DNA of 46,337 nt. It comes from Sporolactobacillus sp. THM19-2 (GTDB lineage: Bacteria > Bacillota > Bacilli > Bacillales > Sporolactobacillaceae). Under the pieces are notes generated by a model. That model was not told where the DNA came from and ran no database searches. It saw only the letters and a program-made list of their open reading frames with translations. Shown here piece by piece: positions 1 to 46,337 of this stretch (the first letter of the stretch is position 1; every line of letters starts with the position of its first letter). Made by a program: the position numbers and the translations under genes. Location of the stretch: assembly GCF_004153195.1 (NCBI RefSeq), contig NZ_SEMC01000019.1:1-46337 (forward strand), written 5' to 3'.

Positions 1-2
1 GC

Positions 3-164
3 TTAAATCGCAGGATACCGACCATCGAAGAACTGGATCGGGAGCTAAATGCCTGGTGCGATGATCGCAATCATCAGTCGATTGCAGTCAAGTGGCAATT
101 CACCACAGCCGATGCCCGTACCAAATTACACTCGCTGTACCCTAAACTCACGGTAGAAAATTAA
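3..164 (+). CDS. IS630-family transposase, C-terminal fragment (start lies outside the window)
   Basis: An open frame enters from the left edge and ends at TAA 162-164, giving 53 residues. It reads LNRRIPTIEELDRELNAW, then an RNxxxxxxxWQFTTADARxKL segment and ends LYPKLTVEN. This tail is characteristic of IS630-family DDE transposases, which cut and paste DNA at TA dinucleotides. The catalytic core is out of the window, so activity cannot be judged. It abuts the broken end of an IS200/IS605 element, which suggests that it, or a later deletion, removed the end of that element. The family call rests on recognition of the C-terminal pattern only. Confidence 0.7.
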   Translation, partial: LNRRIPTIEELDRELNAWCDDRNHQSIAVKWQFTTADARTKLHSLYPKLTVEN

Positions 165-178
165 AGCAAATATGGTAG

Positions 179-487
179 CTACGATGCACTAGGATACCGG
201 GACTGTTTTTTAAAGAAACGATGATAAGCATCAGATAAATTCCTTAATGAATTTTGAAGAGCAAATTTATCTACCTCTTTAAGCCATATAAATTGCTTTT
301 TAAAGGCTGATAGTTGACTTGAGCATTTATTATAAGTTAATCCTTTTCCTGTTTCTTTATAAGCCCTCTTCCATAAATCCAAAAAATGATTATACACAAA
401 TCGTGAGCATCCAATCGTCTTATCTATTTGAACCGCTTGCTTTTCCGTTGGGTAAATTCTGACTTTGTATGCTTTTTGACGTAACAT
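179..487 (-). pseudogene. tnpB: TnpB (IS605 OrfB) RNA-guided nuclease, N-terminal fragment
   Basis: This 102-residue frame starts MLRQKAYKVRIYPTEKQ and continues with IGCSRFVYNHFLDLW and LKEVDKFALQNSLRNLSDAYHRFFKKQ, the standard N-terminal helix-turn-helix region of TnpB. Full-length TnpB proteins are about 360-400 residues. This one runs into unrelated residues (SRYPSAS) and stops, so the RuvC-like nuclease domain and zinc finger are absent. It lies 9 nt downstream of tnpA on the same strand, the usual order in IS605-type elements. The break lies near 185-200, next to the IS630 fragment. Confidence 0.85.
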
Positions 488-496
488 GCGATCACC

Positions 497-898
497 TCAC
501 TTCTTCTTTTGGTTTCTAATATATTCTCTTACTTGTTCTTCGGTATTTTCACTTACTGTTGCAACAAAATATGATGGATTCCATAAATTACCTCCCCATA
601 ATTTATTTTTCAATTCAGGAAATCTCTTGAACATCATACGAGCAGAAGTCCCTTTTAATGATTTAATCATATTAGGTATTGATTGCTGAGGCGTGCAATC
701 GACTAACAAGTGGACATGATCTTTGTTCACTTCCAATTCAGATATAGTGAAATCATTCTCATCTGCTATGTTATACAATATCTCTTTGAGTCCATTTTCA
801 ATATGATTAACTAAAACTTGATGCCGATATTTTACACACCAAACAATATGATATTGGATGGAATAAACGTATCCCCGTCCATGTTTAACTTCTGACAT
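497..898 (-). CDS. tnpA: TnpA, Y1 HUH transposase of IS200/IS605 family
   Basis: This single-strand DNA transposase of about 133 residues cuts and rejoins element ends through a phosphotyrosine intermediate. Visible signatures are the N-terminal SEVKHGRGYVYSIQYHIVWCVKYRHQVL, the HUH-type metal motif in DHVHLLVD, and the catalytic tyrosine region near the C-terminus (EEQVREYIRNQKKK). The ATG at 898 is preceded by GGTGA. An upstream in-frame ATG at 910 is possible but lacks a clear ribosome site. The length is normal for the family, so the protein may be active even though its tnpB partner is broken. Confidence 0.88.
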   Translation of the reverse strand: MSEVKHGRGYVYSIQYHIVWCVKYRHQVLVNHIENGLKEILYNIADENDFTISELEVNKDHVHLLVDCTPQQSIPNMIKSLKGTSARMMFKRFPELKNKLWGGNLWNPSYFVATVSENTEEQVREYIRNQKKK

Positions 899-1002
899 TT
901 TTATCACCATTAATAATATAACATATGTTAATAGATTATGGAACTTAATATACTGATATTGTAGTATTTTTTAAATGTACGATAATAACATATGATCACT
1001 TA

Positions 1003-1022
1003 CTCATGACTGAAGTCACGAG
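1003..1022 (-). repeat. Subterminal hairpin of the IS200/IS605 element
   Basis: CTCATGACT (1003-1011) and AGTCACGAG (1014-1022) pair with a single G.T wobble and a 2-nt loop. IS200/IS605 elements carry imperfect hairpins just inside each end that TnpA recognises as single-stranded DNA. The position upstream of tnpA fits the left end. Confidence 0.6.
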
Positions 1023-1093
1023 TGTGCGTTCGCAACAAATCAATTTCTTCGCTAAATTCCTCCTTTGGGTTGCCGCTTATCTCACAAAAAAGC

Positions 1094-1140
1094 CCGAATG
1101 ATCAGATTTATATCCGTTCATCTGAATCATTCGGATTTTT
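1094..1140. terminator. Bidirectional terminator downstream of the MMPL gene
   Basis: CCGAATGATCAGAT (1094-1107) pairs with ATCTGAATCATTCGG (1120-1134) with one bulge. It is flanked by ATTTTT on the right and AAAAAA on the left, so it can end transcription in both directions. It lies 106 nt past the minus-strand MMPL stop codon. Confidence 0.7.
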
Positions 1141-1245
1141 ATTTTCAAGAATTTCTGTATCCATTTTTTTCTGCACGAGAAACCACTATTCGTCTGATTT
1201 CAATGCACTGGACGAGGCCCTTTCGTTTTACTCATCATTCGCTGA

Positions 1246-4200
1246 TCATTCTGCGTTCCTTTTAAACTTTGGTGGCGAGTCAAAGAGTGAAATCATCGCC
1301 GGAACAAAGATCGGAAGCATAATGAAGCAGAGTACGATCAGACCGGTAATGACAGCCGTTGCCAACTCAATAAGGAGCACAATTCCTGACGGCATCAGTG
1401 TCGCGAAGGTTCCCCCAAGGATCACGAAGGCCGACAAAATGATGGTGCCTACTCGTTTTGCGGCTTCGACAATCGCTTCCTTGCCCGACAGCAGTGGATA
1501 TTCCTTATAACGCGCCAGCAGAAAGATGCTGTAGTCTACGCCCAGAGCAACGATCACGATAAAGGCGAAGAATGGAACGAAAGAGGAGATTCCCTCCAGG
1601 CCAAACATACTGATGAACAAAGCGTTCAGGACAAACATGGCCGCATAGTAGGCCCCCATTAGAGACACCGTGATAAACACCGGGATCCAGAAGGAACGCA
1701 TCACAACGATCAGTACAAGCAACACGCCAATGAGTACAATAACCGTTAAGCGATTCAAATCTTTTGTCAGAACATTGTTCGTGTCATAGGTTGTCGAGCT
1801 TGGACCGGAAACGGCTGCCTTGGCATCAGTCAAAGTTGTTCCCTTCACTCCGTTCTCCACCGTTGTATTCATGTGCCTGATTGTATTTAAAGCTTGCTTT
1901 GAATAAGGGTCATTATCGAGAATCACCGTTATTTTGGTAATGGTCCGGTCTTTGGACATGAACGCATCCAAAGCCTGCTGATACTGTTTATCTTTCAGTG
2001 CTTCATCTGGTATTGAGAAGCTTCGATTTGTATTAAGCTGCGTGAGAAAAGTGTTGGTCTTTCCCAGGCCGCCGGATATTTGATCCAATCCTTTATTGAC
2101 ATCCGCCAGCTTGTCGCTGAATGTATGGAACCCGTTAAGCCCATCTGCCAGCTTCTGTTGACCGGATTTCATTTGTCCCAGTCCGTCCGTTACCTGGTCC
2201 ATATTGGTAACGATCTTTCCGATGCCTGAAGAGGCGCTGTCAAGACCGCTTTTCGTTTTTTCAAGTCCTTCCGCCATTTTGGACAGGCCGGCACTCATCT
2301 CAGCCAGATGCGTGTTCGCCGTTTTGAATCCGGTCGTCAGTGCATTGTAGTTCTTGTTCAATGCATCGATGCCTTCCGGGGTGATCCTGGCCAATGATGC
2401 AGACAACTGATCGATGCCTGCTTTTAATTGAAGATAGTTCTGATCACTGGCAACTCCCGGACTGCTTTCACCGAGCGTCGCCGTCAGCATTTGCATCTGC
2501 GTGAGTGCATTCTTGACGCCGAGCAGCGCTTTTGCGGTGTCTTGATAACTGGTGCCCATTTTCGCATAGCCGGACTGCATCTGATCATAGTTATCAGCGA
2601 GTGTATGCACAGCACCACTCATTTTTTCAAGATTACTTTCAATTTGTCCGATCCCGTCACTGATATTTTGTGATTGACCGGTGCCTCCGAGCCCATTTTG
2701 AATTTGCTTAAGTCCGCTGGTGAGAGCAGTCATGCCATTCTCAAGTCTGGCTGTTCCGTCGACCATCTTATTGACTTGAGAGAAATCAGCCGAGCCAAGT
2801 TTTTCCTGAGCCGTTTTCAGACCGCCGCCGATCTGATCGACCCCCTTCCGTGTCGCGGACAATCCGTCTGTGACCGACTTCGTCTGATCACCAATGTAAA
2901 ACCCATTCACTTCTTGTCCCTGAGGCCTGGTTATGGAAGAAACTTCTTTGACGCCTTTAATTTTTCCCAGTTGCCCGGTTAGTCGATCGATCGCCGCCAG
3001 AGATTCGTTATTGTCTAAAGCTTTTTTATTCTCAATGACGACAGTAGCCGGCATTGCATTACCTTTGCCAAAATGATCCGCCACAATATTCATGGCTTTA
3101 GAGGAAGGATAGCTGTTGCCCAGTTCGCTGATCGTATCAAAGTTTAATTTTTCCTGATAGAAAAACACGGCCGGAACAATAAGTACAGCCACAACGATTA
3201 CGGAAACAATCGGATGCCGGGTGGCGAGCGTTGCAGTTCCTGCCCACATTCTGTTCTCCCCATGTCCTTTACTACTTTTGGATGGCCAGAACAGCTTTTG
3301 ACCGAGCAGTTTCATCGCAAACGGAGTCAGGGTGATCATCTCGAGCAACAGAAACGCAACACCAATGACCACGACAATGCCCGACCGATAGATTGGCGAT
3401 TGAGAGAATATAAGTGCCGCAAAAGCGATAAAGACAGTCAGGATACTGTAGAAAATCGTTTTTCCGGCCGTTTGGTAAGTCGAGACAATCGCATCGTCAA
3501 TAGACAATCCTTTTGACAGTTCTTCCTTAAAGCGGTTAAACAGCAATATATTATAATCGGTCCCAATGCCGAACAGGATCAGAATAAGCAGCATCTGCGT
3601 CAGACTGGTTAGCGGGAAACCTGCTTTGTCAATCAGCTGCGCAGCGACCCCCATTGAGCAAAGGTAGGAGAACATAACCGCAAGTAACGAAATGACCGGT
3701 GTCACGATGGATCGAAACATAAGGACAAGAACAATTAAAATGAACAGAACGGTCAGTGCCGCACTTTTCTCAACTCCGCCCTGAGATGCCTTTAAATAGT
3801 CATTATTAATGAAATCCTCGCCGGTCAGATAATGAGTAACCGTGACCTTGTCCAGCCGCTGATCAATAGCTTTCTTAATATCATCGATTTCTCGAGACTT
3901 TTTATCTAACTTGAAGCTCACCATTACCGTTGTTTTATCTTTCGAAATCAGCGAATTTTTCGCTTCAGGCAGGCTGAAGGGATCCATGATTTCGGCAACT
4001 CCGAGCGTGTCTGCATCATCACGGAATTGTTCCACACCCTGCCTGATCTGATTCAGCTCATTATTGGAAATTTTATTCTTATCATAAAAGACAATAAGGT
4101 CATTGGTTCCCTTCGACCTTTCCATTTTACTCAATATGGCGTCGGCTTGTACCGATGGGCTGTTTTCGTTTAATGCCTTCTGCCCTCTGTCTCTCAGGAT

Positions 4201-4293
4201 GGCATTGATATCCGGCTGCATAGCAACGAGCACAACCGTTGCAACAAGCCATAAGCATAAAATGAGCCAACGCGCTTTAATGATTCCTCTCAC
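1246..4293 (-). CDS. MMPL-family RND-type exporter
   Basis: The product is a large membrane protein (1015 residues) of the MMPL branch of the RND superfamily, proton-driven exporters of lipids, surfactants or drugs. Architecture: one N-terminal membrane helix (about 8-26), an extracytoplasmic domain, a five-to-six-helix bundle (about 175-335) with GIGTDYNILLFNRF, another helix near 365-385, a long extracytoplasmic region (about 480-770) full of degenerate heptad GL..M..GL..T.SGL repeats, and a second bundle (about 835-1005) with the paired ALGVDYSIFLLARYKE motif. The two (G)xDY motifs carry the Asp-Tyr pair of the proton relay. Translation starts at GTG 4293 behind GGGGAGG. It diverges from a TetR regulator with a candidate operator between them, suggesting inducer-controlled efflux. 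Closest known type: YdfJ/YdgH of Bacillus. The substrate is unknown. Confidence 0.88.
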   Translation of the reverse strand: MRGIIKARWLILCLWLVATVVLVAMQPDINAILRDRGQKALNENSPSVQADAILSKMERSKGTNDLIVFYDKNKISNNELNQIRQGVEQFRDDADTLGVAEIMDPFSLPEAKNSLISKDKTTVMVSFKLDKKSREIDDIKKAIDQRLDKVTVTHYLTGEDFINNDYLKASQGGVEKSAALTVLFILIVLVLMFRSIVTPVISLLAVMFSYLCSMGVAAQLIDKAGFPLTSLTQMLLILILFGIGTDYNILLFNRFKEELSKGLSIDDAIVSTYQTAGKTIFYSILTVFIAFAALIFSQSPIYRSGIVVVIGVAFLLLEMITLTPFAMKLLGQKLFWPSKSSKGHGENRMWAGTATLATRHPIVSVIVVAVLIVPAVFFYQEKLNFDTISELGNSYPSSKAMNIVADHFGKGNAMPATVVIENKKALDNNESLAAIDRLTGQLGKIKGVKEVSSITRPQGQEVNGFYIGDQTKSVTDGLSATRKGVDQIGGGLKTAQEKLGSADFSQVNKMVDGTARLENGMTALTSGLKQIQNGLGGTGQSQNISDGIGQIESNLEKMSGAVHTLADNYDQMQSGYAKMGTSYQDTAKALLGVKNALTQMQMLTATLGESSPGVASDQNYLQLKAGIDQLSASLARITPEGIDALNKNYNALTTGFKTANTHLAEMSAGLSKMAEGLEKTKSGLDSASSGIGKIVTNMDQVTDGLGQMKSGQQKLADGLNGFHTFSDKLADVNKGLDQISGGLGKTNTFLTQLNTNRSFSIPDEALKDKQYQQALDAFMSKDRTITKITVILDNDPYSKQALNTIRHMNTTVENGVKGTTLTDAKAAVSGPSSTTYDTNNVLTKDLNRLTVIVLIGVLLVLIVVMRSFWIPVFITVSLMGAYYAAMFVLNALFISMFGLEGISSFVPFFAFIVIVALGVDYSIFLLARYKEYPLLSGKEAIVEAAKRVGTIILSAFVILGGTFATLMPSGIVLLIELATAVITGLIVLCFIMLPIFVPAMISLFDSPPKFKRNAE

Positions 4294-4577
4294 TTCTGAT
4301 CCTCCCCGTAAAAACTAAATGAATTTCACCTGTTCATGAAGACGACTCATAAGCAGATATCGTCTTTTCTCGATTTAACATCTATGTTCAGCAATTATTT
4401 ATTATGGAGAGGCATTGTCGAATCTCAGTGTTGCATCGTTTAAAGGTATGCTTATCTTCTAAAAACCTCATTTGTTCTCCTCATAGAATTCATTGAACAC
4501 AGTGTTGATTTAATATCATGCTGATAGTATAGTAAACGTAAAAGTTAAGTTCAATATGTAATTTTTCGTTTTCTGTT

Positions 4578-4615
4578 ATTGAATAAACAAACACATCACG
4601 TATTGTTTAATAAAT
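4578..4615. promoter_or_regulatory. Candidate TetR operator in the divergent MMPL/tetR gap
   Basis: The inverted repeat ATTGAATAAACAA (4578-4590) / TTGTTTAATAAAT (4603-4615) matches at 11 of 13 positions with a 12-nt spacer. It ends 10 nt before the tetR GTG start. TetR-family repressors generally bind such palindromes in the shared intergenic region. The remaining 4294-4577 is A+T rich, with no gene seen. Confidence 0.55.
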
Positions 4616-4625
4616 GAAGGAATAG

Positions 4626-5189
4626 GTGAATCTGATGGTGGGTACAAAGAATAACAGACGCACCCAATATACGATCCAGGTAATCAAGGAGGCCTTTTTA
4701 CGTCTTCTGAACACGAATGAGCTCTCCAAAATAACGGTTACTCAAATTTGCAGGGAAGCGGATGTCAATCGGGGAACTTTTTATTTGCATTTTAACGACC
4801 CGCTTGATTTATTCCATAACATTGAAACGGATCTGACCAATCAAATCCGACCGGTTTTAGCCATGCGTCCGCAAGAACAGCTTCATGACTGGCTAAAAAG
4901 ACTGATTATTATACTTAAAGATAACGAAGCAGTTAGCCAATTGATTTTGGCAAATTACCGTGACGGTATTATGATCAATGAGTTGTTTTCTGAAGTACAG
5001 GAACAAGCGATTGAGGAATTTAAAGAGGATTTTCATGAGCAGGATCCTCACATTCTAAAGTATTACTTTTCCTATTTTGTCAATGGTTCAATTAGCGCTA
5101 TTTTAAGTTGGTTCGCAGATGAGGAGGATCAATCGATTGAGGGAATTACTAAAGCTTTAGCAAACGTCTTGTCGCGATCAACGGAATAA
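4626..5189 (+). CDS. TetR/AcrR-family transcriptional regulator
   Basis: This 187-residue protein has an N-terminal helix-turn-helix (about residues 12-60: TIQVIKEAFLRLL ... ITVTQICREADVNRGTFYLHF), diagnostic of TetR repressors, followed by a helical ligand-binding and dimerisation domain with the pattern of the TetR_C_7 / YdeS-like group (YFVNGSISAILSWFADE). The start is taken as GTG 4626, 5 nt after GAAGG. The internal ATG at 4635 is 14 nt away and less well placed. It is transcribed divergently from the MMPL exporter, so it probably represses that exporter and itself through the palindrome just upstream. Confidence 0.87.
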   Translation: MNLMVGTKNNRRTQYTIQVIKEAFLRLLNTNELSKITVTQICREADVNRGTFYLHFNDPLDLFHNIETDLTNQIRPVLAMRPQEQLHDWLKRLIIILKDNEAVSQLILANYRDGIMINELFSEVQEQAIEEFKEDFHEQDPHILKYYFSYFVNGSISAILSWFADEEDQSIEGITKALANVLSRSTE

Positions 5190-5530
5190 TTGGAAGAGAT
5201 AAATGGATATTATGGGTCAATGCCGGCATCTTGCACCTCTGCTTTTATTCTCAGCCGGGACCCTGTTATATTTACATGGCAAAGGTGCTTCACAGTCAAT
5301 AAACCAGTGAAACACCCACATCGTTGTTTTGTATCTGATTAGATAAATAGATTCACATTAGATTTTGTTGCTTCGCCCAGAAGCCGGCCAAACCGCCGAA
5401 CGTAACACCCCCTCACGTGCTACGCCCATTCACTCCATACTTATCATACAGGCAACCATTTTAACACCTGAGAACATATTTTTTGTTTTTAGTCCTGATT
5501 CATTTCCCCGGCTTGTTGTCGGTAAAGAGA
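5190..5530. other. Intergenic region, no gene recognised
   Basis: This is the 341-nt gap between the convergent tetR and glutaredoxin genes. The only clear structure is an imperfect hairpin, GGTGCTTCAC (5284-5293) with GTGAAACACC (5307-5316), followed by a short T-rich run. It may act as a weak terminator for tetR. Short open frames here show no ribosome site or recognisable protein. Confidence 0.5.
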
Positions 5531-5764
5531 TTAGTCATGAATCAGACTCATAATCCGATTTGGATCAAATCCGAGTACCCATTGTCCATTCACGTTTGTT
5601 TGGGGTACGCCCATTTGTCCGGTTGTTTCGACAAGACGCTGACCGGCAGCCGGGTCTTGCTGGACATTCACTTCTTTAAAAAGCAGCCCTTTTTCTCTCA
5701 GAAAGTTTTTTACCATATGGCAGAAGGGACAGGTATTAGTCGTATACACAGTAATTTCATTCAT
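5531..5764 (-). CDS. Glutaredoxin-like thiol-disulfide reductase
   Basis: This 77-residue single-domain thioredoxin fold has the redox motif CPFC at residues 12-15 (TTNTCPFCHMVKNFL), the cis-proline segment GVPQTNVNG and the C-terminal helix region. Its size and motif fit NrdH/YruB-type glutaredoxins that reduce protein disulfides or mixed disulfides. ATG 5764 is preceded by AAAGGAG. It lies 138 nt downstream of the CoA-disulfide-reductase gene on the same strand, so it probably belongs to the same persulfide/low-molecular-weight-thiol system, though separate transcription is possible. Its electron donor cannot be read from sequence. Confidence 0.85.
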   Translation of the reverse strand: MNEITVYTTNTCPFCHMVKNFLREKGLLFKEVNVQQDPAAGQRLVETTGQMGVPQTNVNGQWVLGFDPNRIMSLIHD

Positions 5765-5902
5765 CGTTAATTACTCCTTTAAAAGTTTTTTCACTCTTAA
5801 TCAGTCAATCGTTTAATTATTAATCGTCGCTCGGATCATTTATTTATTGCACTTCTGTAACCGCTGCCGGCTTCATCGAATGAATAAATTATTCTTCTTT
5901 CC

Positions 5903-7552
5903 TCATTCCGTTACTTTCTCCGGAAAAACAGTTTTATATAGTTTATATCCTCCATCTAAATTCTTAACCCGATAGCCTTTCTGAGCAAGAATACGAGATG
6001 CGAGATAGCCGCGAAGGCCCACCTGACAAGTCACAATCAAATCACGGTTTTTCGGAATCTCACGTAATCGTTCACGAAGATCGTCCAAAGGAATATTCAC
6101 CGCTCTCTGGATGGTTCCGTTCCCGTATTCCTGTGCTGTCCGAACATCAATGAGCATTGCCCCCTGTTCTACCAGCCGGTCGACCTCATTCCACTGAACA
6201 TGCTGCACTTTGCCTTCCAGCAGATTTTCTGACGCATAACCGATTAAATTAACCGGAGCCTTTGCCGAGTTAAACGGCGGCGCGTAGGCAAGTTCAAGCT
6301 CAGTCAGGTCATGAACCGTCATCTGTCCATGGATCGCCGCGGCAAGCACATCGATGGTTTTATCGATCCCCTTTTTGCCAACCGCCTGAGCACCCAGTAA
6401 CTTTCCGGATTCCGGGTCAAAGAGCAGCTTAAGTGTCATCTGCGAGCTGCCCGGATAATAAGACGCGTGATCCGGCGGACTGGTGTGCAGCGCTTCATAA
6501 GGGATCTGATATCTCTGCAGCATTTTTTCACTTAATCCTGTTACAGCGGCAGATGTATCAAAAACTTTCACAATAGATGTACCCAGAGTCCCCTTGTAAC
6601 TGCGTTTCATACCGCTTAGAATATCAGCAACCATTCGTCCCTGGCGATTGGCCGGTGAGGCGAGTGGAATAACTGCGGCTTTCCCGCTGATTGTCTGAGT
6701 CACTTCGATTGCATCACCGATCGCATAAATATTTGGATCACTGGTCTGTAGCTGATCATTAACCGATATGCTGCGGCGGATACCCAGCGCTAAGCCTGCT
6801 TGCTCAGCTAAGGCTGATTCTGGAACGACGCCGACTGATAAAAGGGTCAAATCTGTCGCTTTACGCCGCCCATCATCCATCACCAGAACGGCACCCTTTT
6901 CTTCAAAACCCGTGACGGTTTTTCCTTTGAGCACCTCAATACCGTGCACTTTCAGTTCAGCTTCTACGCTGGCCGCCATTTCCGGGTCAAGCGGGGGAAG
7001 AACTTGATGCTCCCGTTCAATGATCGTCACTTTAGGTCCGCGTTCTGCAAGGTTCTCGGCCATTTCCAGGCCGATAAAACCGGCACCGATAATCACGGCC
7101 CGATCTGCTTGACGCTGCTGCAGATCGTGAACAATGCGTTCAGCATCCGGAACATCGCGTAGCGTGAATACATGCTCCGCCTGGTCCATTCCTTTAATTG
7201 GCGGACGCATCGGGTGCGCCCCGGTTGAGAGAATCAAAGCGTCATAGGTTTCTTTATAAGTCTTTCCATGATGAGTAATGGTCACTTCCTTTTGTTCTCG
7301 ATTAATATGTGTTGCTTCACTTTCTGTCCGCACATCCAGACGAAAACGCTGGTACAGCTTTTCTGCCGTCTGCACAAGCAGCTGTGACCGTTCCTGGATC
7401 ACGCCGCCAATAAAATAAGGAAGACCGCAGTTGGCAAAAGAAACATAAGGACCGCGTTCCACGACAATAATCTCTGCTTCTTCATTTAATCGGCGAAGCC
7501 GCGTGGCTGCCGACATCCCACCGGCCACCCCGCCAATAATGACGTATTTCAT
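5903..7552 (-). CDS. CoA-disulfide reductase / NADH-dependent persulfide reductase with C-terminal rhodanese domain
   Basis: This FAD- and NAD(P)H-dependent enzyme of 549 residues reduces CoA disulfide, CoA-persulfide or polysulfide. Visible parts: an N-terminal FAD-binding dinucleotide fold (YVIIGGVAGGMSAATRLRRL), the single redox cysteine near residue 42 in SFANCGLPYF, the NAD-binding fold (AVIIGAGFIGLEMAENL), an FAD-contact motif (NIYAIGDAIEV), a dimerisation domain, and a rhodanese domain (about 455-549) with active Cys in TCQVGLRGY. This fusion is known as CoADR-RHD/Npsr. ATG 7552 is preceded by AAGGAGG 8 nt away. The longer in-frame start would overlap the upstream rhodanese gene. It is second gene after the internal CstR-type operator. 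Confidence 0.93.
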   Translation of the reverse strand: MKYVIIGGVAGGMSAATRLRRLNEEAEIIVVERGPYVSFANCGLPYFIGGVIQERSQLLVQTAEKLYQRFRLDVRTESEATHINREQKEVTITHHGKTYKETYDALILSTGAHPMRPPIKGMDQAEHVFTLRDVPDAERIVHDLQQRQADRAVIIGAGFIGLEMAENLAERGPKVTIIEREHQVLPPLDPEMAASVEAELKVHGIEVLKGKTVTGFEEKGAVLVMDDGRRKATDLTLLSVGVVPESALAEQAGLALGIRRSISVNDQLQTSDPNIYAIGDAIEVTQTISGKAAVIPLASPANRQGRMVADILSGMKRSYKGTLGTSIVKVFDTSAAVTGLSEKMLQRYQIPYEALHTSPPDHASYYPGSSQMTLKLLFDPESGKLLGAQAVGKKGIDKTIDVLAAAIHGQMTVHDLTELELAYAPPFNSAKAPVNLIGYASENLLEGKVQHVQWNEVDRLVEQGAMLIDVRTAQEYGNGTIQRAVNIPLDDLRERLREIPKNRDLIVTCQVGLRGYLASRILAQKGYRVKNLDGGYKLYKTVFPEKVTE

Positions 7553-7565
7553 TGCATTTCCCTCC

Positions 7566-7868
7566 TTAGCGTTCAATCGGTCCGTGCCAGTTCATCATTC
7601 CGCCGGCCATATTTTTCACCTTAAATCCATTTGCGGACAGGATGGCAGAAGCCACATCGCTTCTGTTTCCGGATTGACAAACCATGATGTGTTCTTGCTC
7701 TTTGTTGATTTCACCGATTCGGTTCGGAATCTCATTAACCGAAATATTGATCGCCCCCGGAATATGTCCCCCGGCAAATTCAAACGGTTCACGGACATCA
7801 ATAATACTTAACGGTGTATGGTTGCGCACCAGACGTTCGACTTCTTCAGGTGTCAGTTCTTCATACAT
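7566..7868 (-). CDS. Rhodanese-like sulfurtransferase (single domain)
   Basis: This 100-residue rhodanese domain has the substrate-fold signature DVREPFEFAGGHIPGAINI and the catalytic loop CQSGNRS, in which the cysteine carries a persulfide. Single-domain rhodaneses accept sulfane sulfur from thiosulfate or low-molecular-weight persulfides. The gene begins 48 nt downstream of the second CstR-type operator and ends 13 nt before the CoA-disulfide-reductase start, so the two are probably co-transcribed. The ribosome site before ATG 7868 is GGGAGG. Confidence 0.9.
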   Translation of the reverse strand: MYEELTPEEVERLVRNHTPLSIIDVREPFEFAGGHIPGAINISVNEIPNRIGEINKEQEHIMVCQSGNRSDVASAILSANGFKVKNMAGGMMNWHGPIER

Positions 7869-7915
7869 GCTGTTTTCCTCCCTGGATCATTTCTTATCAA
7901 AAACCTGCGCAGCAT

Positions 7916-7933
7916 TATACCCGTGGGGGTATA
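7916..7933. promoter_or_regulatory. Second CstR/CsoR-type operator with embedded -10 element
   Basis: The palindrome TATACCC (7916-7922), spacer GTGG, GGGTATA (7927-7933) has the same arms and same 4-nt spacing as the site upstream of the repressor gene. Read on the minus strand it contains GGGTATAAT, a consensus -10. Repressor binding here should block a promoter for the rhodanese and CoA-disulfide-reductase genes. No good -35 is visible at 17 nt. Confidence 0.8.
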
Positions 7934-7951
7934 ATTTACTCCATAAAAAAA

Positions 7952-8269
7952 CTACCAGCGATTCATCCCGCCGCGTACATTGGTCACTTTTTCATAGCCC
8001 GCTTTTTTCAAAAACTTGCAGGCGACTGAGCTTCTCATACCGCTTTGACAGATGACGACGACTTCTTTTTCTTTCGGGATCTTGTTGAGATGATTTTTCA
8101 AAGTTTGCAGCGGAATATTGATAAAGCCCGGGATGGATCGACTGCTGAACTCCGGCTTTGTGCGCACATCAAGAAAGTATTTTCCCTTTTTATCAGGCAG
8201 ATAAGTCTCTTTTAGTTCCGAAGTGCTTATCTTCTTTATTTTAGGTCTGCAAAAGAACAGGCATTTCAT
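7952..8269 (-). CDS. Rhodanese-like sulfurtransferase, second copy
   Basis: This protein of about 105 residues has a short basic N-terminal extension (MKCLFFCRPKIKKIS) and a rhodanese domain with LDVRTKPEFSSRSIPGFINIP and the catalytic loop CQSGMRSSVA. The extra cysteines near the N-terminus (residues 3 and 7) are not typical of the minimal domain and could relay sulfur or anchor the protein; that is speculation. The start is taken as ATG 8269 behind GGGAGG. An upstream in-frame start at 8293 lacks a site. It follows the CstR-type gene by 46 nt and is likely in its operon. Confidence 0.85.
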   Translation of the reverse strand: MKCLFFCRPKIKKISTSELKETYLPDKKGKYFLDVRTKPEFSSRSIPGFINIPLQTLKNHLNKIPKEKEVVVICQSGMRSSVACKFLKKAGYEKVTNVRGGMNRW

Positions 8270-8315
8270 ATTTATTTTTCCTCCCTTCGCCATCGATTCA
8301 CGGTATCTTGATTCC

Positions 8316-8579
8316 TTAGCGACTTTTCACCAGCATTTGAACCGCTTCATTTACGATGGATTCAGTTGATCCTTTACCGCTCTCAATCTGCTCCCGCAGA
8401 CAGGCTTCCAGATTCTTTCCAATAACTAAACCAAGTGCACGATCCATTGCCGTCCGGGCAGCAGTCATCTGGGTCACTACACTGCGGCAGTCTTCACCTT
8501 GTTCCATCATGTTAAGAATTCCGCGGATCTGACCATCAATTCGTTTCAATCGATTTTTCATTTGCGCTGTATACTCCAT
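8316..8579 (-). CDS. cstR: CstR-like persulfide-sensing repressor (CsoR/DUF156 family)
   Basis: This 87-residue all-helical CsoR-family repressor has cysteines at 31 (GEDCRSVVTQ) and 60 (NLEACLREQ) when counted from ATG 8579. Copper-sensing CsoR needs Cys-His-Cys; the histidine four residues before the second cysteine is Asn56 here. That replacement, and the rhodanese/CoA-reductase neighbours, point to CstR, which senses per- and polysulfides by cross-linking its two cysteines. Two matching GGGTATA palindromes in the cluster are its likely operators, including one over its own promoter. A nickel or other metal specificity is less likely without the histidine. Confidence 0.88.
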   Translation of the reverse strand: MEYTAQMKNRLKRIDGQIRGILNMMEQGEDCRSVVTQMTAARTAMDRALGLVIGKNLEACLREQIESGKGSTESIVNEAVQMLVKSR

Positions 8580-8592
8580 GAACAATCCCCCT

Positions 8593-8636
8593 TATACCCC
8601 TATGGGTATAATAATTGATACATTTTCCCCTGTCAA
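8593..8636 (-). promoter_or_regulatory. cstR promoter with overlapping CstR-type operator
   Basis: On the minus strand, -35 TTGACA (8636-8631) and -10 TATTAT (8613-8608) are 17 nt apart. The palindrome TATACCC (8593-8599) CTAT GGGTATA (8604-8610) overlaps the -10 and the start region, the expected position for autorepression. Confidence 0.85.
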
Positions 8637-8690
8637 ATAAAAGGACTGTAGACAAATAATTGGGATATCCTTTAGATTCCACGAAGTAAA

Positions 8691-8723
8691 GAACCTGACG
8701 AAATTCATCATTCCGTCAGGTTC
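8691..8723. terminator. Hairpin terminator between the oxidoreductase gene and cstR
   Basis: GAACCTGACG (8691-8700) pairs perfectly with CGTCAGGTTC (8714-8723). On the minus strand it is followed by TTTACTT, so it probably ends the transcript of the NmrA-like gene whose stop lies 129 nt before. Confidence 0.65.
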
Positions 8724-8851
8724 ATCTATCTCGATCTTGTCTTATTTATAGCTTTGGGTGATGCTTTTTATGCTGTTCAGTGGCGTGGTGCAAATTGAGT
8801 AACTATTTTCAAAGAATGCGCATTCCAGAAACAAGCGCCCAATAAAACGAC

Positions 8852-9490
8852 TTAAAGCCAGGCGGGTTTGTCACCGTCGGTATGCGGTTTATCTATTCCG
8901 ACCGAAGCGTGCACTTCTTCTGAAGGATCCTGGATAAGGCGGACAACAAAAGCAGCAACACTTTTTCTGGAAACTTCCGTCCCCTTGAACAGCTCACTCT
9001 TCTCCGTCGTTTCATAGTCAATTTCATCTTTATTTGTCAGCCAGGCGGGACGAATGATCGTCTCATCGAGGCCTGAGTTTTCGATGACTTTTGCCGCTGC
9101 GCCATAGCGATCCAGATAGCTGCCCAGCTGCTGCTTGTTCCATTTACCGAAGTTGCCCGGAACCTCATCATAGATACCGAGCGTTGAAATCCAGATGAGT
9201 CTCCTGACACCGCTCTTATTCATGGCGGCGGTCACTGCTCTGGCCTGCTCTTCAATATTCTGTCCAGCCAGATTGGCATAGACCACATCAATCCCGTTCA
9301 TCGCTTCGATAAGCGCACTCTGATCAGTCGCGTCACCACCGATGACTTTTTCTCTGCCGGTATCGGCCGGCGTCAGTCGATTCGGACGACGCAGAAAAAG
9401 TGTTAATTGCGCCTCTGTCTCCGCAAGCAGCAGCTGCTCGGCAAGTCGGGCAATCTGACCATTGGCACCTAAAATAAGTACACGAACCAT
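8852..9490 (-). CDS. NmrA/SDR-type NAD(P)-binding oxidoreductase
   Basis: This 212-residue atypical short-chain dehydrogenase has an N-terminal Rossmann motif (VLILGANGQIARLAEQLL), a conserved mid-segment (GIDVVYANLAGQNIEEQARAV) and RRLIWISTLGIYDEVPGNF in place of the classic YxxxK catalytic pair. That puts it with the SDR_a5/NmrA-like group, often annotated as NAD(P)H-binding proteins or sugar-nucleotide-epimerase-like. The start is taken as ATG 9490 behind AAGGAGG. It stands alone, with the next gene 592 nt upstream in the opposite direction. The substrate is unknown. Confidence 0.85.
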   Translation of the reverse strand: MVRVLILGANGQIARLAEQLLLAETEAQLTLFLRRPNRLTPADTGREKVIGGDATDQSALIEAMNGIDVVYANLAGQNIEEQARAVTAAMNKSGVRRLIWISTLGIYDEVPGNFGKWNKQQLGSYLDRYGAAAKVIENSGLDETIIRPAWLTNKDEIDYETTEKSELFKGTEVSRKSVAAFVVRLIQDPSEEVHASVGIDKPHTDGDKPAWL

Positions 9491-9811
9491 CGATCCAGCC
9501 TCCTTGATTTTTATAAGAACAGGTTTCATCCCTGTGCCTTTACTTACTATTGTTTGCAATTATAGTCTATCTTCTTACAGGCCAGTTGTAAAATCAGATC
9601 AGCTGGAACTGAAGGGTTCGCTGATCCTTATGGCTATCTATTCATCCCTCAATCTGTTTATTCTCTACAATCACTCGATCCAGCCAGGTAAACAAAGCCT
9701 TTACAGTCCGGCACATCAATAGGTACATGTACTTCATGGCTTCCTTCCCAAAATCAGGCAGGTCCCGATACTTTCTGTTTCAATAAATTCGAAATTATAA
9801 TGTTTGAAAGC
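9491..9811. other. Intergenic region, nothing recognised
   Basis: About 320 nt lie between the oxidoreductase start and the promoter of the methionine operon. Apart from the oxidoreductase ribosome site there is no convincing gene, hairpin or repeat. Confidence 0.5.
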
Positions 9812-9839
9812 TTGCAAAAAAAACTTTTTGGCGTAAAAT
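9812..9839 (+). promoter_or_regulatory. Sigma-A-type promoter of the methionine operon
   Basis: TTGCAA (9812-9817) and TAAAAT (9834-9839) are separated by 16 nt. They lie about 35 nt upstream of the SAM riboswitch, as expected for its transcription start. Confidence 0.6.
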
Positions 9840-9872
9840 AGGGTTCAACTAAACAAGTTAAAATGATTCATT

Positions 9873-9989
9873 TTCTTATCTAGAGAAGTTGAGGGACTGG
9901 CCCGATGACGCTTCAGCAACCGCCGTATCTACGTGATCCGGTAAGGTGCTAATCCCAGCAGACACAGTGATGTGACTGAGGGATAAGAA
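9873..9989 (+). ncRNA. SAM-I (S-box) riboswitch
   Basis: The conserved S-box order is visible: closing helix TTCTTATC (9873-9880) / GATAAGAA (9982-9989), GAGGGACTGGCCC, GATG, GCTTCAGCAACC, CGGTAAGGTGCTAATCCCA and CTGAGGGATAAG. The aptamer binds S-adenosylmethionine. When bound, the closing helix forms and frees the downstream terminator; when empty, the AAGAAGAGA strand can instead pair with TCTCTTCTT of the terminator. It controls the two methionine genes that follow. Confidence 0.96.
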
Positions 9990-10006
9990 GAGACATTCGA
10001 GCGTAT

Positions 10007-10040
10007 GGCTCTCTTCTTCCCGAAGAGAGCCTTTTATTTT
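10007..10040 (+). terminator. SAM-riboswitch expression-platform terminator
   Basis: GGCTCTCTTC (10007-10016) pairs perfectly with GAAGAGAGCC (10022-10031), followed by TTTTATTTT. It is the off-state terminator of the riboswitch, 43 nt before the first gene. Confidence 0.93.
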
Positions 10041-10082
10041 ACGCAATTGCTTCAACAAATTTTTTGAAAGAGGTGCCTGTCA

Positions 10083-11270
10083 ATGGCTGACGATTATCAG
10101 TTTTCGACCCGGATCGTCCGCGACACTGTCCGGGTGGATCCCGAGACTGGTGCGGCAAATGTTCCTGTCTATCTGTCATCCACATTTCATCAAAGAGATT
10201 TTGATCACTTCGGAAAGTATGATTATACGCGGTCCGGTAACCCGACCCGTGACGCTTTAGAAAATGCCATTGCCGATCTGGAAGGAGGCGTCCGCGGTTT
10301 CGCCTTTGCCTCAGGAATGGCTGCGATTTCCACAGCATTTCTGCTTCTGTCTGCGGGGGATCATGCCGTTGTTCCCAAGAATGTCTACGGAGGAACCTTC
10401 CGTATTTTAACTGAAGTACTTGGACGTCTCGGTATCGACCACACCTTTGTCGATACAACCCGGCTCGATGAAGTAAGGTCAGCCATCCGTCCGAACACAA
10501 AAGTCATCTATGTCGAAACACCGTCCAATCCAACGCTTAAGGTCTCAGACATCCGCGCCATTGCGAAAATTGCAAAAGTTCATCGATGTTATACCTTTGT
10601 AGATAACACCTTTATGACGCCGGTCTTTCAGCGGCCGTTGCAGTTAGGTGCCGATCTGGTGCTGCACAGTGCGACGAAATTTATTTCCGGACATAGTGAT
10701 GTTATTGCCGGCCTGGCCGTAGCCGGAAATAAAGAATTGGCAGACAAACTGTATTTTTTGCAAAATGCACTGGGTGCCGTTCTCGGCGTCCAGGATTCCT
10801 GGCTGCTTTTACGAGGCCTGAAAACACTGGATGTGCGGATCAAAAAGTCGGCAGCATCCGCTTTAAAAATCGCTTCATTCTTCTCGGATCGTCCAGAAGT
10901 CAAAAAGGTATTCTATCCCGGATTACCCGGACATCCCGGCTCGAAAATTCAGAAGCAACAGGCAATGTCCGGCGGCGCCGTGCTCTCCTTCGAACTGGAA
11001 AACGAGGAGGCGGCGCACACGTTTGTCAACCACGTTTCTCTGCCAATTTTCGCCGTCAGTCTCGGCGCCGTCGAGTCGATCCTCTCCTATCCACCGAAAA
11101 TGTCTCATGCCGAATTGTCTGAGGCAGAGCGAATCAAAGCCGGCATCGGCAGCGGTCTGCTCCGTCTGTCCGTCGGTCTGGAAGATGCGGATGACTTGAT
11201 CAAGGACTTCACCAGAGGCCTTACAGCAATCAATGAAAAGAAACAGGAAACAGTAACCAGCGTTAACTGA
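10083..11270 (+). CDS. Cystathionine gamma-synthase / O-acetylhomoserine (thiol)-lyase family enzyme
   Basis: This 395-residue PLP enzyme of the trans-sulfuration family makes cystathionine (or homocysteine) from an activated homoserine ester. Visible motifs: YTRSGNPTRDALENAIADLEGG, the cofactor-loop FASGMAAIS, NTFMTPVFQRPLQLGADLVLHSATKFISGHSD with the PLP-lysine at residue 199, and the C-terminal ILSYPPKMSH ... LLRLSVGLED segment. It matches the MetI-type enzymes of Bacillus, which have both activities. ATG 10083 follows AGAGGTG. It is the first gene under the SAM riboswitch, so methionine abundance should switch it off. A lyase (degradative) role is less likely given that control. Confidence 0.92.
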   Translation: MADDYQFSTRIVRDTVRVDPETGAANVPVYLSSTFHQRDFDHFGKYDYTRSGNPTRDALENAIADLEGGVRGFAFASGMAAISTAFLLLSAGDHAVVPKNVYGGTFRILTEVLGRLGIDHTFVDTTRLDEVRSAIRPNTKVIYVETPSNPTLKVSDIRAIAKIAKVHRCYTFVDNTFMTPVFQRPLQLGADLVLHSATKFISGHSDVIAGLAVAGNKELADKLYFLQNALGAVLGVQDSWLLLRGLKTLDVRIKKSAASALKIASFFSDRPEVKKVFYPGLPGHPGSKIQKQQAMSGGAVLSFELENEEAAHTFVNHVSLPIFAVSLGAVESILSYPPKMSHAELSEAERIKAGIGSGLLRLSVGLEDADDLIKDFTRGLTAINEKKQETVTSVN

Positions 11271-11298
11271 CCAATATCTCATTCAGGAGGAAACAAAA

Positions 11299-12426
11299 AT
11301 GGCTATCACAACAACCAAAACAGTACCCTTTCGATTCGACCAGGTAGGCAGTCTGCTGAGACCTGACGAACTTAAATCCGCCCGCGAAAAGTTCCTTTCA
11401 GGAGAAATTACCCGGTCAGATCTGACCAAAGTGGAAGATGAAGAAATACGGAAAGTTGTCGCGAAACAAGTCAATCTCGGATTGAAAGCTGTTACGGACG
11501 GTGAATTCCGTCGCAGCTGGTGGCACCTGGATTTTCTGGCAGGGTTGCATGGTGTTGAAACCTATTCGCAACACGCCAGCTATAAATTTAAGGGGGCAAA
11601 AACACGCGATACGAATGTTCGTTTCTCGGGCAAAGTGTCTTATAATCCGGATCATCCTTTTTTCAAAGCTTTTGAATTTCTGAACAACATTGTTCCCAAA
11701 GGGATTCTGGCAAAACAAACCATTCCCAGCCCTACGCTCTATTTCCGTGACCATCGCGACGACAATGCCGTTAAGTTCTATGCTTCCCGCCAGGATTTTC
11801 TGAAGGACCTGGCAGTCGCCTATCGTCAGACCATTCGCCATTTCTATGATCTCGGCTGTCGCTATCTACAGCTTGACGATACAACCTGGGCTTTTCTGAT
11901 CAATCAGATCATCAACGCCAAAAGTGCTGAAGAAAAGGCAAAATATGAACAAATTGCCAAAGACAGTGTGACCGTCATCAATGGTGCTCTTCGGGACCGC
12001 CCGGAGGATCTGACGATCACTACCCATATCTGTCGCGGCAATTTCCGTTCCACATTCCTTTTCTCCGGCGGTTACGGGCCGGTGGCAAAATACCTGTCGC
12101 AGCTGAATTATGATGGGTATTTCCTGGAATACGATAACGAACGTTCCGGAGACTTTTCACCGCTCGGCGATATTTTCACCGAAGGTTCGGATAAAAGGAT
12201 TGTTCTTGGTCTGGTCACGTCTAAATTTCCGGAACTTGAATCAGAGGAAGCATTGGAAAAGCGCGTCAGGGAAGCGACTCATTATGTGCCGCTGAACAAT
12301 CTCTGCCTGTCTACACAATGCGGGTTTGCTTCTACTGAGGAAGGGAATAAATTGACTGAAGCTGAGCAATGGGCCAAATTAAAACGTGTTATCGACACGG
12401 CTCAAAAAATCTGGTCAGAGGCCTGA
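11299..12426 (+). CDS. MetE-C-like cobalamin-independent methyltransferase (YxjG/YxjH type)
   Basis: This 375-residue protein corresponds to the C-terminal catalytic barrel of methionine synthase MetE without the N-terminal half. The N-terminus carries RFDQVGSLLRP and AVTDGEFRRSWWHLDFL. Zinc/thiolate ligands are seen in THICRGN (His and Cys near residues 243-245) and in STQCGFAS (Cys near 341), with YLQLDDTTW between. Such short MetE-like proteins in Bacillus (YxjG, YxjH) are S-box regulated and thought to methylate homocysteine from an unidentified donor. It lies 28 nt after the cystathionine gamma-synthase gene with AGGAGG before ATG 11299, hence one operon making methionine. Confidence 0.9.
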   Translation: MAITTTKTVPFRFDQVGSLLRPDELKSAREKFLSGEITRSDLTKVEDEEIRKVVAKQVNLGLKAVTDGEFRRSWWHLDFLAGLHGVETYSQHASYKFKGAKTRDTNVRFSGKVSYNPDHPFFKAFEFLNNIVPKGILAKQTIPSPTLYFRDHRDDNAVKFYASRQDFLKDLAVAYRQTIRHFYDLGCRYLQLDDTTWAFLINQIINAKSAEEKAKYEQIAKDSVTVINGALRDRPEDLTITTHICRGNFRSTFLFSGGYGPVAKYLSQLNYDGYFLEYDNERSGDFSPLGDIFTEGSDKRIVLGLVTSKFPELESEEALEKRVREATHYVPLNNLCLSTQCGFASTEEGNKLTEAEQWAKLKRVIDTAQKIWSEA

Positions 12427-12453
12427 TGATTAAAAGAGAACCCTTAAAAGATG

Positions 12454-12493
12454 CACGGCGCACCCACTATTTGGAATGCGCCGTGTTGTTTCG
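12454..12493 (+). terminator. Terminator of the methionine operon
   Basis: ACGGCGCA (12455-12462) pairs with TGCGCCGT (12477-12484) and is followed by GTTGTTT. It begins 28 nt after the second gene's stop. Confidence 0.75.
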
Positions 12494-12661
12494 TTCTTTA
12501 ACAAATCTAAATAACACAGGCCAAAATAATTTCTCCAAGATGCTCAGATGCTTGATCTGATCACTTTTCTCGATCGCGCCCCGTGCATGAAAAAAGTGTA
12601 CGAAAAAAGAATCCAAATCTGGTAAAATTAAGTCACCACACAGCCAGAGAGGATCCTTCTT

Positions 12662-12808
12662 TTGAGTACGTTTTACGCGAAAAAGCAGACCAAATCAGGT
12701 CACCCTGGTGCGCTGGTGATCAAGAATCGACGGTTTATCATGACTGATATTAGCTGTCTATCGATCATATGGCCAATTAACGATTGCATGAAAACGCTCA
12801 ACGATTAG
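12662..12808 (+). CDS. Possible 48-residue small protein, unrecognised
   Basis: The frame starts at TTG 12662, 8 nt after AGAGAGGA, and ends at TAG 12806-12808, just before a good terminator at 12816. The product begins LSTFYAKKQTKSGHPGALV, has a basic N-terminus and a hydrophobic stretch CLSIIWPI. No family is recognised. A ribosome site plus a directly following terminator are the only support, and the 578-nt gap around it (12427-13004) holds no other gene. It could equally be a remnant. Confidence 0.3.
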   Translation: MSTFYAKKQTKSGHPGALVIKNRRFIMTDISCLSIIWPINDCMKTLND

Positions 12809-12815
12809 AGAAAGA

Positions 12816-12858
12816 GGATGTCACAAAGGTCTATGACTGTGCGACATCCTTCTTTACT
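12816..12858 (+). terminator. Hairpin terminator in the gap before the araC-type gene
   Basis: GGATGTCACA (12816-12825) pairs with TGTGCGACATCC (12838-12849) around a 2-nt bulge and is followed by TTCTTTACTTT. It would end a transcript from the small frame at 12662-12808. Confidence 0.6.
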
Positions 12859-13004
12859 TTGCAGCTGCATAAGGACACAAAATGAAGGTACAGACTGCTT
12901 GCTAAGCTGGCCGGTATAAACTTTGCCTGGAAGGGCCTGAATTTGACGAACCTGATCGGGTATCATTAGAGTGAGGATAGATAAGCACCATAATTATTAA
13001 CTGC

Positions 13005-14015
13005 ATGCCCGCCATGTCGGACGATCAAACGGAAAAAGGAGTTGCTTTCGAGAAAATGAGTCTGGATGATCATGCGGCCACGCCGATGTCAGATAATGCC
13101 AATGGATCGCTTAAAGCGGAAACCATCAGACTGGCTAATCTGATTGATACTCATTCTTCACATGATGGGACCTACGCCGCGCGGATCCCCGGGTTATATG
13201 TCAATCGCTATTCGCGAATAGAAGCCGCAGATTATGTGCATACCATTTACTCGCCTGCTGTCGGCATTGCAGCGCAGGGTAAAAAAATCATAACTGTCGG
13301 AAAGGATGTCTATGAGTACGGAGGGTCACGGATTTTTATTGCTCCCGTTGCCTTACCGGTTGCCATGAAAACCATTTTGGCCAGCCCTGCCGAACCGTTC
13401 CTGGGAGTAGGGCTATATCTCGACCCGCAAAGGATCGCGGCGTTGGTGTCGAAAGTATATCCGCAGGGCTTGCCAACGATTCGTAATCGGCGTGCAGGTT
13501 ATGTCATGGATGCTGATTTGGCTCTGATTAATGCCATGGCAAGACTGGTCGATTGTCTCTCTAGTCCCGGCGATGATCATTTAATTGCCCCACTCATCAC
13601 GGATGAGATTTTCATTCGACTTCTTCGCAGCCCCATTGGCGTTTACGTTGCTGAGACCGTTTTTGCGGAATCCAACGTGCAGCGGGTTGTGAAAGCAATG
13701 GACTGGCTCCAGAACAACTTCTCCCAGCCATTTAAAATCGCTGATTTGGCAGAGATGGTCCATTTGAGCGAATCCTCTTTCCGTGAGCATTTTAAGTCCG
13801 TCACCGCGATGAGTCCCTTACAATACCGCAATGTACTGCGTCTTCAAGAAGCCAGGCGGCTGATGTTATCCAATCAAATGGATGCGACGACTGCATGCCG
13901 GATTGTGGGATATGCGAGCGATTCCCAATTCAGTCGAGAATACAGTCGCTTCTTTGGAAGCCCGCCAAACAGAGATATCGCCAGATGGCGCCAAGAAAGA
14001 CGGAATTTAAACTGA
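13005..14015 (+). CDS. AraC-family transcriptional regulator
   Basis: This regulator of up to 336 residues has an AraC_N-type sensor domain (about 35-200; IYSPAVGIAAQGKKIITVG, EYGGSRIFIAPVALPV) and a C-terminal double helix-turn-helix (about 232-325; VVKAMDWLQNNFSQPFKIADLAEMVHLSESSFREHFKSVTAMSPLQYRNVLRL ... IVGYASDSQFSREYSRFFGSPP). The start is uncertain: ATG codons at 13005, 13014, 13056 and 13086 are in frame and none has a well-spaced ribosome site, so the first 30 residues may be untranslated. The next gene, an epimerase-like oxidoreductase, is co-oriented 225 nt downstream. This sensor type with a neighbouring short-chain dehydrogenase is a common local activator pair. Confidence 0.85.
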   Translation: MPAMSDDQTEKGVAFEKMSLDDHAATPMSDNANGSLKAETIRLANLIDTHSSHDGTYAARIPGLYVNRYSRIEAADYVHTIYSPAVGIAAQGKKIITVGKDVYEYGGSRIFIAPVALPVAMKTILASPAEPFLGVGLYLDPQRIAALVSKVYPQGLPTIRNRRAGYVMDADLALINAMARLVDCLSSPGDDHLIAPLITDEIFIRLLRSPIGVYVAETVFAESNVQRVVKAMDWLQNNFSQPFKIADLAEMVHLSESSFREHFKSVTAMSPLQYRNVLRLQEARRLMLSNQMDATTACRIVGYASDSQFSREYSRFFGSPPNRDIARWRQERRNLN

Positions 14016-14240
14016 TCAGGATGCCTCGTCGCCTTTTTTTCATATCTCGGCTGCTTCAAGGCTTCGCGCTTTTTTGAACAGGTTCCGTTGAATCGGGCAA
14101 TGACTCAATCAGAACACGCAAACATCCAAGTAAACCCTCTTCTATAATTAGGTTAACCATGAGCCGACCGTGCACTTCGCTGACGGCACTGAGCATGGTT
14201 CAAACCACCCAATTATACTGCTTATAAGGAGGTTTTTCAT

Positions 14241-15206
14241 ATGCGTGTTTTTGTTACGGGAGCGACCGGATTCATCGGATTGGCGGTTGTTCGTGAACTC
14301 ATGGATGCTGGCCATCATGTTGTCGGCCTTGTTCGTTCCGAAGAAGCTGCCAAAAGGCTTATTGCCCTTGGCGCAAAGGCTCACCAGGGTTCAATCGAAG
14401 ACCTGGAAAGCTTGCGCAGCGGTGCTGCAGCTGCAGATGGCGTCATTCACACAGCCTTCTTCCATAAGTTCTCTCATGCACGACTGTCAACACGCCTGCG
14501 AATAATGTTTGGTGGAACCCCCCGTCAGGCGCCATTGCGATTCATGACGGCAGCTGTCGAGACGGACCGACGTGCCATTGAGACACTGGGTACCGCGCTT
14601 TCCGGCCGCGACCGCCCTCTTGTTGTCGCTATGCCGACACTGACCCTCACTCCCAATCAACTCGGAACGGAGGACAATGCGGCTGACCCTGATTCCGCTG
14701 GAAAATTACGCGTCCCGTCGGAAAAAACAACGCTGGCGTTAGCCGATCAAGGCGTTCGCTCCTCAATTGTTCGTATCCCTCCACTTGTACACGGTGATGG
14801 CGATAAGCATGGATTCGTCCCAAGCCTGATCGACATCGCTCGCAAGAAGGGCATTTCAGCCTACATTGGAACTGGAGCCAACCGTTGGCCAGCTGTGCAT
14901 CACCTCGATGTGGCACATCTTTTTTGCCTCGCTTTGGAAAAGGCCCCGGCAGGGTCGCGGTTTCACGCTGTTGCCGATGAGGGCGTACCCTTTCGTGATA
15001 TCGCCATCGCCCTTGGCCAACACCTCAACCTGCCGGTAAAAAGCATAGACGCGAAAAAGGCAAATTCGCATTTCGGATGGCTGGGCGACTTCGCATCAGT
15101 CGACAACCCTGTATCAAGCGCATTAACCCATAAACGCCTGGGGTGGCGCCCCGTGCATCCCTCTCTAATTGAAGACATTAATCAAGGTTACTATTTTCAG
15201 AGATAA
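14241..15206 (+). CDS. NAD-dependent epimerase/dehydratase-family oxidoreductase
   Basis: This 321-residue extended/atypical SDR protein has the nucleotide-binding motif VFVTGATGFIGLAVVRELM, a second strand motif AADGVIHTAFFHKF, and the WPAVHHLDVAHLFCLALEKAP segment common to SDR_a4-like epimerase family members. The classic YxxxK catalytic motif is not visible; SEKTTLALAD sits at the corresponding place. AAGGAGG lies 8 nt before ATG 14241. It follows the AraC-type regulator, which probably controls it. Specific substrate unknown. Homologues are often annotated only as SDR family oxidoreductases. Confidence 0.87.
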   Translation: MRVFVTGATGFIGLAVVRELMDAGHHVVGLVRSEEAAKRLIALGAKAHQGSIEDLESLRSGAAAADGVIHTAFFHKFSHARLSTRLRIMFGGTPRQAPLRFMTAAVETDRRAIETLGTALSGRDRPLVVAMPTLTLTPNQLGTEDNAADPDSAGKLRVPSEKTTLALADQGVRSSIVRIPPLVHGDGDKHGFVPSLIDIARKKGISAYIGTGANRWPAVHHLDVAHLFCLALEKAPAGSRFHAVADEGVPFRDIAIALGQHLNLPVKSIDAKKANSHFGWLGDFASVDNPVSSALTHKRLGWRPVHPSLIEDINQGYYFQR

Positions 15207-15273
15207 TAGGATCTCTCTTCCGGCCTTTGTGCTGATCAGACCACTTTTCAAGTATCACTTTCGCTTCTAAAAA

Positions 15274-15312
15274 CAAAGCGCTTCCCTTGATTGGGAAGCG
15301 CTTTGTTCATTC
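15274..15312 (+). terminator. Terminator of the epimerase-like gene
   Basis: CAAAGCGCTTCCC (15274-15286) pairs perfectly with GGGAAGCGCTTTG (15293-15305) over a 6-nt loop, followed by TTCATT. It is 68 nt past the stop. Confidence 0.8.
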
Positions 15313-15452
15313 CATGATCTTTAGATTTCTGTGCGGTGCCTTCGTATGCGTCTTCGAGGATCCGCTTCTTTCATTAAGTTTTCGTCGTTTTAATGATACA
15401 TCGGATTTTATGATGGCGTTTTATTACTTCAACCTAACTGGCTAATTTGATT

Positions 15453-15692
15453 TTACAAGTGGCCAAATTTTTTATTTTTAGAAAAAGCAGTTTGAATATC
15501 ACCGGGAGAAAGACCTTCGGTGGAAGATTCCTGTAAAAAAGCCACCATCTGCCGGCGATTCGCTTCCGAAAGCGTACCTGGCAATAGATAGAGCCGCGTT
15601 CCCGCTTTAGCGTTGGCCAAAACATCATGACTTACTTCAATCCCCAATTTGGACAAATAATTGGGCGATACGGTAAAGTACCAGAACGGCCG
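15453..15692 (-). pseudogene. C-terminal remnant of an unidentified protein
   Basis: A minus-strand frame without start runs RPFWYFTVSPNYLSKLGIEV and on through SHDVLANAKAGTRLYLLPG to GLSPGDIQTAFSKNKKFGHL. Its upstream end meets repeat unit C exactly at 15693, so the gene has lost its 5' part there. An internal TTG at 15656 has no ribosome site. The pattern SPNYL...(V/L)LLPG recalls extracytoplasmic segments of bacteriocin-associated (DUF1430-type) ABC permeases, but this is a weak resemblance only. Confidence 0.45.
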
Positions 15693-15733
15693 AAGCGGAA
15701 TTTTTCCGTCTATTCATCTGATCGTATGCTTAA
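15693..15733 (+). repeat. Solo unit of the GCGGA/TCCG hairpin repeat family (copy C)
   Basis: The unit AAGCGGAATTTTTCCGTCTA (15693-15712) and 21 more flanking bases match 19914-19954 of copy A with one difference. It separates two decayed genes and here supplies the stop codon of the fused guaA-remnant frame. Confidence 0.8.
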
Positions 15734-15845
15734 CCGAGTCCCCTAACTGATAAGAGCGGATCCCGGAAAGCCTCCGTCTGTATTTTTCATATTGGGGTAA
15801 ATCGTCCTTGATTTTTGACCATACGACTTCAGATTTGCTCTCTGT

Positions 15846-16799
15846 TTTGGGAGAAAATAATTTCAGAACTTCTTCAAATACGTAGATGAATTCATTGCCG
15901 ATGATCCTGCGCTTTTTCTCAGTATCACCGACATCCGCCAGCTTGTCCAAGAAACGCTTTTGGCATCGACAGGGATAAAGTTCATTTGAAAACGGTTTTT
16001 GAATGTATCGATGACGCCTTCCGCTTCCCCTTTTCGGAGCAGTTCGTGATCGACAAAAACCCAGGTAAGCTGGTCGCCGATCGCTTTGTGGACAAGCGTT
16101 GCCGCAACTGATGAATCGACTCCACCGCTCAGCGCGCACAGCACTTTGCGGTTGCCGACACTCTTGCGGATCTCTTCAGCTTTTTCATCGAGAAAATGTT
16201 CCATTGACCAGGTGGCATTCGCGCCACAGATCGAAAAGATAAAATTGCTCAGCAGATCATTGCCGTACTTTGTATGACGCACTTCCGGGTGATACTGAAC
16301 GGCATAGACATTTTTCGCTGCGTTGCTCATAGCCGCAACCGGGCAGGACTCGCTTATGGCGAAGACTTCGAATCCTTCCGGCGGTGTCTTAACCAGATCG
16401 TCGTGGCTCATCCAGACCGACTGCCCGGCAGGCTGTCCTTTAAAGAGCAGGCTGCCTGTATCGGTAATGATGTCTGCCTTGTCATACTCACGATGCACCG
16501 CGCGCTCCACCTCAGCGTCAAATTGCCTATTGATCAGGTGCAGGCCGTAACAGATGCTCAGAATCGGAACACCCAGATCAACAATCGCCGGATCACACTT
16601 TGGTGCCCCCCTCACCGTACACACTGCCTGGACCTCAGTAGAAACTGATGCCCGTCGGCTGCTTCTTTCTGATCTGTGCTGCTGTGAGCGTATTCGGAAG
16701 GAGTTCGCTGTATACGCCTAAATCACGGATGCGCCTGGCAATTAGTTGATTGTACTGGCCGGAAAAGTCCATCACAATTATCAAGTCGTTCTGATCCAT
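15846..16799 (-). pseudogene. guaA: Second, decayed guaA (GMP synthase) copy
   Basis: From ATG 16799 ([20 protein letters not shown]) this follows intact GuaA through the glutamine-amidotransferase domain ([23 protein letters not shown]) into the ATP-pyrophosphatase P-loop ([20 protein letters not shown]). It carries a stop where intact GuaA reads IIFSGGP, a frameshift within a GGGGGG run near 16607, another near 15960 after VDAK, and then loses homology after [11 protein letters not shown] (about 15850). The last 340 residues of a normal GuaA are mostly absent. The final frame is fused to unrelated sequence ([21 protein letters not shown]) ending at 15714. Divergence from the intact copy at 20640-22181 is substantial, so this is an old paralogue or acquired copy. 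Confidence 0.9.
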
Positions 16800-17006
16800 C
16801 CCCGCCTTGCACCCTATCTCTGATTTTTCTTTAAATTACCGAATAGATAAAGCCGGAAACCCGATCAGGGGCTCCGGTTATGAAATCTGACTTTTTCATG
16901 ATGGCCGCCGATTTGTCAAAAAGTGTTCAGCGAACCATTGAACCATTTCTCTATTTTATCAATCTCAGAAGCTTCATCAAGTCCGTATCTGATGTAAGTG
17001 CAGCCT

Positions 17007-17432
17007 TTATCCATTAACTGAATGTCTCTCCTCTATGCCGACTTGTTTTTTTATAGCTGATTGTAATACTTGAGAATAATTCACGTTGTTTTCCTTAGCA
17101 AGATCATCCAGCCACTTAGGGATGGTCAATGTTTTCTTCACGGACTGGTTAAAAATTTGCTGAAGATATGGGGCCATTAATACATCGATTAGGATCACGC
17201 ACTGATGCTTTTCTATCTTCAGGTCTCTAATACTTGAAGCTTCCGGAATATCTTCTCCGTCCTTATCCATTCCGTATAAGTGCAACGCAAGAGCCTCCCT
17301 CGCGTTTTTCTGAACCTCTTCCAAAGTTGAACCATAAGGAAGGCACCCAGGCAAGTCAGGAAATTGAACAGAGTAGCCTTTTTCCTCTTCTGTTAAAATA
17401 GCAGGAAATATATATTTAGACTTTAAACCCAT
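17007..17432 (-). CDS. hicB: HicB-family antitoxin
   Basis: This 141-residue type II antitoxin has an N-terminal partially degraded RNase-H-like HicB fold (KYIFPAILTEEEKGYSVQFPDLPGCLPYGSTLEEVQKNAREAL) and a C-terminal ribbon-helix-helix-type DNA-binding segment (KKTLTIPKWLDDLAKENNVNYSQVLQSAIKKQ). HicB neutralises the mRNA-cleaving toxin HicA and represses the operon. ATG 17432 follows AAAGGAG. The toxin gene lies directly upstream on the same strand but carries a frameshift, so the antitoxin is intact with no functional toxin in this window. Confidence 0.9.
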   Translation of the reverse strand: MGLKSKYIFPAILTEEEKGYSVQFPDLPGCLPYGSTLEEVQKNAREALALHLYGMDKDGEDIPEASSIRDLKIEKHQCVILIDVLMAPYLQQIFNQSVKKTLTIPKWLDDLAKENNVNYSQVLQSAIKKQVGIEERHSVNG

Positions 17433-17473
17433 AGTCAGATCAACTCCTTTTTTACGGGTAGAAAAAGAAAAGG

Positions 17474-17670
17474 TTAGGAAAATCGAACTCCTGATTGCTT
17501 TTCAATACTCATTAAAGTTCCGGTTGGTATATCCTTTCTTGGATGAGTCAGTGTAACCCTTCCCTTTTTCGTTGGATGCTTCAATTGAACATGATCCCCA
17601 ACAGTATCAACAATATACCATCCGTTTTTTTGAGTATCTTAAGGACTTCTCTTGAGGAATATGATTTCAT
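17474..17670 (-). pseudogene. hicA: hicA toxin gene with a 1-nt frameshift
   Basis: From ATG 17670 the frame reads MKSYSSREVLKILKKTDG and then stops early. If one base is added to the run of seven A (opposite T 17627-17633 region), it becomes LKKNGWYIVDTVGDHVQLKH, then PTKKGRVTLTHPRKDIP and GTLMSIEKQSGVRFS, a complete HicA of 65 residues with the catalytic His in GDHVQLKHP. The span of 197 nt is exactly one short of 66 codons. The lesion is a homopolymer deletion or a sequencing error. It lies 41 nt upstream of hicB. Confidence 0.85.
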
Positions 17671-17903
17671 AACCTAACCTCTTTCTCCTGTATCTTAACA
17701 CGTGTTATAGTACGTGTCAACAAAGACGAAATGAGACAACTTCGTGATCTATATACGTTGACCATAAGATTGTCATCTTTCTGCCGCGTGACTGGCGGGA
17801 AGGATGTCTTTAAAACTTTTCTGTGAAAAATGTCAATCAATATTCGTGAGGATTAAGCATTATCTTACATTACACTGATAATCGGCGTCCTGTGTGATTA
17901 TGC

Positions 17904-19157
17904 TCACTCCGATTCAAGATTTATTTTTACAAACTTCCTTTTGCCAACCTGAACGACCATGCCATCATGTACATTAATTTTTGCTCCGATGTCGGACAGT
18001 TTCGTCTGATTAATTTTTACGCCGCCGTTATGGATCATCCTGCGCGCCTCTCCGTTACTTTGAAAAAGGCCAAGTCTCACCAGAAAAGCAACCACCCAGA
18101 TCTGTTGCGTGGAACCGTTCCAATGCACTTCCGGAAGATCGCCCGGAAGCGCGTGTTGACGGAACACCTCTGCAAACTGTGCGCTCGCCTGATCCGCCGC
18201 TTCCTTGCCATGATACATGTTCACCAGTGTCCAGCTTAGCCGTTCCTTCACATCCCTCGGATGGATGGAGCCATTCTTTAATCCAGCCGCCAGACGGTTG
18301 ATCTCTTTAATGGGCAGATCGGTCGCCAAAGTAAAGTACTTGATCATCAGTTCATCCGGCAGAGACATCGCCTTGCCGAAAATCTCATCCGCTGATTCGT
18401 CAATGCCGATATAATTGCCAAGCGACTTGGACATTTTCTTCTTTCCATCCAGCCCTTCCAGAAGAGGGAGCATGATCGCCACCTGTTTTTCCATGCCGTA
18501 AGCTTCCTGAATATGCCGTCCCATCAGCAAATTAAACTTCTGATCCGTGCCTCCGAGTTCAATATCGGATCGGAGTGCAACGGAGTCGTACGCCTGCATC
18601 AGAGGATAGAAGAACTCATGAATCGATATAGACTGCCCTGACCGGTAGCGATTGCTGAAATCGTCACGTTCAAGCATGCGCGCCACCGTTGTTTTGGCGG
18701 ACAAGTCAATGACATCGGAAAAACTCAGACGGGACAGCCATTTCGCGTTAAAGGCAACGGTCGCTTTCTCCATATCGATAACCTTGCTAAATTGTTCAAA
18801 GTATGTCTGTGCATTCGCCTGAACTTCTTCATCCGTTAATTGCCGGCGTGTCGCCGATTTGCCCGTCGGATCGCCGATTTTTCCTGTAAAATCGCCGATC
18901 ACGAGCTGAACCTGATGGCCGAATTGCTGAAACTGGCGCAGTTTATGCAGCACCACCGTGTGTCCGATATGCACGTCCGGAGCCGATGGATCAAGACCCA
19001 GTTTAACATGCAACGGCTTTCCGGTCGCCACTGACTTTTTCAGTTTTTCTCTAAGCTCAGCCTCAGGAACAATTTCCGCTGCACCCTGTTTCAGAGTGTC
19101 AAACTGTTGTTGGACAGCTTCCTGCTGTGAAACCGATAAATGAATCTCAGCATTCAT
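17904..19157 (-). CDS. tyrS: Tyrosyl-tRNA synthetase
   Basis: This class I aminoacyl-tRNA synthetase of 417 residues charges tRNA-Tyr. Motifs: HIGH-type [14 protein letters not shown], the tyrosine-pocket segment [27 protein letters not shown], and the KMSKS loop ([11 protein letters not shown]). A C-terminal S4 RNA-binding domain follows ([23 protein letters not shown]). The sequence is of the TyrZ/TyrRS2 type seen as a second enzyme in Bacillus. The start is taken as ATG 19157 behind GGAGTGGGAG; longer in-frame starts would extend into the leader. A T-box leader upstream makes expression respond to uncharged tRNA-Tyr. Confidence 0.94.
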
Positions 19158-19250
19158 TTCTCCCACTCCATTTCCGTTATTCTTCATACGTTTTCGATGA
19201 AAGCCGCCGACACGAACCATGAACTGCTGTCACACCCGTAAAACAGGAAT

Positions 19251-19500
19251 AAAAAAACGCCCCCTCTGAAAAGGGACGAAAATTCCGCGGTACCACCCTC
19301 GTTGAGCGCTCAGCCAGCTCTCCACTTGTTCCGTTAACGGCAGCAACCGTTTTCTGCTACTGGCTTGAACGAAGACGGCGTTTGCAGAAAAACTCAGGGA
19401 AGTAATTCATGACTGCCTTTGTGCCGGCTCGCATCGTCCGCCGGCTTTCTGGAACAGGGAAACAGCCACTACTCATTCCAATCATCGCGATCAATGTGAA
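19251..19500 (-). ncRNA. T-box leader RNA (tyrosine) with terminator
   Basis: On the minus strand the T-box core AGGGTGGTACCGCGGAA (19299-19283) is followed by the terminator hairpin CGTCCC...GGGGGCG and TTTTTTT (19278-19251). Upstream is Stem I with GATGATTGGAATGAGTAG, the apical CCGGC...GCCGG helix, and TGAATTACTTCCCTGAG, where TAC (19404-19402) is the plausible tyrosine specifier codon. Uncharged tRNA-Tyr pairing with the specifier and T-box would favour antitermination of tyrS. Confidence 0.93.
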
Positions 19501-19509
19501 ATTATTCTT

Positions 19510-19539
19510 ATCCTATGACAGAATTCTACGTTCTGTCAA
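19510..19539 (-). promoter_or_regulatory. tyrS promoter, spacer contains a perfect palindrome
   Basis: TTGACA (19539-19534) and TAGGAT (19515-19510) are 18 nt apart on the minus strand. TGACAGAA and TTCTGTCA form a perfect inverted repeat from the -35 through the spacer, which could be an operator or merely fortuitous. Confidence 0.6.
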
Positions 19540-19603
19540 CAGCCTACATCGCAATTAGCTCCCCGTGGGCTTTTTATTTTTCAGGAACATCTACACTCAC
19601 TTA

Positions 19604-19623
19604 CGATACGGTTCACCGTATCG
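19604..19623. repeat. Perfect 9-bp inverted repeat, role unknown
   Basis: CGATACGGT (19604-19612) and ACCGTATCG (19615-19623) are separated by 2 nt. There is no T-run after it on either strand, so it is not an ordinary terminator. It lies between the tyrS promoter and repeat module A. Confidence 0.5.
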
Positions 19624-19747
19624 CAGCAAAATGAGGTTCTCCCCGATTTTTTCAACGATCAAAAAGAACACCCAATCAACCCGTCTCGCAGGGATTTCAT
19701 CTCACTTCCTTGTATGTCCTTAATGGAGTCATGAGCAAAAAGTAAAA

Positions 19748-19936
19748 TAAGCGGATGTTTTCCGGTTAGACGCAGAATGGGACTCTTTTCGGGGGGTATA
19801 TAAGGGGAAGTTTTCCGGTTATGCAAAACAAAAAGCTCCATTCACCCTTTTTTCGAGCTAATAGGCGGAACCCTTCCGTCTATTTTAGCTGCTTTTCATT
19901 TTATTTACCAAGTAAGCGGAATTTTTCCGTCTATTC
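19748..19936 (+). repeat. Four-hairpin GCGGA/TCCG repeat module, copy A
   Basis: Four palindromic units start at 19748 (TAAGCGGATGTTTTCCGG), 19801 (TAAGGGGAAGTTTTCCGG), 19860 (AATAGGCGGAACCCTTCCG) and 19913 (TAAGCGGAATTTTTCCG), each followed by TTA or TCTA. The linkers also match copy B (33804-33989), for example GCAGAATGGxACTC after unit 1. Order and spacing agree with copy B to within 1-2 nt. No gene explains the sequence. It ends 15 nt before the stop of the broken antitoxin-like gene. Confidence 0.85.
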
Positions 19937-19950
19937 ATCTGAGCGTATGC

Positions 19951-20281
19951 TTAAACATCTAACTTCTGATATCTTTCATACTCTTCTTTAGACATTGAAT
20001 GCTCAGGTGGAAGGCTTGTTCCGGATGCCTTCCATAATTCTTAATTCGATCCGCAACTTCCTTATAGATCAGTTTATCTTCAAGGTAGTTTATCCGTTCA
20101 AACATATTTTCGTATTCCCGATAGTCAAGAATGATTGAGTCAAACTTATGATTGTCAGTAATCACTTGCGGCTTTTTTTTGGCCCGTTTGCGAACTGAAC
20201 TGAATGTCTTAACCGCCACAGAAGATGGAATAATCTGGTCTTCAGAAAATTAGGTTTGACCACGATTGATTCATCATCCAT
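19951..20281 (-). pseudogene. Type II antitoxin-like gene broken by two frameshifts
   Basis: From ATG 20281 (GGAGGTG 8 nt before) the product starts MDDESIVVKPNF, changes frame near 20245 to continue SEDQIIPSSVAVKTFSSVRKRAKKK ... DYREYENMFERINYLEDKLIYKEVADRIKN, and changes again near 20040 to WKASGTSLPPEHSMSKEEYERYQKLDV, ending at TAA 19953-19951. Joined, it gives about 110 residues with the small acidic/helical look and REYENMFERINYLED segment of Phd/YefM- or RelB-like antitoxins. Family assignment is tentative. No toxin gene is seen next to it. Confidence 0.6.
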
Positions 20282-20502
20282 AACTTTGACACCTCCGTTC
20301 GATTATTTCCCTTTCAACATTTATTATGCAACTTTTTTCATTCGATGTGTCATTAAATGATATCGTTTTATGTTAGTAAAGAATGACTCTGCTTCTACTG
20401 AGGTGTATTTACACACAATAAAAGACTTGATCCAGAGATAAATATTATATGGTCGTCAAAAAGGAAAACGACGAAAAAGGTTTAAAAAGACTCCCATTAA
20501 AG

Positions 20503-20539
20503 CAAAAAACACCCTGCCAGATCATTCATTCTGGCAGGG
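20503..20539 (-). terminator. Terminator of guaA
   Basis: CCCTGCCAGA (20512-20521) pairs perfectly with TCTGGCAGGG (20530-20539). On the minus strand the stem is followed by TGTTTTTTGC. It lies about 100 nt past the guaA stop. Confidence 0.85.
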
Positions 20540-20639
20540 ATCTTGGCAGGAACCATTAAATTTTTAGCAGTTTTTACCCGCTTTACATCATAATAAACCT
20601 TGTGAAACAGGGATTCTCTTTCCAATTTGTATTTTCCTT

Positions 20640-22181
20640 TTATTCCCACTCAATTGTGGCCGGCGGCTTGGAGGTAACGTCATACACAATACGGTTGACG
20701 TGCTCCACCTCATTCACGATCCGGTTCGAGATTTTTTCGAGAACCTCCCATGGGATGCGTGCCCAGTCGGAGGTCATGCCGTCGATTGAGGTGACAGCGC
20801 GGATGGCGATACAGTGATCGTAGGTACGTCCGTCGCCCATAACGCCGACACTCTGGATGTTCGGCAGCACGGTGAAGTACTGCCAGATGTCGCGGTCGAG
20901 ACCGGCTTTTTTGATTTCCTCACGCAGAATGGCATCTGATTCACGGACAATTGCCAGCTTGTCCTCGGTAATCGCGCCGAGCACGCGGATGCCGAGGCCC
21001 GGTCCCGGGAACGGCTGGCGCCAGACGATATCGTCCGGCAGGCCGAGCTGGGTGCCGAGCTCGCGTACCTCATCCTTGAACAGCGTATTCAGCGGTTCAA
21101 TCAGCTTGAATGTCATATCTTCGGGAAGCCCGCCGACATTATGATGCGACTTGATGGTCTGTGAGGAGCCGCCCGCGCCGCTCTCTACCACATCCGTATA
21201 GAGCGTGCCCTGGACAAGAAACGAGATATCCTTAAGCTTGCTTGCTTCTTCTTCAAAAACATGGATGAATTCGTTGCCGATGATTTTGCGCTTTTTCTCC
21301 GGCTCGCTGACATCCGTCAGCTTGTCCAGAAAGCGCTGTTTTGCGTCGACAAAGATAAAATTCATATGGAAGCGGTTTTTGAATGTCTCAACAACGCCTT
21401 CTGCTTCGCCTTTGCGGAGCAGACCGTGATCGACAAAAATGCAGGTCAGCTGATCGCCTATGGCCTGGTGTACCAGAGCTGCAGCAACCGAAGAATCAAC
21501 TCCGCCGCTCAATGCACAGATTACTTTCTTATCGCCGACAGTGGACCGGATCTTCTCCACCTGCTGATCGATGAAGTGTTCCATCGACCAGTTCTTTTCC
21601 GCTTTACAGATGTTAAAAATAAAATTCTTCAGAAGATCATTTCCGAATTCTGTGTGGCGGACTTCAACGTGGTACTGCACTCCGTACAGATTTTTTGCGA
21701 CATCACTCATCGCCGCCACCGGACACGATGCGCTTTTCGCATCGACTTTGAATCCTTCCGGCGGCGTTTTAACGAGATCGCCATGGCTCATCCAGACTGT
21801 CTGCTTTGCCGGCTGCCCCTGGAAAAGGGCACTGTCCGTATTCGCGGAAATTTCTGCTTTACCATATTCTCTGTGGGAGGCATGCGCAACATCCGCCCCG
21901 AAGTGCAGGCTCATCAGTTGCATCCCGTAACAGATACCGAGAATCGGAATCCCGAGGTCATAGACCGCCGGATCGACTTTCGGCGCGCCCTCCCAGTAGA
22001 CACTGCTCGGTCCGCCGGAGAAGATGATCCCTTTCGGCCTTTTTTCTCTGATCTGTTCCGCCGTCATCGTATTCGGCAGAAGTTCACTGTATACACCAAG
22101 ATCACGGACACGTCTTGCGATCAGCTGATTATACTGACCGCCGAAGTCCATGACAATGATCAAATTCTCAGGTTGTCCCAT
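20640..22181 (-). CDS. guaA: GMP synthase (glutamine-hydrolysing)
   Basis: This 513-residue enzyme converts XMP, ATP and glutamine to GMP. Domains in order: class I glutamine amidotransferase with the nucleophile in GICYGMQLM (about residue 85) and the [12 protein letters not shown] loop, ATP-pyrophosphatase domain with the P-loop [18 protein letters not shown], and the dimerisation/XMP-binding C-terminus ending KPPATIEWE. In the usual family motif the amidotransferase histidine sits in YHPE; here the text reads YHVEVRH, so the position after His is Val instead of Pro, which is unusual. The start is ATG 22181 ([20 protein letters not shown]), matching the decayed copy. The ribosome site is weak. 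Length is full for the family. Confidence 0.95.
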
Positions 22182-22218
22182 CCCCGTTTGCACCCCGCAA
22201 TTTTTTATATAAAGAATA

Positions 22219-22245
22219 AGGATGCACCTCGCTCGAAGGCGTCCT
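22219..22245 (-). terminator. Terminator of the ArsB/NhaD-type transporter gene
   Basis: On the minus strand AGGACGC pairs with GCATCCT (one G.T) around a 13-nt loop and is followed by TATTCTTTATAT. It lies between the transporter stop and the guaA start. Confidence 0.55.
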
Positions 22246-22307
22246 CTTGTTTCCACTGATTTTGTATTACGTACCTATTTTAACAATCCGTCGCTGCTGC
22301 GGCAACC

Positions 22308-23588
22308 TCACATCAGGTAACGGAAATAAACATAGAGCGTTGAGATGACCAGCGACAGGAGCATCACCGGCAGACCAATTTTCATAAACCCGATAAAGGT
22401 AATCGGATGCCCTTCTTTCCCGGCGATTCCCGCCACAACGAGATTGGCGCTTGCGCCGATTAATAGACCGTTTCCACCAAGACAGGCTCCGAGTGACAGG
22501 CTCCACCAGAGCGGCTCCAGATTGGTCATTCCCATTTCGCCCATATCCTTAATCAGCGGAATCATTGTCGCAACAAAAGGAATATTATCGACAAAAGAGG
22601 AGACAATCCCGCTCATCCACAGGATCAAAAAGGTAGTCGGCAGCGGTTCTCCGTCGGTCAGGTCCAGGGCACCGTGCGCGAGCCGGGTCATGACACCCGT
22701 TTCAACCAGACCGCCGACCAGGACAAACAGCCCGATAAAAAAGAAAATGGTTGTCCATTCAACGTCTGACAAAGCCTTCTCAAGATAGCGCTCGCCGGTC
22801 AGAAGCAGCAGCAGAAAGGCACCGGAGAGCGCTATGGTTGCTGTTTCAACCCCGAGCATCTGATGCAGGAAAAAGCCGATCACGGTCAGAATAAGCACGA
22901 TCAGTGATTTGGCAAGCAGAACGGGATCCGTGATTTCCTCCCGGGCATCGAGGCCGGCGAGCACTTCCCGGGCATCCGGCCGCCCGTTAAGTGAATTCCG
23001 GTAAATGAAGCTCAGCAGGATCAGGACAGCGATGATGATCAGTACAATCACCGGTGCCAGGTTGGTGATGAAATCAATAAAGCTCAGGCTTTTGACCGCG
23101 CTGCCGATCATGATGTTCGGCGGATCACCGATCATTGTCGCCGTGCCGCCGATATTCGACATCAGGATCTCAGACATCAGAAACGGGACAGGCGACATCT
23201 TCAGCTGTCTGGCAATACTGAACGTCACAGGAGCGATCAGAAGAACGGTCGTCACATTGTCGAGAAAAGCTGAACCGAACGCCGCAATCAGTGAAAAGAT
23301 GACAAGCAAAGCAAACGGCTGCCCGTCCACTTTCCTGGCTGCCCAGATCGAAACAAAACGGAACAGTCCGGTCTGTGACGTGATAGAGACAATGATCATC
23401 ATGCCAATAAGGAGCCCCAGTGTGTTGAAATCAATGTGGCGGATAGCTGTCGCCTGATCGATGACGCCAAAGAACAGCAGAGCCGAAGCGCCGAGCAGGG
23501 CGATGATGGTCCGATGAATTTTCTCTGATATGATAAAACCATAGGCAACAAGGAAAATGCCGATGGCAAGTAGTGCGTGATTCCCCAA
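22308..23588 (-). CDS. ArsB/NhaD (SLC13-like) ion transporter
   Basis: This polytopic membrane protein of 426 residues has about 11-12 hydrophobic segments. Signatures of the ArsB/NhaD ion-transporter superfamily are two re-entrant-loop motifs: SNIGGTATMIGDPPNIMIGSA in the first half and LGGNGLLIGASANLVVAGIA in the second, plus SAFLDNVTTVLLIAPVT and SSFVDNIPFVATMIPL. Members move Na+/H+, arsenite or dicarboxylates; the DNVTT/DNIPF pair fits the P-protein/NhaD-like branch. It starts at TTG 23588 with GAAAGG upstream. It is followed upstream by a small unknown gene and a Kef-type antiporter on the same strand, suggesting an ion/pH-homeostasis cluster. The transported ion is not certain. Confidence 0.87.
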   Translation of the reverse strand: MGNHALLAIGIFLVAYGFIISEKIHRTIIALLGASALLFFGVIDQATAIRHIDFNTLGLLIGMMIIVSITSQTGLFRFVSIWAARKVDGQPFALLVIFSLIAAFGSAFLDNVTTVLLIAPVTFSIARQLKMSPVPFLMSEILMSNIGGTATMIGDPPNIMIGSAVKSLSFIDFITNLAPVIVLIIIAVLILLSFIYRNSLNGRPDAREVLAGLDAREEITDPVLLAKSLIVLILTVIGFFLHQMLGVETATIALSGAFLLLLLTGERYLEKALSDVEWTTIFFFIGLFVLVGGLVETGVMTRLAHGALDLTDGEPLPTTFLILWMSGIVSSFVDNIPFVATMIPLIKDMGEMGMTNLEPLWWSLSLGACLGGNGLLIGASANLVVAGIAGKEGHPITFIGFMKIGLPVMLLSLVISTLYVYFRYLM

Positions 23589-23658
23589 TAGAAAACAGAC
23601 CTTTCTGAATAGATTGCCTGTACTTGTTAAGCGGATTTCCGCCTGCTTCCGCCCCGGA

Positions 23659-23946
23659 TCAGTCCGTCAGCCAGCGGATGGATCGCAGCAGCTGCAGCTG
23701 AAACAGATGGGCGAGAAACGGAACATAAGCATCCCGCCGGACGATCACCTGCCACGTCCGTTCCCCGCGGCTGTAGAATAGAATATCAGAATAAACTTTA
23801 TCACGGTCAAAGAACGCCCTCAGCTGATGCAGGCAATCGACTGCTTCACTGGTTTTTGCCCGGATCAGAAAGTCAGTATCCTGTTCGTTCCGTTGTTCCC
23901 GCAAAGCAATCTGCTGATCATTGATTTCATAACGAACCGGCTTCAT
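23659..23946 (-). CDS. Conserved-looking small protein of unknown function
   Basis: This 95-residue soluble, charged protein begins MKPVRYEINDQQIALREQRNE and has an AFFDRDKVYSDILFYSRGERTWQVIVRRDAYVPFLAHLFQLQLL C-terminal half. No membrane helix, signal peptide or known motif is visible. GAAGGTGG precedes ATG 23946. It sits 38 nt after the Kef-type antiporter gene on the same strand and 70 nt before the next transporter, so a link to antiporter function or stability is plausible but unproven. Confidence 0.7.
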   Translation of the reverse strand: MKPVRYEINDQQIALREQRNEQDTDFLIRAKTSEAVDCLHQLRAFFDRDKVYSDILFYSRGERTWQVIVRRDAYVPFLAHLFQLQLLRSIRWLTD

Positions 23947-23984
23947 GAGGCCACCTTCTTTTTTTATTCATTGTAGCATGTTCT

Positions 23985-25136
23985 TCAGGCTGCTTCATGA
24001 TCTCTTTCATTGGCAAAGAGCCTGCTTAAGGCGGGCGGCGTCACCAGCGTAGTGATCAGAACGACAAGGATCAGCGGGGTATAATACCTCTCGTCCAGAA
24101 GGCCTGAAGTCATACCGATGGAGGCAAGGATCAGGGCCACCTCTCCACGCGAGATCATACCCGCCCCGATTTTCGCCGCGCCGTGAAAATCAAATCCGGT
24201 CATCCAGGCACCCAGACCTGAACCCGCAAGTTTGGTGAAAATGGCCAGAAGCGAAAGGGCGATAATGAACCAGATGTGACGGTCAAGTCCGGTAAACGTG
24301 ACATTCAGTCCGATACTGACAAAAAACACCGGAACAAAAATGCCATATGAAATCGGCTCAATCTTCTGTTCCACCTTCTCCTTAAAGGGTGTCTGTGCGA
24401 TAGCCGCCCCGGCGATAAAAGAACCGATGATACCCGCCACGCCAAGCCATTCGGCATAACAGGCAAAGAAGAACCCGATCATGACTGCCGCGCTGACCAC
24501 CGGTTCGGAGACCTTCAACCCGCCGAACCGGCGCATGATCCATGGAACAGCTTTCCAGCTGATCAGGAGGATGGTGGCAAAGAACAGAATTTTCTGTCCA
24601 ATTACAAGCAGTGTACTCTCATCTGATCCGCCGAAAAAGCTCATGACAAAAGCCAGCAGAACAATGACCAGAACATCGTCGAGTACCGCGGCCCCGAGGA
24701 TGGTCGTACTTTCCCGCGTCTGAAGCTTGCCCATTTCCTTCAAAGTCTGTACCGTAATGCTCACTGAAGTCGCAGAAAGAACCAGCCCCAGAAAGATCCC
24801 CTGATTAAGCGGCATGCCCATCCCGAGTCCTGCCAGCGTACCAAATCCAAGCGGAAAGATAATCCCTCCGACGGCCACAGCCGTCGACGGCCGGGCATTT
24901 TTTCGCAGATCGTCAAGGTCAGCTTCAAGTCCGGCAATGAACATCAGCAGGATCACACCGGCTTCGCTGATGATATGGATCATTTCCGAATTGGGTATCC
25001 ACCCCAGAACAGCCGGGCCAATCAGAATGCCCACCAGTAATTCCCCAAGCACAGCCGGCTGTTTCATCAGGACACTCAGATGTCCGGCTATTTTGGTCGC
25101 AAGTAAAATGACAGCCAGTTCAAAAATAAAGTCCAT
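23985..25136 (-). CDS. CPA2 (Kef/NapA-type) cation:proton antiporter
   Basis: This 383-residue membrane protein has about 12-13 hydrophobic segments and no C-terminal nucleotide-binding (RCK) domain. Landmarks: GELLVGILIGPAVLGW, LLMFIAGLEADLDDLRKN, the ion-site helix ILGAAVLDDVLVIVLLAF with the Asp-Asp pair of electrogenic NapA-like antiporters, and GMISRGEVALILASIG near the C-terminus. It probably exchanges Na+ or K+ for protons. The absence of RCK argues against glutathione-gated Kef channels and favours GerN/NapA-like exchangers. ATG 25136 follows AGGGGGG. The leader contains a dispersed-repeat copy and a terminator-like hairpin, so expression may be attenuated. Confidence 0.9.
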   Translation of the reverse strand: MDFIFELAVILLATKIAGHLSVLMKQPAVLGELLVGILIGPAVLGWIPNSEMIHIISEAGVILLMFIAGLEADLDDLRKNARPSTAVAVGGIIFPLGFGTLAGLGMGMPLNQGIFLGLVLSATSVSITVQTLKEMGKLQTRESTTILGAAVLDDVLVIVLLAFVMSFFGGSDESTLLVIGQKILFFATILLISWKAVPWIMRRFGGLKVSEPVVSAAVMIGFFFACYAEWLGVAGIIGSFIAGAAIAQTPFKEKVEQKIEPISYGIFVPVFFVSIGLNVTFTGLDRHIWFIIALSLLAIFTKLAGSGLGAWMTGFDFHGAAKIGAGMISRGEVALILASIGMTSGLLDERYYTPLILVVLITTLVTPPALSRLFANERDHEAA

Positions 25137-25159
25137 CGGTTCCCCCCTGTGATGAAATG

Positions 25160-25321
25160 ATAAAGTGAAACGTCAATCCGTGAGGGACTTTCGAGCACAC
25201 AGGGCACCCTCATTTTTAGCCTGCGCGCATCCCTCCGCTGATTGTCTGTTGGACCCATCGTGCTGCAGCAGGCAGTGATCCCACACCCGGGCAAGAGGGC
25301 ACTGCCCGTTCAGGCGGGATA
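25160..25321 (+). repeat. Block-conserved dispersed repeat, copy 1
   Basis: This shares three ordered blocks with 36607-36742: ATAAAGTGAAACGxCAAxC plus GTGAGGG; ACCCATCGxGCTGCxGC, then GTGATxC and CACCCGGGC; and CACTGCCCGTTCA followed by GCGGGATA. Copy 1 has an extra roughly 50-nt segment between blocks 1 and 2. It occupies the leader of the Kef-type gene (opposite strand). Confidence 0.8.
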
Positions 25322-25335
25322 AAAAAAGCAAAAAA

Positions 25336-25357
25336 GGAGCCTGTGCTGACAGGCTCC
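25336..25357 (-). terminator. Terminator-like hairpin in the Kef-gene leader
   Basis: GGAGCCTGT (25336-25344) and ACAGGCTCC (25349-25357) pair perfectly over GCTG. On the minus strand TTTTTTGCTTTTTTT follows. A possible promoter lies just upstream on that strand (TTGACA 25427-25422, ATAAAG 25404-25399, 17-nt spacing), so this could be an attenuator of the antiporter gene instead of a plain terminator. Confidence 0.75.
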
Positions 25358-25434
25358 ACCAGAATCGTGCATATTTATCTTTATATTGTTTATCTCTACT
25401 TTATCCTGAGACAGGTGGCTATGTCAAATATTAA

Positions 25435-25462
25435 TAAAAAAAAAGAGCCCCTGTTCGGGCTC
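25435..25462 (-). terminator. Terminator of the DUF3298-type gene
   Basis: GAGCCC (25445-25450) and GGGCTC (25457-25462) form a short GC stem. On the minus strand it is followed by nine to ten T (25444-25435). It lies 132 nt past the stop of the gene. Confidence 0.8.
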
Positions 25463-25593
25463 AACAATCTATATCATAAAAGGGGGGAAGCCAAAAGAAC
25501 AACGCATTGCTTTAACAGTTATTATCGTACTGCATCCAGCTGATCATTGGCACAATATGGCATAATTTTGATAAACATCACAGATTTCTCATA

Positions 25594-26289
25594 TCATTTG
25601 AAAACTTCCCACGGGACATGGATATGAATGATTCCGTTTGAATAAGGTGCAACTTCATATTCCTGAAAAACCAGCGTGATGCCATCCCTGTCGAAGTAAA
25701 ACTGCCCCTCTTTTTGATCGATGCCTTTGAAGCTGTCAATAAAGAAATCATATCGACCCGCTTTTTTCAGTTCAATCATTTGATTCTTCACATAATCATT
25801 GACCTGATCAAGCTGCGTCTGATTTGTCACGACATCCCCGAGTTGTAACTGTTCTCCTGTATCCGTTTTGAAATTATAAGTTTTTTCATAATGCATGCCG
25901 TGCGCTCCGCCGGTGTAAGCTTCATCGACAAAAGAAACACTGAGCAGCCGGCCGTCATTGAAGCGCACATAAGGTCTTGTACTGGCATAATACGGTCCCG
26001 GGATACCGGTCAGCTTGTCTTTTTCGTACTGTTTTCGGTATGCCTGATCTTTTCGCCATATGACATCCGCGTGCTCCAGAAAAGTTTTATTAATGCTTTT
26101 TCGAATCGCTTCCTGATCGATTCCGGACGTCACCACAGGATAGAAGATCCCGTTTGACAATTTCTGAATGCTGATCTTCACCGGGTACGGCTGGTCTGCC
26201 GCCACAGCCTGTCCCGCCGGCGGCCACCATCCCATCAGCACAAGTACCATCACTAGTGCCATCATGCTTTTCCCTGTCACACGCTTCAC
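25594..26289 (-). CDS. Secreted DUF4163/DUF3298 (RsiV-like) domain protein
   Basis: This 231-residue exported protein has a signal peptide (KRVTGKSMMALVMVLVLMGWWPPAGQAVAA, cleavage near residue 30), then a DUF4163-like segment and a DUF3298 domain with VDEAYTGGAHGMHYEKTYNFKTDTGEQL and YFDRDGITLVFQEYEVAPYSNGIIHIHVPW. The same domain pair forms the extracellular part of RsiV, which binds lysozyme, but there is no anti-sigma domain or membrane anchor here, so it is a stand-alone wall or secreted member whose ligand is unknown. Start GTG 26289 with AAAGG upstream. A terminator follows. Confidence 0.87.
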   Translation of the reverse strand: MKRVTGKSMMALVMVLVLMGWWPPAGQAVAADQPYPVKISIQKLSNGIFYPVVTSGIDQEAIRKSINKTFLEHADVIWRKDQAYRKQYEKDKLTGIPGPYYASTRPYVRFNDGRLLSVSFVDEAYTGGAHGMHYEKTYNFKTDTGEQLQLGDVVTNQTQLDQVNDYVKNQMIELKKAGRYDFFIDSFKGIDQKEGQFYFDRDGITLVFQEYEVAPYSNGIIHIHVPWEVFK

Positions 26290-26410
26290 CCCAACTAGCC
26301 TTTATGATACCTAGTATGTCCTTATGATCTTACGTTATAAAAAAGGGCAGAGTCATTTATCATTCTTTTTCCAGAACGAAACCGTTAGAATAGAAGATGA
26401 GGTGAATCAG

Positions 26411-26710
26411 ATGATCATTATTCACGCAACCTTTCATGTCAGACAGGAAAACCGTGATCTTTTTCAGACAGAATCAGTCCCGCTGATTACCGGATCCCGG
26501 ATGGAATCAGGAAATATCCGCTATACCCTTTACGAAGATCCCTCAGACAGGAACAGCTTCATCCTGGTTGAAGAATGGAAAGATGAAAAAGCTGTTCAGC
26601 GCCACAGACAGTCTGCACAAGTTACCGCATTTATGGCCAGGGCAGACCTGCTTTTCGATCGTCCGACAGCGATTAGCTGTTATTCAGCCAGAAAACTGCC
26701 TTCTGAATGA
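26411..26710 (+). CDS. Antibiotic-biosynthesis-monooxygenase (ABM) domain protein
   Basis: This 99-residue dimeric ferredoxin-like-fold protein begins MIIIHATFHVRQENRDLFQ and has the ABM landmarks GNIRYTLYEDPSDRNSFILVEEWKDEKAVQRHRQS. Small ABM proteins oxidise quinones or degrade haem; without the haem-ligand pattern a YgiN-like quinol monooxygenase role is more likely. Start ATG 26411, 5-6 nt after GAGGTGA; the longer frame from 26324 lacks a site. It is followed after 9 nt by the broken ykvA-like gene. Confidence 0.85.
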   Translation: MIIIHATFHVRQENRDLFQTESVPLITGSRMESGNIRYTLYEDPSDRNSFILVEEWKDEKAVQRHRQSAQVTAFMARADLLFDRPTAISCYSARKLPSE

Positions 26711-26719
26711 GGTGCGGTC

Positions 26720-27086
26720 ATGTCACAGAAACTTAAAGCGCTCGCCCACTTGTCAAAAGAACGATTGTGGATCCCTTAACGCCTCAAAAGACAGACGGAC
26801 GCCATGGTATGCGAAAGCCTTTGCCTGTGCATCGTTGCCTGCGCGCTCAGTCCGATTGATCCGATTCCGGACTTCATCCCGATTCCCCGCTATCTGGATA
26901 AGTTCATAATCACCCCTTTTGCCCTCATGCTGACTCTGGGATGTATTCCTGAATCCGTCATGACGGACGCAAAAATAAAAACACAGCAACGAAAAAGAAA
27001 TACAGGAACGCCAAAATTCAGAACAGCTGTTTCAGGCTTCTCTGCCTGCACGGATTCTGTACTGGATTTTCTTATACTGGCTTTGA
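26720..27086 (+). pseudogene. YkvA-like (DUF1232) membrane protein gene with frameshifts
   Basis: ATG 26720 begins MSQKLKALAHLSKERLWIP and stops. A neighbouring frame supplies NASKDRRTPWYAKAFA, the original frame resumes with CIVACALSPIDPIPDFIPIPRYLDKFIITPFALMLTLGCIPESVMTDAK, and a third segment ends RILYWIFLYWL at TGA 27084-27086. Together they reconstruct the DUF1232 core (TPWYAKAF ... SPIDLIPDFIP ... LDD) plus the C-terminal membrane helix. At least three indels separate the parts, so it is a pseudogene. AGGTG precedes the start. Confidence 0.85.
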
Positions 27087-27181
27087 TTCTCCGGCCGGAT
27101 GATTTGTGCATTCGGTCGGATCTTCGCCATTTTCACCGGATTATGGCCCGAACTGACCGGAATCCCGATATTTCGGCAAAG

Positions 27182-27958
27182 TCAGTACCCTGCGCCCCCT
27201 TCTCGGGGATCAGGAGACAGTTCAGTCAGTATGTGTTTCAGACGATTCACTTCAATCTGTCCAGGCGCGGAAACCTCGTTCAGACTTCCGAAAGTGACAG
27301 CAGATCCGGTGAGCATTCCGCTGATTCGGGAAACTTTACCCAGGCTGCCCATTGCCATCGTAATAATCGGAATCGTCATCGACCCGCTCGCCTCCAGAGT
27401 TGCCTCCATCAGTGTCAGTACGTCGTCCGGTAAACGGGGCATCACCGCTATTTTCGCTATATCAGCTTTTTCCGCTTCCATTTTTTTCAATTTTGTGACG
27501 AGGGCGTTCCGGGAAGGGGTATGGGAAAAGTCATGTGAACTGATGATCACTTTCCCTCCTGACCGGTGTACCGCATCAATAAGGCGTGCCCGTCCCCTTG
27601 AAGGGCGTGTCTGTTCCAGATCAACAGCATCAGCCAGTTTCCGCTCGATCAGCCTCTCGTACAGCTGAAAATATGCCGGATCACTAAGCGGCTTCTCCCC
27701 GCCTTCGCGTGAACTTCTGAAGGTGGCCAGCAGCGGCTTTTCGCCAAGAACGCCCCGCAACCGTCCGGCTGCATGCAACAGGGATGCAACGGACAGATCC
27801 TTCATGTAGTCGATACGCCATTCGGCAAAGTCGGCCGGACCGGAGGCGATCTGTGCCGCAATATGCTCCGCTGATTCACTGGACGTACCCGTGATCGGTA
27901 CACAGATCTTCGGGATGCCGGAACCGATGGTCAGATTTTTTAACGTAACTGTTTTCAT
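27182..27958 (-). CDS. aroD: Type I 3-dehydroquinate dehydratase
   Basis: This enzyme of 258 residues catalyses the third shikimate-pathway step, 3-dehydroquinate to 3-dehydroshikimate, through a Schiff-base lysine. Visible: PKICVPITG, the substrate-binding PADFAEWRIDY, LLATFRSSREGGEK, the active-site histidine in IISSHDFSHTPS, the Schiff-base lysine in ADIAKIAVMP, and TMAMGSLGKVSRISGMLTGSAVTFG near the C-terminus. ATG 27958 is preceded by GAAGGGTGA. It is transcribed divergently from the transketolase-aroF-aroB operon, bringing four early steps of aromatic biosynthesis together. Confidence 0.95.
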   Translation of the reverse strand: MKTVTLKNLTIGSGIPKICVPITGTSSESAEHIAAQIASGPADFAEWRIDYMKDLSVASLLHAAGRLRGVLGEKPLLATFRSSREGGEKPLSDPAYFQLYERLIERKLADAVDLEQTRPSRGRARLIDAVHRSGGKVIISSHDFSHTPSRNALVTKLKKMEAEKADIAKIAVMPRLPDDVLTLMEATLEASGSMTIPIITMAMGSLGKVSRISGMLTGSAVTFGSLNEVSAPGQIEVNRLKHILTELSPDPREGGAGY

Positions 27959-28108
27959 ATTCACCCTTCTTACGGCTGTTTCTGTTATCGCGAGCGTAGC
28001 ATGCAGCTGACGGACTGTCAATCAGCCTGAAGAGCCCGGCGAGCCCCCTGTTTTCAGATATTGTCCATGATTCTCTGTCAGGATACCTTTCCATTTTTCA
28101 AACTTGTC

Positions 28109-28137
28109 TTGACATTTTTAATATTTACTGCTATCTT
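28109..28137 (+). promoter_or_regulatory. Sigma-A promoter of the aromatic leader/operon
   Basis: TTGACA (28109-28114), 17-nt A+T-rich spacer, TATCTT (28132-28137). Predicted start near 28144, about 25 nt before the leader-peptide ATG. Confidence 0.85.
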
Positions 28138-28167
28138 ATTAACACTAACTGACTGGGAGTTTTGACG

Positions 28168-28230
28168 ATGGTTCAACAATGGTGTTGTTTTCAAATGAAT
28201 CGATACTATTACTTTGGCTGGTTTATTTAG
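28168..28230 (+). CDS. Aromatic-rich leader peptide (20 residues)
   Basis: ATG 28168 lies 8 nt after GGGAG, and the frame ends at TAG 28228-28230. The product is MVQQWCCFQMNRYYYFGWFI: two Trp, three Tyr and three Phe among 20 residues, six of them within residues 13-19 (YYYFGWF). No transport or structural role is suggested. The composition, the promoter just upstream, the mutually exclusive hairpins starting at the base after the stop codon and the downstream shikimate genes all indicate a ribosome-stalling attenuator peptide sensing charged tRNA-Tyr, -Phe and -Trp. No such peptide is familiar to me for this operon. Translation has to be shown. Confidence 0.8.
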   Translation: MVQQWCCFQMNRYYYFGWFI

Positions 28231-28366
28231 GTGTTTGCACCTTGCCCGCAGCAGATGCAAACACTTCCGTTTGCATCTGTGCCGGCCAAAGCTGCTTCGC
28301 ATGCGTCAGAACAAGCCGCACAGATGTTGTCCAGACAGATAAGGACAATAAACTGTGCGGCTTTTC
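28231..28366 (+). promoter_or_regulatory. Attenuator RNA with five mutually exclusive pairing segments
   Basis: Perfect helices: segment 1 GTGTTTGCA (28231-28239) with 2 TGCAAACAC (28256-28264); 2 CAGATGCAAAC (28252-28262) with 3 GTTTGCATCTG (28269-28279); 3 CATCTGTGC (28274-28282) with 4 GCACAGATG (28318-28326); 4 GCCGCACAG (28315-28323) with 5 CTGTGCGGC (28353-28361). Helix 4:5 encloses TTGTCC/GGACAA (28327-28332/28343-28348) and is followed by TTTT, so it is terminator-like. Predicted logic: a ribosome at the stop codon masks segment 1, giving 2:3 and then 4:5 (off); a ribosome stalled at Tyr/Phe/Trp codons leaves 1:2, then 3:4, preventing 4:5 (on). Confidence 0.82.
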
Positions 28367-28387
28367 CCTGTTCAGAGTAAGAAATCG

Positions 28388-28429
28388 AAAAGGGCCCACG
28401 GTTTATTGAAAACCGTGGGCCCTTTTTTC
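28388..28429 (+). terminator. Strong terminator between the attenuator and tkt
   Basis: AGGGCCCACGGTTT (28391-28404) pairs perfectly with AAACCGTGGGCCCT (28410-28423), followed by a T-run to 28427. It stands 55 nt before the tkt start. No complementary antiterminator strand was found upstream, so how transcription passes it is open. Confidence 0.9.
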
Positions 28430-28482
28430 AGTACGTCCGTCGCTGCCGGGATTGACGAGAAACAGAAAGGAGTGAAGCTACA

Positions 28483-30510
28483 ATGAAGTTTGACGAAATT
28501 GACGAAAGTTGTGTGAATGCGATACGTATGCTGAGCTGTGAATGCATTGAACGTGCCGGTTCCGGACATCCGGGACTTCCTCTCGGTGCCGCTCCGATGG
28601 CCTACGTGCTGTGGCGTAATCATTTACGTCTGAATCCGGATGATCCGGACTGGTTTGATCGCGACCGCTTTGTCCTGTCGGCCGGTCATGGCTCAGCCAT
28701 GCTTTACAGTCTGCTGCATTTGTCGGGATTTGATCTAACCATGGATGATTTGAAACATTTCCGCCGGTTCCGCAGCAGAACGCCCGGACACCCGGAACGG
28801 GGAAGTGCGCCCGGAGTTGAGGCAACAACTGGTCCACTGGGCCAGGGCCTTGGAATGGCAACAGGTATGGCTATGGCTGAAGCCCATCTGGCAGCTGTCT
28901 GTCACTCAGGCGAGGAGGTGATCAATCACCGGACATTCGTTCTGTGCGGAGACGGAGATCTGATGGAAGGCGTTTCCTATGAAGCTGCAAGCCTCGCCGG
29001 TCATCTGAAACTGAACAAATTAATGGTCCTGTATGATTCGAACAGCGTCTCACTTGATGGCCGGGCAGACCGATCATTTTCTGAAGATGTACGCGGCCGT
29101 TTTGAAAGCTGCGGCTGGAATTATCTGCGGGTGGAAGACGGCAATGATCTGTCCGCCATCGACGCGGCGATTGAACGCGCAAAACAGCAGAGGAATGGAC
29201 CGACGCTGATAGAAGTCCGGACGGTCATTGGTTTCGGTGCGCCGGGTCAGGGAACAAATCAGGTCCACGGCACCCCGCTCGGAGAAAAGGGATTGGCAGA
29301 ACTTCGCCGCCGGCTGCACTGGGATCATCCTGAATTTACTGTTCCCCGTAACGTTCGGGAACGCTTCAGGCAGTGCATCGGCCAACGGGGAGGGCAGGCT
29401 GAAGCTGAATGGAAGTGCCGGGTGAATCAATGGGCGGCAGGTCATCCGGACAAAGCCGAAAAGTTAACGCAGGCACTGAACCATCAGCTGCCTCCGGACT
29501 GGAAAGAGGGACTCCCGCGCGAGGTGACCGGTTCCGAGTCCGGACGCGTGACCAGCCATCGCATCATTCAGATTCTGGCAGATAAGCTTCCCTTTCTGTG
29601 GGGCGGATCAGCCGATCTCGCCAGTTCGAATAAAACAAATATTGAACGCAGCGATTTGTTCCGTGCGGAGCGCCGTGAGGGACGAAATATTGCCTTCGGT
29701 GTCCGTGAGTTTGCTGAAGCATCGGCGCTGAACGGGATCGCGCTTCACGGCGGCAGCCGGGTATTCGGCGGCACCTTCTTCGTTTTTTCCGATTACATGC
29801 GTGCCGCCATCCGCCTGGCAGCCCTTCAGAAGCTGCCTGTGATCTATATTTTCACCCACGATTCGATTGCCGTTGGAGAAGATGGTCCGACCCATGAACC
29901 GGTGGAACAGCTGATGAGTCTGCGGGCGATGCCCGGTGTGTCGCTCATCCGTCCCGCTGATGCGAATGAGACCGTCGCAGCCTGGGAAGCAGCAATAGAG
30001 ACCTCAGACCGGCCAACGATTCTCGCCCTGTCCCGCCAGAAACTGCCTGTACTGAGCGGAACCGCGGAACAGGCTGAAGAAGGGGTCCGGCACGGCGGTT
30101 ACGTGCTTTCCCCGCAGGAGGGGGCATGGCCCGAGGGGATTCTGATCGCCACCGGATCGGAAGTCCGGCTCGCTATCGGTGCACAAAAGTTGCTGCGCCA
30201 GTCCGGGCATGATGTTTCCGTGGTATCGATGCCCTGTTTCGACCGGTTTGAGAAACAGAGTCAGGCCTATCGTGAATCGGTTCTTCCTTCCACCGTGCGC
30301 CGGCGGATGTCGATTGAAATGGGGGCGACATTCGGCTGGGAACGTTATGTCGGCCTGCAGGGCATCTCCCTTGGCGTCGACACATTCGGCGCCAGCGGAT
30401 CTGCAGAAGATCTGATGAATCATTTCGGTTTTACAGAAAATCATATTGTCACGCTTTACACGCAGGCAGCCGAGAAGCCTGTCAACCTGGTTCATCCGCA
30501 GGTAGGCTGA
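28483..30510 (+). CDS. tkt: Transketolase
   Basis: This thiamine-diphosphate enzyme of 675 residues interconverts sugar phosphates and yields erythrose 4-phosphate, the DAHP-synthase substrate. Motifs: [56 protein letters not shown], the ThDP/metal motif [30 protein letters not shown], the pyrimidine-domain [15 protein letters not shown] and [20 protein letters not shown], and C-terminal [21 protein letters not shown] 28483 follows AAAGGAGTG. As the first gene of an operon with aroF and aroB behind an aromatic attenuator, it is probably a dedicated paralogue feeding the shikimate pathway; whether another tkt exists in the genome is not visible. Confidence 0.93.
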
Positions 30511-30565
30511 CCGGCCCCGGCAACGTAAAATTATATCAACCTATACCAAAGTGAGGTCATACAAC

Positions 30566-31563
<998 letters not shown>

Positions 31564-31567
<4 letters not shown>

Positions 31568-32649
31568 CTTTGGAAGTCTCTGTAAATCTGCCAGACAAAA
31601 CCTATAAGGTGCTGATTCACCGCGGCCTGATTCATCACCTGGGAAATCGGCTCAGCCGGATCTGGAGACCCGGGAAGGTCGCTGTCATCAGCGACAGTAC
31701 TGTTGGCCCCCTTTATCAGGATCAGGTCATTCGCCAGCTGCGAACCGCAGGCTTTCCGGCGACCAGTCTCAAGGTACCGGCCGGAGAGTCTTCGAAAAGC
31801 TGGGAGACAGCTGTCACACTCTACCGGGCACTGATCGATCATCATTTTACACGATCAGACGGCATAGTCGCTTTGGGTGGTGGCGTGATCGGTGATCTTG
31901 CCGGTTTTGTCGCCTCAACTTATATGCGCGGCATCGCATTCGTCCAGGTCCCGACATCACTTCTGGCACAGGTCGACAGCAGCGTCGGTGGTAAGACGGC
32001 GGTTAACCTCGATACAGGCAAAAATATAGTGGGCACGTTTTATCAGCCTGATGCCGTCTTTATCGATCCCGACACTCTTGAAACCCTCCCGGATCGTTAC
32101 ATCGCCGAAGGATACGCGGAAATTGTCAAAATGTCTGCCCTGTCAGGCGGTTCATTCTGGGAGACAACCGGACAGATCCATCACCCGGAAGACATTGTTG
32201 CCCGGGCAGAGGTGCTGATTCAGAAAAGTGTCGCTTTTAAAGCCCGTATCGTCATCGCCGACGAGAAGGAATCCGGTCTCCGGCAGATTCTTAATTTTGG
32301 CCACACGATCGGCCATGCGATTGAGCTTCAGGCCAAAGGCACACTGGCTCACGGCGAAGCCATCAGTATCGGTATGGCAAGACTGTCGCAACTGTTCGAG
32401 AACTACGGCCTGACCGAATCCGGTACCTCCCGCAGCCTGATTCAGCGGCTGCAGGAAGTGGGACTGCCGCTTGACTCTTCATTGATTGGCACTTCGGATT
32501 TTTACCATAAAATTATTTCGGACAAAAAGAATCACGGCGGCCGCCTCAATCTTGTCTATTTAAAGAAGCCGGGTGAACCGGCCCTGTATCCTGTGCCGAC
32601 TGACCGGCTCCAATTGTTTTTCTCCGGAAAAAATTCCTTAGAATCTTAA
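31564..32649 (+). CDS. aroB: 3-dehydroquinate synthase
   Basis: This 361-residue NAD- and zinc-dependent enzyme turns DAHP into 3-dehydroquinate. Motifs: VAVISDSTVGPLY, the NAD-binding GIVALGGGVIGDLAGFVASTYMRGI, QVPTSLLAQVDSSVGGKTAVN, EGYAEIVKM, and zinc ligands in LNFGHTIGHAIE and LAHGEAISIGM. ATG 31564 overlaps the aroF stop codon (ATGA). Length is normal. It is the last gene before a terminator, so the operon is leader-tkt-aroF-aroB. Confidence 0.96.
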
Positions 32650-32689
32650 CCGGCAGAACATTGAGAATCCTGAACGCCATATTCAGAAA

Positions 32690-32724
32690 AAAACCTCTTT
32701 TTCATCAGCAGAGAGGTTTTTTTC
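32690..32724 (+). terminator. Terminator of the tkt-aroF-aroB operon
   Basis: AAACCTCT (32691-32698) pairs with AGAGGTTT (32712-32719), flanked by A-run and T7. The 380-nt gap to the next gene also holds repeat-family-3 copy 1. Confidence 0.85.
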
Positions 32725-32921
32725 CTGCCTATCGTCATGTTTATGAGACAGGCTATGGATCATTCCTCTTCCTTTTTCCCGAAAAAAAAAGACTTCCTTT
32801 GTCGCAGATATAGATCAAGGCTTACGAATCCGGGAAAAGAAGAAAGGATGTGAATCGTTCTCTATTAAATGATCGCCTCAGTAACCACGGACAAATAGCC
32901 CACATACAGTAACTGTGTTGT

Positions 32922-33004
32922 GAAGAAAAACTTGCCGACTGGCCGGTCGCAGGCGCCGCCTGAAGTTTCGCTTTTCTGAACCTTTTTTCTACAAAAAGGA
33001 TAAA
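32922..33004 (+). repeat. GGCGCCGCC / TTTTTCTGAA dispersed repeat, copy 1
   Basis: It starts GAAGAAAAACTTGCCG, contains GGCGCCGCCTGAAG and TTTCGCTTTTCTGAACC followed by a T-run and ACAAAAAGGATA. The same order recurs at 37522-37606 (+) and 42222-42311 (-). It lies 25 nt before the MNPG-repeat protein gene. A 20-codon GTG frame just upstream (32850-32912, AGAAAGG before it) is probably fortuitous. Confidence 0.8.
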
Positions 33005-33029
33005 AAAGAATCAGGAGTGATCATCCGTA

Positions 33030-33509
33030 ATGAATTATGACTATCAGAATCCTTATCAGATGGACCAGAATCCGAATGACGTGACTCAGAACCCCTATTA
33101 TAGGAACATGAATCCGGATCCTATGAATCCAGGTTACATGAATCCGGATCCTATGAATCCAAGTCACATGAATCCGGGTCATATGAATCCAAGTCACATG
33201 AATCCGGGTCATATGAATCCGGGTTATATGAATCCAAGTATGAATCCAGGTCAAGTGAATCCGGGTCACATGATGCCCAATCCGAATAGTCATCCTGCAC
33301 ATCTGAAAGATCGGGTCCTCAGTGCCGTTGCCCCTGTTCTCCAGTATGGGATGAAAGAAGCCATGTACACTTCTCATCATCACGCAATGACAGAAGTCGC
33401 CGCAATCACGTATCTCATGGGCATGGGCTACGATCCCCGGATGGCAAGACAGATTGTCGAGTCATGGGAGATCGATGAAGCCTTTTATCCACGTCAGGAA
33501 AATCGTTAA
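33030..33509 (+). CDS. MNPG-repeat, His/Met/Asn/Pro-rich protein of unknown function
   Basis: This 159-residue protein has residues 27-82 as a low-complexity array of 5-residue units MNPG(H/Y) and MNPS(H) or MNPDP, encoded by near-identical 15-nt repeats of the form ATGAATCCxGGTCAT. The C-terminal 65 residues look folded: HLKDRVLSAVAPVLQYGMKEA, a His-rich MYTSHHHAMTEVAA, and ITYLMGMGYDPRMARQIVESWEID. There is no signal peptide. GGAGTGA precedes ATG 33030, and a terminator follows. I do not recognise the family. Composition recalls spore-coat or metal-binding repeat proteins, but no direct evidence supports either. Reading frame and ribosome site make the gene credible. Confidence 0.75.
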   Translation: MNYDYQNPYQMDQNPNDVTQNPYYRNMNPDPMNPGYMNPDPMNPSHMNPGHMNPSHMNPGHMNPGYMNPSMNPGQVNPGHMMPNPNSHPAHLKDRVLSAVAPVLQYGMKEAMYTSHHHAMTEVAAITYLMGMGYDPRMARQIVESWEIDEAFYPRQENR

Positions 33510-33545
33510 ATCTGAACAAAAAGGCATTTCCCCCGTCATATATCA

Positions 33546-33571
33546 GGACACCCGGTGATGGGTGCCCTTTT
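33546..33571 (+). terminator. Terminator after the MNPG-repeat gene
   Basis: GGACACCC (33546-33553) pairs with GGGTGCCC (33560-33567; one A/C mismatch) and is followed by TTTTAA. Confidence 0.7.
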
Positions 33572-33803
33572 AAACATGACGAACCCGCCACATTTTTACC
33601 CCATTCCAAAATGACATGTACCTGTCCGGACGGGTTGTAGAAAGAGTCGGGCAAAGAAGCACGATGAGAAGAGGGGTTCTCCTCTGGGGGCGGGCTGCTT
33701 GCGTAAACGGCCGTCTCTCCACCCAGCTGTTTCGGCGCGATCAACAACCAACTAACCAGACAATGGACAGGATCGTTAGTTGTGAATCCAGTCGTTTGCT
33801 TAA

Positions 33804-33989
33804 TAGGCAGAGATTTTCCGCTTAAATGCAGAATGGAACTCGTATCAGAGTATCATAAGCGGAGATTTTCCGATTAGGCAATGAAAAATCCCCCCTTTTC
33901 ATGTTTTGTTGAGTCAATAGGCAGAATCCCTCCGTCTATTGAAATTCGCATTGATCCTTTTTACTGAGTTAGACGGAATTTTTCCGCCA
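33804..33989 (+). repeat. Four-hairpin GCGGA/TCCG repeat module, copy B
   Basis: Units start at 33804 (TAGGCAGAGATTTTCCGC), 33856 (TAAGCGGAGATTTTCCG), 33916 (AATAGGCAGAATCCCTCCG) and about 33970 (TTAGACGGAATTTTTCCG). Linkers share GCAGAATGGAACTC, GCAATGAAAAATCCCCCC and GAGTCAATAG-type segments with copy A. The surrounding 33572-34284 shows no gene. Confidence 0.85.
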
Positions 33990-34284
33990 AGCGGTTTTGC
34001 GCCTGCTTCGGAGCCGAAACAGCCGGCGCTCAGCACCGTGCTGCCGTGCTTACCTCACCCGAACTGCTGATGTCCTCATTTATTGAGCCACCGGGCAGCA
34101 ATGCCGGGCCATCCTGGGTGAGACCGTAATCCTTAAGTTTTGTCTGCATTAAAAAAAGGGGGCCGATCGTCACTGCTGTTCATAACCATGGATGTGCAGT
34201 CTGCCGGGCACACAGGGGAGCCATTCAGGAAAGAGTTTTGTTGCTGCAGCAGATGCCGGTCTCTTTAACTTCAAAAAAAGGCAC

Positions 34285-34330
34285 GAAAAAAGAGGCCCTC
34301 ATCAGTAGACTAACCTCATGAGAAACCTCT
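34285..34330 (-). terminator. Terminator of groESL
   Basis: On the minus strand AGAGGTTTCTCAT pairs with ATGAGGGCCTCT, followed by TTTTTTCG. It begins 86 nt after the groEL stop. Confidence 0.85.
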
Positions 34331-34415
34331 TATTTCCTTATTAAATCAGTTTACAGCACATAGATGGCAGATTAATATCCGTACTATGCCCGGGTCCCCT
34401 GGGGGTCAGGCATGA

Positions 34416-36065
<1,650 letters not shown>

Positions 36066-36078
36066 TTATTTATCCGTT

Positions 36079-36363
36079 TCATTCAACAACTGCGAGAACG
36101 TCATCCTGACGAACAACAAGATAGGCCTTGCCGTCATATTTGACTTCAGTACCCGCATATTTTGAAAAGATTACTTTGTCTCCTTCTTTCACATCAAGTG
36201 CAATACGTTCGCCCTTGTCGGACACCTTGCCCGCGCCGACTGCGACAACCCGTCCCTCCTGAGGCTTTTCTTTAGCCGAGTCAGGCAGCACGATACCACT
36301 TGCCGTCTTCTCTTCCTTTTCTTGTGGTTCGATGACGATCCGATCACCTAATGGCTTTAACAT
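36079..36363 (-). CDS. groES: 10-kDa co-chaperonin GroES
   Basis: This 94-residue heptameric lid of GroEL has the family start [36 protein letters not shown] (mobile loop around 17-34), then [40 protein letters not shown] precedes ATG 36363. First gene of the groESL operon, 44 nt from the CIRCE element. Confidence 0.98.
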
Positions 36364-36406
36364 GAAAAAATACCCTCCTTAAAAGGTGTTAAGTGAAATC
36401 CTTTTG

Positions 36407-36433
36407 TTAGCACTCTCTGCTTCTGAGTGCTAA
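36407..36433. promoter_or_regulatory. CIRCE operator (HrcA binding site)
   Basis: TTAGCACTC (36407-36415), 9-nt spacer, GAGTGCTAA (36425-36433): an exact CIRCE consensus. HrcA bound here represses groESL until heat stress. Confidence 0.98.
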
Positions 36434-36443
36434 TCCATCTAAT

Positions 36444-36472
36444 ATAATAATCAATTCCCACCCTTTTTGCAA
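36444..36472 (-). promoter_or_regulatory. groESL promoter
   Basis: On the minus strand TTGCAA (36472-36467), 17-nt spacer, TATTAT (36449-36444), directly upstream of CIRCE. Confidence 0.85.
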
Positions 36473-36606
36473 GTTTTTCCTTAAAAATTTATCGCACCCG
36501 ATGCACCGCTTCAGGAAGGGCTTCAAGGGCTTCCGTCCGTTCATTGCCGGCCGGAGATTGTGTCAATCAGGCGCCATCAGCAGATTGTTCTCTGATGTAT
36601 GCTAAA

Positions 36607-36742
36607 ATAAAGTGAAACGCCAACCAGTGAGGGGTCCCTTTGAACCCATCGAGCTGCTGCGGGCTGTGATTCTCCACCCGGGCCGGTTCGTTTACCCTCA
36701 TAACTTTAAGATGGGAGGCTCACTGCCCGTTCATGCGGGATA
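36607..36742 (+). repeat. Block-conserved dispersed repeat, copy 2
   Basis: Blocks ATAAAGTGAAACGCCAACCA + GTGAGGGG, GAACCCATCGAGCTGCTGC + CACCCGGGC, and CACTGCCCGTTCATGCGG + GATA match copy 1 (25160-25321) in order. Copy 2 has an extra roughly 34-nt segment between blocks 2 and 3. It lies between groES and the CAAX-protease gene. Confidence 0.8.
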
Positions 36743-36801
36743 CATATTACCGTTTCTGACGTGCTTTTTTCATTCTAACAGAGATATGAGGTGTCCGGGA
36801 T

Positions 36802-37482
36802 TTGCTGAAACGCTATATTATGATTGTGGTTATTTATTTACTATGCTTTATCTCCCCTTTTATACCAGGTTTCATGTGGCTTGCCGGCCGGTTCCCGACG
36901 ATTCAGCAGGGATATGGAACGGTTTATACCGGCGTCTTTCTGATCACACTGGCGGTTGTTCTGCTGCTGCTGCTTCCTGAGCGGCACATGCGTTCAGATA
37001 AAAAAGCTTCTCCGCTGATCTCGGTCGTCTGGGCGGTACTCGGCGTCTTCGCTCTCTACCTGATTCAGGTTCTGTCTGTGTTGATCAATTATGCCGCATT
37101 TGGACAGATTCCGAAATCGGAACATACGCAGGACATTATTTCTCTGGCCCGTATGTCCCCGATCTTTATTTTAACGGTCAGTATCGTCGGCCCGCTGCTG
37201 GAAGAAATTGTTTTCCGTAAGATCTTCTATGGCAGCCTGCGCAGAAAAACAGGTGTGATCCTGGCGGCAATTATCAGTTCCCTCGTTTTCGCATTGATGC
37301 ATGGTGATATCCGCAATCTGATCATCTATTTCAATATCGGACTTTTCCTCTGCTTTACCTATCAGATGACGAATCGGATCGTGGTCAATATGTTCATGCA
37401 TGCCGCCATGAATGCTGCAGCTGTGCTGATCAGCCTGAATGCTCCGGCCATATCAGGCCTGGCTCTCTCCTTCTTCCGCTGA
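36802..37482 (+). CDS. CPBP-family intramembrane metalloprotease (CAAX protease-like)
   Basis: This 226-residue membrane protein has about seven hydrophobic segments. The Abi/CPBP catalytic motifs are all present: GPLLEEIVFRKIFYGSLRR (Glu-Glu and Arg), SSLVFALMHGD (His) and NMFMHAAMNAAAVL (His/Asn). Such proteases act within the membrane, and bacterial substrates are mostly unknown. The start is TTG 36802 with GAGGTG upstream; the ATG at 36820 has no site. The gene lies beside groES as ydiL does in Bacillus subtilis, so it may be that orthologue. Confidence 0.88.
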   Translation: MLKRYIMIVVIYLLCFISPFIPGFMWLAGRFPTIQQGYGTVYTGVFLITLAVVLLLLLPERHMRSDKKASPLISVVWAVLGVFALYLIQVLSVLINYAAFGQIPKSEHTQDIISLARMSPIFILTVSIVGPLLEEIVFRKIFYGSLRRKTGVILAAIISSLVFALMHGDIRNLIIYFNIGLFLCFTYQMTNRIVVNMFMHAAMNAAAVLISLNAPAISGLALSFFR

Positions 37483-37521
37483 ACCTGTCCTGTTGACAGG
37501 GGTAGCTTTTCGCCTCATGAC

Positions 37522-37606
37522 GAAGAACAATCTGCCGGCTGACAAATTGCGGGCGCCGCCGGAGGCTTTGTTTTTCTGAAACTTATTCTGGAAAAAAACT
37601 TTATAC
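37522..37606 (+). repeat. GGCGCCGCC / TTTTTCTGAA dispersed repeat, copy 2
   Basis: GAAGAACAATCTGCCGGCTG, then GCGGGCGCCGCCGGAGGC, TTTGTTTTTCTGAAACTTA and an A-rich end with TTTATAC. It aligns over its full length with 32922-33004 and with the complement of 42222-42311. It lies between the convergent CAAX-protease and map genes. Confidence 0.8.
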
Positions 37607-37642
37607 TAAAAAAAGGATTCCACATCCAGCGGAATCCTTTTT
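37605..37642. terminator. Bidirectional terminator between CAAX protease and map
   Basis: AAAAGGATTCC (37611-37621) pairs with GGAATCCTTTT (37631-37641), with A-run before and T-run after, serving both converging genes. Confidence 0.85.
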
Positions 37643-37652
37643 ACAGCCCTGT

Positions 37653-38411
37653 TTATGCTTCATCATCAAGGGTGGTCAGAATTTCCGGACCATCCTTTGT
37701 AATGGCAATCGTATGCTCATATTGTGCGGAAAGTGAACCATCCACCGTCCGTGCTGTCCAGCCATTGTTATCAACTTTCGCCTGCCAGCCTCCGGTATTC
37801 AGCATCGGCTCAATGGTAATCGTCATGCCGTCCCTGAGTCTGAGACCGCGGCCCGCTTTGCCATAATGGGCGACGGCCGGATCCTCGTGCATGGTCGGTC
37901 CGATCCCATGACCCACAAATTCACGGACAACGCTGAGTCCACGCGTCTCCGCATATTCCTGGATCGCATGGCCGATGTCCCCCAGCCGGTTGCCGACGAC
38001 GGATTGCTTTATTCCTTCATAGAGGGCTTCTTTTGTCGTATCCAGCAGGTGCTGCGCTTCATCAGAAATATTTCCAACTGCATAACTCCATGCGGAATCG
38101 GACAGTGCACCGTTCAGGTTTACAACCATATCAATCGTCACAATGTCACCGTTTTTCAGTGGCTTTTTGTTTGGAAAACCATGGCAGATTTCATCATTGA
38201 CCGAGGCGCAGGTTGCATATTTATAGCCCTGAAATCCCTTTTCCTCCGGAGTGGCACCGTTTTTTTTCAGAAAATCATTGACGAATTCTTCGATGTCCCA
38301 GGTGGTGACCCCCGGCCTGATCATCGATCTGATTTTCTGATGCGTCAGTGCAAGTAATCTGCCGGACTTTTTCATCTCGGCTATTTCATTCTTTGATTTT
38401 AACTGAATCAT
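37653..38411 (-). CDS. map: Type I methionine aminopeptidase
   Basis: This 252-residue metalloprotease removes the initiator methionine. The five metal ligands are recognisable: Asp in VTIDMVVNLNG and SDSAWSYAVG, His in REFVGHGIGPTMHEDP, Glu in TITIEPML and in AQYEHTIAIT. Substrate-pocket CASVNDEICHGFPN is also present. ATG 38411 has a modest ribosome site. The sequence looks like the second (YflG/MapB-like) type of Bacillus rather than the one in the ribosomal-protein cluster. Stand-alone, convergent with the CAAX-protease gene. Confidence 0.95.
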   Translation of the reverse strand: MIQLKSKNEIAEMKKSGRLLALTHQKIRSMIRPGVTTWDIEEFVNDFLKKNGATPEEKGFQGYKYATCASVNDEICHGFPNKKPLKNGDIVTIDMVVNLNGALSDSAWSYAVGNISDEAQHLLDTTKEALYEGIKQSVVGNRLGDIGHAIQEYAETRGLSVVREFVGHGIGPTMHEDPAVAHYGKAGRGLRLRDGMTITIEPMLNTGGWQAKVDNNGWTARTVDGSLSAQYEHTIAITKDGPEILTTLDDEA

Positions 38412-38494
38412 CCGTACATTCCACCTTTATCTTTCCCGTGTCTACTTTACCAGAGCATAACACTTTGTATTGTAACACTTTATCGGCGTTAAGA

Positions 38495-39139
38495 TTATTG
38501 AGATTGCTTTTCTTCTATTGCATGATTCAGAAAATAAATCAGCGCCTGGAGCTCTACCGTCATGTCGACATGGCGGACATAAACGTCAGGCGGCAGCTGC
38601 AGGCGGACCGGAGCAAAGTTCAGAAACCCGTGTATACCAGAAGCTATGGCAAGTTCCGCTACTTTCTGCGCCTGGCCGGCCGGAACCGTCAGAATGGCCG
38701 CTGCGATGTCGGTGTTATCGTCCGTCTTCAGTTCATCCAAGGTATGAATCTTTGTTCCGCCGATCTCCTTACCCGCTTTCGAGGGATTGACATCATAAGC
38801 TTTCACAATCCTTGTATTATCATTTTTTTGTAAGTTGTGGTTCAGGAGCGCTGTACCAAGATGACCGACACCAATTAAAATCACTTTCGATAATTCATCC
38901 TGATATAAAGTCTTTCTCAGAAATTCCATCAGATGCCGGGTATTATACCCGTAGCCCTTTCTCCCGAGCGCACCAAAATAAGAAAAATCTTTGCGAATGG
39001 TTGTGGAATCTATCTGCACAATTTTACCAAACTCAGAAGATGAGATGCGTGTTTTTCCATTTGCCACCAGGCGCTGAAGCGACCGGTAGTACACCGGAAG
39101 CCGTTCCGCAGTCGCCTGGGGTACTTTTTGAACTGCCAT
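38495..39139 (-). CDS. rex: Redox-sensing transcriptional repressor Rex
   Basis: This 214-residue NADH/NAD+ sensor has an N-terminal winged helix (ATAERLPVYYRSLQRLVANGKTRISSSEFGKIVQIDSTTIRKDFSYFGALGRKGYGYN) and a C-terminal Rossmann domain (VILIGVGHLGTALLNHN) with the domain-swap helix at the end (VDMTVELQALIYFLNHA). NADH releases it from promoters of fermentation genes, which fits a facultative or lactic-acid life-style. No clear Rex site is seen in its own upstream region. It is divergent from the ABC-F gene as in Bacillus (ydiH/ydiF). Confidence 0.97.
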   Translation of the reverse strand: MAVQKVPQATAERLPVYYRSLQRLVANGKTRISSSEFGKIVQIDSTTIRKDFSYFGALGRKGYGYNTRHLMEFLRKTLYQDELSKVILIGVGHLGTALLNHNLQKNDNTRIVKAYDVNPSKAGKEIGGTKIHTLDELKTDDNTDIAAAILTVPAGQAQKVAELAIASGIHGFLNFAPVRLQLPPDVYVRHVDMTVELQALIYFLNHAIEEKQSQ

Positions 39140-39348
39140 GACTTTCCTTCCTCCCCGCTCTATATCGATCCACCTGTATCTCTTTAATTATATTCATTTA
39201 TGAAAGCGGATCATTCTTTTTTACTATACATCAATACGAAACATATTTGTTCCTCTTTTCACAACCGATATTCCCGGTTGCCTGATAAAACGGGAATAGG
39301 ATACAATGATGAGTGTGAATGCTTATTGCGTACCTGAGGTGATCATGA

Positions 39349-41310
39349 TTGATACTCCTGCAGACAAATGGGATCAGCAAGTCTTTTGCTGCTGAACTTA
39401 TTTTATCTGATATTAATATAGAAGTGAAATATGGTGAACGTGTTGCGCTTGTCGGAAGAAACGGTGCCGGAAAATCGACACTTCTGAAAATCATTGCCGG
39501 TGTGATGCGTGCGGACAGCGGCGAAGTCATTATGCCGAAAGACCGCACGATGGGCTATCTGCCGCAGAACGCGACATTAAACTCGACACGGGGCATCTTT
39601 GACGAACTGCAGACCGTATTTGAGCCGCTCATTGAAATCGAGAAAAAAATGCAGCAGATGGAGAAACAGATGAGCGACCCCTCCCGGTTTACCGATGACA
39701 AAGCGTACAACCAGCTGCTCAAATCCTATGACACGCTTCAGGCAGAATACAAGGCAAAAGGCGGATATACGTATCAGGCTGAGATCCGCAGTGTACTGAA
39801 CGGACTGAATTTTGCCGATTTCCCTGATGACACACCGGTCAACAACCTGTCCGGGGGCCAGAAAACTCAGCTGGCGCTGGGTAAGCTGCTCCTTCTCAAA
39901 CCGGACCTTCTGATTCTGGATGAACCGACAAATCACCTGGATATCGAAACGCTGAACTGGCTTGAAAACTACCTTCAGCGCTATCCGGGCAGTATCCTCG
40001 TCGTCTCCCATGATCAGTATTTTATGGATAAAATTGCGACGAAAGTCTATGAAGTGGTGCATCATACCGTTCATAAATATGATGGCAATTATACCCGCTA
40101 TCTGGAACTGAGGGCGGCGGAATACGAAAATGCGATGAAGCGCTACGATAAACAGCAGAAAGAAATCGAACGGCTGAACGACTTTGTCCGGAAGAATATT
40201 GTCCGGGCGTCGACGACCCGGCGCGCACAGAGCCGCCGTAAACAGCTGGAAAAAATGGACATCATGGATAAACCACGCGGAGATGAAAAGTCGGCTGCTT
40301 TTTCTTTTGACATTGAAAAACAGAGTGGAAACGACGTCCTGTCTGTTTCAGACCTGTCCGTCGGCTACTCCGCGGATTCCCCGATTGTCTCCGGCCTCCA
40401 TTTTCGCATCACGCGGGGAGAACGGGTGGCACTTGTCGGGCCAAACGGGATCGGCAAATCAACGATCTTAAAGTCTATTGCCGGAGGATCTACCCTGATT
40501 TCGGGTCACGTCCAGCTCGGCAGCCAGGTTACTATCGGTTATTATGATCAGGAACAGACAAGTCTGATCCCGGAAAAGACGGTTCTGAATGAACTCTGGG
40601 ATGATTATCCGCTGAAACCGGAGAACGAGATCCGAAATGTCCTCGGCGGATTTCTCTTCTCGGGTGATGACGTCAAAAAATTAGTCGCTCAGCTCAGTGG
40701 CGGAGAAAAAGCAAGGCTTCTTCTGGCCAAACTGATGATGCGCCATGACAACCTTCTGATTCTGGATGAACCGACCAACCATCTGGATCTGGACAGCAAA
40801 GAAGTTCTTGAGGCGGCACTGATGGATTATCCCGGGACTATCCTTTTTGTTTCGCATGACCGGTATTTTATCAATCATCTTGCGACCCGTACTCTTGAAC
40901 TGTCCAGAGAGGGGATCACCGAGTATCTTGGAAATTATGATTATTACGTAGACAAAAAGGAGGAGCAGCGGGAAATTGAAGAACTTGATGCACAGGATGG
41001 ACAGAGCGCTCCTGCAAAATCCGAGAAAGCTCCTGCTTCGTCAGGGAAACAGCATTTTCTGAAGGATAAAGAGAAGAAAAAGAAACGGAGACAGCTGCTG
41101 CGTACCATTGAACAGACCGAAAAAGAAATCAGCGGTCTTGAAGCCGATATTGACAAGGGCGAAAAATCGCTCCTGTCGCCTGCCGTTTTCAACGACACAA
41201 AGAAGGCAAAGGAAGTGCAATCGCAAATTGATCAGAACAATGCACAAATCGAAACGCTGATGGAGAGATGGGAGTCAGATCAGCAGGAGCTTGAGAACCT
41301 TGGCGAATAG
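39349..41310 (+). CDS. ABC-F family ATPase (YdiF type)
   Basis: This soluble protein of 653 residues has two ABC cassettes and no membrane domain, as in ribosome-associated ABC-F factors. Cassette 1: Walker [12 protein letters not shown], signature [32 protein letters not shown]. Cassette 2: [39 protein letters not shown] charged linker and C-terminal coiled coil (about 555-650, [24 protein letters not shown] ...) follow. Start TTG 39349 is 7 nt after GAGGTG; the ATG at 39345 is out of frame. An inverted repeat TATTCCCG/CGGGAATA (39269-39298) lies in the leader. It probably relieves stalled ribosomes, as known for relatives; antibiotic resistance is possible but not indicated. Confidence 0.93.
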
Positions 41311-41366
41311 GCCGGGAATCACTAGTCACGAAAAAAGGAACGGGGATGAACAAGGAGGTCCTGAAC

Positions 41367-42176
41367 ATGTTTCACCAGCTCGCATCATTAAATCCAATAC
41401 TGCTTGCACTTATTGCAGGTCTGTTTACATGGGGCTGCACAGCACTGGGCGCCTCGCTCGTCTTTTTCTTTAAAAATCTGAACACAAAAATGGCTAATGT
41501 AATGCTTGGATTTGCTGCCGGGGTGATGATTGCGGCCAGTTTCTGGTCTCTGCTCTCACCGGCTATTGAATTGAGTTCCGGTCTTGGCAAACTTTCATTC
41601 ATTCCCGCACTCGTCGGTTTCTTACTTGGCGGAGTCTTCCTGCGCCTCGTTGACCGGCTGATCCCTCATCTGCATTTCGGCTTTCCGGAAGTTGAAAAAG
41701 AAGGGCCGAAAACAAAGCTGCGGAAAATCATTCTGCTCGTTCTTTCCATTACCATTCATAATATTCCGGAAGGTGCCGCTGTCGGCGTCGCCTTCGGAGC
41801 TGTTGTTACCGGAAATACTGAATCGCTCATCGCCGCCCTGGTTCTGGCCTTCGGTATCGGGATCCAGAATTTTCCTGAGGGTGCCGCTGTTTCCATACCT
41901 CTTCGCGGCGAAGGCCTTTCACGAGGCAAAAGTTTCTGGTACGGCCAGCTGTCTGCCGTTGTCGAGCCCATCTTCGCCGTCATCGGTGCGTTCCTTGTCG
42001 TCGTTGTATCGCCGGTTTTACCCTATGCTCTGGCTTTTGCTGCCGGCGCGATGATCTTCGTCGTCATTGAGGAACTGATTCCCGAATCCCAGCGGGAAGG
42101 ATCTACAGATCTGGCTACAGCAGCAACCATGATCGGATTTGCTATCATGATGACGCTCGATGTGGCACTCGGCTGA
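41367..42176 (+). CDS. ZIP-family metal transporter
   Basis: This 269-residue membrane protein of the ZIP (ZupT-like) family imports zinc or other divalent metals. The eight-helix plan includes helix 4 with [18 protein letters not shown] and helix 5 with [17 protein letters not shown], the metal-binding His/Asn/Glu motifs. A short histidine-containing loop ([16 protein letters not shown]) lies between helices 3 and 4. The start is taken as ATG 41367, 8 nt after AAGGAGG; the in-frame ATG at 41346 would contain that site inside the gene. It follows the ABC-F gene by 56 nt and may share its transcript. Confidence 0.92.
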
Positions 42177-42185
42177 TCCGATTTT

Positions 42186-42219
42186 AAAAAGGCGATGGAC
42201 TTGATGCCCATCACCCTTT
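42186..42219 (+). terminator. Possible terminator after the ZIP gene
   Basis: AAAAAGGCGATGG (42186-42198) pairs imperfectly with CCATCACCCTTT (42208-42219), one mismatch and weak flanking T. It could serve both converging genes. Confidence 0.4.
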
Positions 42220-42221
42220 AG

Positions 42222-42311
42222 AAGGTATAAAACTTTTGAGAAAAAAAAGGTTCAGAAAAACGAAGCCCGCGGGCGGCGTCTGCCATTTACCCCGCCGGCC
42301 GGTTTTTCTTC
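42222..42311 (-). repeat. GGCGCCGCC / TTTTTCTGAA dispersed repeat, copy 3 (inverted)
   Basis: Read on the minus strand it starts GAAGAAAAACCGGCCGGC, then GACGCCGCCCGCGGGC, TTCGTTTTTCTGAACC, a T-run and AAAGTTTTATACC. It is the reverse complement of the arrangement in copies 1 and 2, and lies just beyond the tsaD stop. Confidence 0.8.
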
Positions 42312-42355
42312 AGTATCAGGTCTGCCTGAAGCCATGGAGCAAAAGGCCGAAAGAA

Positions 42356-43381
42356 TCAAAAATCTTCGATCCGCAGATTTGCGCTTCCATTTAAGGACAG
42401 GTCCGCCCTTGTCCCCTTGAGATAGCCAATGGTTCCGGCCGCCGCAATCATTGCCGCATTGTCTGTGCATAATTTAAGCGGAGGAATCGACAGAGGAATA
42501 CCGCGCGTCCGGGCGGTTTTTTCCATTTCGCTTCTGATTCTGCTGTTCGCCGAAACACCTCCGGCAACAAGGATCTGCACGGCACCAAATCTTTCTGCAG
42601 CCCACATTGTTTTTTTCGTCAGGACTTCGGAAACACTTTCCTGGAAACTTGCCGCCACATTTGCCCGGTCAATATTCCGGCCTCGCTGCCGCTCATTGTG
42701 AATATAATTGATCACCGAAGATTTCAGCCCGCTGAAGCTGAAATCAAGCGACCCTTCTTCAAGCCACGCTCTTGGGAAAGGAATCACCGCTTTTCCCTCC
42801 CTTGCCAGCCGGTCGATTTCCGGTCCGCCGGGATAAGGGAGCCCCAGCGTACGTGCTACCTTGTCAAAAGCTTCACCTGCAGCGTCGTCTCGGGTTGTAC
42901 CAACGACCTGATACGAGCCATGTTCCTTCATATAAACAAGCTCCGTATGGCCTCCGGAGACAACCAGCGCAATCAGCGGGAACCTGAGCTCATGAACGAA
43001 CCGATTGGCGTAGATGTGTCCGGTGATGTGATGAACGGGAACAAGCGGCAGATGATGGGCAAAGCAGAGCGCCTTGGCTCCATTTACGCCAACCAGCAGT
43101 GCGCCGATCAGACCCGGCCCCTGCGTCACGGCCACAGCATCTAGATCCTTCCATGTCACACCCGACCGGTTCATCGCCTCTTCGCAGACCACCGTAATCT
43201 GATCAACGTGATGGCGGGAAGCCACTTCAGGCACCACCCCGCCAAATCTTCTTTGAATATCTATCTGTGAAGCAACGGCATTAGAACGAATGATCGTTCC
43301 ATTTTCAACAACTGCCGCCGCCGTTTCATCACAACTCGTTTCAATACCAAGAATCATTGTTTTCTGATCGATTTTTATCAT
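42356..43381 (-). CDS. tsaD: tRNA N6-threonylcarbamoyladenosine transferase TsaD
   Basis: This 341-residue ASKHA-fold enzyme transfers threonylcarbamoyl from TC-AMP to A37 of ANN-reading tRNAs, with TsaB and TsaE. Motifs: [25 protein letters not shown], the metal-binding [47 protein letters not shown] and [13 protein letters not shown]. Start ATG 43381 overlaps the rimI stop (TAATG) and follows GGGTGA. The complete tsaE-tsaB-rimI-tsaD set runs on one strand with overlaps, so co-translation is likely. Confidence 0.97.
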
Positions 43382-43836
43382 TATAAATTCACCCACATAA
43401 CCAGAGCATCTTCACCGTTATTGGAATAATATTTTTCACGGATTCCTCCGTGACGAAAGCCGAGTTTCCTGTACAGATTCTGCGCGATGAAGTTACCCGC
43501 GCGCACTTCCAGACTCATTGTTCTGCAACGCCGGGAGCGTGCCAGCATCATGACTGTACGAAGAAGGGTCTCTCCCGTTTTTCGCCCTCTGTACCCGGCA
43601 AGGACAGCCAGATTCGTGATATGAGCTTCATCGACAATCAGCCAGACCCCGCAATAACCGATAAGCTTACCTGCAACATCTGCCACATAATAGAAAGCAA
43701 AGTGATTATGCTTCAGTTCGTTCTCAAACGCCTGCCTTGACCACGGCACGTCGAATGCACTGTGTTCCACCAGCATAACCTGCTCAATATCAGCAAAGGT
43801 CATGGGCCGGATCGTTATGGATTGCTGCTGCATCAT
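43381..43836 (-). CDS. rimI: Ribosomal-protein-alanine N-acetyltransferase RimI
   Basis: This 151-residue GNAT acetyltransferase acetylates the N-terminus of ribosomal protein bS18 in known cases. GNAT motifs: [22 protein letters not shown], acetyl-CoA loop [20 protein letters not shown] (in place of the canonical Q/RxxGxG/A), [40 protein letters not shown]. The start is taken as ATG 43836, with GGAGTG upstream; GTG 43845 would overlap the tsaB stop. Its place between tsaB and tsaD is the usual Bacillus order. Confidence 0.93.
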
Positions 43837-43841
43837 CTGCT

Positions 43842-44534
43842 TCACTCCTGACGCTGGCGTTTCAGCCAGTTTGCCTCGGCCTCAGCCAGGCGAAGATAGG
43901 TGGGCAGAAAGTGATGAATGTCTGACTCCGGCTCTTTTTCTATGCCCAGGCGTGCCAGTTCCCCGGCCCTCGGCACCCGTTCTGCCGGGCTCCCGGTGTG
44001 AGCCTGCGGGAAGCCCTTAAGCCGCTCCTGCCACTTACTCAGATCATTGCTTAAGAAAAGAATCGGTCTGGCAGTCTTTTCCAGTTCTGCCAGCCAATCC
44101 TCCATAAGCAGCAGCCGATCAGACATCACCGGTTCCATATGACCGTTTCTGTTCTGATACAGTCCGGCAAAAACCTGGCCGCGACGCGCATCAAAGAACG
44201 GAGCAACAAGGCCATTAAAATACCGCCCGTTCTGAGCGACGACCTCAAGGCTGGATACACCGGCAAGCTCTTTCTTCAGCGTCCAGGCGAGCATTTTGGC
44301 AATGGTAATGCCGATACGCAGCCCGGTATAGGAGCCCGGTCCCTTTGCGACAACAATCCGGTCGAGATCTTCCGGCCCTATACCGACATCTTCCAGCAGT
44401 CTGGAAATAGCCGGCATCAGCCGTTCCGAATGATTTTTTTTACTGTTCGTCATGAGTTCACCCAGAACTTTATCTTCTGTTGCAACCGCAACACCCATGA
44501 CCAGGTTAGATGAATCAATGGCCAGTACATGCAT
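43842..44534 (-). CDS. tsaB: t6A-modification protein TsaB
   Basis: This 230-residue ASKHA-fold scaffold forms a heterodimer with TsaD. Features: MHVLAIDSSNLVMGVAVA, KKNHSERLMPAISRLLEDVG, VVAKGPGSYTGLRIGITIAKMLAW (the most conserved stretch) and APFFDARRGQVFAGLY. The C-terminal third is variable as in relatives. Its start overlaps tsaE by 20 nt, indicating coupling. Confidence 0.95.
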   Translation of the reverse strand: MHVLAIDSSNLVMGVAVATEDKVLGELMTNSKKNHSERLMPAISRLLEDVGIGPEDLDRIVVAKGPGSYTGLRIGITIAKMLAWTLKKELAGVSSLEVVAQNGRYFNGLVAPFFDARRGQVFAGLYQNRNGHMEPVMSDRLLLMEDWLAELEKTARPILFLSNDLSKWQERLKGFPQAHTGSPAERVPRAGELARLGIEKEPESDIHHFLPTYLRLAEAEANWLKRQRQE

Positions 44535-44982
44535 CGTGCATTATCTCCCTGTATAAGGTTTCCGATCTTGCGCCATGAGCAGAAAGCATCAGTGATCTTT
44601 CAGTCTGACCTGTTCTGGCAATCGCAACAGACAGATAATCCCCGGGAAGCCAGGAAGGAATATTCTCAGCCCATTCAATCACCGTTACACCACCCTGATC
44701 ATAATAATCTTCAAGCCCGATATCCTCATCATCACTGATCCGATAGACATCCATATGAAAAAGGGGCAGTCGCCCGCTTCTGTATTCCTTTACTACGGTA
44801 AACGTCGGGCTGCTGACCATTTCTTTAATGCCCAGGCCCCTGGCCAGACCCTTGGTAAAAACGGTTTTCCCCGTACCAAGTTCCCCGGACAGCGTCAGAA
44901 CATCATTTGCTGTCAGATGTTCCGCCATTTTTTCCGCAAAGTTCATTGTCTCTTCTCTTGAATGGACGATCCACTGTTTCAT
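44515..44982 (-). CDS. tsaE: t6A-modification ATPase TsaE
   Basis: This 155-residue P-loop ATPase drives the TsaBD complex. Motifs: LSGELGTGKTVFTKGLARGLGI (Walker A), VSSPTFTVVKEY, PLFHMDVYRI and VTVIEWAENI. The start is taken as ATG 44982, with AAGGTGGGAG just before; a GTG at 44991 is possible. First gene of the tsaE-tsaB-rimI-tsaD run. A perfect 8-bp inverted repeat CAGGCGGG/CCCGCCTG (45004-45025) lies just upstream, without a T-run. Confidence 0.95.
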   Translation of the reverse strand: MKQWIVHSREETMNFAEKMAEHLTANDVLTLSGELGTGKTVFTKGLARGLGIKEMVSSPTFTVVKEYRSGRLPLFHMDVYRISDDEDIGLEDYYDQGGVTVIEWAENIPSWLPGDYLSVAIARTGQTERSLMLSAHGARSETLYREIMHDACTGH

Positions 44983-45111
44983 GGCTCCCACCTTCTCATT
45001 ATCCAGGCGGGTTCACTCCCGCCTGACATATGGTTAGTGTACCATAACTGACTTTTTTTCGCTCCCGGGTTCGCCTCGTGGATCGTGCCCGGGTGTTTCA
45101 TCTCATTGCCG

Positions 45112-45789
45112 CGGCTGAAATATGGCGTACACCGGCTGATATATCCGGGAGTCCCGCTGAATTATTCGGGGTATCGGCTGATAACCAGTGGTAGCTGGCT
45201 GAATTCCTGGCCCCGGCTGAAATATGGCGTAATCCGGCTGATATATCCGGGAGTCCCGCTGAATTATCCGGGGTATCGGCTGATAACCAGTGGCAATTGG
45301 CTGAATTCTCGGCCCCGGCTGAAATATGGCGTACACTGGCTGATATATCCGAGAGTCCCGCTGAATTATCCGGGGTACCGGCTGATAACCGGTGGCAGCT
45401 GGCTGAATTCCATTTTCCCGGCTGATATATGGCGTAATCCGGCTGATATATCCCGGAGTCCCGCTGAATTATCCGGGGTATCGGCTGATAACCGGTGGCA
45501 GCTGGCTGAATTCCTGGCCCCGGCTGAAATATGGCGTAATCCGGCTGATATATCCGGGAGTCCCGCTGAATTATCCGGGGCATCGGCTGATAACCGGTGG
45601 CAGCTGGCTGAATTCCATTCCCCCGGCTGAAATATGGCATAATCCGGCTGATATATCCCGGAGTCCCGCTGAATTATCCGGGGCATCGGCTGATAACCGG
45701 TGGCAATTGGCTGAATTCCATTTCCCCGGCTGAAATAAGGCGTACACTGGCTGATATATCCGGGAGTCCCGCTGAATTATTTGGGATTG
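45112..45789 (+). repeat. Nested tandem array: 6.6 copies of a 102/103-bp unit made of five 21-bp subunits
   Basis: Unit starts are 45112, 45214, 45316, 45419, 45521, 45624 and 45727 (last unit partial). Each unit holds five subunits beginning CGGCTGAAATATGGCGTA, CGGCTGATATATCCGGGAG, CCGCTGAATTATCCGGGG, CGGCTGATAACCGGTGGC and TGGCTGAATTCC; the first four are 21 bp and the fifth 18 or 19 bp. Subunits share YSGCTGAWWWW. The 18/19-bp variation shifts reading frames between units, so the long open frames on both strands are not a conserved protein. No ribosome site precedes them. Confidence 0.95.
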
Positions 45790-45920
45790 ATATGCATTTG
45801 GATCAATCATACAATTTTTATGCACGTCAAGACGACTTTATCGATACAACTTTCGGCGTTCGTGTTTGATTGCATAGTTGATGCTAGCGTGTGACGAAAA
45901 TGATGGATCTGTCTGGAAGA

Positions 45921-45983
45921 GATTTATCGGTCAACATTCAGGATTTATCGGTCTATTTTCAGAACTTATCAGCCAGATCGCCG
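45921..45983 (-). repeat. Three diverged 21-bp repeats related to the array, opposite orientation
   Basis: Consecutive 21-bp units begin GATTTATCGGTCAACATTC (45921), GATTTATCGGTCTATTTTC (45942) and AACTTATCAGCCAGATCGC (45963). The core GATWTATCRGYC equals the reverse complement of the array subunit core GGCTGATATATC. They lie 130 nt from the array. The rest of 45790-46171 shows no gene. Confidence 0.7.
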
Positions 45984-46171
45984 GCTTCAATCAAAATCAC
46001 CGTTCGATCCTGCTGCGTCACATCATCTTTCAGGAAAGCACTTTTTCATCCGGCGAATAACTTAAATCTAATTGTAAAGCACTTTATTCACATGTCACAC
46101 ATGATTCCTGTCACGGGAAATCCCGGGACGATCAGAAGCGTTATCAGATGAAGAATCAGGATCACCGACGA

Positions 46172-46208
46172 AAAGAGGCATTCCCCACTTTTCGGGAAAT
46201 GCCTCTTT
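46172..46208 (-). terminator. Terminator of the rRNA operon
   Basis: AAAGAGGCATTCCCC (46172-46186) pairs with GGGAAATGCCTCTTT (46194-46208) just past the 5S 3' end on the minus strand. The stem ends in a run of T on that strand. Confidence 0.85.
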
Positions 46209-46217
46209 AATCATTTG

Positions 46218-46333
46218 CCTGGCAGTGACCTACTCTCACAGGGGGGCAACCCCCCACTACCATCGGCACAGAAGAGCTTAACGACCGTGTTCGGGATGGG
46301 AACGGGTGTGACCTCTTCGCTATGACCGCCAGA
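46218..46333 (-). rRNA. rrf: 5S ribosomal RNA
   Basis: On the minus strand the gene reads CTGGCGGTCATAGCGAAGAG, GTCACACCCGTTCCCATCCC, GAACACGG and GCCGATGGTAGTGGGGGG, and ends GAGAGTAGGTCACTGCCAG. The terminal helix CTGGCGGT/ACTGCCAG closes, and all standard 5S loops are present. Length is about 116 nt; ends are estimated from the helix. The 23S gene would lie beyond the window's right edge. Confidence 0.96.
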
Positions 46334-46337
46334 CTGA

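Follow-up and report, generated by a model that had tools for sequence, protein, structure and literature searches.

What controls transcription of the tkt-aroF-aroB genes in Sporolactobacillus sp. THM19-2, and to which amino acids does this control answer? T-boxes and repressors are the usual explanation for amino acid control in lactic acid bacteria, and T-boxes are described as the rule for histidine in Firmicutes in the available part of one source (PMC9413887). The genes lie in a contig of 46,337 nucleotides, which was analysed over its whole length and is called the window here. Sequence and folding models indicate that the element before tkt is very probably a ribosome-mediated transcription attenuator. 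The analysis established its sequence, conservation, covariation and predicted folds.

Leader gene and operon

A sigma-70-type promoter predicted by the first-pass annotation, TTGACA-17-TATCTT, was located at 28109-28137 (+ strand, as are all features below unless stated). It matched the consensus at 10/12 positions, with TG before the second hexamer, and a TTGAC box stands at the matching place in relatives, as judged by eye. The leader peptide gene MVQQWCCFQMNRYYYFGWFI (28168-28230) was also present as predicted. It has 20 codons, from the ATG at 28168 to a TAG stop codon at 28228-28230, and the sequence GGGAG at 28155-28159 is its likely ribosome binding site. Downstream are tkt, encoding transketolase (28483-30510; TIGR00232, 848.7 bits), a gene for an aroF-type DAHP synthase (30551-31567; above cut-off for both NF006421 and TIGR01361), and aroB, encoding 3-dehydroquinate synthase (31564-32649; above cut-off for TIGR01357), which overlaps the aroF stop. 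The divergent aroD gene for a type I 3-dehydroquinate dehydratase (27182-28021, - strand) adjoins the attenuator, and a similar frame occurs at locus L031 in another genome of the genus (G009).

A relay of mutually exclusive helices

The RNA of the element forms a relay in which seven segments pair into six helices, each exclusive with the next, and one further helix reaches back into the control codons. Segment 1 (28231-28239) pairs with the end of segment 2 (28252-28264) in helix 1:2 (28231-39/28256-64, 9 bp), and 26 distinct sequences all keep the 8-pair core of this helix fully (100%) paired. The alternative partner of segment 2 is segment 3 (28269-28282), in helix 2:3 (28252-62/28269-79, 11 bp). 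Segment 3 may otherwise pair with segment 4 (28313-28326) in helix 3:4 (28274-82/28318-26, 9 bp), and segment 4 with segment 5 (28346-28363) in helix 4:5 (28313-23/28353-63, 11 bp). Segment 3 repeats segment 1 almost exactly, in direct orientation. All four helices are perfect Watson-Crick duplexes, as had been claimed, but 4:5 has 11 bp rather than 9. The TTTT expected after the helices is found at 28362-28365, where it closes 4:5 and makes this helix terminator-like itself.

Helix 4:5 is not the final terminator that it had been taken for. The last helix is 6:7 (28388-28426), an intrinsic terminator before tkt with a 17 bp stem, a 5 nt loop and TTTTTT, in which segment 6 (28388-28408) supplies the 5' arm and the loop, and segment 7 and the T run occupy 28410-28428. 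Segment 6 can instead pair with segment 5 in helix 5:6 (28346-57/28397-408, 12 bp including one G-U). Because of this 12 bp pairing, segment 5 should be able to act as an antiterminator, and the extension of 5:6 into the terminator loop (ATTG) would explain why the loop is conserved. Segment 0 (28212-28221) lies within the leader gene and consists of the last base of Tyr15 and the codons Phe16-Gly17-Trp18. It pairs with segment 3b (28282-28291), just behind segment 3, in helix 0:3b (28212-21/28282-91, 10 bp including one G-U). Helices 6:7, 5:6 and 0:3b all fall within the range that the first-pass annotation had described, and were overlooked there. That annotation, a leader-peptide attenuator tuned to Tyr, Phe and Trp, therefore had the right kind of element, with a conserved peptide and covarying helices, but an incomplete anatomy.

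Counting perfect helices of at least 9 bp, the native sequence has a chain of four, while the longest chain in 1000 dinucleotide shuffles of 28231-28430 was two, found in one shuffle; 899 of the 1000 had no such helix at all. RNA folding of 28168-28440 gave z = -8.99, and none of 200 shuffles was as good.

Folding with a ribosome on the leader

How could the position of a ribosome select between these helices? We folded the RNA with the bases under the ribosome masked, placing its edges at textbook values. With the RNA of the window ending at 28340, the best fold was 1:2+3:4 for a ribosome on Tyr13, Tyr15 or Trp18, and 2:3 once the ribosome stood at Phe19 or the stop codon. The earlier proposal that stalling at codons 13-19 favours 1:2 and 3:4 is thus borne out at Tyr13, Tyr15 and Trp18 but not at Phe19, so that not all of these codons should work. 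Without a ribosome, 0:3b+2:3 was better than 1:2+3:4 by 8.5 kcal/mol.

The stalled states preferred 1:2+3:4 at 28340 by a margin of 1.1 to 1.8 kcal/mol. When the RNA ended at 28300, 28372, 28408 or 28430, the off fold with 2:3 was optimal in these states, and at full length its lead was 30 to 43 kcal/mol. In every ribosome state the full-length equilibrium fold was the off fold, and the flip occurred at 28340 only. As the stalled 1:2+3:4 fold is optimal at one length only, the on state would have to be a kinetic trap.

The same calculation was made for distinct leaders from related loci, at an RNA length just past segment 4 that was chosen by us. A stalled ribosome gave 1:2+3:4 in 21/24 leaders from Sporolactobacillus, 74/99 mostly from Lactobacillaceae and 27/45 from the wider Lactobacillales, and 2:3 in 3/24, 22/99 and 10/45, respectively. 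With the ribosome at the stop codon, 2:3 formed in 24/24, 94/99 and 43/45, an outcome that follows in part from the masking of segment 1 itself; the stalled outcome does not depend on the masking in this way. With no ribosome, the three sets (in the same order) gave 2:3 in 10/24, 39/99 and 13/45, 1:2 without 3:4 in 6/24, 26/99 and 29/45, and the on-type 1:2+3:4 in 8/24, 30/99 and 3/45.

The switch would work as follows; its stalling and termination steps, its induction under starvation and the timing of the folds are all our inference. RNA polymerase would start behind the promoter (28109-28137), and a ribosome would translate the leader. When charged tRNA for Tyr, or also for Phe or Trp, runs low, the ribosome would halt on the Tyr-Tyr-Tyr-Phe-Gly-Trp codons, cover segment 0 and so prevent 0:3b, while segment 1 stays open. 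Helix 1:2 would then form, 3:4 would pair, and the freed segment 5 would pair with segment 6. With 3:4 and 5:6 in place neither 4:5 nor the 6:7 terminator could form, and tkt-aroF-aroB would be transcribed. When the amino acids are sufficient, the ribosome would reach the stop codon and lie over segment 1, allowing 2:3, 4:5 and 6:7 to form and transcription to end. Without a ribosome, 0:3b with 2:3 would put the sequence of the window in the off state. The on state would require 1:2 to form first, 3:4 to take over next, and 5:6 to form before segment 7 is made.

Copies in Sporolactobacillus

Covariance model R1, which comprises segments 1-5 without the leader, gave 24 strong matches in 14/15 Sporolactobacillus genomes; the remaining one has no copy. 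Ten copies precede tkt, whose orthologues (same species apart) are 69 to 74% identical in a protein search, and 14 are of a second type. By sequence recognition, 13 of these 14 precede one class I aminotransferase, and the one in the genome of the window passes NF005588. Two weak R1 matches in the genus (L069, L070) were rejected, having no leader of the attenuator kind. One more copy, in G009 (L031 1807-2139), came from a DNA search; it stands before a shortened-looking tkt frame that is followed by an aroF frame.

The remaining copy of the second type, in S. spathodeae, precedes an alternative route to dehydroquinate. Behind its attenuator leader is a 2-amino-3,7-dideoxy-D-threo-hept-6-ulosonate (ADH) synthase gene, over the subfamily cut-off, and the same locus has a gene of the 3-dehydroquinate (DHQ) synthase II type that falls slightly short of its cut-off (L105 / L087 5296-7265). 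This pair of enzymes is usually regarded as archaeal.

Conservation of the peptide in relatives had been set as a test of the proposal, and the control codons are kept: NRY-x-YF-x-W is found in 10/10 tkt-type copies, while the N-terminus is variable. The C-termini of the tkt leaders are NRYYYFGWF-like, with NRYDYF in one and DWLSFS in one. Leaders of the second type end in YYYFGFFR in 11/14 copies, and Trp, present before tkt, is absent from all 14.

Spread beyond the genus

A pattern scan of the genome collection returned 23 stretches, 19 of them from Sporolactobacillus. Others were in Liquorilactobacillus satsumensis (aminotransferase) and Loigolactobacillus bifermentans (transketolase), and pattern matches in Arthrobacter (L088) and Gracilibacillus (L091) were rejected, being without a leader of the attenuator kind. 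Model R2 matched 138/397 Lactobacillaceae genomes at E<=0.01 and 187/395 Lactobacillales genomes at E<=0.001, two samples that overlap in genomes. Across the class Bacilli it matched 20/398 genomes at E<=0.0001, in 6/145 genera, all of them in Sporolactobacillus or in families f51, f72 and f78; these three families belong to Lactobacillales, since places with the same coordinates were found in the Lactobacillales sample. E-values of R1 and R2 are rough, and the weakest matches include false ones. In the element's own family (26 genomes), three genomes outside the genus matched weakly and had no leader on reading. Part of the weak matches in the genus and the family were read individually, and those in G024, G018 and G016 and at a second place in G012 were rejected because they have no such leader, as were weak model matches in other families of the same order (L075, L076).

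Leader codons and downstream genes

The leader lies outside the search model, and its enrichment at the matched loci is therefore independent evidence. A leader with at least three aromatic residues in the last 14 codons was present at 76/80 Lactobacillaceae loci compared with 99/2000 random positions, and one with at least five aromatic residues and a ribosome site at 59/80 compared with 2/2000. The four loci without such an aromatic leader are L200, L201, L206 and L208, and a fifth locus (L211) has one yet is doubtful. Among 50 further Lactobacillales loci (L260 is the same place as L246), 40 have an aromatic leader; the other ten comprise seven Ile/Leu-rich leaders, two Trp leaders (L241, L242) and an ambiguous case (L239). 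The aromatic leader of L250 is ill-suited to its threonine dehydratase-like gene.

Does the choice of codons follow the gene? We compared the aromatic residues in the last 12 leader codons at 107 Lactobacillaceae loci. Before TrpX-like binding proteins (41 loci; the one protein scanned matched PF04392 and was below the TrpX cut-off), the leaders contained Tyr alone in 16 cases and Phe alone in 20, with Phe+Tyr in four and Phe+Trp in one, the doubtful L211. The 38 aminotransferase leaders contained Phe+Tyr+Trp (29) or Phe+Tyr (9), so the absence of Trp seen in Sporolactobacillus is not general. All three residues were present in 8/8 transketolase and 5/5 shikimate dehydrogenase leaders. YYYGYYG or FFFGFFG leaders precede TrpX-like genes, and IISIIR precedes ilvE, ilvA or livJ. 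In the wider Lactobacillales, ilvE, ilvA, ilvB and LivJ-like genes, of which representatives were scanned, are preceded by Ile/Leu leaders. The protein behind a TWQNWRR leader passed the TrpX cut-off (480.8 vs 390 bits), and the one behind YYYGYYG was under it (309.6 bits). Adjacent TrpX-like genes about 1.4-1.9 kb apart have separate leaders in three cases (L152/L164, L168/L182, L146/L167), one leader of each pair being Phe-rich and the other Tyr-rich; L167 (YYYGYFG) has one Phe. In some of the sequences, on our uncounted reading, the residue that breaks the run of control codons (Gly, Ser, Arg or Trp) appears to form the core of 0:3b.

Could the conserved leader be a TnaC-like arrest peptide, responding to a free amino acid, with the arrested ribosome setting the same switch? 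The strong conservation of NRYYYF-x-W would fit, and the same folds are expected from a ribosome stopped there by any cause. However, the C-terminus is swapped in step with the downstream gene (FFFGFFG, YYYGYYG, IISIIR, LLLLSLIIR, TWQNWRR), which codon sensing predicts and a single arrest motif does not, and helix 0:3b can account for the Gly, Ser, Arg or Trp that breaks up the run. We consider an arrest peptide quite unlikely, and retain codon sensing by a translating ribosome.

Other controls in the same genome

Control by another factor, through tRNA binding to a T-box or through TRAP, would make the leader frame a bystander. The genome has both systems elsewhere. A T-box leader (19269-19494, - strand) lies directly before tyrS (17904-19220, - strand; TIGR00234) in the window, and a TRAP (mtrB) gene (G000:C58:96689-96889) is over the Pfam cut-off. 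Yet the covariance model that found this T-box had no match at 28050-28500, three (G/T)AG repeats in a row at a spacing of 2 nt occur nowhere in the whole window, and both the leader codons and 0:3b speak for a leader that is translated, which makes such control of tkt-aroF-aroB very unlikely. With the probable attenuator, the T-box within 9 kb of it and the encoded TRAP, one cell would have three sensors of aromatic supply. Elsewhere in the window, a SAM riboswitch (9873-9989, + strand) lies before genes for cystathionine beta-lyase and B12-independent methionine synthase, and a match to the Listeria sRNA rli38 (20504-20654, - strand; 69.3 bits, gathering threshold 49) overlaps the 3' end of a guaA-like frame.

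Covariation and pairing

Covariation in the helices had also been set as a test, and two-sided changes exceeded those in shuffles in both alignments that we examined. A4 is a MAFFT alignment of 26 distinct rows. Its on set (1:2, 3:4) was 92.0% paired with 15 two-sided cells (shuffle mean 4.8), and the off set (2:3, 4:5) was 92.8% paired with 47 (18.9); versions slid out of register were at most 47.1% paired. In A5, which has 71 distinct rows including two wrong-strand matches, the on set was 89.2% paired with 68 two-sided cells (28.5 in shuffles), the off set was 91.6% paired with 195 (52.8), and slid versions were at most 52.8% paired. As A5 was fitted to 2:3 and 4:5, with 3:4 outside its aligning model, it is the on set that gives the fairer test in this alignment. 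By the measure 'further pair types', neither the on set (334/500 shuffles reached the value in A4, 183/500 in A5) nor the A4 off set (291/500) exceeded shuffles. Helix 1:2 was nearly invariant across the alignments.

Duplexes were also compared with shuffled partners in single copies (p<=0.05), in a main set of 70 copies and a transporter set of 56. In the main set 0:3b and 1:2 were each significant in 70/70 copies, 2:3 in 69/70 and 4:5 in 68/70, with 3:4 beating shuffles in just 31/70. The corresponding numbers in the transporter set were 42/56 (0:3b), 43/56 (1:2), 53/56 (2:3), 56/56 (4:5) and 10/56 (3:4). Helix 5:6 was significant in 57/69 main-set copies that have a found terminator, in 34/45 of the transporter set and in 24/25 Sporolactobacillus copies; pairing of this antiterminator, exclusive with terminator 6:7, is thus conserved. 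That the conserved block is a terminator pair or a repeat without regulation, owing its complementarity to duplication, is extremely unlikely. Terminator-like helices (4:5, 6:7) and direct repeats (segments 1 and 3) would fit such an origin. Against it stand the helices that exclude one another yet change on both sides, the pairing of segment 5 with both arm and loop of the terminator, which exceeds that in shuffles, and the match between leader codons and genes.

A re-codable leader?

Taken more broadly, attenuation by a translated leader may rest on one ancestral, modular chassis (segments 0-7 with 0:3b) that serves as a general amino-acid sensor in Lactobacillales and Sporolactobacillus, beside T-boxes and TRAP. 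Its codons would have been swapped (Tyr, Phe, Trp, Ile/Leu/Val), and the interrupting codon (Gly, Ser, Arg, Trp) kept as the core of 0:3b. We lean towards this reading, with some reserve. If it is true, leader codons would predict the cargo of uncharacterised transporters, for example tyrosine and phenylalanine versions of the TrpX-like binding protein. A widespread re-codable attenuator would add a second sensor of tRNA charging in lactic acid bacteria, help to infer what is carried by many amino acid transporters that lack an assignment, and be a natural case of one RNA framework re-coded many times.

Comparison with known systems

Rfam gave no credible family for the window and 10 related loci at gathering level, or for 28050-28500 at E-value level; a match to the trpB motif (RF04312) was below its gathering threshold (33.5 vs 59 bits) and was rejected. 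Among the matches listed in a search of the largely openly readable literature, judged by titles and the beginnings of abstracts, the element was not found for Sporolactobacillus or Lactobacillales. An aroR leader before aroF in Corynebacterium glutamicum was reportedly described by Neshat in 2014. According to the accessible part of a later source, a Phe-Tyr-Phe leader precedes the DAHP synthase operon of this species, and stalling on it raises transcription (PMC11802643). The likeness to the window is a leader peptide ahead of a DAHP synthase operon, but C. glutamicum belongs to another phylum, its leader is reported to answer to Phe and not to Tyr, and that part of the source mentions no relay. 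The claim of a new arrangement therefore fails for aroF attenuation as such, and stands for the architecture as far as the literature searched goes.

In Bacillales, experimentally supported leader-peptide attenuation of an amino acid operon is described for Listeria Rli60 and the Staphylococcus aureus ilv leader in the portions available of two papers (PMC5864092, PMC5794164). As described there, both are branched-chain systems, unlike the window; Rli60 has four segments, and in S. aureus the poly-U of the terminator is sequestered. An excerpt of the latter refers to branched-chain leader peptides predicted in Lactococcus and Streptococcus (PMC5794164), which may overlap the Ile/Leu versions of our element. 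Leader peptides predicted in bacilli and other Firmicutes (PMC2965389, PMC9413887, in extract) are likewise candidate attenuators, but concern histidine genes and other lineages. The uORFC-13-1 motif before Acholeplasma aroF, a candidate leader ORF followed by a terminator, resembles the window in this respect and differs in its taxon, in having at least one Phe codon and, by its description in the part of the source available, in its motif (PMC8632094).

The principle itself is an old one, and what appears new is the chassis, its re-coding and its spread. Like the element in the window, the his attenuator of Salmonella and E. coli, with segments A-F, is a series of helices that exclude one another, the last being a terminator. 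In his, however, the first segment of the series is the one that lies under the stalled ribosome, whereas the leader in the window ends before segment 1. Here an extra segment inverts the sense of the chain, and helix 0:3b pairs the control codons themselves.
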